Source: a virus. Taken from it: a stretch of 64,000 nucleotides of DNA. Of this stretch, positions 1 through 64,000 are shown piece by piece (position 1 is the first letter of the stretch; each line of letters begins with the position of its first letter). The notes beneath the pieces were generated by a model. It was not told the DNA's origin. It saw only the letters and a list, made by a program, of their open reading frames with translations, and made no database searches. A program made the translations under genes and the position numbers. The stretch is from positions 1 through 64,000 of the IMG/VR virus record IMGVR_UViG_3300036820_000011; one strand, given 5' to 3'.

Positions 1-105
1 CTGGTCTACCTGGCGCTCAACCGTCTCCGCAACCAGGGAAGCGTGCGCAAATGCGCCGGTGAGGGTCCGTACACTATCTGGGCTGCCGGGCAGGACTGCC
101 CGTGA
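1..105 (+). CDS. 3' end of a truncated upstream gene
   Basis: An open frame runs from the first base to a TGA at 103-105 and gives the last 34 residues of a protein that starts outside the window. The tail is basic, then ends in a short aromatic stretch with two cysteines. The next gene starts at the GTG at 102 and overlaps this stop as GTGA, the tight coupling seen throughout the region, which supports it being a real coding end. The function cannot be told from this fragment. Confidence 0.6.
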   Translation: MVYLALNRLRNQGSVRKCAGEGPYTIWAAGQDCP

Positions 106-725
106 CCCGGCTCACCGTCACCGTGGCCATCCCCACCATCCCGGGCCGCGCCGGGTCGCTGGCCCGCGCCGTGGCCTCGGTCAAGGCCCAGCAGCGGCAG
201 CCGGACGCCCTGCTGATCGAACTGGACCGCCAGCGGACCGGCGCGGCCGAGACCCGGAACCGGCTGCTGGCCCGGGTCGGGACCGATCTGGTGGCCTGGC
301 TGGACGACGACGATTTCCTTGATCCTTCCCACCTCAAGGTCTGCGTCCGCCAGTTTGAGACCTGTCCAGGAGTGGACCTCGTCTACCCGACCCCGATGAT
401 GATGGGCGGGCTCGACCCGACGGCCACCACCTACCAGGGCCGGTTCCCGGTCAGCCCCTGGAGGCTGCGCTGGTCGGCCGAGTCAGAGTGGCATATCCGG
501 ACCCGTGGCTCCTTCGTGCCGATGACGCACGTCGTCCGGACGGAATCCGCCCGGAAGGCCGGGGGGTTCCCAGCCGGAACCGTCCTTCCGGACGGACGCT
601 ACCGGGGCGAGGACGAGGCGTACCTGATCGCCCTCCTAGATGCCGGAGCGCAGTTTGTCCATGTGGACCGGAAGACCTGGTTCTGGGTCGTGAACCCGGA
701 CAGCACCGCCGGGAAGCCTCTCTGA
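102..725 (+). CDS. Family 2-like glycosyltransferase
   Basis: This 207-residue protein looks like a GT-A fold glycosyltransferase that would transfer a sugar from a nucleotide-sugar donor. Its N-terminus has the VTVAIPTIPGR nucleotide-binding strand, followed by an ETRNRL segment and the acidic WLDDDDFL metal-binding motif near residue 67. A GEDEAY motif sits near the C-terminus, where a catalytic base is often found in GT2 enzymes. It closely resembles the protein at 7,290-7,889, so the two are probably paralogues. The acceptor is unknown; virion or cell-wall glycan is possible. A strong terminator follows, so it ends a transcription unit. Confidence 0.75.
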   Translation: MTRLTVTVAIPTIPGRAGSLARAVASVKAQQRQPDALLIELDRQRTGAAETRNRLLARVGTDLVAWLDDDDFLDPSHLKVCVRQFETCPGVDLVYPTPMMMGGLDPTATTYQGRFPVSPWRLRWSAESEWHIRTRGSFVPMTHVVRTESARKAGGFPAGTVLPDGRYRGEDEAYLIALLDAGAQFVHVDRKTWFWVVNPDSTAGKPL

Positions 726-745
726 CGCGGACAGGATCAGGACAC

Positions 746-776
746 AGCCCCGGACAGGTGTCCGGGGCTTCTTATT
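746..776 (+). terminator. Rho-independent terminator
   Basis: A perfect 11-bp stem (AGCCCCGGACA at 746-756 and its complement at 759-769) with a 2-nt loop is followed by TCTTATTT. It lies 20 bp after the glycosyltransferase stop and before the ribbon-helix-helix promoter. Confidence 0.9.
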
Positions 777-789
777 TGATCGGCTCGTC

Positions 790-823
790 ACATGCTTGCA
801 TGTAAGTCACGAAGACATGTATC
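790..823 (+). promoter_or_regulatory. Palindromic operator and likely promoter of the RHH gene
   Basis: ACATGCTTGCATGT (790-803) has perfect 6-bp arms round a TT centre. A half-site, ACATGT, recurs at 815-820. The palindrome contains a TTGCAT -35-like hexamer (796-801), and a TGTATC -10-like hexamer follows at 818-823. Expected transcription start is close to the ATG at 832, where no Shine-Dalgarno is correctly spaced, so the transcript may be leaderless. This is a typical arrangement for an autorepressed ribbon-helix-helix gene. Confidence 0.6.
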
Positions 824-831
824 CTCGGGGA

Positions 832-987
832 ATGACCGAACCCAAGAAGAGAGCATCTGCCCTCCAGGTGGTCGTCTCCCCAGAGAAGCGACGACTCCTC
901 CGGATACGCGCGGCGGAGCAGATGATCTCTGTCTCGGAGCTGATGCGCCGAATGATCGACAAGGAGCTGACAGATGCTGAAAAGTGA
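832..987 (+). CDS. Ribbon-helix-helix (CopG/Arc-like) regulator
   Basis: This 51-residue protein has a basic N-terminus, a short beta strand (ALQVVVSPEKRRLLR) and two helices (RAAEQMISVSELMRRMIDKEL), the layout of a dimeric ribbon-helix-helix DNA-binding domain. The ATG at 832 is preferred over an in-frame TTG at 796 because the latter lies inside the operator palindrome. It overlaps the next gene by 14 bp. It probably binds the palindrome just upstream and controls its own operon, which includes the DUF2637 and DNA translocase genes. Confidence 0.7.
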   Translation: MTEPKKRASALQVVVSPEKRRLLRIRAAEQMISVSELMRRMIDKELTDAEK

Positions 988-1693
988 GGTACGTACCGTT
1001 TACCGGGCTAGCACTGCTCCGCTGTCGGCATGGGTACTGATTGCTATCGTCCTGGTCAAGACCGTCATCACTACGTACGTGGTGGGTACGGGCCTCCACC
1101 TAGGGCTCGAAGGCTATGACCTCGGCATGTCTGTTGACCTGATCGGAGCCAGTTGCATAGTGGCGCGGGCGCTGCCCCGTGATCCAGATCGCGACCGCCC
1201 GGAGCTGGACAGGTGGAGCTGGGCGATGACGGTACTCGACACAGCTCTGATCGGGTGGGCTACGTATCTCGGTACGGACATCGTCCGAGGCAGTTCTGTC
1301 GGGCTGGACAGGATCATCGTCTCTGTCAGCACGGCGCTCACTCTCGCACTCTTCGGATACAGCCGCTGGATGCTCGTTGATCGACTGGACCGGGATTCAC
1401 AGCGTCTCGCCGTAGTACGCGCTCCTGTTGTGATCCCAGTCGGGAAGCACGACCCCCTGGTCTACTTCATGCGCAATGGGACCCGAATCAAGATCGGAAC
1501 CACTACGCACCTGCACAACCGGGTGCGTCGACTCGCCCTCCGTGAAGCTGACGTCATCTTTACGATCCCGGGAGACCAGCACGTGGAACAGCAGCTGCAC
1601 CAGCAGTTCAAGCAGTACCGCGTAGGGGACACCGAATGGTTCGAGGACAAGGGGCGGTTGACCCGGTTCCTTAAGACAGGGAGAGACGACTGA
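974..1693 (+). CDS. Membrane protein with C-terminal GIY-YIG-like (T5orf172/MUG113) domain
   Basis: A 239-residue protein with about four hydrophobic segments in its first 130 residues. The C-terminal 80 residues contain VYFMRNGTRIKIGTTTHL with NRVRRL, then an EQQLHQQF helix and GDTEWFE, the pattern of the T5orf172/MUG113 branch of GIY-YIG nucleases. Tyr-Phe and the later Glu match family positions by eye. Start ATG 974 follows AAGGAG at 961-966. The stop overlaps the next start (TGATG). A membrane-anchored nuclease-like domain beside plasmid-transfer genes could act on incoming or outgoing DNA, but that is inference. Confidence 0.6.
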   Translation: MLKSEVRTVYRASTAPLSAWVLIAIVLVKTVITTYVVGTGLHLGLEGYDLGMSVDLIGASCIVARALPRDPDRDRPELDRWSWAMTVLDTALIGWATYLGTDIVRGSSVGLDRIIVSVSTALTLALFGYSRWMLVDRLDRDSQRLAVVRAPVVIPVGKHDPLVYFMRNGTRIKIGTTTHLHNRVRRLALREADVIFTIPGDQHVEQQLHQQFKQYRVGDTEWFEDKGRLTRFLKTGRDD

Positions 1694-2892
1694 TGCCGTA
1701 CATCAAGTTCCGGAAGCCGAAGTTGGTCAAGAGTCTGGACGGTACGCGGGACATCCCGCTGCCCGGTCAGTACGAGACCGGCGAGAAGTGGGTCCCGCCA
1801 CAGGACAGGCGTGAGAAAGAGCTGGTTCGCCATGGCCGGGTCCTGGCTGGACTGACGGCCCTGTGTCTGGCACTGTCCGTGGTCGCCATCGGCGGCTTGT
1901 TCACCCGACTGATCCACAGTTACGGCTATGCAGCGGGAGGGGTGTTCGACGCCTTCTGGCTGTACGCCCTGTACACCGAGCATCTGGCAGACCTCAAGCA
2001 CCGGGTCCGGATCGTGGCTCAGGCAGCCGGACTGGCATTCATGGCGGCAGCGGCAACAGCCATCATTCTGGACGGCTACCGGCTGCACGTCGCTGTGCTC
2101 GGCTACCTGCTCGCGATCTTCCCACTCGGCATGAAGGGCTTCTGGTGGATGCGCTTCGGTCTGGTAAAGCCGCATCTGAGCAGGGAGCAGGAGGCTCAAT
2201 TGGAGGACGCGCTGGGAGACGTGGCTGTCCGGACTCGGGTCGCTGAGACGAAGATTCTGGAAGATGCCCGGCTGTCCCGGTTGACGGAGCTTCTGGACGC
2301 TGCGGCAGACCGGTCAGAGACCGTGACGGCGGAGCAGATCACCCGGACCGAAGCGGACGCCCTGGTCGCGCTGGACGCTGAGGTTGCGCGCCGTCAGGAG
2401 ATCGAACAGCAGGCACAGGCTGCTGCCGAAGATCTGACCGCACTCCTGGAGTCCGAGACAGACGCGCGGCGTATCGCAGAACAGCAGACCGAACGCCTCG
2501 CTGTGGTGGCGCGCAAGCAGAGCAAGAAGATCCGAAAGCTCAAGCGGCTCAGCGCGGTTCAGCCGTCGACTCAGCCAGCTCAGCTGCCGCTGAGCCCGGT
2601 TGAGCCGATAGGTCAGCATCAGCTGAGCCTGGCTCAACGCGTTCCCCCGCAGCGCGGTCCGGCTCAGCTGGCTCAGCCCCCCTACGGCCAGCACGTTGAG
2701 CCACCGGCTCAGCCGTTCGGTTTCGTGGCTCAGCCTTCGGCTCAGGTGGCTGAGCGGCTCAGCCGGGTGGCTCAGGCAGCTGAGCTGCTGGCAGCTGAGC
2801 CGGGGCTCAGCTCAGCTCAGCTGGCTGAGCGGCTCGGAGTGAGTCTCGCCTCCGCAAAGCGGTACCTGTCAGACGCACGCAAGACCATCTGA
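1693..2892 (+). CDS. DUF2637/SpdB-like membrane protein with C-terminal HTH
   Basis: A 399-residue protein. Residues 53-160 hold four hydrophobic segments typical of DUF2637, a family found on Streptomyces plasmids beside transfer genes. Residues 165-290 are highly charged and probably coiled coil. Residues 285-380 are a low-complexity AQ/AE-rich tail encoded by the GGCTSAGCC array. The last 25 residues (GLSSAQLAERLGVSLASAKR) form a helix-turn-helix. One protein thus combines membrane anchor, linker and DNA reader, and could bind the repeats in its own gene. TraB-like translocase follows one gene later, which supports a role in DNA transfer or spread. Confidence 0.7.
   Translation: MPYIKFRKPKLVKSLDGTRDIPLPGQYETGEKWVPPQDRREKELVRHGRVLAGLTALCLALSVVAIGGLFTRLIHSYGYAAGGVFDAFWLYALYTEHLADLKHRVRIVAQAAGLAFMAAAATAIILDGYRLHVAVLGYLLAIFPLGMKGFWWMRFGLVKPHLSREQEAQLEDALGDVAVRTRVAETKILEDARLSRLTELLDAAADRSETVTAEQITRTEADALVALDAEVARRQEIEQQAQAAAEDLTALLESETDARRIAEQQTERLAVVARKQSKKIRKLKRLSAVQPSTQPAQLPLSPVEPIGQHQLSLAQRVPPQRGPAQLAQPPYGQHVEPPAQPFGFVAQPSAQVAERLSRVAQAAELLAAEPGLSSAQLAERLGVSLASAKRYLSDARKTI
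2546..2832. repeat. Array of about 20 GGCTSAGCC near-palindromes
   Basis: CTCAG or CTGAG cores recur about twenty times in 290 bp, in both orientations, usually as GGCTCAGCC, AGCTGAGCC or GCTCAGCTG. GGCTCAGCC and GGCTGAGCC are reverse complements, so the unit is a palindrome around one S base. Clear copies start at 2546, 2661, 2670, 2706, 2727, 2756 and 2804 (three fused). Spacing is irregular. In frame they encode Ala-Gln or Ala-Glu with alanine almost always GCT, a codon normally avoided in such G+C-rich genomes, suggesting selection on the DNA. Confidence 0.85.
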
Positions 2893-2957
2893 ACAAGACT
2901 GTCCGCCGCGCCCGCGCAGCGGGCTGACCCGATCCACCGACCAGAGAGTGAGTGATC

Positions 2958-3401
2958 ATGACCACGACCACGCCGATGAAGAAAGCGGCACCCGCCGCTG
3001 CGGGCAAGCCCCCGGCCGCTCCCTCGGGGAGCGTGTCCGCCCTGGTCAAGAGCCTGGACACGGTCCAGATCAGCGACCAGTACGAGCTGTACGAGTTCCT
3101 GGAGGCGTACCGCGCGATCGGCCACCGCATCGGCGTCGAGATGCTGATGGTGGCCCACAACGTCGAGGCCGGACTGAAGGCCCAGGCGAAGAAGGACGCG
3201 ACCTTCGGCATCGTGGGCTTCAACTCCCACATGGCGATCCGCCGGTTCAGTAAGCAGATGAAGGCCGCCGGTGAGCACATGGCCAGCGGTTCCGGTGCCG
3301 CAGCGGTCGCCTGGCGGCTGTTCCAGGCCGATTTTGACGAGGCCCTGTCCCGTAAGAAGCCCGTCGCGAAGGCGTCCAAGGGCTTCTCGATCGACATGTG
3401 A
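2958..3401 (+). CDS. Hypothetical protein between DUF2637 and translocase genes
   Basis: A 147-residue protein with an Ala/Pro/Lys-rich flexible N-terminus, then a mostly helical domain (VQISDQYELYEFLEAYRAIG and following). No membrane segment or catalytic motif is visible. The ATG at 2958 is chosen over a GTG at 2952 because AGAGAG lies 9 bases before it. It is followed within 16 bp by the translocase gene, so it may be an accessory factor of the transfer apparatus. I do not recognise a family. Confidence 0.65.
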   Translation: MTTTTPMKKAAPAAAGKPPAAPSGSVSALVKSLDTVQISDQYELYEFLEAYRAIGHRIGVEMLMVAHNVEAGLKAQAKKDATFGIVGFNSHMAIRRFSKQMKAAGEHMASGSGAAAVAWRLFQADFDEALSRKKPVAKASKGFSIDM

Positions 3402-3416
3402 GAGGAGGCAACCGTC

Positions 3417-5357
3417 ATGGCTGTCGACAAGATCCAGGAACACCTGGAAGAGAAGATCAAAGAGGGCATCACCCCGTGGCTGCTCTGCGCCTCGGCCATG
3501 CCGGTTGCCCTGGTCACGCACACTGCCTGGGGTGGCGACCCGGCCATGAACGACATCATGGCGGCCGGGGCCACAGCACTGACCTTCAGCACCTGGGCGA
3601 CCTGGAGCCGCAGGCACGAGCACACCCGCGTCCTGGCCACGGCCATCGCCGGAGCGGTCACCGGCTGGACCGCGCTGGCCGTGGCCACCTCCCCGCTCGA
3701 CCCGGGAATGCTCAAGGCGTGGATGTTCGGCGGGACCATCCTGTCGATCATGTGGAACGCCAGGCACTTCGCGCACAAGCCCGCCCATGAGTCCGACAAG
3801 GCGTCGGGCACCCGGGACGGCCTGATGGAGAAAGTCGGCGGGGCGTTCAGCGGGGCCCGCATCCGGCGCACGAAGACCTCCCCCGGCCGCGTCGAAGCCG
3901 AGGTCGAACTGGCTCCCGGCGAGACTGAGGCCGGGGCGCAGGGCGCGCTGGGTACCCTCGCGTCGGTGGCCGGGGTCGGCACCTCCGAGGTGACGGTCAA
4001 GGGCGACCCGAAGCGGGCCCGGAAGATCCATCTCACGTTCCAGGAGATGGAGGAACTCCGGAAGACGATCCACTGGCCGGGCGTCTCCGCCCCCGGAACC
4101 TCCGTGGCGGATTCCGCCCTGCGGTTCGGTGAGCTGCGCAACGGCACGGAACTGGGCCTGTGGGTCTGCGGAAACGACGACCGTGACAACCCGCGTCCGG
4201 CCGGGCACGTGCTCAACACCGGGGTCACCCGGTCGGGCAAGACCTCGACTGCCAAGACGCTCATTGTCGAGGGCCGGTCCCGGATCGACTTCGTCCCGGT
4301 CGTCGCCGACCCGGCCAAGTTCATGCAGGGATTCGGGCGGATCGCCGACACCCTGGCCATAGCGGCGACCACAGAGGCCGAGTGCCGCCAGCTGATCCGG
4401 AACATCCCGGACGCCGTCAAGTACCGGTCCCAGCGGCTCGGTGAGCTGGGGTTCGACCAGTGGACCCCGGCGTGCTGGACCCAGTACGACATCCCGATGG
4501 TGTTCATCGACCTGGAAGAGGCCACCGACTACGCGGACGAGAGCGAACTGGACGCGGCCATCCGCAAGGCCGGGAGCGTCGGCATCCTCATCATGGTGTC
4601 GCTGCAGACTGCGATCCACACCAACATCGAGCGCAAGACGCGCGGCCAGCTCACCAACAGCCTGTGCCACGGCTGCGTCGAAGATTTCGACGCGAAGTTC
4701 GCCCTGTCCCAGGGCACGCTGGAGGCCGGGGCCGACCCGACCAAGTGGCGGAACAATTTCCCCGGCAGCCTGTACGCCGAACTGGTGGGCACCCTGCCGG
4801 AGACCTGGGCCACTGAGGCGCGGGCCTACAGCCTGACCCCGGACGAGATGCGGGCGGAACTGGACGCCAGCCGTGGCACCTGGGCGGAACTCGACCCCGG
4901 AACCGCCCTCTACCTGGAGCGCGGCATCAGCGTTCCGGACGCGAAGATCACAGCTACGCTCCCGGAAGTGGTTCCGGACGAGCCGGAAGAGGAGGCCGTC
5001 GACATGACGAAGATCAAGAACGAGCACGGGGAGGTCAACGTCTCCTTGGCGCTGACCCCGCCGACCGGCGAGCGGTTCATCCTGCGCAGCGCCGACAACC
5101 TGGTCCAGATGAAGACCGAGCAGGCCCGGCAGCTGGTCGAGGACCGCATCGACCAGCTGGAGGACAGGGGTAGCACGGAGGTGGGGTTCAAGGATCTGGA
5201 AGACCTCTCCGAGCTGACCGGCCGTCGTCCGCGCTGGATCTATGACGAACTGCACCGTCTGGTGGCCGAGGGCCGTCTGGCCGAGGGCAACGGCCGCCCG
5301 CCGTTCACCATCCGGCAGACCGTGGTACCGATCAACAGGCACCGCCGCGAAGGGTGA
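3417..5357 (+). CDS. TraB/FtsK-SpoIIIE-type DNA translocase
   Basis: A 646-residue ATPase. The N-terminus (about 20-115) has three or four membrane segments. The motor domain carries Walker A GVTRSGKT at residues 269-276 and Walker B VFIDLEE at 362-368. The last 70 residues (FKDLEDLSELTGRRPRWIYD) look like a winged helix, as in FtsK gamma or TraB, which read short DNA repeats. Streptomyces TraB proteins move double-stranded plasmid DNA between hyphae. AGAGGAGG just upstream of ATG 3417 is an excellent ribosome site. A chromosomal FtsK is unlikely given the length and plasmid-type neighbours; a phage DNA-translocation role remains possible. Confidence 0.8.
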   Translation: MAVDKIQEHLEEKIKEGITPWLLCASAMPVALVTHTAWGGDPAMNDIMAAGATALTFSTWATWSRRHEHTRVLATAIAGAVTGWTALAVATSPLDPGMLKAWMFGGTILSIMWNARHFAHKPAHESDKASGTRDGLMEKVGGAFSGARIRRTKTSPGRVEAEVELAPGETEAGAQGALGTLASVAGVGTSEVTVKGDPKRARKIHLTFQEMEELRKTIHWPGVSAPGTSVADSALRFGELRNGTELGLWVCGNDDRDNPRPAGHVLNTGVTRSGKTSTAKTLIVEGRSRIDFVPVVADPAKFMQGFGRIADTLAIAATTEAECRQLIRNIPDAVKYRSQRLGELGFDQWTPACWTQYDIPMVFIDLEEATDYADESELDAAIRKAGSVGILIMVSLQTAIHTNIERKTRGQLTNSLCHGCVEDFDAKFALSQGTLEAGADPTKWRNNFPGSLYAELVGTLPETWATEARAYSLTPDEMRAELDASRGTWAELDPGTALYLERGISVPDAKITATLPEVVPDEPEEEAVDMTKIKNEHGEVNVSLALTPPTGERFILRSADNLVQMKTEQARQLVEDRIDQLEDRGSTEVGFKDLEDLSELTGRRPRWIYDELHRLVAEGRLAEGNGRPPFTIRQTVVPINRHRREG

Positions 5358-5603
5358 CCAGACTGTCGGGCACGGACATACCAGGCATTGCGGTGCTTGT
5401 TCGGTCCGTGCCCGGCAGTGTGGCAATCCGTCACAGACCACCACAGTTCGGCACCGCAAACCGGAAAGATTAAATCTGGACGAACCTGGACTTTACGGTG
5501 TTTGTTCGGTCCGGATTGCGGTGCCACAAACCGGCCCTGACCTGATACATATTCTCTATTCCGTTCGGCCGTACTGTGCCGAACAGAAAGGATCACAGTC
5601 ATC
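5358..5603. promoter_or_regulatory. Repeat-rich intergenic region
   Basis: CGGTGCTTGTTCGGTCCG (5391-5408) recurs at 5496-5513 with one change. ATTGCGGTG occurs at 5387 and 5515, CAAACCGG ends repeats at 5464 and 5534, and TTCGGCAC (5448) is inverted as GTGCCGAA (5576). A short palindrome, GATTAAATC (5468-5476), and an A+T-rich tract (5546-5560) are also present. This mixture of direct and inverted repeats suits a control region or replication origin. I could not place a canonical promoter in it. Confidence 0.5.
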
Positions 5604-5819
5604 ATGATCCGCACCATCGCCGCAGCGGTCCACGTGACCGCCGTGGCTTCCCTGCTGCTCCTGCTCGGGTCGGCGATGTCCGACCCGTCGCCCCCGGTGC
5701 TCGGCTTCACCGCGCTGGCGCTCTGCGTCGTCGTGGCCGACCAGCTGATCACCTGGCCGCTGTGGCTGGCCACCGGCAAGGGGGCCGACTGGCACCCGGT
5801 CCGGGGTTGGTGGACGTGA
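5604..5819 (+). CDS. Small membrane protein
   Basis: A 71-residue protein with two hydrophobic segments (about residues 5-25 and 33-53). Start ATG 5604 follows AAAGG. It heads a run of small membrane genes directly after the translocase and control region, a position where Streptomyces plasmids carry spd spread genes. Its stop overlaps the next GTG start. Confidence 0.7.
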   Translation: MIRTIAAAVHVTAVASLLLLLGSAMSDPSPPVLGFTALALCVVVADQLITWPLWLATGKGADWHPVRGWWT

Positions 5820-5917
5820 GCGCCACCGGCGGACGCCGCCCCTCGAAGATCAGCCTGTGGATCGGGCGCATGATCATCCCGATCTGCTTCCTCGGCCTGC
5901 TGTTCACCCACCACTGA
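5816..5917 (+). CDS. 33-residue single-span membrane peptide
   Basis: GTG at 5816 overlaps the preceding TGA (GTGA). The product has a basic N-terminus (MSATGGRRPSK) and one hydrophobic helix ending in HH. Translational coupling and its place among membrane genes support it; conservation cannot be checked here. Confidence 0.5.
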   Translation: MSATGGRRPSKISLWIGRMIIPICFLGLLFTHH

Positions 5918-5930
5918 GAGGAACCGATCC

Positions 5931-6413
5931 ATGACCACCGACCGCACCCCCGCCGTCCGCACCGCCGACTACAGCCGCCCGCTGGTGCAGTTCGACCGGC
6001 AGGGCTTCCCACTGGTTCCGCTTCCGGAAGCCGATCAGCTCCCCGGGAGCGGAGCCCCGGAACAGCACGTGCACATCCACCACCACTACCCGCCGGAAGT
6101 TCCGGCCCCGGAACCTTCCGCCCGGAACCCGGAAGCCGGATGGCTGCTGCTGAACCGCCTGGTTCCGTACCTGGTCGCCGCTGCCCTGATCGTCTTCCTG
6201 GTCGGCGGGGTGATCGCCATTCTGGCCTACGTCTTCACCTTTGTCCTGGCCTTCCTGGTGGTCCTGATCCACAGCCTGGTCGCGATCACCACTACCGTGA
6301 TCGGCCTGGTGGCCGTCGTCGGTGTCGTGGCCGCCCTGATCGCCCCGCACCTGTCGGGCCCGAGCACGGTCACCACCATCCACGGCAACCGTAACAAGAT
6401 CGGAGCAGAGTGA
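5931..6413 (+). CDS. Membrane protein, possible plasmid-spread type
   Basis: A 160-residue protein. The first 70 residues are Pro- and His-rich (HVHIHHHYPP), then residues about 75-140 form two or three long hydrophobic helices. The end carries TVTTIHGNRNKIG. GAGAGGAACC before ATG 5931 is the recurrent ribosome site of this genome. By composition and location it resembles spread-associated membrane proteins of actinomycete plasmids, but there is no diagnostic motif. Confidence 0.65.
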   Translation: MTTDRTPAVRTADYSRPLVQFDRQGFPLVPLPEADQLPGSGAPEQHVHIHHHYPPEVPAPEPSARNPEAGWLLLNRLVPYLVAAALIVFLVGGVIAILAYVFTFVLAFLVVLIHSLVAITTTVIGLVAVVGVVAALIAPHLSGPSTVTTIHGNRNKIGAE

Positions 6414-6604
6414 GCGGGAGTACACCACCGGTGCCGAAGACTCCGCTGGACGCGGCAAAGCTGCTGGCCGCTCTCCTCAGAGAACTGAACAGTGAAGGAT
6501 TCCTGTTCTCGGGAATTCTCAAGATACGTCGTGGGACCGCATACGCCTACGTCGAGGCAGCTGCCGACAAAACCCTCCAGTACCAGGAAGTGAGCGACAC
6601 GTGA
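6410..6604 (+). CDS. Hypothetical small protein
   Basis: A 64-residue soluble protein starting at GTG 6410 inside the previous stop (GTGA) and ending in the start of the glycosyltransferase. It has an N-terminal amphipathic helix (LDAAKLLAALLRELNSEG) and a predicted strand-rich end. No family recognised. Confidence 0.6.
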   Translation: MSGSTPPVPKTPLDAAKLLAALLRELNSEGFLFSGILKIRRGTAYAYVEAAADKTLQYQEVSDT

Positions 6605-7293
6605 TAGACCGCATGATCGTGATCGTCCCCACCCGGGGACGGCCCGGGAACGTCGTCCGCCAGCAGGCTGCCGTCACGGCGGCCGGTACCTCGCTGGCGG
6701 ATTTCGTCTACGTGATCGACGCCGATGACCCGAGGGCGATGGAGTACTGCCGTCTCGGCCTGTCCCGGCTCGACATCCTGGACGGGCGCGGCGGCGGCGG
6801 CATGGTCCCCGCGCTCAACTTCGCCGCCCGGCAGTACTCGGACATCTATGACGCCGTCGGGTTCATGGGCGACGACCACCTGCCGCGCACGCCCGGATGG
6901 GACCGGCGGATCATCGGGGCCCTGAACGAGGACTGGTCCGCCCCGCACGTCGTCTACGGCAATGATCTGCTGCAAGGGGCGAACCTGGCCACGGCGGCGT
7001 TCCTGGACTCCCGGACGGTCAAGGCGCTCGGCTACATGGCTCCGCCCGACCTTCATCATCTTTACGCCGACAATTTCTGGATGGAGCTGGGCCAGCGTCT
7101 CGGCGGGCTCACCTACCTGGACGATGTGGTGATCGAGCACATGCACCCGATCGCCAACAAGGCGGTGTGGGACGCCGAGTACACCCGGGTCAACACCTCG
7201 GACATGGACACGGCCGACCGCCGGGCCTGGGAGACCTACCGGGACCTCGGCGACATGGCCTCGGCCGTCGCCCGGGTCCGGAGGGCAGGATGA
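6601..7293 (+). CDS. Glycosyltransferase-like protein (GT-A type)
   Basis: A 230-residue protein with an N-terminal nucleotide-binding strand (MIVIVPTRGRP), a DADDPRAM acidic motif and GFMGDDHLPRTPGWD, the DxD-like site followed by the GW seen in glycosyltransferase family 2 relatives. GTG 6601 overlaps the previous stop. It is one of two consecutive glycosyltransferases joined to a sugar epimerase, so the three probably act on one glycan pathway. The acceptor is unknown. Confidence 0.7.
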   Translation: MIDRMIVIVPTRGRPGNVVRQQAAVTAAGTSLADFVYVIDADDPRAMEYCRLGLSRLDILDGRGGGGMVPALNFAARQYSDIYDAVGFMGDDHLPRTPGWDRRIIGALNEDWSAPHVVYGNDLLQGANLATAAFLDSRTVKALGYMAPPDLHHLYADNFWMELGQRLGGLTYLDDVVIEHMHPIANKAVWDAEYTRVNTSDMDTADRRAWETYRDLGDMASAVARVRRAG

Positions 7294-7889
7294 TGGACCC
7301 GGTCGTGACCGTGGTGATCCCCACCATCCCGCCCCGGGCGGAGATGCTGGAGCGGGCGCTGGCCAGTGTCCGGGGCCAGACGGTCGTCCCGGCCGCCGTG
7401 CGGGTGGCTGTCGCCACGGACACGGACCATCAGGGGGCGGCAGCCACCCGGAACCGGGGGCTGGAGCAGGTGACGACACCCTGGACCGCCTTCCTGGACG
7501 ACGACGACGTCCTGTGGCCGGAGCACCTGGCCAGACTGATCGGCTGCGCCCAGGAGACCGGAGCCGATCTGGTCTACCCCTGGTTCGACGTGCCCGGCGG
7601 ATGGGACCCCTTCCCGCAGTACTTCGGGCAGCCGTTCGATGAGCAGGCGCTGAGGACCGTGCAGAACTACATCCCGGTCACCGTGCTGGTGCGCACCTCT
7701 CTGGCCAGGGCGGTCGGCGGGTTCCAGGCGCTCAACGCCTCGACCGAGCCGGGCGCGTCCCCCTGCGAGGAGTGGGGGTGCTGGCTGGCGATGCTGGACG
7801 AGGGCGCGCAGTTCGTCCACCTGCCGGAGCGCACCTGGTCCTACACCTGGCACCGGGGCAACACGAGCGGAAGAGGAGACAGATGGTGA
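7290..7889 (+). CDS. Family 2-like glycosyltransferase
   Basis: A 199-residue protein with PVVTVVIPTIPPR, a TRNRGLEQ segment and FLDDDDVLWPEHL as the metal-nucleotide site. The end (EEWGCWLAMLDEGAQFVHL) matches the same region of the protein at 102-725, marking them as paralogues. Start ATG 7290 overlaps the previous TGA; a second ATG at 7293 is possible. The stop overlaps the epimerase start by 7 bp. Likely to transfer a sugar made or modified by the neighbouring epimerase. Confidence 0.75.
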   Translation: MMDPVVTVVIPTIPPRAEMLERALASVRGQTVVPAAVRVAVATDTDHQGAAATRNRGLEQVTTPWTAFLDDDDVLWPEHLARLIGCAQETGADLVYPWFDVPGGWDPFPQYFGQPFDEQALRTVQNYIPVTVLVRTSLARAVGGFQALNASTEPGASPCEEWGCWLAMLDEGAQFVHLPERTWSYTWHRGNTSGRGDRW

Positions 7890-8785
7890 AAGCACTAGTC
7901 AGCGGTGATCAAGGGTTCTTGGGACGCCATTTCGCCGAGGAGCTGCACCGGCGCGGGTACGACGTGGTCGGCATCGACACCAAGCGCAGCCCGTCCCAGG
8001 ACTGCCGGTCGTGGTTCTCCTCCCCGGCCGGGAAGCGGCACCGGCAGTTCGACCTGGTGGTGCACGCGGCGGCGGTGATCGGCGGCCGGGTGAAGATCGA
8101 CGGTGATCCGCTCGCCACGGCAGCGAACCTGAGCATCGACGCCGAGATGTTCCGCTGGGCCGGGCTGACCAGGCCGGGCCGCGTGATCTACTTCTCCAGC
8201 TCCGCCGTGTACCCGGTTGACTACCAGACCGAGCACGGCGGCAGACTGCTGGCCGAGCATGCCGCCGACCCGGTGGATCACCCGGACGGGGCTGTCCGGT
8301 TCCCGGACCAGGTGTACGGCTGGAGCAAGGTCGTCGGCGAGGTGCTGGCCGACCGGCTCCGCGCCGCCGGAGTGCCGGTCACCGTGGTGCGGCCGTTCTC
8401 CGGCTACGGGGCCGACCAGGACGAGGACTACCCGTTCCCCGCGTTCGTGCGCCGGGCGCGCGAGGGCCAGGACCCGTTCGAGGTCTGGTGCGGGGAGTGC
8501 GTCCGAGATTTCGTCCACGTGGACGACATCGTGGCCCGGACCCTGGCGGTGGCGCAGGACGGCACCACCGCGCCGGTCAACATCTGCACCGGCATGGGGA
8601 CCTCGTTCAACGACCTGGCGGCGCTGGTCTGCCGCCGGGGCGACCGGCTGCGGATCAGGGCGCGGCCCGACATGCCGACCGGCGTCCGCTACCGGGTCGG
8701 CGACCCGGCCCGGCTGCGGCGGCTGACCGGCGACCTGCCGATGATCAGTCTGGAGGAGGGCGTCGCACGGGCGCTGGAGACCTGA
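7883..8785 (+). CDS. NAD-dependent sugar epimerase/dehydratase (extended SDR)
   Basis: A 300-residue extended short-chain dehydrogenase, the family that epimerises or dehydrates nucleotide sugars. The GDQGFLG Rossmann motif covers residues 8-14. YFSSSAVYP provides the catalytic Ser/Thr region, and Y145-x3-K149 (VYGWSK) is the catalytic pair. RDFVHVDDIV is the family's C-terminal signature. AAGAGGAG at 7871 sits well before ATG 7883. It ends the operon and is followed by a terminator. Confidence 0.85.
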   Translation: MVKALVSGDQGFLGRHFAEELHRRGYDVVGIDTKRSPSQDCRSWFSSPAGKRHRQFDLVVHAAAVIGGRVKIDGDPLATAANLSIDAEMFRWAGLTRPGRVIYFSSSAVYPVDYQTEHGGRLLAEHAADPVDHPDGAVRFPDQVYGWSKVVGEVLADRLRAAGVPVTVVRPFSGYGADQDEDYPFPAFVRRAREGQDPFEVWCGECVRDFVHVDDIVARTLAVAQDGTTAPVNICTGMGTSFNDLAALVCRRGDRLRIRARPDMPTGVRYRVGDPARLRRLTGDLPMISLEEGVARALET

Positions 8786-8806
8786 TAACGCTTGCGTCAC
8801 GATGCG

Positions 8807-8844
8807 GAGCCCGTCCGGACGAGAAGATCGTCCCGGCGGGCTTC
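8807..8844 (+). terminator. Terminator of the sugar operon
   Basis: GAGCCCG (8807-8813) pairs with CGGGCTTC (8837-8844), and CGGACGA pairs with TCGTCC inside, around a GAAGA loop. It separates the epimerase operon from promoter copy A. Confidence 0.65.
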
Positions 8845-8911
8845 GATCATGTTACGCCATAAAGAATCTTGAAAAACTTACAAAGCTGCACGTCAGAGCG
8901 TTGCCGGAAGT

Positions 8912-8940
8912 TTGACAGACCCTTCGGTCTTTGAGATAGT
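8912..8940 (+). promoter_or_regulatory. Sigma70-type promoter, copy A
   Basis: TTGACA (8912-8917) and GATAGT (8935-8940) are separated by exactly 17 bp. The upstream 45 bp are A-rich (AATCTTGAAAAACTTAC), which could act as an UP element or bind a repressor. It reads toward the DUF932/ASCH gene train. Confidence 0.8.
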
Positions 8941-8945
8941 TAAAT

Positions 8946-9393
8946 CAAGCAAGAGAGAACGACAGACCAACAAACGAAGATCTCAGCCCGGTTGGAAGAA
9001 CCGTCGATCAGAAGTCTTGATCCTCCAGATTGTCACCGGCACTACATCCGGACATGGCGTCTGCGACGACCCCGCGAGGGAGAGCAGATGGGCACAGGGG
9101 ATGAGTATTCAAATCAAGACTTCACCGAGCGAAGCGGCTGGTATGTCCCACCGGCGCTCGAAGACGTTGCACCACCGCACAGAGCCGAACGCCTCCCCGG
9201 TCGAACCGGATTGCAGGCACGGTGACAGCACAGAGCCCCGCGTCACGATCACGGTGTACGCAGCGAAGCAACGCGGGGCACGGGACGCGCGCACCAGATG
9301 ACCGGATCAAGGGGTAGCAGTGGCTGTGATCCGTCGGTCCCCCGGCATGGTGCGCGCGTCCTCCTGCACGACCACTGACGAGAGGAACCGACC
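8946..9393 (+). other. Long structured leader, no gene seen
   Basis: About 450 nt lie between the promoter and the first gene at 9394. No open frame here has a convincing ribosome site. The leader has GATCAGAAGTCTTGATC near 9005, a TCGAA-loop hairpin near 9200, and a stem pairing 9235-9243 with 9271-9279 that encloses a 26-nt element repeated twice elsewhere. It ends with a start-associated sequence (9366-9393). Confidence 0.55.
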
Positions 9394-9594
9394 ATGTCGA
9401 ACTTCCAGTACCAGCCCAGCACGATCAGCCAGCACGCTGCGTACATCGGGCGGGAGCTGGCCGCAGGGCGCTTCGTCCAGACGACTTTCGACCCGGCCGA
9501 CGGAACGATCACCGGGATCGTCGGCGTCGAGCCGCGCAGCGCCTTCGCCGACCAGGTGACCGCAGCGGCCGAGCGCCGGGCCAGTACCCGATGA
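9394..9594 (+). CDS. Hypothetical small protein
   Basis: A 66-residue protein (MSNFQYQPSTISQHAAYIGR) starting after the best match to the start-associated sequence GCACGACCACTGACGAGAGG. It has a helical N-terminus and a strand-rich centre. It leads the first gene train behind promoter copy A and overlaps the next start as ATGA. Function unknown. Confidence 0.65.
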   Translation: MSNFQYQPSTISQHAAYIGRELAAGRFVQTTFDPADGTITGIVGVEPRSAFADQVTAAAERRASTR

Positions 9595-9797
9595 GCAGCG
9601 GCGTCGCCTGTCCTGACAAGGACCACCGGCCTTCGTGGCGGGTGGTCCAGTACCACTGCAACCAATCGGTCTTCAACGGCGGTCGTATCACCCGGTCGCC
9701 GTACTCGCTCCTGCGCTGCGGCACCTGCGACGCGGCCTGGCGCACGAAGGCCGCGTACGTGGAAGAGATCGTCAACCGAAAGGGAATCTGGTCATGA
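9591..9797 (+). CDS. Small zinc-ribbon-like protein
   Basis: A 68-residue protein with CPDKDH near the N-terminus, HC in the middle and LRCGTC near residue 42, a spacing that could bind one zinc ion. ATG 9591 lies in the previous gene's stop and its own stop overlaps the next start. No specific family recognised. Confidence 0.6.
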   Translation: MSSGVACPDKDHRPSWRVVQYHCNQSVFNGGRITRSPYSLLRCGTCDAAWRTKAAYVEEIVNRKGIWS

Positions 9798-9988
9798 CCA
9801 TGAGCCGCAAGTACTACCGCGAGGCAGCCGAGAACCTGAACCGGCAGCTGCGCAACTCCACACCGGTCACGATCGACGCCAAGGCACAGACCATCAGGGA
9901 GACGGCAGACGACCTCGCGGGCATGTTCGCCCGGGACAACAGCGCCTTCTCCCGCAGCCAGTTCATGGACGCGGTGTACAACAAGTGA
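9794..9988 (+). CDS. Hypothetical small helical protein
   Basis: A 64-residue protein (MTMSRKYYREAAENLNRQLR), charged and helical. ATG 9794 overlaps the preceding TGA. It closes the first three-gene set and is followed by a tRNA-minihelix-like element. Confidence 0.65.
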   Translation: MTMSRKYYREAAENLNRQLRNSTPVTIDAKAQTIRETADDLAGMFARDNSAFSRSQFMDAVYNK

Positions 9989-9995
9989 TCCACCC

Positions 9996-10042
9996 GCCTC
10001 CGAACACGCCGCGAGGGTGCCCGATCGAACCGGGCCGGAGGC
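9996..10042 (+). other. tRNA acceptor/T-arm-like RNA element
   Basis: GCCTCCG (9996-10002) pairs perfectly with CGGAGGC (10036-10042). Directly inside the 3' strand lies GCCCG-ATCGAAC-CGGGC (10019-10035), a 5-bp stem with a 7-nt TCGAA loop. This is the exact 7+5 bp coaxial geometry of a tRNA acceptor stem and T arm. Only 16 nt replace the D and anticodon arms. It lies between a stop codon and the DUF932 gene. Confidence 0.55.
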
Positions 10043-10098
10043 ACGCAGCCCGCTCCCGTCCGGGAGGCGGGTCCGCCGCACGACCGAGAGGGTACGCC

Positions 10099-11355
10099 AT
10101 GGCCATCGACGTCAACGACCGCTTCGCCGCGAACAAGATCGCTCAGCTGGACAGCGACCGCAACGCCGGAATCCGCGCCGCCGCCTCCGCCGCCGAGCGG
10201 ATCGAGCGCCTGGACGCGATGGTCGCCGAGGGCAGGGCCCGGGTGAGCGGCGACACCTACACCGTCACCGAGGGCTGGGACGCGGGCGAGACGTTCACCG
10301 TCGACCGCAACGCGACCACAGGTGAGCTGATCGAGGTCACCGCGAACACGGGCCTGGACCTGCGGGCCGACGGCAGCACCGCGCTCTACCTCGCGGGCAG
10401 GCCCGCGTGGCACTCGCTCGGCCAGCTGATCCCCGAGGGCACCGCCGACATCGAAGAGGCGTTGCGCCTGTCGGGCAACGACTTCGACGTGGCCAAGGTC
10501 CCCAGTTCGTTCGAGTTCGAGGGCAGTGTCCTCCAGCAGCCCGGCCGCTTCACCACGGTCCGCGTGCAGCCGGGCCACCCGCTGCACGGGTCGCCGCTGG
10601 GGTCCGTGGGCGCGGGCTACACCCCGAGCCAGAACCGCGACGCCTTCGGGTTCCTGCAGGAACTGATCGGCGACATGTCCGCTGTCTTCGAGTCCGCCGG
10701 GTCGATGCGCAACGGCGCGAGCGTGTTCGTCTCGCTCCGGCTGCCGCAGACCGTCACGATCGACCCCGAGGGGATCAACGACGAGATCGTGCCCTTCGTG
10801 ATGGTCCGCAACACCCACGACGGCACCGGGTCCTTCCAGGCGATGACCACCCCGTGGCGTCCTGTCTGCAGGAACACCGAGGGCTTCGCCGTGCGCGACG
10901 CCCAGCGGATCTGGAAGATCCGCCACACCGCCGGGATCACCGACCGCGTGAAGGAGGCCCGCCGGGCGCTCGGCATGTCGGTGACCTACTTCGAGGCGTT
11001 CGCAGCCGAGGAGACCGCACTGGCGCAGACGGACATCGACCTGGACGGCTTCCGAGCCCTGCTCGACACCCTGTGGGAGCCCGAGACGGACGAGACGAAG
11101 AAGGCGTCGCTGACGATCGCCGCGAAGCGGACCGAGACGCTGATGGGCATGTTCGGGACCGAGGCCGGAAACCTGGGCCGCACCGCGTACGCGGCCGAGC
11201 GGGCCGTGACCGGCTACCTGGACCACGTCGCGCCCCGCCGTCCCGGCAGGACCATGACGGAGGAGATCGCCCGCGCCTCCGCCCTGCTGCTCGACACCGA
11301 CGGCGAGACCAAGAGCAAGGCGCACCGTCAGTTGATGACGCTGACCAACCGGTAG
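10099..11355 (+). CDS. DUF932 family phage/plasmid protein
   Basis: A 418-residue protein of the DUF932 (phage/plasmid-like, TIGR03299) type. Supporting stretches include RPAWHSLGQ at about residue 101, VGAGYTPSQNRDAFGFLQEL in the centre, MRNGASVFVSLRLP, and VMVRNTHDGTGSF with CRNTEGF. These proteins are common on phages and conjugative elements; their biochemical role is not established. A start-associated sequence precedes ATG 10099. It is the only large gene in the first train. Confidence 0.85.
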   Translation: MAIDVNDRFAANKIAQLDSDRNAGIRAAASAAERIERLDAMVAEGRARVSGDTYTVTEGWDAGETFTVDRNATTGELIEVTANTGLDLRADGSTALYLAGRPAWHSLGQLIPEGTADIEEALRLSGNDFDVAKVPSSFEFEGSVLQQPGRFTTVRVQPGHPLHGSPLGSVGAGYTPSQNRDAFGFLQELIGDMSAVFESAGSMRNGASVFVSLRLPQTVTIDPEGINDEIVPFVMVRNTHDGTGSFQAMTTPWRPVCRNTEGFAVRDAQRIWKIRHTAGITDRVKEARRALGMSVTYFEAFAAEETALAQTDIDLDGFRALLDTLWEPETDETKKASLTIAAKRTETLMGMFGTEAGNLGRTAYAAERAVTGYLDHVAPRRPGRTMTEEIARASALLLDTDGETKSKAHRQLMTLTNR

Positions 11356-11440
11356 CCGTCTGAGTGCACATGATCGGGTGCGGCCCTGCGGGGCCGTCCC
11401 CGTTCACGGGTGCTCAGCCCGACCACTGACCGAGGAGGGA

Positions 11441-11626
11441 ATGACCGTGTCCGAGATCACGATCACCAACCGGAACACCAAGGAAGAGATCACGCTGCAC
11501 GGCCTGAGCCGGTACGAGGTGCAGGTGCTCGCCGACCTCGTGACCCCGGTCAACGCCGACTGGAAGTACTTCTCAGACGGCGCTGTGCCGCCGACCAACA
11601 AGGCCGTCCGGACACGCGGCAACTGA
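11441..11626 (+). CDS. Hypothetical small protein
   Basis: A 61-residue protein (MTVSEITITNRNTKEEITLH) with two predicted strands then a helix. The start-associated sequence and GAGGAGG precede ATG 11441. A hairpin-rich 85-nt spacer lies upstream. Function unknown. Confidence 0.65.
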   Translation: MTVSEITITNRNTKEEITLHGLSRYEVQVLADLVTPVNADWKYFSDGAVPPTNKAVRTRGN

Positions 11627-11686
11627 CCCGCTGTCAGTGTCCTCTGACACCGTGGGACCGACGATCACTCGACCAAGGAGCAGACC

Positions 11687-12019
11687 ATGATCATCACTAG
11701 CTACGGCAGTTGGAACAACTACACCCACTACAACACGTGCCCGGGTGCGGACATCCTCGACGTCATCAACGGCGGCGACTCCGAGTGGCAGCAGCGCATG
11801 GAGGACACCGGCGCGCTGAACGCGATCGAGACCGAGTGGTGCGCCGCCATCCAGGCCGCTCTGCCCGAGGGTGTCACGCTGACCGGGGACGAGTTCATCG
11901 GACCGCACCACGCCGACCCGGCCTACAGCGACGAGATCGCCGAGTTCGATATCAGGGCCGCCATCGAGGACATCGACCTTCAGGCGATCATCGAGCGCCA
12001 CGACGTCGACAACACCTAA
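11687..12019 (+). CDS. Hypothetical acidic protein
   Basis: A 110-residue, strongly acidic soluble protein (ending IDLQAIIERHDVDNT). AAGGAG before ATG 11687 is a good ribosome site. No motif recognised. It stands alone between two structured spacers, each with its own start-associated sequence. Confidence 0.65.
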   Translation: MIITSYGSWNNYTHYNTCPGADILDVINGGDSEWQQRMEDTGALNAIETEWCAAIQAALPEGVTLTGDEFIGPHHADPAYSDEIAEFDIRAAIEDIDLQAIIERHDVDNT

Positions 12020-12107
12020 TCGGTCAGCCCCTCGCCGTGCACCCCGGCGTACGCAGCGAAGCAGCGCGGGGCACGTACCGACCGACCACTGATCGAGAGG
12101 AACCGCC

Positions 12108-12404
12108 ATGGCCAGTATCCAGCAGCTCACCGCAGCGGCAGCGAAGGCGGGGTTCGTGCGCACCGAGTGCGCCCACCTCGACTCCCCGCACCACCTGGTG
12201 TTCGACTACCCGGAGCCGCTCAGCGAGGACCGTATGCGTCCGCCGTTCTTCCGGGTGCACACCGACACCGCCCGGGTGCCGCACGCGACCTACATCCACG
12301 GGGGCGGCTCCGACGATGACGTGCCCGTCGAGCAGCGCACCACGCTGGTGCACGCGATCACGTGGATGGCGGAGATCGCCAGGCAGTACCCGAAGGAGGG
12401 CTGA
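12108..12404 (+). CDS. Hypothetical protein
   Basis: A 98-residue protein with a helical N-terminus (SIQQLTAAAAKAGFVRTECA) and a strand-rich core. The start-associated sequence CCGACCACTGATCGAGAGG precedes ATG 12108, and one 26-nt hairpin element (12,050-12,075) lies just upstream. One base separates its stop from the next start. Confidence 0.65.
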   Translation: MASIQQLTAAAAKAGFVRTECAHLDSPHHLVFDYPEPLSEDRMRPPFFRVHTDTARVPHATYIHGGGSDDDVPVEQRTTLVHAITWMAEIARQYPKEG

Positions 12405-12405
12405 G

Positions 12406-12630
12406 ATGCCCTACTGCGCGGACGACATCGTGATCGCCACGGTGCCCGGGGCGGGCATCCGCCGCGTATGGCTGTGGAAGCCCGCCCGGGGCGGCTGGCT
12501 GGTCAAGGATGTCAACGGCACCCCGTACTGGGTGGACACCGGCGGGATCGAGAGCGTGGCCGCCTACCGGCTGCGCACGGGGTCCGGGCTGCTGCCCGGC
12601 GAGAGGAGCACGCATGCAGACGATCACTGA
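12406..12630 (+). CDS. Hypothetical small protein
   Basis: A 74-residue protein rich in Trp and Gly (VWLWKPARGGWLVKDVNG), probably a small beta fold. CGAAGGAGG lies before ATG 12406. It overlaps the ASCH gene by 17 bp. No family recognised. Confidence 0.6.
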   Translation: MPYCADDIVIATVPGAGIRRVWLWKPARGGWLVKDVNGTPYWVDTGGIESVAAYRLRTGSGLLPGERSTHADDH

Positions 12631-13066
12631 CCAGCTGGTCGCCTCCGGGGCGAAGGGCCTGACCCTGCACTCCCCCTGGGGTGACCTGATCGCACTCAAG
12701 GCCAAGCAGGTCGAGAACCGCAGCTGGCCGACCGACTACCGGGGGCTCGTGCTGATCCACTCCGGACTGCGGCACGACGGCTGGGCCGAGCGGGACGAGC
12801 ACGTCCGCACAGCTCTGCCCGAGGACTACGACCCGGCCGGGAACGCGGGCACGGTCGTCGCGGTGGCCCGGCTCGCCGACTGCCACCGCGACGCCGGGTG
12901 CTGCCGCCCGTGGGGCGAGGCCGGTCTGTGGCACTGGGTGTTCGCCGACGTGCACCGGCTCACCACCCCGATCCCGCAGCGCGGGGCGCAGGGGCTCTGG
13001 AGCGTGCCCGTCTCGCTGCTGCTCGGCGTCGTCACCGGGGTCGAGCGGGCCGCCAGCGGTCGATAA
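12614..13066 (+). CDS. ASCH-domain protein
   Basis: A 150-residue protein with LHSPWGDLIALKAKQVENRSW and YRGLVLIHSG in its first 55 residues, the hallmark of ASCH domains (small PUA-like beta barrels that bind RNA or modified nucleosides). The Trp, Lys, Glu-Asn and His expected for the pocket are present. It ends the first gene train, its TAA being inside regulatory module copy B. A nucleoside-modification or translation-control role is plausible but not shown. Confidence 0.75.
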   Translation: MQTITDQLVASGAKGLTLHSPWGDLIALKAKQVENRSWPTDYRGLVLIHSGLRHDGWAERDEHVRTALPEDYDPAGNAGTVVAVARLADCHRDAGCCRPWGEAGLWHWVFADVHRLTTPIPQRGAQGLWSVPVSLLLGVVTGVERAASGR

Positions 13067-13086
13067 CGCTTCCGTCACAGTCGGGG

Positions 13087-13118
13087 ACCGCCGGAGCGGA
13101 TGTGATCACTCCGGCGGT
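13087..13118 (+). terminator. Terminator of the first small-gene train
   Basis: A perfect 10-bp stem: ACCGCCGGAG (13087-13096) with CTCCGGCGGT (13109-13118), then CTTCGATCTTCT. Confidence 0.75.
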
Positions 13119-13189
13119 CTTCGATCTTCTGATCGCCGAAAGAATCTTGAAAAACTTACAAATCTGCACGTCAGAGCGTTGCAGCAAAG

Positions 13190-13218
13190 TTGACGAGGTC
13201 TCGGTTCTTTGAGATTAT
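13190..13218 (+). promoter_or_regulatory. Sigma70-type promoter, copy B
   Basis: TTGACG (13190-13195) and GATTAT (13213-13218) are separated by 17 bp, with the same A-rich upstream block as copy A. It reads into the second small-gene train. Confidence 0.8.
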
Positions 13219-13456
13219 TAAATCAGAGCGAAGAACACAGACCAACAACTGAACAAGATCGCCGGTGATAGGGAACCGGACATCCCAGAGATAAGGCCCC
13301 CGGAAAGGCTAAGGCTGGGAGGGACGGGAGAGTCGGCGAACCCGATAGGCGTCCATGAGTGAACAAGCCCCGCATACGTGATCACGACGTACGCAGCGAA
13401 CGCAACGCGGGGCACGTAATGATCGACACCACTCGCACGGACGAAGGAGTCTTCTG
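13219..13456 (+). other. Structured leader of the second gene train
   Basis: About 235 nt without a credible gene. It starts like leader A (CAGACCAACAA) and contains a GGACG...CGTCC hairpin near 13318-13347. At 13390-13416 is the third copy of the 26-nt hairpin element. Promoter and leader together span the 390 bases between genes. Confidence 0.55.
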
Positions 13457-13717
13457 ATGACCAAGAACTTTGAACTTGTCACCATAAGTGAGACCCAGGC
13501 CCGTGTTCTCCGGAGTGCCAGTTGGTACAGCTACGTATGGTTCGCCTACAACGTCCGCAGCAGCTCGTACATGACTTTCCACAAGTTGTATGCGCTGGGA
13601 CTTATCGAGAGCCCTTTCGCAGGTTCCGCCTTGACGGCCAAGGGAGCGGCGCTCCGTGATCACCTGGTCAAATTCCCGGCCGCCGGAGGATCGGTCATCC
13701 TCAACTGGGAGGACTGA
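13457..13717 (+). CDS. Small winged-helix-like protein
   Basis: An 86-residue protein whose ISETQARVLRSAS, YMTFHKLYALGLIE and LTAKGAALRDHL match the helix, recognition helix and wing order of small winged-helix proteins. It is a paralogue of the protein at 13,808-14,059. ACGAAGGAG precedes ATG 13457. As first gene behind promoter copy B it may regulate that promoter family. Confidence 0.55.
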   Translation: MTKNFELVTISETQARVLRSASWYSYVWFAYNVRSSSYMTFHKLYALGLIESPFAGSALTAKGAALRDHLVKFPAAGGSVILNWED

Positions 13718-13807
13718 CTAGCACTGACCCACCAGCCCGGCCGGAGTTCACCGCTCCGACCGGGCACTGTGACCGCAACGCACGACCACCCGAGTGAGGA
13801 ATACACC

Positions 13808-14059
13808 ATGTCGAACGTCACCGCATCCCAGGCCCGCCTGCTCACCGCCCTCGCATCGTCCACCGCCACCGACCCGATTCTTGTTCAGTGCTCCTCCCTC
13901 CGCAGTGCTACACGCATCTACGGGACCAAGGCGACGATGACGACTGCCGTGTCCCTCTGCAACCGGGGCCTGGTCCACTGGGACCACTCGACCAACCTGT
14001 TCAACGGCCAGCGCCTGACGCTGACCGACGCCGGGCGCAAGGTCGCTGAGAACCTCTGA
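13808..14059 (+). CDS. Small winged-helix-like protein (paralogue)
   Basis: An 83-residue protein with VTASQARLLTALAS, TMTTAVSLCNRGLVH and RLTLTDAGRKVAENL in the same order as its upstream neighbour. A hairpin (GCCCGG...CCGGGC, about 13738-13767) and a start-associated sequence precede ATG 13808. Likely a DNA-binding protein from a local duplication. Confidence 0.55.
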   Translation: MSNVTASQARLLTALASSTATDPILVQCSSLRSATRIYGTKATMTTAVSLCNRGLVHWDHSTNLFNGQRLTLTDAGRKVAENL

Positions 14060-14091
14060 TCCGCACGACCGCCGCCCGAGCGAGGAGCACG

Positions 14092-14439
14092 ATGACCACC
14101 GACCGGAAGACCGCGCACTGCCTCCGCTGCCGTGGACTGCTGACCGACCCCGCGTCGGTCGCCCGGGGCACCGGCCGCACCTGCGCCCGCATCATCCGTC
14201 AGCAGGAGACCGCGCTGCGCATCGCTGCCGCCTTCACGACCGGGCAGTGTGCAAGCGCCCGGGAACTGATCGAGGACAGCGCGATCGTGCACATGCGGGC
14301 CGACCTCTTCCAGAGCGTCTCCTCCGACGGCACCTCGTTCTACCTGACCGCCGCCCGGGGCAACTGCAACTGCCCGGCCGGACTCAAGTCCCACCTCTGC
14401 TACCACCTGCTGAGCGCCCGCCTGCTGCTCGCCGCTTAG
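14092..14439 (+). CDS. SWIM zinc-finger protein with extra Cys motif
   Basis: A 115-residue protein. The N-terminus has CLRCRG and later CAR (zinc-binding motif of the DUF6011 kind), and the C-terminus has CNCPAGLKSHLCYHLL, the C-x-C-xn-C-x-H pattern of SWIM zinc fingers. SWIM domains bind DNA or proteins and occur in transposase- and recombination-related proteins. GCGAGGAG precedes ATG 14092. Confidence 0.7.
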   Translation: MTTDRKTAHCLRCRGLLTDPASVARGTGRTCARIIRQQETALRIAAAFTTGQCASARELIEDSAIVHMRADLFQSVSSDGTSFYLTAARGNCNCPAGLKSHLCYHLLSARLLLAA

Positions 14440-14447
14440 GAGTACCG

Positions 14448-14627
14448 ATGATGCCGATCCGCACCGGGCAGGTAGAGGCCGAACGCGCCCACCTGCTGGA
14501 CATGCGCCTGCGCTGGCAGGCCGACGAGCACGACCAGGCCGGGCAGAAGTGCCTGGCACTGTCCTTGCGTGACCGGGCGGACGCCGCCTGGGGACGCTAC
14601 CTGAAGATCGGGAGGTATCCGGCATGA
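14448..14627 (+). CDS. Hypothetical small helical protein
   Basis: A 59-residue, highly charged helical protein. ATG 14448 is followed by a second ATG, and TAGGAG lies just upstream. The stop overlaps the next ATG at 14624. Function unknown. Confidence 0.55.
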   Translation: MMPIRTGQVEAERAHLLDMRLRWQADEHDQAGQKCLALSLRDRADAAWGRYLKIGRYPA

Positions 14628-14812
14628 ACTATCTGCCCATCGCCTGTGACGAATGCGGGAAGCCGCTCCGGGCCGATCTCGACACTCGCGTCCAGTGCTC
14701 CGAAGGACACTCGGTTCGGATTGAGGATCTGCGTGCGGAGTACACCGCATTGATCAGGAACGGTGAGTGGGTGACCACCTCTTATTCTCTCGATCCCGCC
14801 CTGTACGACTGA
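14624..14812 (+). CDS. Small zinc-ribbon protein
   Basis: A 62-residue protein with CDECGK near residue 9 and VQCSEGH near residue 24, a Cys-x2-Cys...Cys-x3-His ribbon. It overlaps the previous gene as ATGA. Possibly an RNA- or protein-binding adaptor. Confidence 0.6.
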   Translation: MNYLPIACDECGKPLRADLDTRVQCSEGHSVRIEDLRAEYTALIRNGEWVTTSYSLDPALYD

Positions 14813-14831
14813 CACTCGAAAGGAATTGATC

Positions 14832-15029
14832 ATGAACAAGCTGGAGAACGAGGCCACGATGATCGGCAAGTCCCGTGGCTGGGACCACGCCAACTACACC
14901 GCCGCCTACGGGGGCGACCCGCACGCCGCGCCCGAGGTGCCCGCACGATACGCCCCGGTGCGGACCTACTTCACCGCCGCCTATGCGGAAGGTGTCCAGC
15001 AGTTCCTGGACGACGACCACGACGACTGA
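14832..15029 (+). CDS. Hypothetical small acidic protein
   Basis: A 65-residue protein with an aromatic centre and an acidic tail (FLDDDHDD). ATG 14832 follows AAAGGA; a TTG six bases earlier is less likely. No family recognised. Confidence 0.6.
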   Translation: MNKLENEATMIGKSRGWDHANYTAAYGGDPHAAPEVPARYAPVRTYFTAAYAEGVQQFLDDDHDD

Positions 15030-15043
15030 TCCACCGCACAGCC

Positions 15044-15133
15044 GGACCGGCCCCGACGCGTGGCGAAGGGGCACCTGGAGAGACGGCATCACACGGCACG
15101 CCGTCGAGCGGGGTCCGAATCCTCGCCGGTTCA
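15044..15133 (+). other. Degenerate type-II tRNA-like element
   Basis: GGACCGG (15044-15050) pairs with CCGGTTC (15126-15132). CGGGG-TCCGAAT-CCTCG (15109-15125) forms a 5-bp T arm with a 7-nt loop, and an A follows as discriminator. CCCC/GGGG could form a D stem. Total length (90 nt) fits tRNA-Ser/Leu, and GGCGAAGGGGCAC resembles the D arm of tRNA-Ser. However, no anticodon stem pairs, so it is not a working tRNA as read. Confidence 0.45.
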
Positions 15134-15163
15134 CGCACGACCACCGACCCGAAGGAGCAGCCA

Positions 15164-15418
15164 ATGATCACCAAAGCACAGGCGGAGACCGTCGACATGT
15201 TCCACCAGGGCACCTGCTCGGTCACCAAGGGACCCCGGGGCGGCACCACGGCCAACGTCGTCCGTTGGCGTCGCAACGGGTCGACCCAGGCATGGAAGAC
15301 CCGTCCGAAGGACTTCCGCATCCCCGTCAAGTACGGCATGCGCAGCTACGGCGATATCAACCAGAACAACGCCGTCGACTTCCACACCGAGGCCGACTGC
15401 CCGGCCCACCTGATCTGA
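15164..15418 (+). CDS. Hypothetical basic protein
   Basis: An 84-residue protein with GTCSVTKGPRGG and a basic strand-rich centre (RWRRNGSTQAWKTRPKDF), probably a small beta-barrel nucleic-acid binder. GAAGGAG and a start-associated sequence precede ATG 15164. No family recognised. Confidence 0.6.
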   Translation: MITKAQAETVDMFHQGTCSVTKGPRGGTTANVVRWRRNGSTQAWKTRPKDFRIPVKYGMRSYGDINQNNAVDFHTEADCPAHLI

Positions 15419-15441
15419 TCACCGACTAGAAGGAGAGCCCA

Positions 15442-16374
15442 GTGACCAACTCGGTCTGCAGTACCAGGCACGTCGTCATGTGGTCCGGCGGTATCACGTC
15501 TTGGGCCACCGCCCGCATCGTGATCGACCGACACGGCCGCGAGAACACCACGCTGCTGTTCGCTGACACCAACTATGAGGACCCGGACCTGCACCGCTGG
15601 AACGCGGATGCGGTGGTCAGCCTCGGCATGGATCTGGTGCGTGTCGCTGACGCGCAGGAGCGCAATCCGTGGGACGTGTTCCGCGACAAGAAGTACATCG
15701 GTAACACCCGCATCGCTCCCTGTTCGCACCTGCTCAAGCAGGTTCCGTGCCGCGAGTGGCTAGCCGAGAACTGCGACCCGGCAAACACCATCGTCTACGT
15801 CGGTATCGACTGGGATGAGACGCACCGGATTCCGGCGATCGCTGCAGGCTACGCGCACACCATTAAGGGCTGCGCGAGCCGCAAGCACTGTCTAGATCTC
15901 TTCGGTCCCGGGGGTCGCAGGCAGGGTCCGGGTTGCCGGAACTTGCTGCCGCTCGCCTGGACTTCGGTCGCGCCGCTGACGGAGCCGCCGTTTCAGGACA
16001 AGGACTTCTGGATTGCGGAGGCCGAGCGCGCTGGCCTCCGTCCCCCGCGTCTGTACGGCCTCGGGTTTCCGCACAACAACTGCGGCGGGGCATGCATCAA
16101 GGCAGGTCAGGCCCAGTGGAAGCGCGTCCTCGAAGTGTTCCCTGAGCGGTACGCCGATGCCGAGGCATCCGAAGAGGCGATGCGCGCGGACCTTGGCAAG
16201 GACGTGGCATTTCTGCGGGACCGACGCGGCGGGGAGACGAAGCCGTTGCCACTGAAGCTGCTCCGTACCCGGCTTGAGGCCGATGCGGAGGCCATGCCGG
16301 GCCTGTTCGACGCTGATGACTGGGGTGGCTGCGGCTGCTTCACCGAGACCGATGAGATGCCCGAAATAACATGA
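15442..16374 (+). CDS. PP-loop ATPase, PAPS reductase-like
   Basis: A 310-residue protein of the adenine-nucleotide alpha-hydrolase fold. The PP-loop SGGITS is at residues 15-20, followed by FADTNYEDPDLHRW. Downstream come VGIDWDETHR, PPRLYGLGFPHNNCGGAC and a Cys-rich end (GGCGCF), features of phage PAPS reductase/DndC-like proteins. The family activates substrates by adenylation, often for sulfur transfer. The stretch at about residues 140-165 (CASRKHCLDLFGPGGRRQGP) looks unlike the usual family sequence here. GTG 15442 follows AAGGAG. Confidence 0.8.
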   Translation: MTNSVCSTRHVVMWSGGITSWATARIVIDRHGRENTTLLFADTNYEDPDLHRWNADAVVSLGMDLVRVADAQERNPWDVFRDKKYIGNTRIAPCSHLLKQVPCREWLAENCDPANTIVYVGIDWDETHRIPAIAAGYAHTIKGCASRKHCLDLFGPGGRRQGPGCRNLLPLAWTSVAPLTEPPFQDKDFWIAEAERAGLRPPRLYGLGFPHNNCGGACIKAGQAQWKRVLEVFPERYADAEASEEAMRADLGKDVAFLRDRRGGETKPLPLKLLRTRLEADAEAMPGLFDADDWGGCGCFTETDEMPEIT

Positions 16375-16419
16375 CCAGTGATCACCGACAGCACGACCCC
16401 GACCACCAGGGAGAGCACC

Positions 16420-16482
16420 ATGAAGACGATCAACCTGACCGTGAACCAGAAGTTCCGGAGGAGGGAGAGCAGCCGTGGATGA
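16420..16482 (+). CDS. 20-residue peptide, possible leader
   Basis: ATG 16420 follows a full start-associated sequence and GGGAGAG, and encodes a basic 20-residue peptide (MKTINLTVNQKFRRRESSRG). It overlaps the GTG start at 16475 in another frame. It may be a small protein or a leader that couples translation to the next gene. Confidence 0.5.
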   Translation: MKTINLTVNQKFRRRESSRG

Positions 16483-16780
16483 CATCGTGCGCGAGGCGAG
16501 CGCAGAGGTCCGTATCAATTTGGACCGCAGCGGGCCTGTCCGGAAGATCGAGGACCCGTTCGGTGGTCAGCGCATCGTCTATGGGCTGCGCATCAGGTAC
16601 GTCCGGGGCAACTGGCGCAACTCAACCGGAAAGCAGGTGGACAGGGCCGACGTCACCGCCGAGTGCCGAAGTGATGCCTTCGCGGTTCTCGGCGACTTCC
16701 CGCAATGGCTCGCCGACCTGGTGGAACAGCACCGCCCCGTCGCCCTGCTCGGCTCCGTGCCGAAGCCTGAGGAGCGCTGA
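16475..16780 (+). CDS. Hypothetical protein
   Basis: A 101-residue soluble protein (MDDIVREASAEVRINLDRSG) with a strand-rich core and a helical end. GTG 16475 lies within the preceding short peptide gene and follows GGAGGAGGGAGAG. No family recognised. Confidence 0.6.
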   Translation: MDDIVREASAEVRINLDRSGPVRKIEDPFGGQRIVYGLRIRYVRGNWRNSTGKQVDRADVTAECRSDAFAVLGDFPQWLADLVEQHRPVALLGSVPKPEER

Positions 16781-16782
16781 CA

Positions 16783-17286
16783 ATGGCCTACCAGGACGCG
16801 TCCGCTGCTCACGACGGGCCGTGGACGCCGGAGGAGGAAGAGTTGCTCGCTGCCAGCGTCCCGCAGGCACAGAGTGCGCGGGTGGGTGATCTCCAGGCGC
16901 TGCACGAGGCGTACCGGCCGACGTCACTGGCCGGGTACACCCGGGGCGACCAGCTCCGGTTCGAGGCGATGGACCGGGAGGTGAAGCGCCGGGACGGCCT
17001 GTTCGCCGCACTCATGGAGATCCTGCCGACCTATACCCGGGGCAGCGGGGCGTTCGTGCCGCTGCGCGACCAGGGCCGGGCCATGGGACCGGTCGCCGAC
17101 TCAGCCAGTGAACGGAGGCTCCGCCGGATGCGGGACGACCTGCCCGCACTCAGGGCTGAATACGAGATGGTCATGGAAGCGTCCAGGACCTGCAACCTGA
17201 CCCGGGAGACCCGGACCCGGGTGTTCAACCACCTCCACGCACTCCGGAACATGATCCGCATCTGTGACGCAGGGAGGCCGTTCTGA
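16783..17286 (+). CDS. Hypothetical helical protein
   Basis: A 167-residue, mostly helical and charged protein with repeated RRLRRMRDDL-type segments, suggesting a coiled-coil or helical bundle. It starts two bases after the previous stop and overlaps the next start by one base. Function unknown. Confidence 0.65.
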   Translation: MAYQDASAAHDGPWTPEEEELLAASVPQAQSARVGDLQALHEAYRPTSLAGYTRGDQLRFEAMDREVKRRDGLFAALMEILPTYTRGSGAFVPLRDQGRAMGPVADSASERRLRRMRDDLPALRAEYEMVMEASRTCNLTRETRTRVFNHLHALRNMIRICDAGRPF

Positions 17287-17609
17287 TGGCCGGAACACCG
17301 CTGCGCCTGTGCGGCGGCTGCAACCGCAACTTCCTGACCTGGGCAGCGAACCGGCCCGGCACGGACATGTACCTGTGTCCGGCGTGCACGGCGAAGCTGC
17401 CGCAGTGGGACCCGCAGCCATGGGCACCCCGCGAGATCGGCCGCCGTCTCGTCAGTGACGAGTGCTCACTGACCACCGACAAGCGCCGCCACCGGGTGAT
17501 CGCCCGGGACGGGGACGCGGTCACCGTGGCACGGTACCTGTACCCCGGGCTCGGTACGCCGTTCACCGTCCGTCTGTCCGCTACCGTGCCCGTCGTCTTC
17601 GGGCAGTGA
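17286..17609 (+). CDS. Zinc-ribbon protein
   Basis: A 107-residue protein with CGGCNRNF at about residue 9 and YLCPAC near residue 30, a classic four-Cys ribbon, followed by a strand-rich domain. TGATG coupling joins it to the previous gene. Confidence 0.65.
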   Translation: MAGTPLRLCGGCNRNFLTWAANRPGTDMYLCPACTAKLPQWDPQPWAPREIGRRLVSDECSLTTDKRRHRVIARDGDAVTVARYLYPGLGTPFTVRLSATVPVVFGQ

Positions 17610-17618
17610 GGGGTGACC

Positions 17619-17705
17619 ATGACCACCAACACGGTCTTCCTGATCGCCGCCGCCGCGTGCTTCGCGGTCGGCGTCGTCCTCTGGGCCTGGGGGACGCTGC
17701 GATGA
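17619..17705 (+). CDS. 28-residue single-span membrane peptide
   Basis: ATG 17619 encodes a peptide with one hydrophobic helix (VFLIAAAACFAVGVVLWAW) and a basic tip. GGGGTGA precedes it. An 11-codon frame overlaps its stop and bridges to the next gene. Confidence 0.5.
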   Translation: MTTNTVFLIAAAACFAVGVVLWAWGTLR

Positions 17706-17736
17706 CCCGTGAGCTGACCCGGAGGGGTGAGAGCTG

Positions 17737-17949
17737 ATGCTGTCGAACACCAACCGGGACCGCAGGGACGAGGCGAACCCCGATCTGGCGTGCACCGCCT
17801 GTCGGGGCATCCTGCGCTGGTACGGCCACGGCGGTGTCGGCTATCTGCACATCCATGTGAGTGGTCCGTCCCGGGGGAAGTTCTTCGGGACGGACCACCC
17901 GGTCCCTGAGAACCAACGGCACAATCCGAGAAAGGACCACCGGTCATGA
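17737..17949 (+). CDS. Hypothetical small protein with CTAC motif
   Basis: A 70-residue protein with ACTACRGIL and several His residues (RWYGHGGVGYLHIH), a possible metal site. It overlaps the next ATG as ATGA. No family recognised. Confidence 0.55.
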   Translation: MLSNTNRDRRDEANPDLACTACRGILRWYGHGGVGYLHIHVSGPSRGKFFGTDHPVPENQRHNPRKDHRS

Positions 17950-18176
17950 GCGTCCCGAAGCGCCGCAGGGACTACGCGAGCAACGCCCGCAAGCGCCCGG
18001 CCAAGCAGTCCGGGTGCACCTGGTGCGGGGCGGACACCGACCACGTGTCGATGTACTGCTCCGACGCCTGCCTCCAGGCCGACATGGAGGGGATTGAGGA
18101 CCGCCCGCCGGTCACCGTCCTCGCCTTCAACGCGGCCGGGTGCTCGGACGAGTACCTGGCCCGGAAGTGGAGCTGA
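17946..18176 (+). CDS. Small zinc-finger-like protein
   Basis: A 76-residue protein with a basic N-terminus (SVPKRRRDYASNARKRPAK), CTWCGADTDH and MYCSDAC, consistent with one zinc site. Coupled to both neighbours by overlapping start and stop codons. Confidence 0.6.
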   Translation: MSVPKRRRDYASNARKRPAKQSGCTWCGADTDHVSMYCSDACLQADMEGIEDRPPVTVLAFNAAGCSDEYLARKWS

Positions 18177-18343
18177 CCATCGAGCACGCGGGCTCCTGCG
18201 GACCGTCCCGTGGGGGCTTCCGCGTGTGCTACTGCACCGGGCCCTGCTGCCGGAGAGAGGTGCACGGACTGCGCGTGTGCGTCTGCCCCGGCTGCCGGGC
18301 CACCCCGTCCTGTGCGGGCCACCGACAACGAGAGGACCACTGA
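18167..18343 (+). CDS. Cys-rich 58-residue protein
   Basis: GTG 18167 overlaps the end of the previous gene. The product has nine or more cysteines in its central part (CYCTGPCC and CVCPGC), arranged like a treble-clef or double zinc knuckle. It ends just before the next start-associated sequence. Confidence 0.5.
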   Translation: MELTIEHAGSCGPSRGGFRVCYCTGPCCRREVHGLRVCVCPGCRATPSCAGHRQREDH

Positions 18344-18345
18344 TC

Positions 18346-18564
18346 ATGGACGTCACCGATCTGGAGATCAAGCGCCGCTACCGCAGCGTCCGGGAGCCGG
18401 ACAGGCTGGTCGAGGTGACCCGCATCTGGGACAAGGGAGCCGGGACCGAAGACGTCGGTGTCGCCTACGACATCGTCTCCGACCGCAAGGGTGCCTACCG
18501 GCCGGGGTCCTACTTCAGTGTCCTGCGCATCGGCCTGTTCCTGGAGCTGTACCGGCCCGCCTGA
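18346..18564 (+). CDS. Hypothetical protein, tandem paralogue 1
   Basis: A 72-residue protein with IKRRYRSV, LVEVTRIW, YDIVSDRKGAYRPG and FLELYRPA. The same pattern is found in the next protein, so this is a tandem duplication. CGAGAGG precedes ATG 18346. Likely a small beta-rich fold; function unknown. Confidence 0.6.
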   Translation: MDVTDLEIKRRYRSVREPDRLVEVTRIWDKGAGTEDVGVAYDIVSDRKGAYRPGSYFSVLRIGLFLELYRPA

Positions 18565-18585
18565 CCCAACGAGAGGACAACTGGT

Positions 18586-18795
18586 ATGAATCACGACGAG
18601 GTAGCCGTTCGGCAGCGGTACCGGTCGGTCATAGACCGGGCTCATCTGGTGAAAGTGACCCGGGTGTACATCCGGGGCGGACGCCTGAACGTTGAGTACG
18701 ACATCGTTGCCGACTCCGAGAACAGGTATGCACCCGGCACCCACGGCAGCGTACTCAGCATGACCGATTTCGCCGAGCTGTACCGACCCGCCTGA
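18586..18795 (+). CDS. Hypothetical protein, tandem paralogue 2
   Basis: A 69-residue protein sharing RQRYRSV, LVKVTRVY, YDIVADSENRYAPG and FAELYRPA with the previous gene. GAGAGGA precedes ATG 18586. Followed by two strong hairpins. Confidence 0.6.
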   Translation: MNHDEVAVRQRYRSVIDRAHLVKVTRVYIRGGRLNVEYDIVADSENRYAPGTHGSVLSMTDFAELYRPA

Positions 18796-18817
18796 GCGAC
18801 GGCAGCCACCGCCGCAA

Positions 18818-18888
18818 CCCGGCAGCGGCCCACCCCGCTGCCGGGCACCCGCAGCCTCCCCGGGATGCCGCCTGCCCGGGAAGGCTGC
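18818..18888 (+). other. Two consecutive stem-loops
   Basis: An 11-bp perfect stem (18818-18828 with 18835-18845, CCCGGCAGCGG arm) is followed by GCAGCCT (18851-18857) pairing with AGGCTGC (18882-18888), with CCCGGG pairing inside. Neither has a T tract. They may act as terminators or processing/stability elements before the next start-associated sequence. Confidence 0.6.
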
Positions 18889-18930
18889 CGCCACGTCCAC
18901 CGACCGAACCGACCACCGAAGGGAACCGCC

Positions 18931-19137
18931 ATGGCCGCCACCGTGCGCCAGGAACTGGAGCAGCACCTGATCAACTGCGGCAACTGCCTCGGAGACATCG
19001 ACGCCGGAGGCAACATCGTCCCGGTCAGCCTGTGCAGGACCGGGCGTCGGCTGCACTTCGCCTACGCCTGGGACCTGGACGTCCAGGACGCCGTCCTGTC
19101 CGCCATGGAACGCGACCTGGCCGGGGGCACCGCATGA
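18931..19137 (+). CDS. Hypothetical small protein with CGNC motif
   Basis: A 68-residue protein with a helical start and HLINCGNCLGDIDAGG, which might bind a metal with a third Cys later. GAAGGGAACC precedes ATG 18931. Overlaps the next start as ATGA. Confidence 0.6.
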   Translation: MAATVRQELEQHLINCGNCLGDIDAGGNIVPVSLCRTGRRLHFAYAWDLDVQDAVLSAMERDLAGGTA

Positions 19138-19433
19138 AGATCCTGATCAACATTGAGGTGCTGCTGCCGGACGACGAGGACAGCCTGGAGTTCTGGGCCG
19201 AGTTCGCCGACCGCCCGGTCCCCCGCGTGGGGGACGCCGTCCAGTTCGACCTCGCCCATGACTTCGTGGTCGAGCGCGTCCAGTACGTGTTTCCGGCGGA
19301 AGGCGCGGCGGACGCCGGACCCGAAGTCTGGCTCTACTGCGTCCAGGGCGAGGTCGAGTCCGGCATGGGCTGCACCGTCGCCACCTACCGCGAATACCTG
19401 GCCAGATTCGCTGCTGTCAGCTGGGAGCAGTGA
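19134..19433 (+). CDS. Hypothetical acidic protein
   Basis: A 99-residue acidic protein (MKILINIEVLLPDDEDSLEF) with alternating strands, probably a small beta barrel. It is coupled to its upstream neighbour. No family recognised. Confidence 0.6.
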   Translation: MKILINIEVLLPDDEDSLEFWAEFADRPVPRVGDAVQFDLAHDFVVERVQYVFPAEGAADAGPEVWLYCVQGEVESGMGCTVATYREYLARFAAVSWEQ

Positions 19434-19434
19434 C

Positions 19435-19671
19435 ATGACCGTCTACTCGATCCTGATGGGCCTGAACGGCATGTGGGGCGCGTACCTGGCCGGGAAGGCG
19501 AAGCCGCGCGGCTGGGCGATGCTCTTTCTCGGCCAGGTGCTCTGGCTCGGTTACGAGGTGATGGGCTGGGCCACGCTGAAGTGGCTGATCCCCAGCACGC
19601 TCGGCTACCTGGCTGTCTACATCGTCAATTACCGGCGGCTGCGCCGGTCCCGAGCAGAAGAGGACACCTGA
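19435..19671 (+). CDS. Small membrane protein
   Basis: A 78-residue protein with two hydrophobic segments (residues 4-22 and 28-62) and a basic tail (RRLRRSR). It begins one base after the preceding stop. Membrane location is likely; function unknown. Confidence 0.6.
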   Translation: MTVYSILMGLNGMWGAYLAGKAKPRGWAMLFLGQVLWLGYEVMGWATLKWLIPSTLGYLAVYIVNYRRLRRSRAEEDT

Positions 19672-19673
19672 CC

Positions 19674-19871
19674 ATGCCCATCCGCTACAGCCACAAGACC
19701 ACGATCATCCCTGGCCTGCTGGCCATGCACGTCAACAAGGAATCGCACAGCTGGACCTGGGGCAACGCGCTGATCGGGCACCTGACCCTCTCCAGTAACG
19801 GCACCCGGACCTACTCCCACGTCCTGCTCGGCGGGGCCAGCTACCGCAGGACGAGCCGGAGGCAGCCGTGA
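19674..19871 (+). CDS. Hypothetical small protein
   Basis: A 65-residue basic protein (MPIRYSHKTTIIPGLLAMHV) starting after the previous stop. Its stop overlaps a possible 14-codon frame that leads to the parS palindrome. Confidence 0.5.
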   Translation: MPIRYSHKTTIIPGLLAMHVNKESHSWTWGNALIGHLTLSSNGTRTYSHVLLGGASYRRTSRRQP

Positions 19872-19912
19872 GCCACTACGCATACGCCTACGCCTACGTC
19901 GAGAACTGCTGA
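19868..19912 (+). CDS. Possible 14-residue peptide
   Basis: GTG 19868 overlaps the previous TGA and encodes MSHYAYAYAYVENC before TGA at 19910. Coupling and the regular Ala-Tyr run are the only support. It ends 13 bp before the parS palindrome. Confidence 0.3.
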   Translation: MSHYAYAYAYVENC

Positions 19913-19924
19913 GCGCAGCACGGT

Positions 19925-19952
19925 GGGAGCCGTTTCACGTGAAACGGCTCCC
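19925..19952. promoter_or_regulatory. parS: parS-type centromere site in a 28-bp perfect palindrome
   Basis: The core at 19932-19945, GTTTCACGTGAAAC, is the 14-bp ParB-binding site known from Streptomyces chromosomes. It is extended to a perfect 28-bp palindrome (arms starting GGGAGCC). An outer pair, GCTGAGC (about 19909) with GCTCAGC, encloses it. No ParA or ParB gene is seen in the window, so any ParB would come from the host or from outside the window. There is no T tract, so a simple terminator is less likely. Confidence 0.85.
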
Positions 19953-19999
19953 GGCCACGGGTGCTCAGCCCGCACGACCAACGACCGAGAGGAACCGCC

Positions 20000-20239
20000 A
20001 TGTCCGACACTTACGCCATCCGCACCGATCGCCTCCGCCCGGGGGACGTCATCGTGGAGCGGGAGCACACGTTCACCCGCCGTACCGAGGTCGTCATCCT
20101 TCCGGCCCCGGTCACGATCAACTACGGCCCGCTGACCGTGGACGTCTTCGAGGTCAGCGGATTCGACAACGCCCACGGCACGGACCGCAAGGTCCGGTTC
20201 GTCGCTCCCGGGTCGCGGCTGTGGTCCGTCGCCCGGTGA
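20000..20239 (+). CDS. Hypothetical beta-rich protein
   Basis: A 79-residue protein (MSDTYAIRTDRLRPGDVIVE) that looks like a small beta barrel. ATG 20000 follows the consensus start-associated sequence GAGAGGAACCGCC directly downstream of parS. Its stop overlaps the HTH gene start. Confidence 0.65.
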   Translation: MSDTYAIRTDRLRPGDVIVEREHTFTRRTEVVILPAPVTINYGPLTVDVFEVSGFDNAHGTDRKVRFVAPGSRLWSVAR

Positions 20240-20574
20240 CCGGGCTCCCGCTGTCCGCCATGGAGCTGTTCATCCTCCAGCGCATGGCGCTGGGGGACAC
20301 CTACACCGAATCGGGCAGGCGGTGGGGGACGACCGGGAGGAGTGCGGGATTCGCCGGGTACCGGGCCATCCACAAGCTCGGTGCCCGGAACATCGTGCAC
20401 GCCGCAGTCATCGCCCTGACCACCGGTCTCATCCACCCTGAGGAGTGCGGGACGGTCCGGACCTACTACTGGCACAAGGCGCACGGCGAGAAGCCGTGCA
20501 CCGCCTGCAAGGCCGCGCGCGGGGACCACGACCGGCCACTCGCCTACTACCGCCGAAAGGACCAGCAGTCATGA
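20236..20574 (+). CDS. LuxR-like HTH plus zinc-ribbon regulator
   Basis: A 112-residue protein. Residues 5-70 (LSAMELFILQRMALGDTYTE, then RAIHKLGARNIVHAAVIAL) follow the LuxR/GerE helix-turn-helix pattern. Residues about 75-105 contain CGT...HKAHGEKPCTACKAARGDH, a zinc ribbon. GTG 20236 overlaps the previous stop. Likely a DNA-binding regulator of the small-gene region. Confidence 0.65.
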   Translation: MTGLPLSAMELFILQRMALGDTYTESGRRWGTTGRSAGFAGYRAIHKLGARNIVHAAVIALTTGLIHPEECGTVRTYYWHKAHGEKPCTACKAARGDHDRPLAYYRRKDQQS

Positions 20575-20756
20575 CACGCAAGCCGAAGGACATGCCCGAC
20601 CCGGTCACCGATCCCGAGGCGTTCGACGCCTGGGCCACGGAGCTGGCGAAGGAGACAGCGAAGTCGGCCCACAAGAGCCGCGTCGTGAACAACTCCGGGA
20701 TCATCAACACCGGAACAATGATCAACGTCCAGAACGGCGGAGGTGACCAGCGGTGA
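20571..20756 (+). CDS. Hypothetical small protein
   Basis: A 61-residue protein with an acidic N-terminus and an Asn/Gly/Ile-rich end (VVNNSGIINTGTMINVQNGG), which could be a short beta-solenoid-like segment. Overlaps both neighbours. Confidence 0.55.
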   Translation: MTRKPKDMPDPVTDPEAFDAWATELAKETAKSAHKSRVVNNSGIINTGTMINVQNGGGDQR

Positions 20757-20959
20757 GCTGCAAGCGCTGTCCGCACGGGTACGAGACCCTGGTCCGCCTG
20801 CCCTACCACGGGGCCCGCCGGGACAACGGCCCGGCCGCCGACGCCATCGCCGAGATGACGGGCGACGGCGCGCACGTCCACCACAACATGGACACCGACA
20901 ACTTCGACGTCGTCCGGCCCCTGAGCGACCCCGGTCTCCGGCTGCGGGCGCACCCGTGA
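20753..20959 (+). CDS. Hypothetical Cys/His protein
   Basis: A 68-residue protein with CKRCPHGYE near its N-terminus and a cluster of His residues (AHVHHNMD). Possible single metal site. GTG 20753 overlaps the previous stop. Confidence 0.5.
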   Translation: MSCKRCPHGYETLVRLPYHGARRDNGPAADAIAEMTGDGAHVHHNMDTDNFDVVRPLSDPGLRLRAHP

Positions 20960-21204
20960 GCAGGCCGGTCTGGACCCATCGCGTCCTCCTGGCCTATGAG
21001 CCGGGAGCCAGCCCTGTGCATCTGGCCAGGCAGCTGCCCGGCACGCGGTGGATGGTCACCGCCTGCGCCGTCACCGCCTCGCGGATCAGTTGGCACGACT
21101 GGATCAGCGACGACACATCCGAGCCCGCCACCTACCGGGACTGCCTCGCCGTGCAGGCATCCCTGCAGAACGGCCGGGTCCGGGAGAACACACGCCGGAA
21201 CTGA
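20956..21204 (+). CDS. Hypothetical protein
   Basis: An 82-residue protein (MSRPVWTHRVLLAYEPGASP) with strand-rich start and a helical end. GTG 20956 overlaps the previous stop as GTGA. No family recognised. Confidence 0.5.
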   Translation: MSRPVWTHRVLLAYEPGASPVHLARQLPGTRWMVTACAVTASRISWHDWISDDTSEPATYRDCLAVQASLQNGRVRENTRRN

Positions 21205-21231
21205 CCACCGACGAACAGAGAGGAAACGACC

Positions 21232-21633
21232 GTGCCGCACATCGACTCGTACAGGATCAGGGAGGTAGGTACCCGGGCCGGTCTGCGGATCGGCCCCCAC
21301 TACCGCACCCCGCAGGACGACACGGCGCTGGTCGCCGTGTCCCGCTCGGCCTCCGACACCGGGATATCGTTCCTGCTGGAGCGCGACCAGGTCGCCCCGC
21401 TGGCCGACTTCCTGGCCAGCGGCGGCCAAGTACTCGCCTGGGAGACCGCGTCCCGGACCCTGACCGTCCACCGCTCCGGCGGTTCCTGGCGGTGGTCCGT
21501 CGGGAGCAGCACCGTCGACGGGTCCTCGCGCAGCGTCTGCCTGGACCGGGCGCAGATGCTGGAGCTGGCCGACTGGCTCTCGCACATCGACGCCTTCGGC
21601 TGGGCCGGATGGAAGTCGGGTGTATCCGCATGA
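21232..21633 (+). CDS. Hypothetical protein
   Basis: A 133-residue protein with a beta-rich N-terminal part and a C-terminal repeat of the same kind (LERDQVAPLADFLASGG and LDRAQMLELADWLSHID), suggesting internal duplication. AGAGAGGAAACGACC before GTG 21232 is a start-associated sequence. Confidence 0.6.
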   Translation: MPHIDSYRIREVGTRAGLRIGPHYRTPQDDTALVAVSRSASDTGISFLLERDQVAPLADFLASGGQVLAWETASRTLTVHRSGGSWRWSVGSSTVDGSSRSVCLDRAQMLELADWLSHIDAFGWAGWKSGVSA

Positions 21634-21676
21634 TCCAGGCGTACCCTGCGGCCAGGACCCCGCTGCAGGAGGCGCT

Positions 21677-21970
21677 GTGATCCACGACATCCTGATCTGG
21701 TTCGGTGTCACCAACGGCTCCGGCCACGCCTACCTCGCGTGGTCCGGTGCGGGGTCCGATATAGGGGAGATCACCATCATCGGTGGTCTCGCCATGGTCC
21801 TGCGGAAGCACAACTGCGAAGTGAGCGGCTGCTGGCGGCTCGGCCGCCACGACACGGCAGCAGGGCACACGGTCTGCCGCAGGCACCATCCGGACGGAGC
21901 ACCGACCCACGCGGACATCGTGGCCGCACACCATGCCGCCCTAGCGGCGGCGCGGGACTCCTCACAGTAA
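21677..21970 (+). CDS. Small membrane/zinc protein
   Basis: A 97-residue protein. Residues 1-45 are hydrophobic, ending in IGGLAMVLRK. Then come HNCEVSGCWRLGRHDTAAGH and CRRHHP, a likely Cys/His zinc site. GTG 21677 overlaps a tiny upstream frame. Confidence 0.6.
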   Translation: MIHDILIWFGVTNGSGHAYLAWSGAGSDIGEITIIGGLAMVLRKHNCEVSGCWRLGRHDTAAGHTVCRRHHPDGAPTHADIVAAHHAALAAARDSSQ

Positions 21971-22070
21971 CCGCATCATCTCGAATCCCCCGGACCCCGG
22001 GATTCCCCGGCACCCCGCGAGCCAGCACACTCGTGCCAGGTGCACCTGTCCACCGGCCCGAGGGGACCAC

Positions 22071-22523
22071 ATGACCATGGCCGCGCACGTCCCGCCCGTC
22101 CGCATCCCGGCCTGGGAGGACTCCGCGCTCTGCCGCAGAGCGACGCCGGAGCAGATCGAGGCCGATTTCTTCCCGCTCATGGAGACCGAACTCCGGGCCC
22201 AGCGCACCTACGACCGCTGGTGCGGCGAGTGCCCGGTGATACATGAATGCCTGACCAGGGCACTGCTGTGCCACTCCGAGGGCATCTATGCCGGGACGAC
22301 CACCGGCACCCGCACCAAGCTGCTGAAGCGCCGCAGCCGGGCCAGGTGCCCGGTGCCGGGATGCCACGCGGCTGTCGACATAGAGATCACTGACCCGAGG
22401 GATGGAGAGATCATGCTGTCCGAGGTATGCCGCTGCTGCGGTGCGTCCTGGAAGGCCGACGGCCCGCCCGGCTCCAAGCCGGTGGCCCTGAGACTGAGCA
22501 CATCCCCTGCGGTGGAGCCGTGA
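22071..22523 (+). CDS. WhiB-family iron-sulfur regulator with C-terminal zinc ribbon
   Basis: A 150-residue protein. Cys21, Cys51, Cys54 and Cys60 (ALC, WCGECPVIHEC) form the WhiB pattern that binds a [4Fe-4S] cluster, and GIYAGTT stands in place of the usual G[VI]WGG turn before a basic tail (KRRSRAR). The extra C-terminus has CPVPGC and CRCCGASW, a zinc ribbon not usual in WhiB. WhiB proteins partner the main sigma factor; phage forms can take over host regulation, as with mycobacteriophage TM4 WhiB. GAGGGGACC precedes ATG 22071. Confidence 0.85.
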   Translation: MTMAAHVPPVRIPAWEDSALCRRATPEQIEADFFPLMETELRAQRTYDRWCGECPVIHECLTRALLCHSEGIYAGTTTGTRTKLLKRRSRARCPVPGCHAAVDIEITDPRDGEIMLSEVCRCCGASWKADGPPGSKPVALRLSTSPAVEP

Positions 22524-22726
22524 GCGCGGCCTACACCGCCGCCGATCTGGCCGACCACGCCGACCGGCTGACCGAGCTGCTGGAGGCCAAGCGCGAGCAG
22601 TGCATCCAGGCCAGCCCGCAGTACACGATCTGGATCAACTGCCAGATCAAGGCGTTGTCCGAGCGGCTGGCAGAGATCGACCGCCAGTGCCGCGTCCTGC
22701 AGCGGAAGACCCCCCGCGCTGGATAG
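22520..22726 (+). CDS. Small coiled-coil protein
   Basis: A 68-residue helical protein (ADLADHADRLTELLEAKREQ). GTG 22520 overlaps the whiB stop. Its last 80 bp overlap, tail to tail, the end of the glycosyltransferase gene on the other strand; no terminator separates the two arms. Confidence 0.6.
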   Translation: MSAAYTAADLADHADRLTELLEAKREQCIQASPQYTIWINCQIKALSERLAEIDRQCRVLQRKTPRAG

Positions 22727-23777
22727 CCAGCGCTTCTGCCCAGACCTCAGCCCATCGCCACGCATGATCACTAATCCTGAGCCCGTCTGTGGCTGCCCGA
22801 CCCTGGTCGGACAGCTCCAGGCGGGCTCTTTCATTTGTCCGCAGCAGATTGATCTTGGAGTACCAGGTGCGCGGCCGATCGGCCAGCAGGCCCACCCCGA
22901 GTGCGTGCAGCCGGACGTAGTCCTCACGCGGGGACATCACACACGGCACACCAGTCACTGCCATCTCCATCGGCTTGAGCGCCGATTTTCCGGCGTTGAA
23001 TTTCGTGTCCGCCAGCGGGGCGATGCCGATGCCGAGCCGGGCCACGGCGGCGGGCCACTCGGCCATGTCGATGATGTCCCCGCCGGGCGGGTCCTTCAGC
23101 AGCCCGAACGCCTCGCCGCATCCGGCCGGACCGCCCACGATGCGGAACTGCGCACCCTCGTTGACCAGCCGGGCCACGGCCCCGCCCAGGACCGAGGGGT
23201 CGTCCGGGTGGGAGACCAGGGTAGCGGGCCAGCCGATCACCTCGCTGTCGGTGCGCGGCAGGCCGTAGTAGTGGTCCGGCAGGAAGTTGGGGATCACCCG
23301 GCCCCGGCCGTGCTGGGCGTAGACCTTCAGCAGCGCGGGCGTGGTCGCCGTCACCAGGGTTGCGTCCCGGCACGCTTGCGCGAGGTAGGTCCAGGAGTGC
23401 CGCTGCTGCCTGCCGCGCTGCTGCGGGACCCGGGTGTGCCGGGGATGCAACTGCTCGTACGCCGGGTTCCGGGGGTGGATCGAGGACAGGTCGTCGTCCA
23501 CGTCCACCACCACGGCGACCCCCTTGCCCCGCAGGATCGAGACGGCCTGGCACAGCCAGGGGTGGGTGAGCCGCTGGAAGACCACCACGTCGGTGTCGTC
23601 CGTGGTCATCAGGACGTCGGAGACGATGTTGTCCGCACCGACGATCAGTTTGATGTCCCGGCCGCTGGGCTCGATCACCTCGACGTCCAGGCCCTGGGCC
23701 TGCAGCGCGCGGGCGGGCCAGGTCAGCCGGAAATGCCCACACGCGAAGACATCCGCCGGGTAACAGGTGACACGCAT
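22647..23777 (-). CDS. GT4-like glycosyltransferase
   Basis: A 376-residue GT-B type protein. VVVDVDDDLSSIHP lies near the end of the N-terminal half; RVIPNFLP, FRIVGGPAG and IGIAPLADTKFNAGKSALKPMEMAVTGVP follow the order of family 4 donor-binding motifs, with Lys-Ser-Ala-Leu-Lys in place of the usual basic site before the E. It is the last gene of the virion operon, next to tail genes, so decorating tail or capsid proteins is a reasonable guess. The last 25 residues are low-complexity and overlap the convergent gene. Confidence 0.75.
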   Translation of the reverse strand: MRVTCYPADVFACGHFRLTWPARALQAQGLDVEVIEPSGRDIKLIVGADNIVSDVLMTTDDTDVVVFQRLTHPWLCQAVSILRGKGVAVVVDVDDDLSSIHPRNPAYEQLHPRHTRVPQQRGRQQRHSWTYLAQACRDATLVTATTPALLKVYAQHGRGRVIPNFLPDHYYGLPRTDSEVIGWPATLVSHPDDPSVLGGAVARLVNEGAQFRIVGGPAGCGEAFGLLKDPPGGDIIDMAEWPAAVARLGIGIAPLADTKFNAGKSALKPMEMAVTGVPCVMSPREDYVRLHALGVGLLADRPRTWYSKINLLRTNERARLELSDQGRAATDGLRISDHAWRWAEVWAEALAIQRGGSSAAGRGTGGRSLPAARTTP

Positions 23778-23786
23778 GTTCAGTCC

Positions 23787-24104
23787 TTACACGGCGGGGT
23801 TGGCAGTGGCGTGCCCGGCAGCGAGCCCGGCAGTGGCGACGACGACTGGCACCGGCTGGGGGGCGACGACCGGCTCCGGCGGGTACCGACCGGCCAGTGC
23901 CGTGTCCAGCTCGGCCAGGAGTTCGCTGTCAGTGATCACGCCGCTGTCCACCAGCAGCTTGATCAGAATGGATACGATGAACAGCACGCTGACCACGGCG
24001 ACCCGGATCGACTGGCTCTCCATCGCCAGGTCGACCCCGAGCGAGGCGGAGAACTTCTCGACGGCGGGTCGCAGCACGCCGCCGTACTGCCCGATCGTGG
24101 TCAC
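23787..24104 (-). CDS. Small membrane protein, possibly holin-like
   Basis: A 105-residue protein with one transmembrane helix (IRVAVVSVLFIVSILIKLLV) at about residues 33-53 and a Pro/Ala/Val-rich tail. GTG 24104 overlaps the upstream stop as GTGA. A holin or tail-associated membrane role is possible; neither is proven. Confidence 0.6.
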   Translation of the reverse strand: MTTIGQYGGVLRPAVEKFSASLGVDLAMESQSIRVAVVSVLFIVSILIKLLVDSGVITDSELLAELDTALAGRYPPEPVVAPQPVPVVVATAGLAAGHATANPAV

Positions 24105-24646
24105 AGCGGGATCACCGTGATCCACCGGTCGGAGAAGGTGCCGGTACCAGAGCCGACCCGGTAGGCAGCCGTGAACGTGTTGCTGCCCGCCGTCAGTCCG
24201 GTGAACAGGCCGAACCAGCCACTGCGCCCGCCCTGGGTACCGAAGTTGCCGCCTGCGCTGGTGTCGTCCACCGCACTGATCGAAGACGCGCCGGAGACCT
24301 CGAAGCTCATGACAGAGCTGACCGTTCCGGAGTTCTGGCTGGCGCAGTAGACACTCACCAGGGCGTGCTGACCGGTCGTGACGGTGACTACCGGTCCGCT
24401 GGTCGTCGTCAGATTCGTCGTGTAGGTGGCCGAGGTCGTGGTATCGCTGGTTGCCACTTCCTGGGCGGCGATGGTCCGGGCGGCCAGGGCGTTGGCCCCG
24501 GTGGCCACCAGGATCTGGGCCCCTGCGGAGACCAGGGCGTTGCAGGAGGCGTTGAAGTTGTCCCGGACGGAGGCGTTCCATTGCGCAGCCGTCAGGATGG
24601 CTCCGGAAACCGCAGTCAGCGGCGCGGTCCACGCAATCTTGATCAC
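24101..24646 (-). CDS. Virion surface/tail-fibre-like protein
   Basis: A 181-residue protein. The start (IAWTAPLTAVSGAILTAAQW) is common to actinophage minor structural proteins, and the rest is Ser/Thr/Gly-rich and beta-stranded, ending in RWITVIPL. The 12-nt AAGGAGGTGATC at 24652-24641 is a perfect match to the 16S 3' end but contains the GTG at 24646, so the true start may be the ATT at 24637 or another codon nearby. Confidence 0.6.
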   Translation of the reverse strand: MIKIAWTAPLTAVSGAILTAAQWNASVRDNFNASCNALVSAGAQILVATGANALAARTIAAQEVATSDTTTSATYTTNLTTTSGPVVTVTTGQHALVSVYCASQNSGTVSSVMSFEVSGASSISAVDDTSAGGNFGTQGGRSGWFGLFTGLTAGSNTFTAAYRVGSGTGTFSDRWITVIPL

Positions 24647-24667
24647 CTCCTTCCGGATAAGTCGGTC

Positions 24668-24931
24668 TCAGGGGTTGGCGGTACCGGACGCCTTCGCCGT
24701 TCCGGTCCTGACCGTGGCCGACCGGGACGCCGTCGGGGACGCCGTCGGGGACGCCAGCCTCCCCTCCAGTTCGAGCAGCCGGGCCTCCAGTGCGGCGACC
24801 TGGGCGGCTAGCGCAGCGGTCTCCTGTGCGGCCCTGGCCCGTATCTTCTCCTCGGTGCTGGCGACCGCCGCCTCCAGGCGGGCCTCCATCGCCTGGACAG
24901 CTGCCTCGATCGTCTGTGCGTTCACGCCCAT
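24668..24931 (-). CDS. Small coiled-coil protein
   Basis: An 87-residue protein: a long helix with heptad pattern (QAMEARLEAAVASTEEKIRA, then VAALEARLLELEGRL) and a Ser/Thr tail. The ATG at 24931 is chosen because the preceding in-frame sequence is non-native-looking. Could be a tail or fibre assembly factor. Confidence 0.55.
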   Translation of the reverse strand: MGVNAQTIEAAVQAMEARLEAAVASTEEKIRARAAQETAALAAQVAALEARLLELEGRLASPTASPTASRSATVRTGTAKASGTANP

Positions 24932-24971
24932 GTCTCCACTCCCCTGCCTCGTTCCGGACGGTGCCAGGATG

Positions 24972-25361
24972 TCACGTCCGCGCCCTCCTGCCGTCCGGGA
25001 CGCCGTGCGCCTCGTTCTCGGCCCGCAGGTCGGCGATGCTCTGGCCGTGGGGAACATGAAATGCCACGGCTACCGGGTGGTCCGCCGGGTACCAGTTGCG
25101 GGTGCCGGGTACGGGCCGCTGATGCAGGACGGCCATCGCGGCAGTAGCGAACCGCTGGGACGGCCAGCTGATCTCCGCCGAGGCGTTGCACTCCGAACAG
25201 CGGAACAGCAGTCGGGGAACGTCCCGGGGGTTGTCCGGTCCGACCGGCAGGTGTGGCCTGCGCAGAGCGAACAGGAACTCAGTGTCCGCGCAGTCCGGCC
25301 GTACGCAGTCGGCTACCCATTCACCCCGGTAGACGTAGGCGCGTGCTTCCACGGTGCTCAC
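24972..25361 (-). CDS. Zinc-ribbon-like tail-region protein
   Basis: A 129-residue protein with CVRPDC near residue 19 and CSEC near residue 55, probably one zinc site, in an otherwise beta-rich fold. Its start overlaps the stop of the minor tail gene. Function unknown. Confidence 0.6.
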   Translation of the reverse strand: MSTVEARAYVYRGEWVADCVRPDCADTEFLFALRRPHLPVGPDNPRDVPRLLFRCSECNASAEISWPSQRFATAAMAVLHQRPVPGTRNWYPADHPVAVAFHVPHGQSIADLRAENEAHGVPDGRRART

Positions 25362-27484
25362 ATCCCGAAGACGTTGGTGTTGAACAGGCCGTTAGTGGCG
25401 CTGTTGAAGATGAACACGTTGGCCGGGTTGTTGTACAGGGGGTCCTCGTTCTGCTGCTCACAGGCGAGCACCACGGCATGGACCGGCGGGACCCCGAGCT
25501 GGTTCATGCGCTGGATCGTGTGGGCGACGTTCTCCACGTAGTAGGTGTTGTCGGAGCCCAGCTCGTCGTTCTGAATGGCCACCAGATCGGAGATCGTCCG
25601 GCTGATGACGTGGGTGTAGTGGCCCGGGTCGCCGCTCACCAGCCGCATGGAGATCGTCGGCACCCGCTGCGCGTACCGGCGGACGATCAGTTCGGCGATG
25701 GCCTGGGCATCCCACAGCCCGGCCCACGGGCACGGGTTCTGGTAGTCCTGCTCGCCGTGTTCACCGATGCTGGTCAGGTCCTGGTAGACCACATTCAGGG
25801 TCTCGGTGACCGGGATCGGGTAGGCCTGCAACTGGAGTCCGGACAACTGGACGACCGACCCGGTCGCCGTATAGGTGATACTGACCGCTGCACCGGATGT
25901 CTGGCTCAGGCTCACCGCCACGGTACCTGACCCGATCACGGTGTAGTCGACTCCCAGTTGCGGCACGACGGCTCCGGTGAACGGGTCGGACGTGGTGACG
26001 ATGAGCACGTACGGCGTTCCCGGGGTGACCGTGATCGTGTCGGTAGACGACCAGACCGGGCCGAGGACCCCGGTCGGGGCCCGCTGGGTCACGCTGAACT
26101 GCACACTGTTCAGGATGGCCAGCCAGCCGTGGTCGTAGGTGAACGGTGGCGTGAAGGTCAGTGCCGTGACCGGCGGGGTTCCGCAGCCGGGCGGGTCCGT
26201 GATCTCGGGTGTGTAGAAGGAGCCCTGCACGTTCTGGCTCGCCGCGTACAGCGCCCGGTGGCTGCGGTCCCGGAAGGTGAAGGTCCCGTCGGGGGCCACG
26301 TAGGCGATCGACGGCGGTCCCTCGGACTGGATGATGTCGTTGATCGCGTTCCCGGCCGCGTAGGCGCTCAGCCACCAGTACGGGAGGTAGCTGACTCCCG
26401 GGTCGATCGACGTCGGACCCGTCCAGCCGACGGCGTCCAGTATGTAGTTGATCGCGTCCCCGGTCCGCAGTCCGGTGTAGAGCGGTGTCGTAATCAGGTT
26501 GTTGGTCCAGAACTGCTCGTCGTCGCTGACCGTGAAGTCGACGGTGCGGTTGCCCCAGTCGACGTTCACCGTGTAGTTGTTGATCCGGCCGTGCAGGATG
26601 TCCGTGGTCGCACCGTTCCAGGTGGTCTGCAGGGACACAGTGCGGGCAGCGTCCAGGTTGCCGTACAGCGGGGAGTCGGACCGCTCGGGGGAGTAGGTCC
26701 GGGCGGTGTTGTTCAGCGAGAACGCACCCTGCCCGAGAGAGGCCGGAGTGGTCTGGCGGTAGGTGTCCCGGCCGTAGCTGTAGGTGATCCCGCCGCTGAG
26801 CAGGTCCGGCAGGGCGAAGTCGAGTGGCGGGACCGAGTTCATGTTCTCGGCCCCGGTGGGGTCCATGAGCATGAGCCCGTAGACATAGAAGACGTTGGAC
26901 GGTCCCGGCGTACCGCTGGCGCGGGCGTACACCTCGGCCTGGGAGGAGGACGACGGCGCGGTCAGTGGCGCGGTCAGCCGGGTCCATTGCCCGGCCGGAA
27001 TCGCCGTGCTGCTCCCGGCACTCCCGGACAAGAGCGTTCCGGACGAGTTGTACCAGTTGGTTCCTACCTGGATGCCTGCCGCCCACCCGCCGGGAGAGTA
27101 GACCCAGCAGTCGCCGGTGTAGGAGTTGGAGGGGACGATCGTACCGGTTGCCGTGTGTACTGCTCCGTTGACCCCGCAGGTACTGAACCCGCCGGTCGGC
27201 AGGACTTCGATGCACGGCACGGCGGGCTGCGTCGGAGCATTCTTCACCCAGTTGATTGAGCACTGGAAGGACTGCCAGCCGGAGGCGTCGAACAGCATGT
27301 AGGGATTGGCAGTGAGCACGTTCCCGGCGGCGGTGAACCCGGCCTGCTCCCAGTCGATGCCGAGCACGTAGGTCGGCATCGCGGAGGCGTTGCACAGGTT
27401 CCACTGCGGGACCAGGTACGGAGTCCCGCCCAGTACGGTCCCGGTGGCAGTGGCGACTCCGGGATGGGCGGTCGTGGACGGCAT
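25358..27484 (-). CDS. Minor tail protein with carbohydrate-binding-like domain
   Basis: A 708-residue protein directly after the tape measure. Residues about 60-220 (SFQCSINW, GDCWVYSPGGWAAG, GQWTRLTAPLTAP) resemble CBM4/9-type carbohydrate-binding sandwiches. The centre (DILHGRINNYTVNVDWGNRT, GDAINYILDAVGW) resembles siphophage distal or tail-tip proteins. It probably sits at the tail tip and touches host glycan. Confidence 0.75.
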   Translation of the reverse strand: MPSTTAHPGVATATGTVLGGTPYLVPQWNLCNASAMPTYVLGIDWEQAGFTAAGNVLTANPYMLFDASGWQSFQCSINWVKNAPTQPAVPCIEVLPTGGFSTCGVNGAVHTATGTIVPSNSYTGDCWVYSPGGWAAGIQVGTNWYNSSGTLLSGSAGSSTAIPAGQWTRLTAPLTAPSSSSQAEVYARASGTPGPSNVFYVYGLMLMDPTGAENMNSVPPLDFALPDLLSGGITYSYGRDTYRQTTPASLGQGAFSLNNTARTYSPERSDSPLYGNLDAARTVSLQTTWNGATTDILHGRINNYTVNVDWGNRTVDFTVSDDEQFWTNNLITTPLYTGLRTGDAINYILDAVGWTGPTSIDPGVSYLPYWWLSAYAAGNAINDIIQSEGPPSIAYVAPDGTFTFRDRSHRALYAASQNVQGSFYTPEITDPPGCGTPPVTALTFTPPFTYDHGWLAILNSVQFSVTQRAPTGVLGPVWSSTDTITVTPGTPYVLIVTTSDPFTGAVVPQLGVDYTVIGSGTVAVSLSQTSGAAVSITYTATGSVVQLSGLQLQAYPIPVTETLNVVYQDLTSIGEHGEQDYQNPCPWAGLWDAQAIAELIVRRYAQRVPTISMRLVSGDPGHYTHVISRTISDLVAIQNDELGSDNTYYVENVAHTIQRMNQLGVPPVHAVVLACEQQNEDPLYNNPANVFIFNSATNGLFNTNVFGM

Positions 27485-27485
27485 G

Positions 27486-30400
27486 TCAGACCCCCGGGAT
27501 CAGGCCACGGAGGCGGCCGTGCTGCTTGGCGTCCTGGAGCGCGGAGATCAGCCAGTTCTGCAGCTCGTGCCTGCTGCCGACCGGTCCGTGGAAGTGGGCG
27601 TGCACGTGCAGTTCCCCGCCGCCCGCCGACTGCCCGGGGCCGAGCACCCGCTCCGGCCGCCCGGTGCCGTTGTTGGCGATCGAGCGGCCGACGGGGAGGT
27701 AGCCGCCGGAGTCGTACCAGTTGTTGCTGTTCCCGGTCAGCATCGGCTGACGGTCCTGGCGCATGGTCCACGAGCCGAGTTCCGTGGTTGCGCACCACAC
27801 GGACTCGGTCCCCGCGTCCCCGGTCCGGATGCTCTCACCGCCCAGGAACGGCTTCGCCTCCCGGATGGCCACACCGGTCCGAGGAGTTGTGCAGCCCAGA
27901 TTGCTCCGGCCGCTGCGCTTCCACTCGGTCATGGCAGGGCGCTTCCCGCTGAGGTAGACCGCCAGGACGATGGCGTCCTGCTGCGCACCGTCCGCCTGCG
28001 AGTAGCTCTTCCCCCCGGAGTAGTGGCCCTTCCCCAGAATCGGCCCTTCCTGGATCTTCGTCACGCCTTCCGCCCCGAACACCCCGCGTAGGAAGGCTTC
28101 CCGCTGCGGCTCGGACAGCGATAGGACGAAGGGGACCGGATCGGCATGGTCGTACCCACTGCGCCTGAGCAGTTCCGCCGACCACGGCCGGTGAAACTCC
28201 CAGGTGGTCAACGGGAGTCCCGGCTCCCCACTGGGCTTTGTCATCGGGCGCACGGTACGGGTGAACGGGAGTCCGGACACCAGCGACTCGATCGCCTTCA
28301 CGTGTTCCGGCTTGGACTGACCGAGCCGAATGGACGGCCGGGACCCGCGAAGGGTCCGCCAGTGCGTGCTGTTCGGCGTACGACTCTTGGGCTTGATCAC
28401 CCAGCCGTCGCCCAGGACCCATCCCAGCAGCTCGGCTTCCTGCAAACTGACCGAGGCGTTTTCACCGACATCCGACGGTGCGGCGAGTCGAAGGGTGTGC
28501 CGAGTGGTGATCTTCTGTGCTTCCACGAAGACGTCATCAGTCCGGAATTCGTTCTTGGTGCGTCCGCCAACACCCTTCCGGCCGACGTGCTTGCGGTGGA
28601 CCGCCACCCATCGGTGGTGCGGAGTGCACACCGCGTGCCATGTCTTGTTGGTGAGTCGGACCACTGGGACGTCATCATACCGGTGAATGTCCGTGACCCG
28701 GGTCCACTCATTGCGTTCGGTCCCGGGGTTGTACCCGACCGTCATGTCTCCGATCTGGACGTTCTCGTAGGTCAGCCATCCGCGCTGTGTCAGAATCTCT
28801 ACACTCAACGGTACGCACATCTCGTGGGACCAGGCAGCACCCGGAGAGCCGTACCTCCCGGCGATGTAGCCCAGGCCCCAGCGGATCTGGGTCTGGTAGT
28901 TGCTGTGCCAGTCGGGTCCGGCGGATGCCATCTTGTCGGCCGGAAGCGCCTGAGGAATCCCGTAGGCCCCACTGGATGCATTGAGTGCGTTCCAGCGCCA
29001 ACCGCTTTCCTGGTTCCACAGCTTGATCAGCGGGCCCATCTGGTTGCTGCTCCAGTAGTACCGGCCGAGCAGGCTCTGGGCGTAGTTCTGCGCCGCGCCT
29101 GCCGCGACGCCGGAGAAGCCGCCGTTGTTGTTAAGTCCGGAGTTGGCCGATGCGGCTGCGGTGACCGCCGCGTAGATGCTGGCCGCGTTGCTCTGGGAGA
29201 ACGCCTGCGTCCACGCGGCGATATCCCGGGTCACCGTGTTCGAGGTCGGCTCGGTCACGTGGACGCCGACCGCGCCGCCGACGGAGAACTTGCCGATCCT
29301 CCCGGCCTTCACCATCTGGCGCAGGGTCAGCATGGCCTGCTGACCGCCGAGCGCGTTGACCTCGTCCGCCGTCCAGACGTGCTCGCCCTTCGAGAGCCAG
29401 GTTAGGTTCGAGTCGGAGGTGGCCGTGCCGATCCCGCCGACAGGCCCGCCGAACGCCAGGCCGGGCAACCCTTTCTTGTTGCCCGCCGTCGCCGCGTTGT
29501 TGAAATCGACGGAGAGGTTGACTGTCTTGTTCTGGATTCCGCCCAGCGAGGCGTTGACCGATGCCCGGAAGTTGTCGAACGCCTTCTCGGCGGACTTGAG
29601 CTTGCCGCCGACTCCGGGCACCCAGCCGAGCATGTCGGACGCACCGTGGAGTACGTCGCCGACCATGGTCATGAAGCCGTTGACGATGAACCGCAGCGCA
29701 GGCTCGATGCCGTTGGTCCACAGCCACATGAACGCTGATTCGATCGGGTGGATCACGTCGTTGAACAGGAAGTTGTATGCCCCCAGGGCAGCGCTCTGAA
29801 TGACGTGCCATGCGCTGACAAAGAAATTGACGAACGGCCCGGCAAACCAGTTACCGATATTCAGGAAGAAATTGACGAACGGCCCGGTGAACCACCGTCC
29901 AATACTCAGGAAGAACCCGACAAAGGGACCGGTGAACCAGTTACCAATACTCAGAAAGAAATTGACAAAAGGTCCCGTGAACCATCTTCCGATATTCAGA
30001 AAGAAATTGACAAAAGGTCCTGTGAACCAACGACCGATGTCCAGGAAGAACCCGACGAAGGGACCGGTGAACCAGTTCCCGATACTCAGGAAGAATCCGA
30101 CGAAGGGTCCCGTGAACCATCTTCCGATATCGATGAAGAAGTTCACGAAAGGACCGCTGAACCAGCGGCCGATATCCAGGAAGAAGTTGACGAACGGCCC
30201 CGCGAACCAGTTGCCGATGTCAATGAAGAAGTTGACGAAGGGCCCGGCGAACCATTCGCCGATGCTCTCCATGATTGACCTGAACAACTGGCTGTGGGTC
30301 CACGCATACGCGAATCCTGCCGCCAGGGCGGTAAGCCCGAGCACCACCAACATGATCGGGTTGGCGTCCATGACAAGATCCAGCGCGCCTTGGGCGATCG

Positions 30401-32300
30401 TCTGCAACTTGGTCGCCACTGTAACGATCCCGCACCACAGATTGTAGATCTTGAGGGCGATCCCACCAGCGATCATTTGGATATTGAGCAGTAGCAGGCC
30501 CGCAGTAAACACACCGATGGTGATGGCCAGCGAAGTGATCAGCGTCTTGTTCTGGGCCAGAAAACCAGTGAGCCCCCGGAACGCCGGACCGATCACATTG
30601 TTCAGGGTCACGCCTACCAAGGACAGTGCCGGGCCGAGAACATCTCCCACCAACTGCGCCAGCGGGGAGATCATCTGAAGCAGCGGGTTGATGAAGATCG
30701 TCAGATTCCGGAACGAGGGGATCACAGTGTTGTCGATGAAATTCGCGGCGATCTTGAACGCACCGGTCACGATCGGCATACCGACCGAGACGACAGTCTG
30801 AATCACGCCGAGCACGTTGGAGAAGACACCCCCCACGGCTGGGAGCCCCTTGGTCACGATCTCTTTGATCACCGTGACACCGGTGGACATGATCGACTCT
30901 ACGCCTTTGAACGCTATGGACGCGATGGAGCCAATCGAGGCGAACGAGGAGCTGAACTCCTTCGTCAGCTGTGAACCCATGCTTGCCGCCGGATTGGCCA
31001 CCGATGTCGTCGGCATGAGGGACTTGTTGACCCCGCCCCGGTTCAGGGTCATGGCCGGAGCCATCTGCGCTTTGGTCGTCGTCCCGAAATTGCTCTTGAA
31101 AAACCCCCCCATGACCTGGGTCAGGGTGTTGAGCCCGGACTGGATCGCCTTGGTGGGGATCATGTTGACCATGGCAGTGGTGACCCGGCTCGCGGAGGGG
31201 ATCAGGGTCGTGTTCAGGAAGGTCACGAACGCGGTGACCGGCGGGAGCAGCGCCTCACCGACCTTGATCCCGAAGTCCTCCAGATTGGTCTTCATCATCG
31301 CGAACTGAGCCGACAAGGTCTTCTGCTGCGCGGCCACAGCGGCGGGCAGGTCTCCAGCAGTCTTGTTGATCTGCACTAGCTTGCCCTGGAGCACACTGTA
31401 GTTCTGGACCAAGGCCTCGATGGTCGAGGCCGACTTACCGCCGCCGAACGCCTTGGACAACAGGATGCCCTGCTGGGACAAGGACAGGCCCGACTTGTCC
31501 AGTGCCGCCTTCAGCAGGCCGATGGTGCCGACCAGCCCGGCGGGGGAGCGCATCTCGTTCGCCATCTGTAGCCCGGTCAGGCCGATCGTGGCCAGCTGCT
31601 TGGCCGCTGTCGCCGACGGAGCGGCCAATAGCGAGAATGAGGTCTTGAGCCGGGTGGCCGCCTCCTCCGCCCCCTGGCCGGAGTCGGTCATCAGCGCCAG
31701 GGCCGCACCTACCTGGTTGAGCCCGATACCGAAAGTTTTCGCCGCCGGAAGGATGCCTGTGCCGACTGCGCCGACGAATTCGGTCATGGTCATGTTGCCT
31801 GCGCCGATGATGGCGTTGACCGTCCCGGCCGCTTCACCGAAGGTCTGTGCACCCTTGATGCCGGAGCGCCAGGCACCGGCCAGAGCGTTGGTCGTCGCCT
31901 CCAGGTTCGACCCGCCGACCGAGGCCAGGTCGGATGCGACCTTCAGGTCCTTCATCGCCGTAGTGTTGTCGAGTCCGACCGACTTGAGGTGGTAGAGCGC
32001 TTCGGCCAGCTGGTCGGGCCCCTGTTGGGCCGTGGACAGATTCAGCACCGCGTTGCTCAGCACCTTGACGTCGGCCGCCGACCCGCCCGCCTGAGTCTGG
32101 ATCTTCAGCATGGCGTTGTTGAAATCGTTGGCCATGTGCACGGTGACGGCCGCTGCCGCACCGACGGCCAGCACGGCGGTGGCGGCCCCGGCCAGGCCGA
32201 TGCCCACCTTCCCCAGGGACGTCTCGGCGTCGGCGGTGTCCGCCGTGATCGCGATGTAGCCGATCCCGAGCAGGGTCCCCTTGCCGATGCCGAGCGCCAT
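27486..32300 (-). CDS. Tail tape measure protein with transglycosylase domain and intein
   Basis: A 1604-residue precursor that fixes tail length. Residues 1-400 are the TP901-like tape-measure head (helical, Ala/Gly-rich). Residues about 545-700 hold hydrophobic helices. Ten 15-residue repeats (IGxWFxGPFVxFF) follow. A lytic transglycosylase (SLT) domain has its likely catalytic Glu at residue 1098 (WNQESGW). A 363-residue intein occupies residues 1162-1524. The spliced product would have 1241 residues. The C-terminus is soluble and His/Gly-rich. Confidence 0.9.
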   Translation of the reverse strand: MALGIGKGTLLGIGYIAITADTADAETSLGKVGIGLAGAATAVLAVGAAAAVTVHMANDFNNAMLKIQTQAGGSAADVKVLSNAVLNLSTAQQGPDQLAEALYHLKSVGLDNTTAMKDLKVASDLASVGGSNLEATTNALAGAWRSGIKGAQTFGEAAGTVNAIIGAGNMTMTEFVGAVGTGILPAAKTFGIGLNQVGAALALMTDSGQGAEEAATRLKTSFSLLAAPSATAAKQLATIGLTGLQMANEMRSPAGLVGTIGLLKAALDKSGLSLSQQGILLSKAFGGGKSASTIEALVQNYSVLQGKLVQINKTAGDLPAAVAAQQKTLSAQFAMMKTNLEDFGIKVGEALLPPVTAFVTFLNTTLIPSASRVTTAMVNMIPTKAIQSGLNTLTQVMGGFFKSNFGTTTKAQMAPAMTLNRGGVNKSLMPTTSVANPAASMGSQLTKEFSSSFASIGSIASIAFKGVESIMSTGVTVIKEIVTKGLPAVGGVFSNVLGVIQTVVSVGMPIVTGAFKIAANFIDNTVIPSFRNLTIFINPLLQMISPLAQLVGDVLGPALSLVGVTLNNVIGPAFRGLTGFLAQNKTLITSLAITIGVFTAGLLLLNIQMIAGGIALKIYNLWCGIVTVATKLQTIAQGALDLVMDANPIMLVVLGLTALAAGFAYAWTHSQLFRSIMESIGEWFAGPFVNFFIDIGNWFAGPFVNFFLDIGRWFSGPFVNFFIDIGRWFTGPFVGFFLSIGNWFTGPFVGFFLDIGRWFTGPFVNFFLNIGRWFTGPFVNFFLSIGNWFTGPFVGFFLSIGRWFTGPFVNFFLNIGNWFAGPFVNFFVSAWHVIQSAALGAYNFLFNDVIHPIESAFMWLWTNGIEPALRFIVNGFMTMVGDVLHGASDMLGWVPGVGGKLKSAEKAFDNFRASVNASLGGIQNKTVNLSVDFNNAATAGNKKGLPGLAFGGPVGGIGTATSDSNLTWLSKGEHVWTADEVNALGGQQAMLTLRQMVKAGRIGKFSVGGAVGVHVTEPTSNTVTRDIAAWTQAFSQSNAASIYAAVTAAASANSGLNNNGGFSGVAAGAAQNYAQSLLGRYYWSSNQMGPLIKLWNQESGWRWNALNASSGAYGIPQALPADKMASAGPDWHSNYQTQIRWGLGYIAGRYGSPGAAWSHEMCVPLSVEILTQRGWLTYENVQIGDMTVGYNPGTERNEWTRVTDIHRYDDVPVVRLTNKTWHAVCTPHHRWVAVHRKHVGRKGVGGRTKNEFRTDDVFVEAQKITTRHTLRLAAPSDVGENASVSLQEAELLGWVLGDGWVIKPKSRTPNSTHWRTLRGSRPSIRLGQSKPEHVKAIESLVSGLPFTRTVRPMTKPSGEPGLPLTTWEFHRPWSAELLRRSGYDHADPVPFVLSLSEPQREAFLRGVFGAEGVTKIQEGPILGKGHYSGGKSYSQADGAQQDAIVLAVYLSGKRPAMTEWKRSGRSNLGCTTPRTGVAIREAKPFLGGESIRTGDAGTESVWCATTELGSWTMRQDRQPMLTGNSNNWYDSGGYLPVGRSIANNGTGRPERVLGPGQSAGGGELHVHAHFHGPVGSRHELQNWLISALQDAKQHGRLRGLIPGV
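27729..28817 (-). mobile_element. LAGLIDADG intein in the tape measure
   Basis: Removing residues 1162-1524 rejoins AWSHEM to SNNWY within the transglycosylase domain. The intein starts at Cys (CVPLSVEILTQRGW), has a TPHH block B motif, and two LAGLIDADG motifs (LLGWVLGDGW and FLRGVFGAEG) of a homing endonuclease. It ends TGN before Ser, so the usual penultimate His is Gly. Confidence 0.88.
29810..30265 (-). repeat. Ten 45-bp repeats in the tape measure gene
   Basis: Ten consecutive 15-residue units of the type G-[ENR]-W-F-[AST]-G-P-F-V-[NG]-F-F-[IL]-[DSN]-I. Units vary only at a few positions and are slightly diverged at the DNA level. They sit between the membrane-like segments and the transglycosylase domain. 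Confidence 0.9.
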
Positions 32301-32312
32301 CAGTCCACCGTC

Positions 32313-32690
32313 CTAGTCGAGCACGACGCCCATGGACGCCAGGAAGGAGTCGGACGCCTCCTCGTCGGAGACCCACCACGCCGGAGCGCTCGGGTCGCGC
32401 GTGTCGGCCTTCTGCTCCTGCTCCCGGCTGATCCGCCACACCGACACGGAGAGGCTGTTGTCAAACTCCTGGTGTACCGCGTCCAAGGTCTTCCCCTCCT
32501 CCGCCGACAGGCCCTCTTTGATCGTGAAGTAGACGACGTTCAGGAAGCGGTCGAAGGGGAGCTGACGGAGATCAACTCCAGCGGCGGAGTGCTTCCCGTC
32601 GAGCTGGTGCCAGATCCCGGGGCGGGTGGCCCATCCGAGGAGTTCCCGGATGGCGGCGTAGGGCGCAGCCCGTACTGCTCGAACAGCCAC
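32313..32690 (-). CDS. Tail assembly chaperone, downstream frameshift part
   Basis: This frame (125 codons) overlaps the end of the upstream chaperone gene and lies in the -1 frame relative to it. Its N-terminal codons before about 32,660 are probably not translated alone. The usable part begins near PYAAIRELLGWATRPGIWHQ and ends WWVSDEEASDSFLASMGVV. Tailed phages make the longer chaperone by ribosomal slipping; position just before the tape measure fits exactly. Confidence 0.75.
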   Translation of the reverse strand: MAVRAVRAAPYAAIRELLGWATRPGIWHQLDGKHSAAGVDLRQLPFDRFLNVVYFTIKEGLSAEEGKTLDAVHQEFDNSLSVSVWRISREQEQKADTRDPSAPAWWVSDEEASDSFLASMGVVLD

Positions 32691-32965
32691 CCGGAGACGT
32701 CGTCCAGCTGCTGCAGGTCGATGCCGTTGGTCTTGCTGGAGAGCCGGGCCACGAACCGCTGGTAGGAGACCGGCTCCAGGGTCAGTTCCAGCAGTTCGCG
32801 GTATGCCCCGTACTGCGCCTTGGTGTCGGCACCCGCCAGCTCCTGGAGCTTGACCGCAGCATCGATCAGGTCGTCAGCCGGGATGGTGTCGTACGCGGTG
32901 AACGTGTCGGGGTCGATCGTGAACTCGATCGGCTCCCGTGCCTTCGAGAAGTCCTTCTTCGCCAT
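32540..32965 (-). CDS. Tail assembly chaperone, first frame
   Basis: A 141-residue protein (MAKKDFSKAREPIEFTIDPD) of the gpG type, followed in -1 frame by the second chaperone segment. Family sequence ends about WLFEQYGLRP (near 32,665); after that the frame reads Pro/Ser/Gly-rich sequence. ATG 32965 gives the usual family N-terminus, though a GTG at 33001 is possible. It helps coat the tape measure before tail polymerisation. Confidence 0.75.
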   Translation of the reverse strand: MAKKDFSKAREPIEFTIDPDTFTAYDTIPADDLIDAAVKLQELAGADTKAQYGAYRELLELTLEPVSYQRFVARLSSKTNGIDLQQLDDVSGWLFEQYGLRPTPPSGNSSDGPPAPGSGTSSTGSTPPLELISVSSPSTAS

Positions 32966-33007
32966 GCCGACCACGGTAGTTCCGAGTCGGTCATGATCCA
33001 CCCGGAG

Positions 33008-33394
33008 CTACATCCCGCCGATCGTCATCGCCTTCGCCATGAAAAAATTCGGATGCGTGCCTGGGTGGTTGACCCTCATCGCGAACACGGTGCCCCCGCC
33101 CATGACGAACCGCAGGGCTTTCTTGTTCGACGGCATGATCACGTGCGGCCGGGTGCCCTTGGACACGAAGATGATCGCCGGGTGGTCGCAGTACACCGTG
33201 ACCGTGGTCCCGGTCAGCACAGACCCGGCCACCGTCAGATGCACGTAGCTGCCCATGGTCCCCGGGGCCAGTTTCTTGGCGGCCTCCTCGATCCGCTTCC
33301 CGCGCTCCGCCAGGTTGCGCCCGACCTCCCCGGTCGGTGAGCGGAACATCTTCCGGATCGCCACCCGGTCCCAGTCGATCTTTATGTCAGCCAC
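33008..33394 (-). CDS. Head-tail connector, HK97 gp10-like
   Basis: A 128-residue protein (MADIKIDWDRVAIRKMFRSP) with HLTVAGSVL, KGTRPHVIMPSNKKALRF and an aromatic end, the pattern of HK97 gp10-type minor capsid/tail-completion proteins. GTG 33394 overlaps the previous gene by 8 bp. Confidence 0.7.
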   Translation of the reverse strand: MADIKIDWDRVAIRKMFRSPTGEVGRNLAERGKRIEEAAKKLAPGTMGSYVHLTVAGSVLTGTTVTVYCDHPAIIFVSKGTRPHVIMPSNKKALRFVMGGGTVFAMRVNHPGTHPNFFMAKAMTIGGM

Positions 33395-33902
33395 GGGGCA
33401 TCGCCACCGCCACGCGCAGTTCCACGCCGACACATCCGCCCTCGGGACCCTGCGGCGACACTGGACCGACCACGTAGTCCCAGATCGCGTCGTCGCCCTT
33501 GAGCTGGCACATCAGGTTCGTGGTCCCGGACAGCACGGCGTAGGCGTCCGACGCCAGGATCTGCGCCGCCGTCTGCTGCGCACCCTCGGACGGGTATATG
33601 GTGCTGCTCGCACCCGCGCTGGGTGAGGGGGCGCACCGGATGATCTGGATCACGATCTCCGTGCCCTCCATGACCGGCGGGCAGTTGCCGTACGGCAGTC
33701 CCTCCGGCTCCGGGAAGTCGTTGGTCAGGTACACACTGCCGACCGAGACGGCCAGCATGCCGCAGTCGCAGGCGTCCCAGGGGATCGTGCCGGGCACGAC
33801 GCAGGCTCGGTCCACATCCGAGGTGAGCAGGTCCTGGATGGTGGTCACCAGCGTGCTGGCGATGCTGTAGTACTTCATCGCCCCGTACAGCGGCAGCGTC
33901 AC
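33387..33902 (-). CDS. Tail terminator/connector-like protein
   Basis: A 171-residue protein (MTLPLYGAMKYYSIASTLVT). GTG 33902 overlaps the upstream stop as GTGA. It has an unusual number of Cys residues (DACDCGML, IRCAPS, LMCQLK). Placed between adaptor and gp10-like genes, it is most likely a head-tail connector or tail terminator. Confidence 0.6.
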   Translation of the reverse strand: MTLPLYGAMKYYSIASTLVTTIQDLLTSDVDRACVVPGTIPWDACDCGMLAVSVGSVYLTNDFPEPEGLPYGNCPPVMEGTEIVIQIIRCAPSPSAGASSTIYPSEGAQQTAAQILASDAYAVLSGTTNLMCQLKGDDAIWDYVVGPVSPQGPEGGCVGVELRVAVAMPRG

Positions 33903-34705
33903 GTGTCGGTCCTCCGGACGAAGGGCCGGTCGATGTTGTAGACCCGGGCGCGGGCGGTGAGCCGGTTCGGGTTCTCCGCCGCCAGGAAAAGGTCGCACAG
34001 GTAGAGCCCGGTCCGGCCCTCGGTCAGGAGTTCGTTGATGTCCGGGAAAGTGATCGACACACCCTGCCGGACGAGCCCGGTCACTGTCGACGGCAGGCCG
34101 CAGGAGTCGTCCCCGGTCGCTGCCTTCAGGATCTCGTAGGCCAGTTCCCCGACCGCGAACTGCGCGCTGATCGGCACCGCGAGGCCCACGTCTGCGGTGA
34201 CCGACCAGGTGCCGACCTCGGTGGCCGCTTTCGTCAGGTCGTTGCAGCGGGGCCAGTGCTGGCCGTCGGTCCGCACCAGGATGCGGGTGTTGTCGATCCG
34301 GTAAGACGAGGACGGCAGGACCGCGCCGTCGACCAGTACCTGGGTGACGTCGGCGACCGGGGCCGGGAGGATCGTCTCGGAGACGTACGAGCACGAGCAG
34401 CTGTCGGAGTTGCAGCCGCCGCACATGAACGGGAACCAGTAGGCGAAGTCCCAGGCGGCCGACGCCAGCGGAGCGCCGTAGCTGGACCACGGGTAGGCGT
34501 ACGAGCCGCCCGGCCACATGTCGTAGCAGTCCTTGCGGCACGGCCGCCAGGTCACCTGGCAGGTGCCGAACCTCCGGCCGGACAGCGCCCACAGGAAGCG
34601 GGTGGCCGACTCGACCGCGTAGCCGGTGAGCACCGGTGAGAAGGTGCTGACGTCGGACGCCCAGTAGGGGGTCCAGCTGGAGCAGGGTCCCGCGTCGACC
34701 GTCAC
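33899..34705 (-). CDS. Head-to-tail adaptor, Cys-rich
   Basis: A 268-residue protein with about eleven cysteines, including MCGGCNSDSCSCSY. The fold before and after resembles siphophage adaptor proteins (TGYAVESATRFLWALSGRRF, then LRTDGQHW-like segment). The Cys cluster may bind metal or form disulfides in the virion. Confidence 0.65.
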   Translation of the reverse strand: MTVDAGPCSSWTPYWASDVSTFSPVLTGYAVESATRFLWALSGRRFGTCQVTWRPCRKDCYDMWPGGSYAYPWSSYGAPLASAAWDFAYWFPFMCGGCNSDSCSCSYVSETILPAPVADVTQVLVDGAVLPSSSYRIDNTRILVRTDGQHWPRCNDLTKAATEVGTWSVTADVGLAVPISAQFAVGELAYEILKAATGDDSCGLPSTVTGLVRQGVSITFPDINELLTEGRTGLYLCDLFLAAENPNRLTARARVYNIDRPFVRRTDT

Positions 34706-34714
34706 AGCCGCCTC

Positions 34715-35053
34715 CTAGATCTCCGGTACCGCGCCGACGGGGAGCTGCACGGTGAACTGGATCGGCACCGAGGCGTAGCGCTGGGTCCCGTTCCCGCACC
34801 ACAGGTACGCCGTGTACCGGCCCGCCGTGGCGAACTCCGCCCCGGTCCAGATGTAGGTGACGACGCCGTTGGTGGGATCGCTCACTGAGGCGCTGCCGCC
34901 GAACGGTGAGCCGTCGTGCTCCTGGCAGGAGAAGTCGGCCTGGTACCCGAACAGGTCGATGGCCGCCCCGGTCGAGTCCAGGAAGGTGTAGCTCAGCGGC
35001 GGCGGGATCTCACCGAGGGTGTAGGGCGTACTGATCACGACAGCGTTGCTCAC
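34715..35053 (-). CDS. BppU-like or Ig-like virion protein
   Basis: A 112-residue beta-sandwich-like protein: LSYTFLDSTGAAIDLFGYQA, VTYIWTGAEFATAGRYTAYL and a final strand pair. This resembles the N-terminal domain of BppU baseplate proteins. Coupled to the preceding repetitive-protein gene by overlap. Confidence 0.6.
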   Translation of the reverse strand: MSNAVVISTPYTLGEIPPPLSYTFLDSTGAAIDLFGYQADFSCQEHDGSPFGGSASVSDPTNGVVTYIWTGAEFATAGRYTAYLWCGNGTQRYASVPIQFTVQLPVGAVPEI

Positions 35054-37299
35054 GGCTCACCTCCTGCCAGTGACGATACCGGTTCGCGCCCCTTGATCCC
35101 GGCGGTCTGCTCGGAGCCGGACGGCGTGGCGAACGGCTCCTTCCCCCGGAGTCCGGCGGTCTGCTCCGCTCCGGCGGCCACCGTCACGGGCTCGCGTCCC
35201 CTGATCCTCGTCCGGACAGTCGTCACCGGGTAGCGGGTGAGCACGCCGGACGCCGCACCCGTCGCCGGGGCGGTCCCGGCCACGGTGACCACGGCCACCG
35301 TGGCGAACTGCACGTACCCGGACGCGTAGGCCGACGCAGGCACCGCGTCCAGGGCGGGGGGCACGCCCAGAGCAGTACCGGCAGCCGCCGCTGTGCCCGC
35401 TGTCACCACCGCAGCCTGCACGGAGGCCACCTGGTAGCCGGTACCCGCTGCCGGGGCCGCAGACGGTAGCACAGTGATCCCGGTCTGGGCCGCCGGTGCG
35501 GTACCCGCAACCGCCGCCAGCCCGGCCACGGCCTGCGGGTCGAAAGTGATCGGCTCGCCGGTGCCCGTGGCAGCGGCTGCCCCGGCGACCGCTCCCGCGT
35601 CCGTGCCCGCAGGCCCGGCAGCGCCGTCGGCCGCAGCGGTCCCGGCGGTGGTGACGACGGCAGCCTGCGGTGCGGCAGCGGTTCCGGTGGCAGCCGCCGC
35701 ACCGGCCGCAGCAGTGATCCCTGCTGCCGCAGGCAGCGCAGCACCCGTTGCCGCAGCGCTGCCTGCGGTGGCTTCGGGGTCGAACACCAGGGAACCGGCA
35801 GCTCCGGTTGCCGCAGCGGTGCCTGCCGTGAAGACGATCGACACAGACGGGTCCAGGGCCGCGCCAGCAACCGCCGCGCATCCGGGCTGGGCCGTGGCCG
35901 TGCTCTCGCTGGACACCGCAGGCGCGTACGCCTGGCCCACCACTGCGGCGGTGCCGGGCACAGCAGCGGTCCCGGCAGCAGCCTGCTCGCCGGTACCGGT
36001 GACGGACGCCGTACTGGGCACGGCAGCCGGGGAGGCGGTGACGGTGTAGGCCGTACTGGTGGCCGCAGCCGTCCCGGCGACGACGGCCACGGCGGCGGTC
36101 GGCGGCAGGCCGGTGCCCGCTGCGGCGGCGCATCCGGTGTTCGGTCCGGGCACGGGTCCCAGGCCGGTACCGGTACCGGCGGCGGTATCCGCGACGGCTG
36201 CCGGGGACGCGAGCGGCTGCAGTGCGGCAGCAGTGGCGGTGGCAGTGGCCGGGACAGCTGCCACTGCTGCGGTAGCGGGAAGTGCGGCACCGGTTCCGGC
36301 CGCCGACCCGGCAGGGGCACCCGGACCCGCCGCAGGCGGTTCGCCCGTGCCGGTACCGGCAGCGGTGCCGGTGCCCTGGACGACTGCGGCCACCGACGGG
36401 GCCAGTGCCGTGCCTGTGCTCGCGGCGGTGGCCGGGACCGCTGCCGGAGCGGGCACCGGTGCGTACGCCGTCCCGGTCGCTGCCGCGAGTCCGGCGGGAG
36501 CAGCCACCCCGGCTACCGGCTGCCGGGCCGTCCCCGTGGCTGCCGCGCACCCGGTGTTCGGTCCGGGGACCGGCTGGAGCGCGGTGCCCGTGCCTGCCGC
36601 TGTCCCGGAGATCCCGGCCAGGGCAGCGACCGGAGGCAGCGCGGTGCCTGTCGCGGTCGCGACGCCCGCCAGCGCGATGGTGCCCGAGTAGACGGACGGC
36701 GGGTAGCCGGTCCCGGTCGCCGCAGCCGAGCCCGCCGGTACGGCGATGGCCGCTGCAGCGGCGTACGCCGTGCCGGTGGCTGCTGCCGATCCGGTCGGGA
36801 CAGCGACCGCTGCGGCCGGTGCATAGCCCGTGCCGGTGGCTGCGGCGGTGCCCGGGATACCGGCGAGCCCGGCGAGGACGCCGTACGCGGTACCGGTGGT
36901 GTTCGCCACTCCGGCCGGGGCACCGGGTCCGGCGGGTGCGGCGTACGCCGTACCGGTAGCGGCGGCCAGCCCGGCGGTGACGACTGCCTGGACGGCGGGG
37001 CTGTAGCCCGCGCCCGTCGCCGCTGCGGTGCCTGACAGAGCAGCCGGTGCCGGGACAGCGGTGTAGGCGGTCCCGGTCGCGGCAGCGAGTCCGGCCGTGG
37101 CAGTGACACCGGCCGCCGGGGCGTAACCGGTACCGGTGGCCGGTGCGGTGACCGGCGCGGCCTCGGGGTCGAACACCGGGCCGTTGGCGGTACCGGTGGC
37201 GTTCGCTGCTCCGGCTGTCGCCGTCGTGCCGGTGACCAGCGTGTCGACCAGCAGGTTGTGCCGGGCCTGGATCGGGATCGCCCTGCCGAGGCGTGCCAT
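35050..37299 (-). CDS. Giant Ala/Thr/Gly repeat protein
   Basis: A 749-residue protein built from about 35 degenerate units of 17-20 residues, each with an A-A-A-T-G-T-[AG]-Y core followed by a Pro/Ala/Val stretch. The first 25 residues are ordinary. The last 60 form three RGREPV/RGKEPF repeats. Composition is extremely low-complexity. Likely a fibrous or beta-solenoid virion protein by position; no family assignment. Confidence 0.7.
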   Translation of the reverse strand: MARLGRAIPIQARHNLLVDTLVTGTTATAGAANATGTANGPVFDPEAAPVTAPATGTGYAPAAGVTATAGLAAATGTAYTAVPAPAALSGTAAATGAGYSPAVQAVVTAGLAAATGTAYAAPAGPGAPAGVANTTGTAYGVLAGLAGIPGTAAATGTGYAPAAAVAVPTGSAAATGTAYAAAAAIAVPAGSAAATGTGYPPSVYSGTIALAGVATATGTALPPVAALAGISGTAAGTGTALQPVPGPNTGCAAATGTARQPVAGVAAPAGLAAATGTAYAPVPAPAAVPATAASTGTALAPSVAAVVQGTGTAAGTGTGEPPAAGPGAPAGSAAGTGAALPATAAVAAVPATATATAAALQPLASPAAVADTAAGTGTGLGPVPGPNTGCAAAAGTGLPPTAAVAVVAGTAAATSTAYTVTASPAAVPSTASVTGTGEQAAAGTAAVPGTAAVVGQAYAPAVSSESTATAQPGCAAVAGAALDPSVSIVFTAGTAAATGAAGSLVFDPEATAGSAAATGAALPAAAGITAAAGAAAATGTAAAPQAAVVTTAGTAAADGAAGPAGTDAGAVAGAAAATGTGEPITFDPQAVAGLAAVAGTAPAAQTGITVLPSAAPAAGTGYQVASVQAAVVTAGTAAAAGTALGVPPALDAVPASAYASGYVQFATVAVVTVAGTAPATGAASGVLTRYPVTTVRTRIRGREPVTVAAGAEQTAGLRGKEPFATPSGSEQTAGIKGREPVSSLAGGEP

Positions 37300-37312
37300 G
37301 GCCTGCCTCCCG

Positions 37313-37825
37313 TCAGATCGTCTCGATCCAGCGGGCTCCGACCTTGAGGGTCACCGTGGCGAAGGTCTGCACACGGAACTGGAGGTAGACGGCGCTGGAC
37401 CCGCCGATGGGCGGATAGTCGGCCAGTGGCCAGATCTTGCCGTACGAACTGTAGACGTACTGGCTGTCCAGGGTCTTCAGCGTGGTGTTCGTCGTGATCA
37501 GTCCGGTGCCGTATCCGGTCGACGCGGTTCCCATGGTGAGGCGGGACGCCAGGAGGCCGGTGTCGTCCATGACCGGGAACACGGTCGTGGTCGTGTGCGC
37601 CGTGGACATGGTGGACGCCGACGCCGTGGTGGCGACCTCGAACAGCGCGCCCGCCGTCTGGATGGAGTTGAGCGAGCACCACCACTCGACCAGCTGGATC
37701 TGGCCGTTGGCGGGCACACCGAGCTGGAGCGTGCAGCCGGTGGCCGTGTTGATGGCCTCGCCGCCGTTGATCGCCGTTCCGGTCGACACCCCGGCGTTGT
37801 ACGTCTGGAACATGGAGCCGGGCAC
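37313..37825 (-). CDS. Virion structural protein
   Basis: A 170-residue Thr/Ser/Gly-rich beta protein (MPGSMFQTYNAGVSTGTAIN) ending FATVTLKVGARWIETI. Such endings are common in capsid-decoration or minor tail proteins. Located in the structural operon; exact role unknown. Confidence 0.6.
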   Translation of the reverse strand: MPGSMFQTYNAGVSTGTAINGGEAINTATGCTLQLGVPANGQIQLVEWWCSLNSIQTAGALFEVATTASASTMSTAHTTTTVFPVMDDTGLLASRLTMGTASTGYGTGLITTNTTLKTLDSQYVYSSYGKIWPLADYPPIGGSSAVYLQFRVQTFATVTLKVGARWIETI

Positions 37826-37833
37826 AGATCACC

Positions 37834-38373
37834 TCACCAGACCGAAGCGCGCGAGACGGCCTCGTGCCGCTGGAACAGCGGGCCGACCGGGTCCTCTGTC
37901 GGCGTGCCGAAGAAGTGGACGTCCGTGTAGAAGATGTCCCCGCCGGTCGTGGCGATCGGCAGGAACATCGGGATGCAGGTGACCGACAGTGCCGCCGGGG
38001 CAGCCCGGAGGACGACATGCGTCCACGCGTTCTGTGCCAGGGGAATGGGGCTCCCGGACAGGTCGGTGTCCGAGATGTAGGTTCCCCCGGAGTTGTACCA
38101 GTCGATCTCCGCACTGCACGTCCGGCTGGCCAGTGCCGTGTACACCCAGCAGGACAGGGTGTAGGTCACGCCGATTGTGACGGCGATCTTCGCGTCGTTG
38201 TACTGCGGCCCGGTCGTCCCGGCAGCCGTGGCCGTGATCTTGATCGAGTGCGTGTCGCTGTAGGCAAAGGTCGTGGACGAGGCGACTGTCCCGTTCCCGG
38301 CGGTGACCCAGTCGCCGATGCCCCCCTCGACGTCCTCCGCCGCAGCCGAGAACTTGTTCCCGTAGAGCGCCAC
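37834..38373 (-). CDS. Carbohydrate-binding-like virion protein
   Basis: A 179-residue protein with a CBM4/9-like beta sandwich: TFAYSDTHSIKITATA, VTYTLSCWVYTALA, AWTHVVLRAAP and IFYTDVHFFG. It likely binds polysaccharide on the cell surface, like the domain in the protein at 25,358-27,484. Confidence 0.65.
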   Translation of the reverse strand: MALYGNKFSAAAEDVEGGIGDWVTAGNGTVASSTTFAYSDTHSIKITATAAGTTGPQYNDAKIAVTIGVTYTLSCWVYTALASRTCSAEIDWYNSGGTYISDTDLSGSPIPLAQNAWTHVVLRAAPAALSVTCIPMFLPIATTGGDIFYTDVHFFGTPTEDPVGPLFQRHEAVSRASVW

Positions 38374-38391
38374 TGGGGACTCCCATCGGGA

Positions 38392-38655
38392 TTACCGGCT
38401 GCAGCCGTAGGCACAGAGGATCACTGAGTCGCCGCTGGCCCCGGTCGGGATAGTGACCACTGTGCCGGACACGGCGGCGCTTCCGGTGAACACGACGGTG
38501 ACCCCGAGGATCGATGCCCGGCGCACGGACGAGAACTCGTTGGACAGATCAGCGGTGTCACCGCCGTTGACGTTCAGGAAGGCGTAGGCGGCAACCCGGT
38601 CGGTGTCACCGTTGAGCCACTTCAGCGGGTACTGCGACACGGGCAGGACGGCCAT
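38392..38655 (-). CDS. Small virion-region protein
   Basis: An 87-residue protein (MAVLPVSQYPLKWLNGDTDR) with a beta-rich end. GGAGAGGAG sits 6 bases before ATG 38655. Probably a decoration or minor structural protein. Confidence 0.6.
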   Translation of the reverse strand: MAVLPVSQYPLKWLNGDTDRVAAYAFLNVNGGDTADLSNEFSSVRRASILGVTVVFTGSAAVSGTVVTIPTGASGDSVILCAYGCSR

Positions 38656-38694
38656 CGGTCTACTCCTCTCCGGGACGTTTCCGCAGGTCACATA

Positions 38695-39180
38695 CTAGAC
38701 CGTGAAAGTAAAGATTCCGGAAGCGCTGAAATTGACAGAGAAAGTTCCTGCGGTGACTGTCTGTACACCGCCAAAATAATTGAAGCAGATGCCCTGCTTG
38801 GCCACAGTGCCACCGGTGATCGTGCTGTCGTAGACCAGGATTCCGTAGGCGGTGATCGTAGCCGTGGCTGAACTGGAGATGTTGGCTGCCGCGTACGTGA
38901 GCACCCCGGCGCTGACGGAGACCGCCGCACTGGCCAGTGCTATGCCGCCAGCGACCCAGTCAGTACCCGAGTTGACTTCGTTCCCAGTAGTCCAGGTACT
39001 GGTGTTGTACCCCGTAGACGTAACAGCTGCGGTCCGGTCCGGTGCGGTCGTGTTGTCGTAGAGCGTCACCTTGACCGTGTCGGCCACCAGTCCCGCATAC
39101 GAGGTCGGCAGGCTCGCCTTTGGCCCGCACATCGGGTTGTTCACCCACTGCACGAAGATATTGCTCGAAGACCATGCCAT
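38695..39180 (-). CDS. Virion structural protein
   Basis: A 161-residue Ser/Thr/Ala-rich protein (MAWSSSNIFVQWVNNPMCGP) that appears all-beta. Codon use is slightly less G+C-rich at its 3' end. Common type in actinophage structural operons; function unknown. Confidence 0.6.
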   Translation of the reverse strand: MAWSSSNIFVQWVNNPMCGPKASLPTSYAGLVADTVKVTLYDNTTAPDRTAAVTSTGYNTSTWTTGNEVNSGTDWVAGGIALASAAVSVSAGVLTYAAANISSSATATITAYGILVYDSTITGGTVAKQGICFNYFGGVQTVTAGTFSVNFSASGIFTFTV

Positions 39181-39181
39181 G

Positions 39182-39487
39182 TCAGGCCGCCCCTCCGCGT
39201 GCCGTCGGCACGTTCGACAGCAGATCGTTGGAACCGTCGGGCCGCTCGACGGACACCGCCATGATCGGGCGTCCGTCGCCGTCGTAGTGGACGATCTCGT
39301 TGCCGACGTAGTCTTCGCGCTCGACCGCCCGGACCCGGCACACGGTACCCTCCAGGACCATCGGGGCGAGCAGGCCCTTCAGTCCACGGCACTGGTGGTA
39401 CCTGTTCGTCTGGCCCCGGGCAGCTTCCCGGACCGGGCAGTTGGGGCACACCCAGACCTGGAGCACGGGAGTGAGAATCGGGATCAT
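39182..39487 (-). CDS. Small zinc-ribbon-like protein
   Basis: A 101-residue protein with WVCPNCP near residue 12 and YHQCRGLKG near residue 31. Likely metal site, then a small beta domain. Lies between two structural genes. Confidence 0.6.
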   Translation of the reverse strand: MIPILTPVLQVWVCPNCPVREAARGQTNRYHQCRGLKGLLAPMVLEGTVCRVRAVEREDYVGNEIVHYDGDGRPIMAVSVERPDGSNDLLSNVPTARGGAA

Positions 39488-39499
39488 GTCAGCCGCCCG

Positions 39500-40195
39500 T
39501 CAGTTCAGCGTGACCGGGTTGCACCCGGCCGCCGGTGGCTGGACGGTGGTCACGGTCCACAGCCAGTGGTCCAGGCTGCTGACGACGTTGCTGCCCGGCA
39601 GCCAGGTCGTCCCGTTGCCGGGCCCGGCTCCCCACCCGGTCGTACTGACCACGCCTGCCGCCCTGGTCTGGCCGATGATCTGGACCGAGGTGCGGGCGTT
39701 GGCGATCGTGTACTGCCCGATCTTGCCCATGCCCACGTTCGGCCACGCGTTGTAGATCCACCGCTGGAGTCCGGTGACCGGGTCGCACTGGGAGGTCCCG
39801 GCGACGCGCTGCCACACCTCCAGGGAGAAGTGGTTGGACATCAGGCCCTGCATGGCCGCGAAGCCGTAGCCGGTGGTCGAGATGGCCAGTTCCCGGGCGC
39901 TCATCATATAGGCGATCGCAGTCTGGTTGACCTCGCAGAAGTCCATGGTCAGCTGGAAGCGCTTGAGGACCGGGTCGTCCATCTGGTTCACGCAGGGGCT
40001 GCCGTCGGCCGTCAGCTCCATGAACTCGACGCCGTCGTTGTACTGCGGGTCCATCTGGACCTGGACGAAGCCCTGGGAGACGATCTGGATGCTGCTGGTT
40101 CCGGTTACCGGGTTGCCGCAGGCGTCGACCGCACACATGCGGTAGTAAGATCCTTTGATCGGAGTTACGCAGGTAGCTACAGCGGACATGGACAT
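39500..40195 (-). CDS. Structural protein, candidate major tail protein
   Basis: A 231-residue protein (MSMSAVATCVTPIKGSYYRM) with FVQVQMDPQYNDGVEFMEL and a later VNQTAIAYMMSARELAI. Size and abundance-type composition would suit a tail-tube protein, and no other clear candidate lies near the connector genes. Position beside the capsid genes leaves room for a capsid-associated role. Confidence 0.5.
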   Translation of the reverse strand: MSMSAVATCVTPIKGSYYRMCAVDACGNPVTGTSSIQIVSQGFVQVQMDPQYNDGVEFMELTADGSPCVNQMDDPVLKRFQLTMDFCEVNQTAIAYMMSARELAISTTGYGFAAMQGLMSNHFSLEVWQRVAGTSQCDPVTGLQRWIYNAWPNVGMGKIGQYTIANARTSVQIIGQTRAAGVVSTTGWGAGPGNGTTWLPGSNVVSSLDHWLWTVTTVQPPAAGCNPVTLN

Positions 40196-40202
40196 TCACC
40201 CC

Positions 40203-41117
40203 TTACGTGGGTACTCCGAGCAGGACGTTGGCGGCCAGGTGGGCGCACTCCCAGCCGAGGCAGTAGGTGCGCATGGCCAGGCGCTTGACCGTGTTCTTGC
40301 TCCGGTCGAAAGTGCCCGGCATCTGCATGATCTCGATGTCCGAGCGGTAGCCGAACACCGCCCCGGTGGCGTAGATCCACACCTGGACCGAGGTGGCGGC
40401 CGACCCGGCAGGAGAGCTGCCGGTGTAGCCGCCTCCGGCCACGACCAGGTTCCCGGCCGGAGTGTAGAGCTTGCCGTCGTCCGGGTTGAGCAGGACGAGC
40501 TTCCAGGCCCGGAAGGTGCTCAGGGCCTGGCGCGGGATGTGGATGACGCCCTGGCCGCCGTAGCTGGCCGCCAGCTGGGTCTCCAACTGGCCGAGCGCCG
40601 TGGCGGCGTCCACCCCGGTCCCGGTGACCGTCTGACTGGCAGCCGTCTGCAGGGTGATGCCGTTCGGGTCGCTGAGCGTGCCCGCCGAGGCCAGGTGCGG
40701 CCACACGGTGGGCTGGCCGCCTGCCTGCCCGGTCCAGAACGCCTGCTCGACCACGAAGGACTCGACGCGCTGGAGGTTGGTCTCCGCCAGTGCCCGCAGG
40801 CCGAGCGAATCGAGACCGACCGGCGAGGCGTCGAACTCGGCGTAGACCGTGAACGGCGTCGCACCCCGGTAGGTCTCGGTGACGTTGGATGACAGGGCGG
40901 AGTTGACCGGAGGGGAACCGCCGGTGCCGGTGACCGCGATGCAGTCGTCGTAGGCCGTGACCGAGGCGGACACCGTGGACGGGCAGAGGTCCACCCACGT
41001 GATGCCGTTCTGCCAGTGCGGGTCCCCGGAGGGCCGCTGCTGGACCCCGGTGTCCCACAGGCCGTAGGGGAGCGCGGTGAAGTCGGGACTGTCGACTACC
41101 TGACGGGCTCCGGCCAT
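40203..41117 (-). CDS. Capsid-associated protein, possibly second capsid subunit
   Basis: A 304-residue protein following the major capsid gene. Segments such as ESFVVEQAFWTGQAGGQ and AATALGQLETQLAASYGGQG with VIHIPRQAL resemble actinophage capsid-like proteins. It may form capsomer vertices or be a minor head protein; I cannot decide from sequence alone. Confidence 0.55.
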   Translation of the reverse strand: MAGARQVVDSPDFTALPYGLWDTGVQQRPSGDPHWQNGITWVDLCPSTVSASVTAYDDCIAVTGTGGSPPVNSALSSNVTETYRGATPFTVYAEFDASPVGLDSLGLRALAETNLQRVESFVVEQAFWTGQAGGQPTVWPHLASAGTLSDPNGITLQTAASQTVTGTGVDAATALGQLETQLAASYGGQGVIHIPRQALSTFRAWKLVLLNPDDGKLYTPAGNLVVAGGGYTGSSPAGSAATSVQVWIYATGAVFGYRSDIEIMQMPGTFDRSKNTVKRLAMRTYCLGWECAHLAANVLLGVPT

Positions 41118-41153
41118 GACTCACACTCCCTTCGCGCCTACGGTACGGACGGT

Positions 41154-42938
41154 CTAGTACGCGGGAGTGATGGTGCCGGAACCGGCACCGCTGGTCTGGT
41201 AGGTCACGGTGTAGAGCCGCGACTCGTGCCCGACCTTGGCGATCAGGTGCGCCTCTTCTGCCCAGGCTGCCGTGAAATCGTTCTCCGCGTTCAGGATCGA
41301 GTCCCGGACGATGCCGAGGTCGAGGCTGAGCCCGGTGCCGTGCAGGAAGGTCCCGGCGGCGTAGAGCATGAACTTCGCCGTGGTCTGCCAGGCCGTGACG
41401 TTGGCGGCCGACTGGCCGAACTGCCCGGAGCCACGGACCTGCCAGTCCGAGACGAACTGGACCGCGATGCCACGGTCGGCGAACATCCCGGTGATGACCG
41501 AGTCCGGCACCGACAGCATGCTGTCGTCACCGTAGGTGCGCCACGCGAGGTCGGCCCGGATGTTGGCGAGGACCCAGGTGGGCAGCACGCATTCCAGGAC
41601 CGCCGTGTCCGACATGGCGAACTTGTTCCGGTAGTCCACCGCTGCCAGCTCGACGCCGTTCATGATGCCGTTGAACGCGGTCATGGTGGAAGACCCACCG
41701 ATACCGATCGAGTTCGTGGACGCCGTCTGCATCAGCGAGATCAGCCGGGCGTTCATGGCGTGCGCATAGGCGTTGCGCAGCAGCCGCAGGAAGTTCTGGG
41801 TCGCCTCGGGATAGGCCGAGTCGGTCAGGTTGCCTGCGGTGAGCGTGAGGCCGTACGCCTCAAGCCGGGTGGTGTTGAAGCTGGCACACGGTACCCGCAG
41901 GGTGGGCTTGTTGACCGAGCCGGTAACGGTGAGGATGTCGTCGGTCTCGGACCACAGCCACGGGTCGGAGGCGTTGCTGAAGGCGAAGGCGAACCCGCCC
42001 ATGCCGGACGCGGCGTTGGACGCCCCGGCGGTGTAGAACACGTCCGAGATCGCCGGGCTGGTCGGGTACATGATCCCGCCACGGGACACGCCCACGGTCG
42101 GCAGGTCGATCATCCCGGACGGCGTGTCGGAGATGTTGAACAGGTCGTACTTGATCTCGCTCGGGGCGCACCACCCACCACCGGCCAGCAGCGACTCCTG
42201 CCGGTCCTTGCTGGTGAGGTCCCGGACCAGGCGCTCGATCTGGGCCGGGGAGGTGCGGTCGTCCACCGTGTGGGAGAACTCGTTCTTGATCGACGCCACC
42301 TGGTAGCGCGGCGCGCCCTTGCCCATGGCGGTCGCCGGGATGGACTTGGCCCGGTCGATGAAGGCTTCGGCCAGCGCGTCGATGCCGGGCACGTTGGCCC
42401 CGGCGTGCAGGCTGCGTCCCGGCATGTCGACGGCGATGACCGTCTGGAGCGTGGAAGCGGTCTGGACCTTGGGGTCGGGAGCCGCTGCCTGGGTGGCGCT
42501 GAGTCCGGCCGCGCGGCGGACGACCTCGGCCGCGCCGTTGCTGCGCTGCGGTCCCATGGCTGCGATCAGGCCCTGGGTGACGCCGCGCGCCGCCGCTGCC
42601 GCGATGGCTTCCTCGTCCAGGGTGTGGGCCGGGGCCGCAGGCTCGCCCTCGTTCCCGTGCACCCGGGCCGCGAGGCGGGCCATGGTCTGAGCTGCCGCGT
42701 CCTGGGACGACTTGGCGTTGAGGTCGGCGCGGACCTTGCGGACTTCGAGTTCGGCCCGGAGGCGGTCCAGCGAGTCCGTCAGGACCATCGCGTACTGGAT
42801 GACCGCCGTCGAGAGGTTCTCCGGGTCGTTGACGCGCTCGAACTCGGCCTCCGCCCGGTCACGAAGGGTCGACAGCTCCGCATCACTCACCAGGGTGAGG
42901 TCGTCGGGGCAAGAGAACTGTTCCTCAGGCACCGGCAC
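41154..42938 (-). CDS. Major capsid protein with N-terminal scaffold domain
   Basis: A 594-residue HK97-like capsid protein. The first 200 residues are charged and helical (SDAELSTLRDRAEAEFERVN), a likely scaffold (delta) domain removed by the upstream protease. The rest holds SEIKYDLFNISD and TVGVSRGGIMYP, and a late ECVLPTWVLANIRADLAWRT, as in actinophage capsids. GTG 42938 is preferred because GGAGG lies 5 bases before it; an in-frame ATG lies further upstream at 42989. Confidence 0.8.
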   Translation of the reverse strand: MPVPEEQFSCPDDLTLVSDAELSTLRDRAEAEFERVNDPENLSTAVIQYAMVLTDSLDRLRAELEVRKVRADLNAKSSQDAAAQTMARLAARVHGNEGEPAAPAHTLDEEAIAAAAARGVTQGLIAAMGPQRSNGAAEVVRRAAGLSATQAAAPDPKVQTASTLQTVIAVDMPGRSLHAGANVPGIDALAEAFIDRAKSIPATAMGKGAPRYQVASIKNEFSHTVDDRTSPAQIERLVRDLTSKDRQESLLAGGGWCAPSEIKYDLFNISDTPSGMIDLPTVGVSRGGIMYPTSPAISDVFYTAGASNAASGMGGFAFAFSNASDPWLWSETDDILTVTGSVNKPTLRVPCASFNTTRLEAYGLTLTAGNLTDSAYPEATQNFLRLLRNAYAHAMNARLISLMQTASTNSIGIGGSSTMTAFNGIMNGVELAAVDYRNKFAMSDTAVLECVLPTWVLANIRADLAWRTYGDDSMLSVPDSVITGMFADRGIAVQFVSDWQVRGSGQFGQSAANVTAWQTTAKFMLYAAGTFLHGTGLSLDLGIVRDSILNAENDFTAAWAEEAHLIAKVGHESRLYTVTYQTSGAGSGTITPAY

Positions 42939-43015
42939 GGTGTCCTCCCCAAGGCAGGTGGATGGTCTGGCGGAACCATACCACCGCACCTGCGATTCTC
43001 AGGGGATCTCGCTAT

Positions 43016-43042
43016 TTCACTTAACCGATGCGGTTAAGTGAA
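43016..43042. repeat. Perfect 12-bp inverted repeat upstream of the capsid gene
   Basis: TTCACTTAACCG (43016-43027) and its exact complement (43031-43042) flank ATG. It starts 2 bp past the stop of the small gene upstream and ends about 78 nt before the capsid start. It is much more A+T-rich than its surroundings and has no T tract in the transcribed direction. Confidence 0.8.
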
Positions 43043-43043
43043 G

Positions 43044-43178
43044 TCACTCCTCCATGGATTCCACGAACACCGGCTCGGGGATCTCTGCGTTCTCCAGCCC
43101 GGTCGCCTGCTGGATCGGCTGCGGTGCCTGGTAGGCGGGCGGGGGCGGGAAGTAGGGCTGCTGCGAACACCCACACAT
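43044..43178 (-). CDS. 44-residue Cys/Pro-rich peptide
   Basis: Starts MCGCSQQPYFPPPPAYQAPQ and ends acidic (EPVFVESMEE). GAAGAGG is well spaced before ATG 43178. It lies between the protease fusion and the capsid gene; it could be a small scaffold or a decoration factor. Confidence 0.55.
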   Translation of the reverse strand: MCGCSQQPYFPPPPAYQAPQPIQQATGLENAEIPEPVFVESMEE

Positions 43179-43183
43179 GATCG

Positions 43184-46100
43184 TTACCTCTTCACCTTCC
43201 GGACCAGCATCGCCATCACACGCTGCATGGCCTGCTGGTCGAGGTCTTCCTCGGACAGTTCCACGGTACGCGGCGGCGGGGAGCCCGCAGCCACGAGCGA
43301 CTGCAGGACGCCGCTGGCCACCCGGACGCGGGGGGACGGCGCGGCGAACCCGCCGACGTTGACACCCAGCAGACCGACCAGCCGGAGCTTGCCGCCGATG
43401 CGCCGCCAGTCGCCGGAGACGCGGCCGGACGCCCGGAGCGCCGCGACCTTCGCCGGGTCGGCGTCGGGCCGGATCGCGCCCGCCACCCAGATGCCGACGC
43501 TGTCGTTGCCGCAGGTGACGTCGGCGACCACGGCCCCGGTGTGGTCGTAGTGGTCCACCGCTGCCTGCGCCCCGGCGTTCGGGGAGGCGTGGCCGGTGGC
43601 GATGGTGATCTGCCCGACGGCCACGGTGGTGTCGTCGTCGCACAGGATCTCGCCGGTCAGGTAGTAGGCGTGCTGGTCCTCGACCGGCATCGTCACGCAC
43701 TGGTTGGCGTAGCCGATGTGGCAGCTGCCCTTCGCGGCGGCGTGCCCGTACACCCGGCCGTCGGCGGTCACCGTGATGTCCGTCCACAGGTTCAGGCCCG
43801 GGTTCTCGAACCACTCCGCAGGGGGCGCGTAGTCCATGACCGGCGCGGCGTAGGCCACCAGCGCCTCGGGTTCCGGCTGGGCGGCTTCCCACTCGGCCGG
43901 GTCCATCGCGCCTCCGGCGACGACCGATCCGGTGTCGGGGTCGGTCAGCTGGATATAGGCTTCGGCGAACGCCGGGATGTCGCACAGTGTGGCGGCGGAG
44001 ATCCGGCCACCGTGGTAGATCACCTTGTCCGGTGGGGCGAACAGCGCCAGGAACGGGTCGGCGTCGGGGTCCTCACCGTCGACCTGCGGATAGATCATCT
44101 CGACGTCGGCGTCCTTGATCGAGTCGGCATCGATCGACACGCCCCGCAGCATCTGGTTCTGGACCTTGCTGTAGGCGGTCTGGCCGTCCGGGGTGGACAG
44201 GTCGAAGACACCGGATGCCTTGATCAGTCCGCCGTCCCGGTTGATCGAGTCGATCCGGCCGACGTTGACGGCTTCGGTCCTGGGCTCGCCGCCGTGGCTG
44301 TCCACCCGGTTCCAGCGCAGCGGGATCGGCAGGTCCCGCCAGGTCAGGGCATCTGGTGCGAATTCCCGGCCGTCGCCGGAGGTCTTGCCCTCGGGAGCCA
44401 GTACGCCTTCCCACGGCGCGGTCTGGCCGCCTTCGGGCATCGCGACCGGGGCAGGCGCTGCGGGCTCGGGGACGAACAGGTGGCTGTGGCCGGTCGCCGA
44501 GAGGTTGTCCGGCACGGGCTCCCCGATGGCGTGGTAGTGCGCGACCAGGTGGGACTTCGCTGCAGCGACCGCCGCCGGGCTGTGGCCCTTGAGCCCGCTG
44601 AACCGGCCCGCCGCTGCTCCGAGCCCGGCCCGGCTCAGTTCGCCGTCCGGTTCGTGGTGCGGCAGGAAGCACGCCGTCTTCGGCGGCTCATCCCCGGGGT
44701 CGCAGGCCGCCGACGCGGTCTTGTACTGCTGGTCGGAGAACCGGGAAGCCGCGCCGTCCCAGGGCGCGTCGCTGACCGACGGCCCGGAGGCGAAGTGCGC
44801 CGCGTCGTCCGGGCAGTCCGCGCACGGCGCGCCGTTGATCTCGCTCATCTCGCTGCCCGGGGCGGTGCTGCCGTTCGGCTTGTTGGCCTTGAGCCGCTTG
44901 TCCTTGGCGGTGCCCGTGCTGGGCTTGCCGCCGAGTTCCTCTTCGGTGACGGTGGTCACAGTCGTTTCCTCCTCGGCGGATGCCAGCATCCCCTGGTCCC
45001 ACACAGCGTAGATGGTGCCCCGGCAGTTGCCGCCGCCCAGGCAGTCGATGTAGCCGCCGCCAGGATAGGCGCTCTCCGCGTCGTCCAGGCTGGAGAACGC
45101 CTTGCCGTCGATCGCGGTGCAGTTGGAACAGGTGCGGTCGTCCATCAGTTCGGTGGCGTAGTACGTAGCCGCCGGAGCCGCTTCCAGCACCGCGATGCGC
45201 CCGGCGTTCTGGGCAGACGACATGGCGTTGCCGAGCCACTGCTTCTCGAATGCGTCGGTCAGGCTCTGCAGGAACTGCTCGATCTCGGAGGCGAGCCGGA
45301 TGCCGGAGAACGTCCCGAGCAGGGACATGGCCCGCTGCACCGCCGACTGGACCAGCCGGGTGCCCAGCGTGCGCGAGGTGAGCTGGGAGACGCTGCGCAG
45401 CAGGTCGAGTCCCTTGAGGGAGGCGGTCAGGCTCCAGTCGCCGACGGTGACGCCCTGCTGCTCGGCCTCCCGCTGCTGGGCCTTCCCGGCTGCCTGGGCC
45501 ACGATGGTCATGCGCTGGTAGAGCACCTCGGCCGCCGCGCTGGTGTCGACGCTCAGGCTGCCCAGGTCGTCCGCGCCGCCGAGGGAGATCTGGTTGTAGA
45601 TCTGGTTCCGCCAGTCGGCGGTGATCCCCTTCCAGTCGTGCAGCGCCCCGCTGACAGCCGTGTCCCAGGACCGCTGGTGCTGCGCGAAGTCGACTTTCGC
45701 CGCCTGCTCGGTAGCGTTCGGCAGCCTCCGGAACTCGCCCGGGTGCTTGGGCGGCTTCACTTTCGCGGCGGCCGTGACCCCGGAGCTACCGCTCAGCGGG
45801 ATGTCCGTGTCCTCGCTGCCGAAGGAGACCCGGACCCGGTCGAAGGTCACCGGACCCAGCGCCTTCTCCAGGGTCGGGGCCAGGGTCAGGTCATCGGTGT
45901 AGGCGGCACAGATATGGGCTGCCCAAGGCGTGTGCTGGTCCGGTGCGTTGACGTCGTCCGGATCACTGCCGAGTACAGCATCCAGGACGGCGTCCACAGT
46001 GCCGTGGATGTGCTCCAGATCCGGGCAGTCCACCGCCGGGTCGTCGCCGATGTTCCAGATCCAGGACGGAGAAGACCCGGTGCCGTTCCAGTGCCCGATC

Positions 46101-46405
46101 CCGAAGATGTTCGCCTGGACCGGAGCGAGCCCGCCCAGCATGTCCGTGGCGGCAGCGATGATCCCCGCTCGCAGGTCGGCGGAGTAGATCGATGCGTTCG
46201 GGCCCAGGTAGTAGAGCGTGCAGTGCAGTTCGGCTGCCGCCTCGCCTCCCTTGACCGCCAGCCGCTTGGCATCGGCAGGCGTTGGCATCAGCGCGATCAT
46301 GCAGCCGGTGTGGGCGACGGCACTGGCGTCACCGTTCGCCAGCGCGGTCCGGCGGCCGTGGGCGGACTGCACGTGGTGGCCGCGCTGGTGGAAGTCCTCA
46401 GGCAT
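43184..46405 (-). CDS. 2H phosphoesterase-MuF-capsid protease fusion
   Basis: A 1073-residue protein with three parts. Residues about 30-190 resemble a 2H phosphoesterase: H61-C-T63 (ELHCTLYYLG) and H164-I-C166 (WAAHICAAY), the second with Cys instead of Thr/Ser. Residues about 380-500 are MuF-like (MDDRTCSNCTAIDGKAF and GGGNCRGTIYAVW). Residues about 640-860 resemble the prohead protease, with His in RWNRVDSHGG and Ser in LRGVSIDADS. The ATG overlaps the portal stop. MuF and protease join capsid assembly; the 2H domain may be an injected enzyme. Confidence 0.8.
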   Translation of the reverse strand: MPEDFHQRGHHVQSAHGRRTALANGDASAVAHTGCMIALMPTPADAKRLAVKGGEAAAELHCTLYYLGPNASIYSADLRAGIIAAATDMLGGLAPVQANIFGIGHWNGTGSSPSWIWNIGDDPAVDCPDLEHIHGTVDAVLDAVLGSDPDDVNAPDQHTPWAAHICAAYTDDLTLAPTLEKALGPVTFDRVRVSFGSEDTDIPLSGSSGVTAAAKVKPPKHPGEFRRLPNATEQAAKVDFAQHQRSWDTAVSGALHDWKGITADWRNQIYNQISLGGADDLGSLSVDTSAAAEVLYQRMTIVAQAAGKAQQREAEQQGVTVGDWSLTASLKGLDLLRSVSQLTSRTLGTRLVQSAVQRAMSLLGTFSGIRLASEIEQFLQSLTDAFEKQWLGNAMSSAQNAGRIAVLEAAPAATYYATELMDDRTCSNCTAIDGKAFSSLDDAESAYPGGGYIDCLGGGNCRGTIYAVWDQGMLASAEEETTVTTVTEEELGGKPSTGTAKDKRLKANKPNGSTAPGSEMSEINGAPCADCPDDAAHFASGPSVSDAPWDGAASRFSDQQYKTASAACDPGDEPPKTACFLPHHEPDGELSRAGLGAAAGRFSGLKGHSPAAVAAAKSHLVAHYHAIGEPVPDNLSATGHSHLFVPEPAAPAPVAMPEGGQTAPWEGVLAPEGKTSGDGREFAPDALTWRDLPIPLRWNRVDSHGGEPRTEAVNVGRIDSINRDGGLIKASGVFDLSTPDGQTAYSKVQNQMLRGVSIDADSIKDADVEMIYPQVDGEDPDADPFLALFAPPDKVIYHGGRISAATLCDIPAFAEAYIQLTDPDTGSVVAGGAMDPAEWEAAQPEPEALVAYAAPVMDYAPPAEWFENPGLNLWTDITVTADGRVYGHAAAKGSCHIGYANQCVTMPVEDQHAYYLTGEILCDDDTTVAVGQITIATGHASPNAGAQAAVDHYDHTGAVVADVTCGNDSVGIWVAGAIRPDADPAKVAALRASGRVSGDWRRIGGKLRLVGLLGVNVGGFAAPSPRVRVASGVLQSLVAAGSPPPRTVELSEEDLDQQAMQRVMAMLVRKVKR

Positions 46406-48692
46406 GGCTGGTGCCGTTCACCCGGGGCACCGACGGCTGGAGCACGGTGGAGACCATGTGCGTGGTGTCCAGGTAGGGGTTCATGCCGTCGATCCGCAGC
46501 AGTCCGAAGGCGTCCAGGTGGCAGACGTACGTGCCCGGCGCGCCGGGCCGGGCCACAGGCGCGTCGGTGACCACCGCGTGGGTGAACGGGCAGCTGTAGG
46601 CGTACTCGGTGCACACCGCCGGGTGCTTGAGGTCCCAGCGGCCGTCAGTCCGGAAGACCAGCGCGTGCTGGGTGCTGGACTGCTGGGCGCGCAGTTCGGC
46701 CGACGCCGTCTTGGACGGCGGCGTACCTCCGGACGGTGGCGGACTGCTGCCTGCCTGCGGCGGGCCGCCCGGAGGCGCGCCCGCGACCGGCGGCCCCTCG
46801 TCCACGGGCTCCGGCTGACCGGGCTCGGGAACGGGCCCGGCGATCTCGGACACCGCACCGGGGCCCGCCGTGGCGGGCACCATCAGGTCTTCGCCGATCA
46901 GCAGGTCGAACGCTGCCGGGGTCGCCCCGTGGGTGAGCCGGATCATGGACTTCAGACCCATGTTCTTCAGATCCTCGGTCGTCGGCGCGTCGTCCTCATC
47001 GAACCCGGCCTCGCGCCGGTACGCCTTCGGGGACAACTCCATCCGGTCGAACGCCTCCATGGCGTTCTGCGACCGGTCGGGGCGCAGGGTCAGCTCCGAC
47101 ATGTCGTACCAGGTCACGATGTCCGTGGCGTCCACGCCGGGCGTGGCCGTCAGTCGGGGGGTGAGGTAGCCCTTGGTCAGTGAGTCGCAGATGATCTCAG
47201 CATAGGGGGCAATATGGACTTTGAGACCACTCTCCTCAACTGCCCATGCGCTGTTCCCGGTGTAGAAGACGTGGCCGTTGTCCTCAGCCAGCCAGGTGCC
47301 GTTCCCCGTGGTGGGGCACCAGACCGTTCCGGTGTACGGCTCACTGGAAATGACCGCTGCTGCCAGGTCTCCGTCATCCGCGTTCCACGTCAGCAGATGA
47401 CGATCAGAAATGTCGTATGCATCACGGAGATCTGCGCTCGTCATCCACGTACGCGCACCACTCCGGGTAACCACCGGCCAACGGTGCGCCTCAGTGGACA
47501 GGGATTCGTGACCCGGGGTCTTGATCCGCACCATGGTCTCGGCGGTGACATCCCAGGTGTTGATCGCCTCAAGCGGCTGCCACTCGGACAGTCCGGTGGC
47601 GTGGTTGAGCGTCAGTACTGCATCCCCGACCGCGAGATCCTTCCGGTACGCCCAGCCGGTCTGGGTCCAGATACGGACATGATCCGGCACGCACCAGTGA
47701 TTCGCATCAGCAAGCCCCAGCATCACGTCCGAGGGAATGTCCAGCTTGGTGGCCAGACGCCGGATCACCTGGTCCCGCTTCTCCAGGATCTGGTCATCGA
47801 TCTTGAGTGTGAAATCGATCAGCTTGATGTCGCCGATGAACTCGGCGGGCACCCGCAGCGGGATCGGCACGACCGAGGACGCGGTGCCCGGCTTCTTGAT
47901 CGCGGTGGCAGCGATCTCGATCCACTCGGACATGAACGGGTCCTCCTGGTCCGCGAACTCCTCGCGCACCGGGAACGTGATCTCGTCCGGGAGGATCAGC
48001 ACTCCGGCGGAGGCCAGCCGGGACAGGTACTGGGCGGTGATGTGCCGGTTGACCAGCTCCAGCTCCTGCATGATCGTCAGTGCGGAGCGGGCCGGGCTGT
48101 CGGCCAGGTGGTAGAACCGGGCGTGCGGCTGCCAGACCCGGATCACGGCGGAATCGGGGGCCAGGTTGCGCCACTTGTTGCCCAGCAGCGGGTTGTACTC
48201 CTCGGTGACCTGGTACTGGCCGCCCATGGCGCGGACCTCGTCCACGGCCCGGACCATCCAGTTCTCGGTGCCGTCCGGCTGTGTCTCGCCGATCAGGTAG
48301 CACTCGCCCGGGACGGCCAGGTGGACCGTGAGCCGACGCATGATCTCGGACTTGCCGCCGATCCCCTTGCCCAGTTTCTGGATCAGCTCAGCAGGGAGAC
48401 CGGTGTCCAGCACGGTGGGCTCGTCGTTGTCCGGTGCGAGCTGCCCGGCGCGGAGCCGGACCCGGCTCATCATGTTCGCCAGCCAGGTCACGGCGTAGTT
48501 GAACTCGCCCAGGGTGTCGTAGTAGCCCCAGCACTCGTTCTGCCAGCGGTCGGTGTGCCGCAGGTACTGCGCGAGCGGTGCCTCGGCCGGAACGGCGGCG
48601 GCCGTGAGCGACCTGGCCCGGAAGGCGGCAGGTACCGCTGGTCCGGCCGGGGCGGGCAGCGTGCGGTTGAACTTGAAGTTGTACCAAGCCAC
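46398..48692 (-). CDS. Portal protein with mini-intein
   Basis: A 764-residue precursor (617 after splicing) forming the DNA entry channel. DEVRAMGGQYQVTEEYNPLL and PSDVMLGLADANHW then, after the intein, SAWAVEESGLKVHIAPYAE are typical of actinophage portals. GTG 48692 is chosen since GGGAGG lies 8 bases upstream and gives the usual MAWYNFKF start. The C-terminus is Pro/Gly-rich, then ends with a short conserved block. It overlaps the MuF fusion by 8 bp. Confidence 0.88.
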   Translation of the reverse strand: MAWYNFKFNRTLPAPAGPAVPAAFRARSLTAAAVPAEAPLAQYLRHTDRWQNECWGYYDTLGEFNYAVTWLANMMSRVRLRAGQLAPDNDEPTVLDTGLPAELIQKLGKGIGGKSEIMRRLTVHLAVPGECYLIGETQPDGTENWMVRAVDEVRAMGGQYQVTEEYNPLLGNKWRNLAPDSAVIRVWQPHARFYHLADSPARSALTIMQELELVNRHITAQYLSRLASAGVLILPDEITFPVREEFADQEDPFMSEWIEIAATAIKKPGTASSVVPIPLRVPAEFIGDIKLIDFTLKIDDQILEKRDQVIRRLATKLDIPSDVMLGLADANHWCVPDHVRIWTQTGWAYRKDLAVGDAVLTLNHATGLSEWQPLEAINTWDVTAETMVRIKTPGHESLSTEAHRWPVVTRSGARTWMTSADLRDAYDISDRHLLTWNADDGDLAAAVISSEPYTGTVWCPTTGNGTWLAEDNGHVFYTGNSAWAVEESGLKVHIAPYAEIICDSLTKGYLTPRLTATPGVDATDIVTWYDMSELTLRPDRSQNAMEAFDRMELSPKAYRREAGFDEDDAPTTEDLKNMGLKSMIRLTHGATPAAFDLLIGEDLMVPATAGPGAVSEIAGPVPEPGQPEPVDEGPPVAGAPPGGPPQAGSSPPPSGGTPPSKTASAELRAQQSSTQHALVFRTDGRWDLKHPAVCTEYAYSCPFTHAVVTDAPVARPGAPGTYVCHLDAFGLLRIDGMNPYLDTTHMVSTVLQPSVPRVNGTSHA
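47253..47693 (-). mobile_element. Mini-intein in the portal gene
   Basis: 147 residues (portal residues 334-480) starting CVPDHVRIWTQTGWAY and ending FYTGN before Ser. Removal joins ADANHW to SAWAVEE. Block B has TEAHRW. There is no LAGLIDADG motif. Ends and several internal positions match the tape-measure intein, so this looks like an endonuclease-free relative. Confidence 0.88.
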
Positions 48693-48765
48693 GGTGTACG
48701 CCTCCCTGCCTGTCGGCTGGGAGCAGCGTACCGTCTGGCAGCCCGGCAGCATCCCGGGAAGGCCG

Positions 48766-49041
48766 TCAGTGCGGCAGGATCAGCCCGTTCATCTCGCTGA
48801 TCTTCTTACTGATCACGTCCCGCCAGTTCATCGCGTCGTCCTTGGCCAGCGGGACCGACAGCGTGGTGTTGGCCACCCGGAAGGTCAGCATCAGCCGCTG
48901 GCCCTTGGGGCTGTCCACCAGCTCGGCGTCCAGCATGGCCGGGTAGTCGCTGATGTAGGGGTTGCTCGGGTCCATCAGGAAGTGCGGGGCCTGCGGCGGG
49001 GCGGGCACCGCCTGCGGCGGCATACCGTTCGGCGGCGTCAT
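48766..49041 (-). CDS. Hypothetical protein upstream of the portal
   Basis: A 91-residue protein with a Pro-rich start (MTPPNGMPPQAVPAPPQAPH) and a C-terminal strand-rich part (RLMLTFRVANTTLSVPLAKD). It overlaps the methyltransferase stop. Common small neighbour type in structural operons; function unknown. Confidence 0.6.
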   Translation of the reverse strand: MTPPNGMPPQAVPAPPQAPHFLMDPSNPYISDYPAMLDAELVDSPKGQRLMLTFRVANTTLSVPLAKDDAMNWRDVISKKISEMNGLILPH

Positions 49042-49634
49042 CGGGCCAGCACCACCTGGAACAGGCCCACCTGCTCATGGCGCTCGATCTCCCAGCCCGC
49101 TCTGCTGATCATGTTCGCGTACCCCTCCGTGTCCCACGCCCAGGCGTGCTCCGGGCAGTGGTTGCCCGGTCCCTCGTTCCAGGGGCTGGAGCAGACCAGC
49201 CGCTGCGCCCCTGCCGCTCTGGCCCAGCCGAGTGCGGTCAGCGGTTCGGCGATGTGCTCCAGCACCTCGGTCATGACCACGATGTCCCCGAGCACCGACC
49301 GCTGGCGGTCGGCCCCGAAGACGTCGCGCTGCCAGGCCCGGACACCGCGCTCCTTCCAGCCCGCCGCGTTCGTCGGCTGGAAGTCGTACCCCCAGGCGTC
49401 CAGACCCGGCAGGCCCTGCACCAGCGACAGCAGGCCGCCGTCACCGCAGCCCAGGTCGGACAGCGTCGCCAAGTTGTCCAGCTCGGCGAACGCCTGCCGG
49501 ATGAAGTCGGCGGCCCGCTCCAGCCGGGGACGGTGGCCCTCCTGCTCCAGGTGCGGAGCCCTGGGCCGGTCGGCGTGGAAGGCGGCCGTCGAGACGTACG
49601 GCACGTCCTCGGTGGTCAGTCGGTGCTCGGTCAC
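49038..49634 (-). CDS. Class I SAM-dependent methyltransferase
   Basis: A 198-residue protein. LSDLGCGDGG (about residues 58-67) is motif I for S-adenosylmethionine, YDFQPTN follows as the acidic strand, and VVMTEVLEHI is motif IV-like. The N-terminus has HLEQEGHRPRL. Its target might be sugar, protein or small molecule; linked glycosyltransferases in this element suggest glycan methylation. Confidence 0.75.
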   Translation of the reverse strand: MTEHRLTTEDVPYVSTAAFHADRPRAPHLEQEGHRPRLERAADFIRQAFAELDNLATLSDLGCGDGGLLSLVQGLPGLDAWGYDFQPTNAAGWKERGVRAWQRDVFGADRQRSVLGDIVVMTEVLEHIAEPLTALGWARAAGAQRLVCSSPWNEGPGNHCPEHAWAWDTEGYANMISRAGWEIERHEQVGLFQVVLAR

Positions 49635-49873
49635 GGGGCACGGTCCTCTATCGGGTCGGGCACGCCGCCGGGGCAGTCGGCGGGGCCCTTGGCGGTGTTG
49701 CGCCGGTGCGGCTGCACCCGGAATCCGGCGGTGCCGACCATGCGGCTGCCGATCCGGCGCACCTCGTGGCAGCTCGGGCAGTAGTAGCGGGGCACGCTCT
49801 CCCAGCGCCGCCGGGCCCTGGTGTCGGACATCGACGGCGGATTGTTGGCGGTGTCCTCAAGCAGACTGGGCAC
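49631..49873 (-). CDS. Small zinc-finger-like protein
   Basis: An 80-residue basic protein with YYCPSCHEVRR and a later DCPGG. GTG 49873 is chosen because CAGGAG lies 7 bases before it; an in-frame ATG at 49831 lacks a ribosome site. Overlaps both neighbours. Confidence 0.6.
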   Translation of the reverse strand: MPSLLEDTANNPPSMSDTRARRRWESVPRYYCPSCHEVRRIGSRMVGTAGFRVQPHRRNTAKGPADCPGGVPDPIEDRAP

Positions 49874-50378
49874 GGGTCTGCTCCTGCTGGTCGTAGAGCT
49901 TGTGAAGATCACCAGGTGTGATCGACCCCACCCACCGGTTGTCGGTGAACAGGTGCCAGCCTCCGGCCTGGGCGGCGGCGTCGGCCAACTGGCTGCAGAT
50001 CATGTGTCCCGTGCTGGCGATGTACGCCTTGAGCTGCGGATACGGGATGTGCACCCGGTGCGCGGCGATGGCGGCGTAGTCCAGGAAGCTGTACGGCGTG
50101 CCCAGATAGGTGATCGCGGCAGCGGCCACCGCCGGGCCGAACTCCGGCGGGCAGCGCAGCCACTCGATCGTGTCCGTGGCGTACTCCCGGATGTCCGCCT
50201 TCCGTGCACCGCCCGGCTCGGCCTCGATCAGCAGGCCACTGCCGATGAAGACGAAAGCGTGCTCGTAGTCGGCGAAGCCGTCCCCGTTGAGCCACTGCCC
50301 GAACCGGATGCCGAAGCCGACCTCTCCGCCGATCTGAGTCAGCCCGATGTCCCCGGGCTGCGGGATGTAAGGGCTCAT
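49857..50378 (-). CDS. Permuted papain-like (YiiX/NlpC-type) hydrolase
   Basis: A 173-residue protein. IPQPGDIGLTQIGG, then YEHAFVFIGSGLLIEAEPGG (His) and later TGHMICSQLADAAA (Cys) follow the permuted Cys-His order of YiiX-type papain-fold amidases. Such enzymes cut peptide or amide bonds in cell-wall or lipid substrates. Its place among packaging and membrane genes suggests a lysis or entry role. Confidence 0.65.
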   Translation of the reverse strand: MSPYIPQPGDIGLTQIGGEVGFGIRFGQWLNGDGFADYEHAFVFIGSGLLIEAEPGGARKADIREYATDTIEWLRCPPEFGPAVAAAAITYLGTPYSFLDYAAIAAHRVHIPYPQLKAYIASTGHMICSQLADAAAQAGGWHLFTDNRWVGSITPGDLHKLYDQQEQTRAQSA

Positions 50379-50379
50379 A

Positions 50380-50649
50380 TCACAGGTCTGCCGGGTCGAT
50401 CACACCGAGAACCAGGGCCAGCTTTCCGAGCAGCACGGTGGCGTCCGCTTCGGTCATCGTGCCGGATGTGGCGAACACCGGCGAGGCAAAGCCTCCCGCA
50501 GCTGCGGTGTCCGGGATGTTCCCCTGAACCACGTAGTACGTGCCGTCGTTCGGATTGGCCGCCACATACAGGCTGAGCAGGGTGCCCGTGTTGATCGGGG
50601 TACCGTTCCAATCCTTGAACCACATAGCGCTCTCCTTCGAGTCGGTCAT
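50380..50649 (-). CDS. Hypothetical small protein
   Basis: An 89-residue protein (MTDSKESAMWFKDWNGTPIN) with a beta-rich centre and a helical end. GAGGAAGATGGC precedes ATG 50649, which overlaps a 19-codon frame upstream. No family recognised. Confidence 0.6.
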   Translation of the reverse strand: MTDSKESAMWFKDWNGTPINTGTLLSLYVAANPNDGTYYVVQGNIPDTAAAGGFASPVFATSGTMTEADATVLLGKLALVLGVIDPADL

Positions 50650-50705
50650 GCCATCTTCCTCGATCCGATCGGTACGGCTCCGGCCCACACGGCGAAACCG
50701 CTCAC
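50646..50705 (-). CDS. Possible 19-residue coupling peptide
   Basis: GTG 50705 overlaps the upstream stop, and its own stop overlaps the next ATG at 50649. Product MSGFAVWAGAVPIGSRKMA. Likely real only as a coupling frame. Confidence 0.35.
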   Translation of the reverse strand: MSGFAVWAGAVPIGSRKMA

Positions 50706-50854
50706 GACCCGGCCCCCGTGGTCCCGGACCGGCGCGCTGCCTTGCGCAGACGGCGTGCCTGCGCCGGGGTCGGCCGGAACTCCTCCTGGCGGTTCTGCCT
50801 GTGGTAGGCGCTGACGCGCGCTGCCGTGGTCATCTTTTTCGGTACCCTGCTCAC
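50702..50854 (-). CDS. 50-residue basic protein
   Basis: MSRVPKKMTTAARVSAYHRQ then QEEFRPTPAQARRLRKAARR: a strongly basic helical peptide, likely binding nucleic acid. GAAGGAG lies 7 bases before GTG 50854. Confidence 0.6.
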   Translation of the reverse strand: MSRVPKKMTTAARVSAYHRQNRQEEFRPTPAQARRLRKAARRSGTTGAGS

Positions 50855-50964
50855 TCTCGCTCCTTCTCTCGACATCGGCAGGGAGGCGGCTTGCGCACGT
50901 CACGGCTGTCCGTCGGCCTGTCCCCTGCACGGAGGGGCGGATATCGACGGAGGTGCCGTTCAGC

Positions 50965-51381
50965 TCACGCGCCCGTCCTCCATGACGCCAGCAGTGCCGC
51001 AGCCCCCCACACGGCGGGTCCCGCCAGCCAGGGTGCGGGCAGACTGGTGGTCAGTGCGGTGGCGGCCGTCACGGCTCCGGCGAGCCATCCGGATGTGCAC
51101 CACGGACAGGTAATCAGTTCGGCGAGCCAGTGCGGTGACCAGGCCGCCCGGACCACGAACCGGTTCTCCACCTTGTTGATGTCCCGGTGGGCGAACGGCT
51201 CCGGCGCACCCGCGTCCCTCGGCTTCGCCAGGAGCAGCCACTCCGGTTCCGTCATCGGACGCCAGCCCCCGGCCAGGTGATCGCGTAGCGCGAGCACGGG
51301 CGGGAAGTCGTCCGTGGTGACCAAGCGGGTCAGCCGGAAGACCGTGAACACCATCAGGACCAGCAGGAGCCATGCGGGCAT
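50965..51381 (-). CDS. DUF1360-like membrane protein
   Basis: A 138-residue protein. PAWLLLVLMVFTVFRLTRLV at the start is a membrane helix followed by a TTDDFP motif, and ELITCPWCTSGWLAG at about residue 103 is the DUF1360 signature, followed by a hydrophobic end. ATG 51381 overlaps the upstream stop. Family found in actinophages and Bacillus; function unknown. Confidence 0.75.
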   Translation of the reverse strand: MPAWLLLVLMVFTVFRLTRLVTTDDFPPVLALRDHLAGGWRPMTEPEWLLLAKPRDAGAPEPFAHRDINKVENRFVVRAAWSPHWLAELITCPWCTSGWLAGAVTAATALTTSLPAPWLAGPAVWGAAALLASWRTGA

Positions 51382-51563
51382 CAGTGCTTCGGCCTCCAGC
51401 GCATGGAGCCCGGAGGGGTCTCGTTCCGCAGATGGGTGCCGTGCTCCCGGTTCCAGCGGGCCAGTTCCTGCTCGGCGATGTGCCAGTCGGAGGGCACGAC
51501 CTCGGTCCAGGCATCGGGAGTGGGCCGCAGCGCCTTCCGCATCCGGTCCCAGAACCTGATCAC
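51381..51563 (-). CDS. Hypothetical small protein
   Basis: A 60-residue basic protein (MIRFWDRMRKALRPTPDAWT) coupled to both neighbours by overlapping codons. No motif recognised. Confidence 0.6.
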   Translation of the reverse strand: MIRFWDRMRKALRPTPDAWTEVVPSDWHIAEQELARWNREHGTHLRNETPPGSMRWRPKH

Positions 51564-51901
51564 TGGCCGCTCTTGGCGGTCGGCGTGACACCGTGGCGGG
51601 TGATCAGCATCAGGACGGCGAGGACCAGCATGTTGACCGCGCCCACCGTGGCGGTGCTCACGTGCAGGTTGAACGCGGCCACCAGGTCGGCGACGGCTGT
51701 CACCAGTCCGGTGAAGGCGGCCGGGGCGATCGGCCTGGTGGCGACGGCAGCGACCACGGCGAAGACAGCGGTGATCACTGCGGTGATCGCACCCGCCTTG
51801 TCGGTGGTGAGATGGAACGCACCCAGGGTGACCAGCAGTCCGAGTGCAGAGCTGATGACCGTGGTGAGCAGGACGGGCTCGTCGCCCAGGTTCAGCCGCA
51901 T
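51560..51901 (-). CDS. Holin-like membrane protein
   Basis: A 113-residue protein with three or four hydrophobic segments (LLTTVISSALGLLVTLGAFH, then AITAVITAVFAVVAAVATRP, then NMLVLAVLMLITRHG). Size, topology and position near the packaging genes suit a holin or antiholin. Confidence 0.6.
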   Translation of the reverse strand: MRLNLGDEPVLLTTVISSALGLLVTLGAFHLTTDKAGAITAVITAVFAVVAAVATRPIAPAAFTGLVTAVADLVAAFNLHVSTATVGAVNMLVLAVLMLITRHGVTPTAKSGQ

Positions 51902-51931
51902 GGAGTTCCTTCGATCGACGGAATGTCCCGG

Positions 51932-53788
51932 TCAGAGTATGACACTGCGCAGGTTCACTTCACCGATCTGCCGCGAGGCCGCCTCACCGCCGCCGAGACG
52001 GCCCATGCCCGCCGACGTGGTGTGCGCCAGTTTCAGTGCCCATGCTGCCCAGACACTGTTGTGCACCAGAATCCCGTTGGCGAAGAACTCCGGCACTTCC
52101 TCCACCGTCAGGTCATAGACCGGCTGCCTTGTTCCGAGCGCGCAGATACGCTCCACAGGAGCTGGAGCAAGTAGCGGGTACCGGTCTGAAGGTGATGCCG
52201 TTGGAGACAACTGACTCAATTCCGGGTGCCATGCCCCCGGGCTGTCGCCCCAGACTATTGCGTCCAGTCTTACGAACCCCTTTCCGAGCACCCATACCCG
52301 GTGGTTGGCCGTCCCGGTGAGAGACCCGCCCGGGGTGTCCACCCGGAGGACTTCAGCGCTGGGCGACGTCATCCAGGAGCGCAGGACGCACCGCCATCCC
52401 TGCCGTGTCATCACCTGGTCGTCCGTGGTCACCGCTTCGATCGGGACTTGCCCTCGGCGAGTGGTGACCAGAGTCCCCGCTACCAGGCAGGCGTCCACAC
52501 GGTCCGGGCTCCAGTTGAGTTCCGGATGCCAAGTGACCATCTGGTCCTCCAGCGCCTCGAAGGTGCCCGCGTGGTGCCAGCGGCCCTGGGCCGTCATCGC
52601 GCTGACCGGCTGCGCCCGGATCACCTTGCCCCGGGACGCGGTGACCTTGCGCACCGGGATGCTGACGCCCAGCGCCTCGGCTGCGGATCTCAGTGTTGAC
52701 ACGCACATATCACCTCCGAAGTTCACCTCGCAGACCACCTCGTGCGCCTGCCAGTCGACAGCAGCCTGGATAGCCCGCTTGCCCCAGCCGTCCGGAGACA
52801 GGTGGCAGGTGCGATCGTCCAGGACGTAGCCCTGGTGCTGCGGGCGGGTCGACACCGGCAGGTCGATGTCCGGGTCCACCGGCATGGCAGAGGACGGGAG
52901 CAGCAGTTTCGACCGACCGGCGACCACGATGCCCTGCTCGCCCGCACCGCCGGACGGGTCGACACCGACCACGATCCGGCTGAGGTCCGGCAGACCGGCA
53001 GCAGGCACCCGGGCCGCGTCGATCGTGGCCATCTTCCACAGGGCGTTGACGTCCTCGCCGATCAGCTGGCCCATGAGTTCCTGGCGGCCGAGCTGGGTCC
53101 CGCCGTAGGCGTCCTCCAGTGCCTCGCGGACCTCCAGCGGCAGGTGCGGGTTGTCGTAGGTGGACGCCCGGGTGACGACCGTGTTCGGGATCTCGCCGCG
53201 TTCCAGCCGCTTGATCAGCGGACGGGACTTCGGAGTGGTCGACGCCACCCAGTGCGGATGCGGTCCCGTACGCAACCCGAATCGCATGTGGTCCCAGCAG
53301 TCATCCAAATACCTCCAGGCTGCTAGCTCCTCAAGCCAATTCAAGCATCGATTTCCGCCACTCCTTAGTCGTTCTACATCTTCCGGGTTATTCGTACCGA
53401 ACAGCTTCGCCTCACTGCCGTTGGGCCACAGGATCGACAGCCCGCCGGGGCGCTGCACCATCCGGGCGTCGGGGGAGTGCACCCGGATGCCGGACGGCCC
53501 GGAGAAGCAGGACGTGGCCGCGTCACCGAGGGTCGGTGCGATGATCCCGATCCAGTGCGGGACAGGGCCGGGCAGGCAGGGCGGTCCCTTGACGTGCTGG
53601 GAGATGTAGTTGGCGCATACATCAGTTTTTCCAGCCCCCCGGCCTGCAAGGGTTACCCAGCCAGCGAAGCCGGGCGGTGGCGGGACCTGGTGCGGCAGCG
53701 GTGTCCAGCGCGGCGACGACAGCTGGCTGATCTGCTGCGCCAGCTTGTCCGCTGCCTTGGCCGCTACCTCCTGCGGACCGCCCGCCAT
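51932..53788 (-). CDS. terL: Terminase large subunit with mini-intein
   Basis: A 618-residue precursor (474 after splicing). The packaging ATPase has Walker A GRGAGKT at residues 49-55 and Walker B around LNWLEELAAW. The nuclease part has VVGVDPSGG and the catalytic SPDRVDA. The intein sits directly after DRVDA. The final product resumes SVWAAWALK. Motor and nuclease cut the concatemer and drive DNA into the head via the portal. Confidence 0.9.
   Translation of the reverse strand: MAGGPQEVAAKAADKLAQQISQLSSPRWTPLPHQVPPPPGFAGWVTLAGRGAGKTDVCANYISQHVKGPPCLPGPVPHWIGIIAPTLGDAATSCFSGPSGIRVHSPDARMVQRPGGLSILWPNGSEAKLFGTNNPEDVERLRSGGNRCLNWLEELAAWRYLDDCWDHMRFGLRTGPHPHWVASTTPKSRPLIKRLERGEIPNTVVTRASTYDNPHLPLEVREALEDAYGGTQLGRQELMGQLIGEDVNALWKMATIDAARVPAAGLPDLSRIVVGVDPSGGAGEQGIVVAGRSKLLLPSSAMPVDPDIDLPVSTRPQHQGYVLDDRTCHLSPDGWGKRAIQAAVDWQAHEVVCEVNFGGDMCVSTLRSAAEALGVSIPVRKVTASRGKVIRAQPVSAMTAQGRWHHAGTFEALEDQMVTWHPELNWSPDRVDACLVAGTLVTTRRGQVPIEAVTTDDQVMTRQGWRCVLRSWMTSPSAEVLRVDTPGGSLTGTANHRVWVLGKGFVRLDAIVWGDSPGAWHPELSQLSPTASPSDRYPLLAPAPVERICALGTRQPVYDLTVEEVPEFFANGILVHNSVWAAWALKLAHTTSAGMGRLGGGEAASRQIGEVNLRSVIL
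52058..52489 (-). mobile_element. Mini-intein in the large terminase gene
   Basis: 144 residues (precursor residues 434-577), starting CLVAGTLVTTRRGQ and ending ILVHN before Ser. Block B reads TANHR. No LAGLIDADG motif. The conventional HN ending and different body show it is a separate intein lineage from the other two. Confidence 0.9.
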
Positions 53789-53790
53789 GG

Positions 53791-54846
53791 CTAGGCAGCC
53801 GCCCAGACCCGGGCGTAGTCCACCAGCATGGTCGTCGGCGTGACGTGCGGTCCGCCGTAGGTGCCCGAGGTGTTGTTCAAGATCATAAACATCGGGGCGT
53901 CGGTGATGCCCTGGGACACATTGCCGACCTTGACGCCGTCGTACCAGTAGTCGACGTTGCCCTCGGTCCAGTGGGCCGCGAACGTGTGCCAGCCGCTGCC
54001 GGTGTTCGAGCAGTTGCCGCTGGCACCGTTGTCCTGCGGGGACTGGAAGTGACAGCCGGTACCGCCGGACAGCCCCTCCATGACGTCCATCTCGCCAGTG
54101 GCTGGCCAGGCTCCGAGCCCGTCACACCAGGCCGCAGGCCAGTTGTAGACCGTCTCACCGCTGCCGGGCAGGAACACCCGGAATTCGACCACGCCGTAGG
54201 TGAAGGAGAACTGCTTGGACGACTCGACCAGCGCGCCGTACGCGGAGGTGAGAACCAGGTTCAGGCTGCCGCCGGACACCGAGACGTTCTTGGAGTCGTA
54301 GCCCTGGTCCTCCGCACCGTTGACGGGCCCGGTGAACTCGTTGCTCGACAGCCAGCCGTTGTTCCACTTGGTGGTGTCCAGCGCGGTGCCGTCGAACTCG
54401 TCACTGAAGACCAGGTCCCAGATGCCCGGGATGCCGGTCGGCACCGGGTTGTCCGGCACCGGCGGAGTAGGCGTCGGCGGCACTGGTACGGGCGGCACCG
54501 GCGGCACAGGCGGCGTGACGGACGCCGGAGTGACCACCAGGGTCCCGGACGGCTGCGGATGCCAGGTGCCGTTGATCTCGTACGAGCCGAAGATCTCATA
54601 GACCCCGGTCGGGAGCGACCGCATCCCGGACAGGTAGGTGGTCCCGGCCGGAATGATTGTAGCGGCGACCGCACCCGGGAAATCGAAGTTGTTCCCCAGG
54701 GCGTCCCGCACCGCGACTGTGACCCGGTCGGCGTGCAGGGAGGCCGTGGCCGACAGCCGCAGCATGGCCTGGGCCTGGACTCCGGCGGTCATGGCGGCGG
54801 GGCCGACGCTGTCCTGGGTGACGATGACAGGCGTGCTGCGTGACAT
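53791..54846 (-). CDS. GH16 beta-glucanase-like protein
   Basis: A 351-residue protein. The N-terminal 110 residues are an Ig-like beta domain, then a Pro/Val linker, then a GH16 domain starting WDLVFSDEFDG. The active site GEMDVME has E252, D254 and E257, matching the family ExDxxE nucleophile and acid/base. GH16 enzymes cut beta-1,3/1,4-glucans, agarose or carrageenan. No signal peptide, so it would act as a virion or lysis-released enzyme. Lying between small and large terminase genes is unusual. Confidence 0.85.
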   Translation of the reverse strand: MSRSTPVIVTQDSVGPAAMTAGVQAQAMLRLSATASLHADRVTVAVRDALGNNFDFPGAVAATIIPAGTTYLSGMRSLPTGVYEIFGSYEINGTWHPQPSGTLVVTPASVTPPVPPVPPVPVPPTPTPPVPDNPVPTGIPGIWDLVFSDEFDGTALDTTKWNNGWLSSNEFTGPVNGAEDQGYDSKNVSVSGGSLNLVLTSAYGALVESSKQFSFTYGVVEFRVFLPGSGETVYNWPAAWCDGLGAWPATGEMDVMEGLSGGTGCHFQSPQDNGASGNCSNTGSGWHTFAAHWTEGNVDYWYDGVKVGNVSQGITDAPMFMILNNTSGTYGGPHVTPTTMLVDYARVWAAA

Positions 54847-54862
54847 GGCGCTCCGATCCAGC

Positions 54863-55129
54863 TCAGGTATGCATCGTGATCGTGGTCTTACCGATGTTCC
54901 GGTGCTTCAGTGCCTTGGTCTTGTGCGGCCGGTGGCGACCGGCAGCGGCACGGGCATCCATCGCCTTGATCTCGGCCCGCCTCGCCAGGACGGCCTTGCT
55001 CGGCGGCTTCCGCTTACGCGGCTTCTCGTGCCTCTTGACCTTGTGCGTGGCCTTGGGCTTGGCCGTGATCTTTTTGACCTTGTGGTGCTTGACGGCCTTC
55101 CGTTTCTTGGCAGGCTTCCGAACGGTCAC
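54863..55129 (-). CDS. Histone-like basic protein
   Basis: An 88-residue protein with about half of all residues Lys, Arg or His (MTVRKPAKKRKAVKHHKVKK). It resembles histone H1 tails and some bacterial Hc1-like or phage condensing proteins. ATG overlaps the small terminase stop. It may neutralise DNA during packaging. Confidence 0.65.
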   Translation of the reverse strand: MTVRKPAKKRKAVKHHKVKKITAKPKATHKVKRHEKPRKRKPPSKAVLARRAEIKAMDARAAAGRHRPHKTKALKHRNIGKTTITMHT

Positions 55130-55734
55130 GCCGGACCCTCCTCGATCTCGCCGACCACTTCGCCGTCCACCACGCCCGACAGCTTGACCTGCGCCGCCTC
55201 CAGCGCCTTCATCCGCAGCGCAGGCGACAGTCCGGCGGCATCGAACCCGGCCAGGATCGCCTCGACCACGATGGTCGACTCCAGGTCGGTCCGCTGCGCG
55301 AAGGCGATCTCCAGCTTCTCGTTGGCGTCCAGGCCGTGCAGCCGGGCGTACTGCCGGGAGATCGTCAGCAGCCGGTCCATGGCCTTGAGCGCGGGTTCGT
55401 CGTCCACCAGCGGATTGCCGTCCAGGCCGGTGACGACCTTGCCGCCCTGGACCACGTAGTGCGGCCTGGTCATGATCGCATAGGCCCGCCGCCGGTAGCT
55501 GTCGTACCGCTCGTCCTCCATCTGGATCAGGTCTTCGAGACTGGCGTCGATCTCCCGCCGGGACTGCTTGAGTGCGGCCTGCACGTCCTTCCAGACGGCC
55601 GACTTGGCACCGTGGTAGTCGTCGTACATCTGATCGGCGATCTGCTGCCAGGTCATGCCGGTGTTCTTGAGCTGGATCGCCTTGGACCGGCGCGCGGCGT
55701 CCTCGGCCGCGTCGCCCATCGGTACACGCCCCAC
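55126..55734 (-). CDS. terS: Terminase small subunit
   Basis: A 202-residue protein with a helix-turn-helix at the N-terminus (NTGMTWQQIADQMYDDYHGA), a central oligomerisation helix region and an acidic tail (VVGEIEEGPA). GTG 55734 is chosen because GGAGGT lies 7 bases before it. It recognises packaging sites and recruits the large subunit. First gene of the virion operon. Confidence 0.75.
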   Translation of the reverse strand: MGRVPMGDAAEDAARRSKAIQLKNTGMTWQQIADQMYDDYHGAKSAVWKDVQAALKQSRREIDASLEDLIQMEDERYDSYRRRAYAIMTRPHYVVQGGKVVTGLDGNPLVDDEPALKAMDRLLTISRQYARLHGLDANEKLEIAFAQRTDLESTIVVEAILAGFDAAGLSPALRMKALEAAQVKLSGVVDGEVVGEIEEGPA

Positions 55735-55758
55735 GGCAACCACCTCCAGGTCAGGACT

Positions 55759-55776
55759 GTCCCTAGACTAAGGGAC
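55759..55776. promoter_or_regulatory. Inverted repeat in the divergent intergenic region
   Basis: GTCCCT and AGGGAC flank AGACTA between the divergent terS and GH25 genes. TAGACT and TAGTCT inside could serve as -10 sites for either direction, but no convincing -35 is seen. Confidence 0.45.
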
Positions 55777-55808
55777 GGGAACCACCGCACCAGCCCGAGG
55801 GGGCGTAC

Positions 55809-56762
55809 GTGACAGGAATCTACGGTCAGGACTGGTCAGCCTACTCACCCGGTCAGCCGGGCACGGCCGGTCTGGCGTTCGCGTTCGTCAAGGCCACTGA
55901 GGGTGTCGGCTGGATCAACCCGCTCTACACCGAGCAGAAGGCGCACGCCGAAGCCGCCGGGCTGATCACCGGGTCCTACCACTACCCGCACATGGCGAAC
56001 AGCGCCGTGGCAGAGGCCGAGTACTTCCTGGCGCACGCCGACACCTCGCCCGGGCAGTTCCTCTGGCTGGACTGGGAGGGCAACGGTCAGGGCGAGGCCA
56101 GCTACGGGCTTTCGAACGCCGAACTGGAGTCGTTCAAGAACAACTTCCTGGCCTACGTCAAGGCCCGGTTCCCGCTCACCGTGGTCGGGGTCTACTGCGA
56201 CAAGGACTTCTGGCTCAACATCGACACCACGTCCTACTGCCAGGACGCGCTGTGGATCGCCACCGCCGGACTGCCCGCAGGCGAGCCCGGGATCTCCTAC
56301 CCGTACCTGATCCACCAGTACGGCACCGGAAGTGGTGTCGATCTGGACTTCTGTCCGCTGCCCGACAAGGCGACCCTCGCCCAGTGGGTCGTCAACACCA
56401 TCGGAGGAACCGTGTCCACTCCCGCAGAGATCGCCACTGCCACCGTCAACCTGATGAACACCGACCGGGACACGCTGGCGTTCGCCGGGCTGTACTGGCT
56501 CCGGCTCGGTCTCGACCCGGCCACCGTGTTCACCCCGAGCCAGCTGGCGCTGCCCGTCGGTCAGCAGGCGTCCCTGCTCCAGGTCCTGGTGCTCGACCAG
56601 ATCGATACCATCTCCGCGCTGACCGACAAGGTCGACGCACTGGCTGCCGCCGTGGCCGCAGCGGGCACCCTGTCCGACGCCCAGGCCCAGCTCGCCGGGA
56701 CGGCGGGCGCGACCGCCGCGCTGGCGATCCTGGGCAAGGATCTCGAAGGCCCGGCCAGCTGA
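55809..56762 (+). CDS. GH25-type endolysin
   Basis: A 317-residue protein. MTGIYGQDWSAY has the first catalytic Asp (D8), LWLDWEG the DxE pair (D88, E90), and YHYPHMAN and GVYCDKDFW follow, all as in GH25 muramidases. The last 110 residues are helical and may bind the wall. No signal peptide, so it needs a holin. Two strong hairpins follow its stop. GTG 55809 follows GAGGGGGCG. Confidence 0.85.
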   Translation: MTGIYGQDWSAYSPGQPGTAGLAFAFVKATEGVGWINPLYTEQKAHAEAAGLITGSYHYPHMANSAVAEAEYFLAHADTSPGQFLWLDWEGNGQGEASYGLSNAELESFKNNFLAYVKARFPLTVVGVYCDKDFWLNIDTTSYCQDALWIATAGLPAGEPGISYPYLIHQYGTGSGVDLDFCPLPDKATLAQWVVNTIGGTVSTPAEIATATVNLMNTDRDTLAFAGLYWLRLGLDPATVFTPSQLALPVGQQASLLQVLVLDQIDTISALTDKVDALAAAVAAAGTLSDAQAQLAGTAGATAALAILGKDLEGPAS

Positions 56763-56773
56763 TCCCGAACGCA

Positions 56774-56815
56774 CGAGGACCCCGCCGTGAGCGCCATTCT
56801 CCGGCGGGGTCCTCG
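56774..56815. terminator. Bidirectional terminator 1
   Basis: A perfect 14-bp stem: CGAGGACCCCGCCG (56774-56787) with its complement at 56802-56815. It lies between the convergent endolysin and lipoprotein genes. Confidence 0.85.
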
Positions 56816-56833
56816 CGTTGCAGCGTACATGCA

Positions 56834-56873
56834 GAAGCCCCTGCGCCGGTCGCCGCACAGGCGCAGGGGCTTC
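56834..56873. terminator. Bidirectional terminator 2
   Basis: A perfect 14-bp stem: GAAGCCCCTGCGCC (56834-56847) with its complement at 56860-56873. With terminator 1 it insulates the two convergent units. Confidence 0.85.
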
Positions 56874-56907
56874 ACCGTGCTCCGAGGAGCGGGAACGGAC
56901 CACGGGT

Positions 56908-57405
56908 CTAGGGGGAGGCCAGCGCACCGATCTGGGTGGACGCCGACTCCAGTGCAAGGGTTCCGCTGTCCAGCTCGGCGACGGCCTTCGCCAGGTCGGC
57001 GGTGTTCTGCCCCGTGCTGCCCGCTGTGCAGTCCGACGCGGCACTGCCGTAGTCGGACATCGCCGCCGACCAGCTGGCCTGAACAGCGGCATCGGGGACC
57101 GGGCCGTAGGCGACCATACCGGACACGTCGGTGCCGAGCTTCGCGCAGTCGGTGCCCAGCTTGGCGTAGTCCAGGCTGCTCGCATCGTTGCCTGCGGCCG
57201 TCAGGTCGGTCTCCAGCACGCCGACCTGTGCGGACATGCCGCCGGTCCACCAGGCGGCCACCTGCTGCGCGGTGGTCTGGCTGCTGGTCGTCGTGGCCGC
57301 GACCGGACTGGGCACCGGCGCTGGCGCGGACGGCGAGGACGAGCACGCGGCCACGGAGAGCAGACCTGCCGCCAGAGCCAGGGCTGCCTCTACAGCGCGC
57401 CTCAT
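56908..57405 (-). CDS. Phage-encoded lipoprotein
   Basis: A 165-residue protein with a basic start (MRRAVEAALALAAGLLSVAAC) and a lipobox ending in Cys21, so it is probably exported and lipid-anchored outside the membrane. The rest is Ser/Thr/Ala-rich and helical. Phage lipoproteins such as TP-J34 Ltp and T5 Llp block superinfection, but no sequence match is claimed. ATG overlaps the upstream stop. Confidence 0.75.
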   Translation of the reverse strand: MRRAVEAALALAAGLLSVAACSSSPSAPAPVPSPVAATTTSSQTTAQQVAAWWTGGMSAQVGVLETDLTAAGNDASSLDYAKLGTDCAKLGTDVSGMVAYGPVPDAAVQASWSAAMSDYGSAASDCTAGSTGQNTADLAKAVAELDSGTLALESASTQIGALASP

Positions 57406-57635
57406 CCGAGTCCGTCCTGGCAGAACCCGGCGTGCACCACGAACGAGTTCTTGGCCTCCCACAACCTGCGGAGTCCTGCGGTCAGCTCCGGGCCGTCCGG
57501 CGTGTGGTCGATCACGTGCTGCGCCAGATCGCTGCACGGCTTGCTGACCAGTTGCAGGTGCTCCGGCAGGTGCTCATAGGCGAACAGCGGTGCGAAGTGC
57601 ACGGTGGCCGGGTGGCGGCCCTCGACGTCGAGCAC
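57402..57635 (-). CDS. Acb2/Tad1-like hairpin protein
   Basis: A 77-residue helical protein. HFAPLFAYEHLPEHLQLVSK, then PDGPELTAGLRRLWEAKNSF follow the order (YxHLP..LQ...LA...PxGPE..ALRKLLEAK) of small actinophage proteins with an Acb2/Tad1 helical-hairpin domain. Acb2 binds cyclic nucleotides of CBASS and Thoeris and so blocks those defences. Whether this copy binds a nucleotide is unknown. Confidence 0.55.
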   Translation of the reverse strand: MLDVEGRHPATVHFAPLFAYEHLPEHLQLVSKPCSDLAQHVIDHTPDGPELTAGLRRLWEAKNSFVVHAGFCQDGLG

Positions 57636-58576
57636 TACAGCCCCTGGGAGGTCAGGTAGGCACGGACACCGGTGGCCACCTGCTCAGCCGTGACGGTACC
57701 CGGCACCGGCGGCACGGGGACAGGCGGAGGCGTCGGCGCGGGCGGGGTGACCGCCGGGAACGGGTCCCCGGTGATGTCCGTCCAGTCGGCCTCGAAGGTG
57801 GTCAGGTTGACCCCCGCCAGGAACGCGGGATCAGTCAGCATCTCGGGCCACAGGACGACCCACGCCTCCTCGATCTCGTGCTTCCAGAAGGTGTCGGTGA
57901 AGCTCGTCTCCTCGGCCCAGGTGATGAACCGCTCGTCACCGCCCAGCTGTCCGGCACCGGCCGGACCGTAGCCGCCGACCACGACCGAGTGGCCGCCGTC
58001 GACCGGGCTGCCCTTGACGTAGTTCCACGGCTGGCCCTCATCGAACTCGGTCATGTTCGCGTCCAGGACGTTGAGCCCGACCCAGATGCTGCCGAAGATC
58101 GCGATGGCAGCCTGGACCTCGGCCGCGTTGGTGTAGTCAAGACTGGCGTAGCCGAGCGACTTGACACCGTCCGGGCCACCGGTTTTGACCAGGTAGTCGA
58201 GCAGGGTCTGGATGTCCATGCCGTTGTCGTACGAGGACCCGGGGCCGTTGGTGTCGGCGGAGCCGTTCGGGTCGAAGCCGGGGTTCTGGGTCTCGTAGAC
58301 CGCCCAGACCTGGCTGATCGGCGGGTAGTTCTCGACAGCGAGAACGGCGGTGACCAGGCGGCGGACGTTGGCCCAGGTGACTGCCACACAGTCACCGGCG
58401 GTGTCATTGCCCAACATTTGCCACTCTGACAACCTGGAGAGGTAGTCGGCGGCAGCAGGGTGGATGGGCACGACACCTGTGAGGTGCCGACCGAGCTGGA
58501 CGGCGGGCTTGCGCGTCGGAGGCTTGCGACCGTAGCGGCGATCCGGGTGGTCCCGGTGGTGGCGGTTGAGGCTCAT
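57635..58576 (-). CDS. Papain-like cysteine peptidase
   Basis: A 313-residue protein. Cys63 lies in GNDTAGDCVAVTWAN and His196 in VDGGHSVVVGGYG, the papain-fold pair, with ITWAEETSFTD after it as the Asn/Trp region. The first 30 residues are basic; the last 60 are Pro-rich then a helical end. Frequent in actinophages; may cut peptidoglycan crosslinks or process virion proteins. No signal peptide. Confidence 0.7.
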   Translation of the reverse strand: MSLNRHHRDHPDRRYGRKPPTRKPAVQLGRHLTGVVPIHPAAADYLSRLSEWQMLGNDTAGDCVAVTWANVRRLVTAVLAVENYPPISQVWAVYETQNPGFDPNGSADTNGPGSSYDNGMDIQTLLDYLVKTGGPDGVKSLGYASLDYTNAAEVQAAIAIFGSIWVGLNVLDANMTEFDEGQPWNYVKGSPVDGGHSVVVGGYGPAGAGQLGGDERFITWAEETSFTDTFWKHEIEEAWVVLWPEMLTDPAFLAGVNLTTFEADWTDITGDPFPAVTPPAPTPPPVPVPPVPGTVTAEQVATGVRAYLTSQGL

Positions 58577-58739
58577 GCGCGCACTCTACCCGAGCGGCCC
58601 GGACAGACCGCTCCTGGCGTGGACGACCGTGCATCTGCACGTGCAACAACTGGGATATGGGGCCCGGGAATGATCCCTGACAGCCCGGACATCGGGCATC
58701 ATGTGCGCAGTGAACGTACGTACGGGGACGGAGGACGGC

Positions 58740-59063
58740 ATGGGCACCGCAACCGGAGTCCTCCTGCAGTACGGGGCCGTCGGTCTGATCGCCATTCTGG
58801 CGCTGATCGTCGCCAAGATGATGTACGACCGCTGGTGCGACGACAGGGACCAGGAGGTGCAGCGGCTGACCACGACGATCGAGCGCGAGCAGCAGCGGGC
58901 CGACCGGGCTGAGGAACGGGCTGACCGCATTCAGGCAGAACTGGGTAGGCTCAACGAAACGGTACGCAATGACTACGTACACACGCTCAGTGCCGCCAAC
59001 CTGGCCATGGCCGAGTCCAGCCGGGCCGTTGCAGATGCCCTCGCCGCCGTGCGCAGGAGATGA
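58740..59063 (+). CDS. Holin-like membrane/coiled-coil protein
   Basis: A 107-residue protein with one membrane helix (GVLLQYGAVGLIAILALIVA) and a long coiled coil (REQQRADRAEERADRIQAEL). GGAGGA precedes ATG 58740. Together with the next genes it could form a lysis-control set. Confidence 0.65.
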   Translation: MGTATGVLLQYGAVGLIAILALIVAKMMYDRWCDDRDQEVQRLTTTIEREQQRADRAEERADRIQAELGRLNETVRNDYVHTLSAANLAMAESSRAVADALAAVRRR

Positions 59064-59067
59064 CCCC

Positions 59068-59262
59068 ATGGCCAAGCCCAGCCCGGTGGACAGGCTGCTG
59101 GCGGAATCCGAGCGGCTCCGTGAGGAGCTGCGCCGGACCATCGACGGCCTCCGGGAGTTCTCCACCGAGCTGCTGGCCGAGTCCCGGCTGCTGCGGCACG
59201 AGGCGGCACCGCCGAACGTGAGCCTGGTCAAGGACGACGACAAGGGAAGTGATCAGCCGTGA
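59068..59262 (+). CDS. Small coiled-coil protein
   Basis: A 64-residue charged helical protein (DRLLAESERLREELRRTIDG). It starts 4 bases after the previous stop and overlaps the next start as GTGA. Unknown role; possibly pairs with the coiled coils beside it. Confidence 0.6.
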   Translation: MAKPSPVDRLLAESERLREELRRTIDGLREFSTELLAESRLLRHEAAPPNVSLVKDDDKGSDQP

Positions 59263-59732
59263 GCGACGACCCTCCGGCTTCCGCACCCGACCGGCTGGCT
59301 CAGCTGGCCGAACTGGCGTCCGGCCTGATGGGCGAGGTCGAGGAGCTGACCGAGGCCAGCGGCAACCAGTTCGTCTCCCTGGCCGAGCGCTCCGCCGCCA
59401 ACCTGCGGCTGACCCAGCGGGTACGCAGGTTCGCCCGGTGGCTGGCCGTGAGCGTCGCCGTGGACATCGCCCTGTCCGGTGCGCTGGCGTACAGCCTCGC
59501 CCAGGTCAGCGACAACACCCACAAGGTCAACGAGCTGACCCAGCGGCTCAACATCTCCCAGACGGTCACCCGGCAGGACACGCTCTGTCCGCTCTACACC
59601 CTCTTGCTGGCCGGAGACACGGCCGCCAACCGGGCGAAGGCCCCCGACAAGGCTGCGTTCGACCACTCCTACACGGTGATCACTGCTGGGTACAAGGCAC
59701 TCGACTGCACAGCGGTGACCGCCAAGAACTGA
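59259..59732 (+). CDS. Membrane protein of lysis-like cluster
   Basis: A 157-residue protein: helical N-terminus (LAQLAELASGLMGEVEELTE), a central membrane helix (ARWLAVSVAVDIALSGALAY), and a Cys-containing outer part (TLCPLYTLLLAG). Actinophages carry similar proteins in lysis regions. GTG 59259 overlaps the previous stop. Confidence 0.65.
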   Translation: MSDDPPASAPDRLAQLAELASGLMGEVEELTEASGNQFVSLAERSAANLRLTQRVRRFARWLAVSVAVDIALSGALAYSLAQVSDNTHKVNELTQRLNISQTVTRQDTLCPLYTLLLAGDTAANRAKAPDKAAFDHSYTVITAGYKALDCTAVTAKN

Positions 59733-59891
59733 TCAGCCGGACGCCTCGTCCTGGGCCCGGTGCCAGTCGATATGCACCGGGGCCGTGGTGTCCAGGGTCA
59801 GGCAGCCGCAGTCCCGGCAGACCAGGACCGTGGCCCGGTTGTCGGCGGGGCCGATGTCCACGACCGGGTCGAACCTCGGGATACCGGCCAT
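59733..59891 (-). CDS. 52-residue Cys-rich protein
   Basis: MAGIPRFDPVVDIGPADNRA followed by VCRDCGCLTLD and HIDWHRA. Possible zinc site. ATG 59891 overlaps the stop of the PLD gene. It begins next to the stop of the convergent gene on the other strand. Confidence 0.6.
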   Translation of the reverse strand: MAGIPRFDPVVDIGPADNRATVLVCRDCGCLTLDTTAPVHIDWHRAQDEASG

Positions 59892-60451
59892 CAGGAGCGG
59901 GGCACCCGGGTGGCGCTGACCGTCTGGTAGTGGGCCACGACCCAGGCGTGGATGGCGTCGATCCGGGCGGTCGCCTCGGCGGCGACGCCTGCGTCCATGA
60001 TCACAGTCAGCTCGTTGTCCTGCTTGGCCTCGCCGCCCGCCGACCAGTTGGTCGAGCCGCTGACGCGGATCGCCCCGTCGATCACGAACTCCTTGAGATG
60101 GATGATCGCTCCCTTCTCGGACCGGCCGATGGCGATGTCCGAGTTCGGGTACTCTTCGTGCTCCAGGATGCGGCGCTCGGTCGCGCCGCCCGCCTGGCTG
60201 GAGTCCAGTGTCAGGCTCACGGCGATGGCCGGGTTCTGGAGCGCCGCTTCGATCGCGTTCGCCAGTTCGAGGTCATCGAATCCGTACATCGCGATGTCCA
60301 GGCTCACCGTGGCGGAGGAGACCAGCGCCACCAGGGCGGCGTGCACCTGGTCCACCGGGCTGTAGAGCGTGCGCACACCCGGCAGGTCCCAGGTGGCGGG
60401 CAGCGGGACGGCGCGGTACTGGTCGAGCACGGTCAGATCGGTGAAAGTCAC
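59891..60451 (-). CDS. Phospholipase D-fold nuclease, single HKD motif
   Basis: A 186-residue protein. H118-L-K120...D125 (IIHLKEFVIDG) is one HKD motif and VSGSTNWS the usual following GSxN. With only one motif, it should act as a dimer, as do Nuc-type endonucleases. SLDIAMYGFDD near residue 50 is the conserved opening strand. GGAGGCAAGC before GTG 60451 is a good ribosome site. Role may be DNA degradation or exclusion of rival DNA. Confidence 0.8.
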   Translation of the reverse strand: MTFTDLTVLDQYRAVPLPATWDLPGVRTLYSPVDQVHAALVALVSSATVSLDIAMYGFDDLELANAIEAALQNPAIAVSLTLDSSQAGGATERRILEHEEYPNSDIAIGRSEKGAIIHLKEFVIDGAIRVSGSTNWSAGGEAKQDNELTVIMDAGVAAEATARIDAIHAWVVAHYQTVSATRVPRS

Positions 60452-60506
60452 GCTTGCCTCCTGGGCCGGATCGGCAGCAGCCGCCGCCGTGAGGGATGCT
60501 ACCCGC

Positions 60507-61277
60507 ATGACACAATTCGCCGTCCAGCTCCGCAAAGCGCCCCGGTGGCAACGGGCCACCGTGTACGGCCTGGGCAGTCTCGCCCTGGCACCGGTCGTGT
60601 TCATGAGCCGCGTGATCGTCACTGGCAACTTCGCCGGGATGGCCGACGTGGTCGCCGACGTCCTCGGCAGCGGGGCACTGATCGTGTTTCTGGCGATGCT
60701 GACCGTCACCCCGGCCATGACCGTCACCGGGCAGCGCTGGTTCGTCCCGCTCCGCTGGTGGTTCGGGATCATGTTCTTCGCCATCGCGCTGACCGACCTG
60801 GTGATCGCCTCCATCACCACCGGCGGCGACTTCAAGGGCGGCTTCGTCTCCCGGCTCGCCGGGCACACCTTCCTGCTGGTCGGCACCGCGATGGTGCTGC
60901 TCTCCGCCGTGCTCGCCGCCACCGCCTCGCACCGGGCCCAGCGCTGGCTGGGCCGGTACTGGAAGCCGCTGCAGCGGACCACCTACGCGGTCTGGGCCCT
61001 GGTCCTGCTGCACCTGGCCCTGCTGTTCGGTGTCGGACCGGCGAGCAGGTTCACCGAGGCCCTGGCCGCGTCGGTGCCCCTCGCCGTGCTGCGGGTCCCG
61101 GTCGTACGCCGGTGGTGGGAGCACGAGCGCCGCAGAGCGGGCTGGCGCAGCCCGTGGCTGTGGACCGCCGGACTGGTACTGGCGGCCCTGTTCGTCTTCG
61201 GCATGGCGCACCTGGTCGGCGAAGAGGTCAACCGGGGCGTGGACGCCCTGTCGAACACTCCGGACAACCCCGCGTGA
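60507..61277 (+). CDS. MsrQ-like haem membrane protein
   Basis: A 256-residue protein with six or seven hydrophobic helices. RLAGHTFLLVGTAMVLLSAV and RAQRWLGRYWKPLQRTTYAV, then WALVLLHLALL match the order of the ferric-reductase/MsrQ family, with His in both segments as possible haem ligands. MsrQ passes electrons to the periplasmic methionine-sulfoxide reductase MsrP. No MsrP is adjacent, which makes this an odd phage cargo gene. Confidence 0.6.
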   Translation: MTQFAVQLRKAPRWQRATVYGLGSLALAPVVFMSRVIVTGNFAGMADVVADVLGSGALIVFLAMLTVTPAMTVTGQRWFVPLRWWFGIMFFAIALTDLVIASITTGGDFKGGFVSRLAGHTFLLVGTAMVLLSAVLAATASHRAQRWLGRYWKPLQRTTYAVWALVLLHLALLFGVGPASRFTEALAASVPLAVLRVPVVRRWWEHERRRAGWRSPWLWTAGLVLAALFVFGMAHLVGEEVNRGVDALSNTPDNPA

Positions 61278-61534
61278 CGCCCGTACACCACGCCGCGCCG
61301 CGCCGTCCGAAGCCGAGGCACGCGAAGCCGACCCGACGCCAGGTGCTGGCCCGCCGCAGGACGGCCGCAGCCGTGGCCGCAGCCGTCCTGGTCGTCCTGG
61401 GTGCGGGCACCGAGCAGCTGGCCGTCCACGGAGCCCGGTTCTTCGTCACCCGACCGCCGGGAGTGGGCAGCGAACCCGCCGCGCCTACCTCGGCAGGTGC
61501 AGGAACGCTGCGGCCACCGGCCAGTAGTGGCTGA
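61274..61534 (+). CDS. Small single-span membrane protein
   Basis: An 86-residue protein with a basic N-terminus (PRRPKPRHAKPTRRQVLARR), one membrane helix and a Pro/Ala-rich end. GTG 61274 overlaps the upstream stop. Its last 50 bp overlap a gene on the other strand. Confidence 0.55.
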   Translation: MTPVHHAAPRRPKPRHAKPTRRQVLARRRTAAAVAAAVLVVLGAGTEQLAVHGARFFVTRPPGVGSEPAAPTSAGAGTLRPPASSG

Positions 61535-61652
61535 ACCGGTAGCCGACGGCGAAGGCGAGGACGGCGATCAGCATCCCCATCCGGTGGCCACGGTTCTCGA
61601 CCACGAGCACGACCAGGATGGCAGCGAGGATCAGCCAGATGGCGAAGGTCAT
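61485..61652 (-). CDS. 55-residue membrane protein
   Basis: Two hydrophobic helices (MTFAIWLILAAILVVLVVEN, then MLIAVLAFAVGYRF) joined by a basic turn. ATG 61652 overlaps the upstream stop. Resembles small phage membrane proteins of unknown use. Confidence 0.6.
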   Translation of the reverse strand: MTFAIWLILAAILVVLVVENRGHRMGMLIAVLAFAVGYRFSHYWPVAAAFLHLPR

Positions 61653-62347
61653 AGCGGAAGGCAGATCCCTAGAATGCAGACCGGCTTGTGTGTCGGCCGC
61701 TGGGTGGGAGTGCTGGACGGTGCCGACGATACCGGAGCAGCACTGGACGAGGACGGCGCGGGCGGCTCGAACGGTGCCGCACTGGTACTGGTCGGCTCCG
61801 TGGTCGTCGGTGCCACAGTCACCGGAGCGGTGGTCGTCGGCTGCTGGGTCGGCTGCTCTGTGGGCGTAGTGGTCGGCTGCTCCGTGGGCGGCGTGTAGAC
61901 AGGCGCGGACACCGGAGTGGTCGGTACGGTGTCTGTCGGCTCAGCAGGTGTCCCCGCGACCGTGGTCGGTGCGGTCACCGGGGCACTCGTCAGCACCCCC
62001 GCAGCCGATGACTGCACCCGCACGAGCACCGGTACGGAGCTGACCGCGCGACTGGCCGAGGACGCCGACGCCAGGGCGATCGTCATCGCCTCCCCGGCCG
62101 TGAACGGGATCGTGACCGGCTCGGCCGGGACCGTGGCGAACGGCAGGGTGGACGCGGCCGTGGTCGACAGCGGTGCACCGCGCGACTGCAGCGGGGACGG
62201 CTGACCGGCCGCAGCCGGGGGAGGCGTGCTGGACCCCGTGTCCAGCTGGGCGAGGGCGACGCCTCCCCCAGCTGCGGAGAACAGGACGACCAGAGCGAGG
62301 CGGGCACGCCACGGCTCGGGCCGTCGGTGCTGGGCGGTGCTGCGCAT
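61649..62347 (-). CDS. Exported Thr/Pro/Ser-rich protein
   Basis: A 232-residue protein with a basic start, one membrane helix (RLALVVLFSAAGGGVALAQL), an ordered segment (FATVPAEPVTIPFTAGEAMT), then a long Thr/Pro/Ser-rich stalk ending CILGICLPL. A surface-exposed or cell-wall-spanning protein is likely, in line with the secreted lysin next door. Confidence 0.65.
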   Translation of the reverse strand: MRSTAQHRRPEPWRARLALVVLFSAAGGGVALAQLDTGSSTPPPAAAGQPSPLQSRGAPLSTTAASTLPFATVPAEPVTIPFTAGEAMTIALASASSASRAVSSVPVLVRVQSSAAGVLTSAPVTAPTTVAGTPAEPTDTVPTTPVSAPVYTPPTEQPTTTPTEQPTQQPTTTAPVTVAPTTTEPTSTSAAPFEPPAPSSSSAAPVSSAPSSTPTQRPTHKPVCILGICLPL

Positions 62348-62365
62348 GCTGCCACCGTAGCGCCG

Positions 62366-63340
62366 CTACGCCGGGCGTACAGCGAACCAGCCCATCCCCT
62401 GGGCGTCGTAGCCGACCGTGCGCACCCGGATGCCGGTCAGCGGGTTCTCCGCCACCACCACGTCCCCGTGGCCGATGTAGAGCCCGACGTGGCTGCCGCC
62501 GTAGTAGACGATGATGTCTCCGGGCCGCACCTCGCTGTCCGGCACCCGGCGCAGCCCGGACGCCTGGGCCTCGCTGGTGCGGGGCACGCTCACCCCGGCG
62601 TGCTTCCACGCCTCCATGGTCAGTCCCGAGCAGTCGAACACGTTCGGTCCCGTACCGCCGAAGACGTACGGCTTGCCGACCTGGTCCAGCGCGAAGGCCA
62701 CGGCCCGCGACGCTGCGGATGCCGTGGCCTGGTGGACGACTGCCTTGTGCACTGCCCTGCGTACCGCTGGCCTGGTCACGGCCTTCACAGCGGGCTTCAC
62801 CGCCAGCGGCTTCTGGACCGGGTGGACGACCGCCGTCGCCACCCGCTTGACCGCCGTCCTGGCCTTCGGCTTCACCACGGCCTTCGGCTTCGGCTTCGGC
62901 TTGGCCGCAGGCTTCGGTGTGATCGCGAACTGCGGCACCGGACCGCCCTCGGTGAGCCCGGCACGCGGTCCGCAGACCGGCCACGCTCCCGGTCCCTGGG
63001 CGGCGGCACGGCCCGGCCAGCCGTTGAGCACCCGCTGCCCGATGATGATCTGATCGTCCTTCGTGGCCCGGTTCGCCGTTTCAGCGAACACCCCGCCGCC
63101 GTAGGCAAGCCAGGTAGACCCGCTGAACTGCAGTCCGCCGAAGAACCCGTTGCCGGTATTGATCGACCAGTTCCCGGACGACTCGCACGCCGCGACACGG
63201 TCCCAGACGGATACCGTTGCGGCCTCCGATACCGGTACACTCACCAGCGTCGATCCGGTGCCGATCACCCCGGTCATCGCCGCTGCAACCATCCCTCGAC
63301 GCAGTCGCGTCGTCTCCTTCGGCCGCCTGTGCATGCCCAT
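62366..63340 (-). CDS. Secreted Rpf-like transglycosylase with NlpC/P60 endopeptidase
   Basis: A 324-residue protein. Residues 1-40 form a signal peptide (basic, then hydrophobic, ending VSEA). Residues 43-125 are an Rpf-type transglycosylase with Glu53 (ACESSGNW). Residues 141-205 are a Lys/Pro/Val linker. Residues 211-324 are NlpC/P60, Cys237 (FDCSG) and His284 (SHVGLYIG). The two enzymes would cut glycan and peptide. AGAGGG precedes ATG 63340. This is more like a secreted host Rpf protein than a cytoplasmic endolysin. Confidence 0.85.
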   Translation of the reverse strand: MGMHRRPKETTRLRRGMVAAAMTGVIGTGSTLVSVPVSEAATVSVWDRVAACESSGNWSINTGNGFFGGLQFSGSTWLAYGGGVFAETANRATKDDQIIIGQRVLNGWPGRAAAQGPGAWPVCGPRAGLTEGGPVPQFAITPKPAAKPKPKPKAVVKPKARTAVKRVATAVVHPVQKPLAVKPAVKAVTRPAVRRAVHKAVVHQATASAASRAVAFALDQVGKPYVFGGTGPNVFDCSGLTMEAWKHAGVSVPRTSEAQASGLRRVPDSEVRPGDIIVYYGGSHVGLYIGHGDVVVAENPLTGIRVRTVGYDAQGMGWFAVRPA

Positions 63341-63467
63341 GTTGTGCCCTCTAGATTCCTGTCGCCCCACGACGGATGTCCTGACCGGGACACAATAACG
63401 GAGCACAGGCGGCTGTCCAGCAGGCCCGGCCCTGGCGAATTCAGCAACCAACGGGGATGACAGATCG

Positions 63468-63995
63468 TCAGATCTCGTACCGGCCATCCTTGTTGCGCAG
63501 GTTCGACCGACGCCAGGCGTCGTCCCGGAACGGCTCGGAGACGGTCTCACCCCGGTACTCGACCCGCACTCCCGCACCCGCCCTGCCATAGGTGCCGGGA
63601 GCGTCCCAGGGCGGTGCCACACCGTCCCGGACAGCGGGGACGACCGCCTCCCCCTCGACCAGCTTCGCCAGTGCAGCGGCCTGCCGGACGACGAAGTGGC
63701 CCGGCTCGGTCCCTGCGAGGGCCTTGAAGGCGAGCCAGAGTCTGGCGGCGGTGTCACCGATGTAGACCGGTATGTAGCCGGTATGGTCGCCCCAGGCCCG
63801 TGCCTGTGCCACAGCGTCGAACGACCGGCCGTCGAAGTCGTCCCGCAGGGACACCCAGCGGACCCCGAGCCGGACCGCCTCGGCCGCCGGGTCGACTCCC
63901 CAGGACTGCCAGGTCTGCGCCCGGATGTTGTCCACCACCACGTCGTACCGGCCCGGTTCCAGGTCTGCAACATCCCGGGCATGCCGGAAGGTCAC
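63468..63995 (-). CDS. Hypothetical protein, probably 5'-incomplete
   Basis: A 175-residue frame (TFRHARDVADLEPGRYDVVV, then GVRWVSLRDDFDGRSFDAVA). The frame stays open to the window end, so the real start may be outside. The second part has VYIGDTAARLWLAFKALAG and ends basic. No family assigned with confidence. Confidence 0.5.
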   Translation of the reverse strand: MTFRHARDVADLEPGRYDVVVDNIRAQTWQSWGVDPAAEAVRLGVRWVSLRDDFDGRSFDAVAQARAWGDHTGYIPVYIGDTAARLWLAFKALAGTEPGHFVVRQAAALAKLVEGEAVVPAVRDGVAPPWDAPGTYGRAGAGVRVEYRGETVSEPFRDDAWRRSNLRNKDGRYEI

Positions 63996-64000
63996 CGACT

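Follow-up and report, generated by a model that had tools for sequence, protein, structure and literature searches.

A host-type parS palindrome without a recognisable segregation ParB in the genome of a putative actinobacteriophage

Why should a phage genome carry an exact copy of a bacterial chromosomal parS and yet no canonical ParB to load there? The window analysed here, the first 64,000 nucleotides of an 82,852-base viral record (IMGVR_UViG_3300036820_000011), raises this question at a single palindrome, GGGAGCCGTTTCACGTGAAACGGCTCCC, which lies between two small co-directional genes (Table 1). The palindrome is perfect over exactly 28 bp, at the position given by the sequence-only reading of this DNA, and is centred on the 14-mer GTTTCACGTGAAAC. 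A palindromic extension of 7 bp on each side of the core has a chance of ~1.4e-4, and the inverted repeat runs on imperfectly beyond it (31-nt arms, 74%). The 14-mer is the sole match at two or fewer mismatches in the whole record, in which 5.5e-5 exact copies are expected by chance from composition; the search for further copies thus found none beyond the one site. Three Streptomyces genomes contain the same 14-mer in 16, 42 and 27 exact copies, and a review gives it as the parS of Mycobacterium smegmatis (PMC7022226). The earlier identification of the core with the Streptomyces chromosomal site is therefore correct, and so is the label of host-type parS. Like the chromosomal sites of the actinobacterial ParABS system (S. 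coelicolor ParB), the phage site is an exact 14-bp palindrome and is intergenic, and part of the chromosomal sites have the same long palindromic arms. Unlike them, it is single, adjoins neither ParA nor a canonical ParB, and does not show the clustering near a chromosomal oriC.

Table 1. Features of the parS locus (window positions)
Feature	Position	Strand	Description
parS core GTTTCACGTGAAAC	19932-19945		Identical to actinobacterial chromosomal parS; candidate host-ParB loading site
28-bp perfect palindrome round parS	19925-19952		RNA/DNA hairpin, 12-bp stem, ACGT loop
Imperfect outer part of the inverted repeat	19908-19969		GCTGAGC ... GCTCAGC
Upstream gene 42	19674-19871	+	65 aa, without family match
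Downstream gene 43	20000-20239	+	79 aa, without family match; ribosome-binding site GAGAGGAACC
112-aa gene	20236-20574	+	Weak match to phage WhiB-like/sigma-factor families

The two ends of the record repeat directly over 163 bp (1-163 versus 82690-82852, 160 identities and 3 differences), which suggests that the contig closes on itself and is very probably a nearly complete circular map of ~82.7 kb, though it is classed as linear. Its structural and lysis genes encode TerL, a fused portal/protease-type protein, a transglycosylase/NlpC protein and a GH25 lysin, and its replication genes encode a PrimPol-D5 primase-helicase, a family A DNA polymerase (PolA), a Sak4-like protein and an SNF2 helicase fused to a PD-(D/E)XK nuclease. 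A WhiB gene (22071-22523), a GC content of 68% and a TerL nearest to those of the Streptomyces phages mu1/6 (44%) and OnionKnight (43%) point to an actinobacterial host, perhaps Streptomyces. The proteins scanned, which took in part of the large genes, include no integrase, and no repressor, integrase or RepA-like initiator was recognised with confidence; the only candidates were a small Xis/HTH_17-like protein and an HTH_3 protein. The left arm also encodes a 646-aa protein (3417-5357, +; phrog_24831) that is weakly FtsK/SpoIIIE-like. A PAPS-reductase-like protein (15442-16374, +; phrog_424) with a partial SspD match is possibly the product of a sulfur-based DNA modification gene. At 29821-30255, 45-nt repeats (~9.6 copies) lie within a 1604-aa gene for a probable tape measure protein.

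The sequence-only reading had reported no ParB in the window, which holds. Across the whole record, ParA (PF13614) has no match at E<=1, while 14/14 control genomes match, and the search for ParB turned up one ParB-fold protein of 189 aa just outside the window (65249-65818 in record coordinates, - strand). Its profile matches are to PF02195 and phrog_723. The match to ParB_N (PF02195) is limited to residues 20-89, and in a family scan that allowed E-values up to 10 it stands alone, without any HTH family. A 2025 survey defines canonical ParB by a positive TIGR00180 hit (PMC12704722); the phage protein reaches 29.9 bits on this model versus a cut-off of 58.45 bits. The LG(K/R)GL ParA-binding motif is missing, and a weak match to Noc (residues 27-183) is poorly aligned in its C-terminal part. 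A DNA-binding HTH is not recognisable in the C-terminal half, which may hold a cryptic DNA-binding domain, and the predicted structure is unusable (pLDDT 41). Judged by these profiles, the product is a ParB-fold protein and not a recognisable segregation ParB. Its gene belongs to a block on the - strand (63468-65818, record coordinates) together with genes for a weakly CoA-transferase-like protein and an ABC-ATPase/GNAT fusion (phrog_11143), a possible DNA modification or counter-defence cassette. The ParB-fold protein is related to the N-termini of phage DNA methyltransferases.

We found that long palindromic arms are a feature of chromosomal parS as well. We counted 77 exact parS in 389 kb drawn from three Streptomyces genomes; in 10 of them perfect palindromy continues for at least 5 bp, and for up to 15 (expected 0.2%; p ~3e-16). 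In a sample of bacterial loci with parS, 0.94 Mb in all and partly picked for CC..GG flanks, 47/340 parS extend by at least 5 bp versus 1/178 other palindromes of at least 14 bp; among the parS taken without the CC..GG selection, the count is 13/212. The phage site with its 7-bp extension fits this chromosomal class of palindrome-armed parS, a class of which we found no description in the literature searched. Palindromic arms were also considered as a phage-specific signature and rejected, since chromosomal parS often has them.

Close relatives that would place the site in an evolutionary context were not found. No homologue of the locus was detected by DNA in phage records or viral contigs, searches with four proteins (those of genes 41, 43 and 44 and the ParB-fold protein) gave none that shares the locus, and a TerL search of GTDB genomes had no match. 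Three TerL relatives (67% identity) have only the structural module in common with this phage and have neither its left arm nor the parS site. An orphan parS is not general for such phages, as none is found at one or fewer mismatches in 7/7 other Streptomyces phages checked; the phages without it include TurboVicky, Araceli, mu1/6 and OnionKnight, and the further Streptomyces phages phiC31, R4, KimJongPhill and VWB.

Across viral contigs as a whole, G/C-flanked parS is present in at least 120, versus 1 for a 14-bp palindrome with the same bases in scrambled order; the count is a lower bound, part of which host DNA contamination may feed. Among 50 parS-bearing viral contigs of at least 30 kb, none encodes a ParB over the TIGR00180 cut-off (0/50), and 40/50 have no ParB match. 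Pairs of parS-selected contigs with 66-87% identity have the site in common, several of the sites being inside genes. These pairs are not counted as proof of conservation because both members were selected for having parS. For this reason, and given the nature of the contig count, the comparative case rests on a set sampled by homology. Two of the parS-bearing contigs proved to be Arthrobacter phages of the genus Korravirus, and 21 Korravirus-type genomes were chosen by DNA homology of the region, across the range of similarity and not by parS.

Korravirus phages make up the AK cluster and are lytic (PMC11468179). One parS, site A, is exact in 20/21 of the genomes and lost in Wayne; by conservation it falls within the top 0.6% of all 14-column windows, which average 67%. 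A second, site B, lies in the 65 bp that separate DNA polymerase I from a PurA-like gene and is exact in 21/21, in the top 0.1% of 14-column windows among 20 aligned genomes. Over the surrounding 1 kb, the mean pairwise identity of these 20 is 75% and the minimum 60%; the immediate flanks of site B are conserved too (91%), and it stands out less from its surroundings than site A does. By chance, ~7e-5 exact parS are expected per Korravirus genome (the formula used for the window record, with GC assumed at ~61%). ParB_N is absent from 21/21. Korravirus resembles the present phage in its exact host-type parS, placed between genes or at a gene junction, and in having no ParB domain; it differs in having at least two sites per 43-kb genome in most members, in the short palindromic arms and in being an unrelated phage. 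Site B also adjoins a PurA-like gene, and if the phage DNA carries 2-aminoadenine, host ParB would need to read a modified parS.

Taken together, a host-type parS accompanied by neither ParA nor a canonical ParB is best read, as the sequence-only reading had proposed, as recruiting the ParB of the host. With moderate confidence, we consider the palindrome an orphan parS at which host ParB is captured during infection. At parS, CTP-bound ParB is loaded as a clamp that then slides away, and one site yields many clamps (PMC12704722). By this biochemistry, the ParB of the actinobacterial host would load at the palindrome as a CTP clamp, and the clamps would slide onto flanking phage DNA and coat the region near 19.9 kb. 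In addition, the arms of the palindrome probably serve as a hairpin in the leader RNA. The gain to the phage is the least certain step: ParB, and SMC recruited by ParB, may be drawn onto replicating phage DNA, which could organise or place that DNA, affect neighbouring genes, or draw ParB off the host centromere. We make no firm choice among organisation, regulation and titration. Local regulation is plausible given the position of the sites at gene boundaries, and titration is plausible only after phage replication because a Streptomyces chromosome itself has 16-42 exact sites. The uses proposed earlier were segregation, organisation of the phage DNA and titration of ParB, and segregation now appears the least likely of them, the conserved cases being lytic (PMC11468179) and neither integrase nor ParA having been found here.

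In the partition account, the phage would be a plasmid-like prophage that exploits the host ParA-ParB in the way SGI1 exploits the IncC plasmid system (PMC10954446). This precedent, the lack of a detected integrase and the fact that host ParAB together with a single parS could be enough all speak for it. We nevertheless regard it as quite unlikely, and use in infection as likelier, because Korravirus is lytic and conserves parS where partition is not needed, and because no plasmid-type genes were recognised with confidence among the proteins scanned, neither a repressor nor an integrase nor a RepA-like initiator, and the PolA, PrimPol-D5, SNF2 and Sak4-like replication set resembles that of lytic phages. 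It is very improbable that the site belongs instead to the phage's own ParB-fold protein. The profiles, including the weak Noc match, do give that protein a ParB-CTPase fold, but it falls well below the TIGR00180 cut-off with no recognisable ParB HTH in its C-terminal half, it is encoded 45 kb from the site in a block with an ABC/GNAT protein, and similar folds often accompany DNA-modification enzymes (PMC12704722).

The palindrome could also matter only as RNA, a terminator or leader structure whose stem spells parS by chance, with no role for ParB. Its perfect 12-bp stem is the longest in the record, a rank held in common with one other site (43016-43042), the leader folds strongly as RNA (-49.6 kcal/mol, z = -3.3), and the palindrome sits 54 nt past the stop codon of gene 42 and 48 nt before the start of gene 43, as the genes were called by a simple script. 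In a test for intrinsic terminators the stem-loop proved G+C-rich, but no U-tract or T-run follows it and there was no terminator-like call; an Rfam search had no match. Terminators without a U-tract are reported in Streptomyces, and the missing tract is not decisive. Against an RNA element alone, the flanking genes are co-directional, seven specified bases of the stem would need to match, and the scrambled palindrome of equal composition is all but missing from the viral contigs in which parS abounds. We judge this account unlikely. Recent neutral capture of a hairpin-parS from the host by recombination, leaving a site functionless in the phage, fits the commonness of palindrome-armed chromosomal parS and the absence of the site from distant relatives and the seven Streptomyces phages. 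It is an improbable origin for this site, however: only ~62 bp resembles the structure, both neighbours are small phage-type genes, and the comparable Korravirus sites are under purifying selection.

Capture of host ParB by an orphan parS would have its nearest parallel in SGI1, a mobile element without parAB that carries the ParB site of another replicon, and whose parS mimics hijack the IncC ParABS system, with binding, stabilisation and displacement all demonstrated (PMC10954446). The phage likewise has a site that matches the parS of another replicon and no parAB of its own; here, in contrast to SGI1, the target would be a chromosomal system and the carrier is a phage. The actinophages RedRock and Miko also have parS (PMC7157519), but these encode a ParA and a ParB of their own, and 8-bp direct repeats in an array form their parS. 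The present phage has one palindrome, no ParA and no canonical ParB, and tandem repeat scans showed no iterated 8-bp array of the RedRock type. Orphan parS of the chromosomal type in lytic phages is not described in the literature searched, which covered subscription journals little.

More tentatively, and with somewhat less than even confidence, we suggest that unrelated lytic actinophages keep orphan host centromeres so that host ParB clamps and SMC load during infection, as a general take-over of the segregation machinery by DNA mimicry of which this phage would be one instance. ParB clamps have been studied almost solely as the segregation machinery of their own replicon, and the conservation of a host centromere in lytic phages implies that a virus which will never be partitioned benefits from ParB loading or exploits it. 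If true, this would reveal a phage-host interface at the host centromere and make ParB titration testable in a natural setting. Korravirus phages and their host Arthrobacter sp. ATCC 21022 are already in culture.

Two further observations concern the hairpins. Immediately upstream of the phage palindrome, a tyrosine-rich ORF of 14 codons, VSHYAYAYAYVENC (19868-19912, +), overlaps gene 42 at its stop codon by 4 nt, and terminates just ahead of the main hairpin; it could be a leader peptide or arise by chance. On Streptomyces chromosomes and in bacterial contigs, parS is often centred in long perfect palindromes (up to 62 bp), and some of these are then followed by T-runs and resemble bidirectional terminators with parS as the hairpin tip. 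That chromosomal parS of Streptomyces often forms the tip of a long hairpin may connect ParB loading sites with transcript ends.
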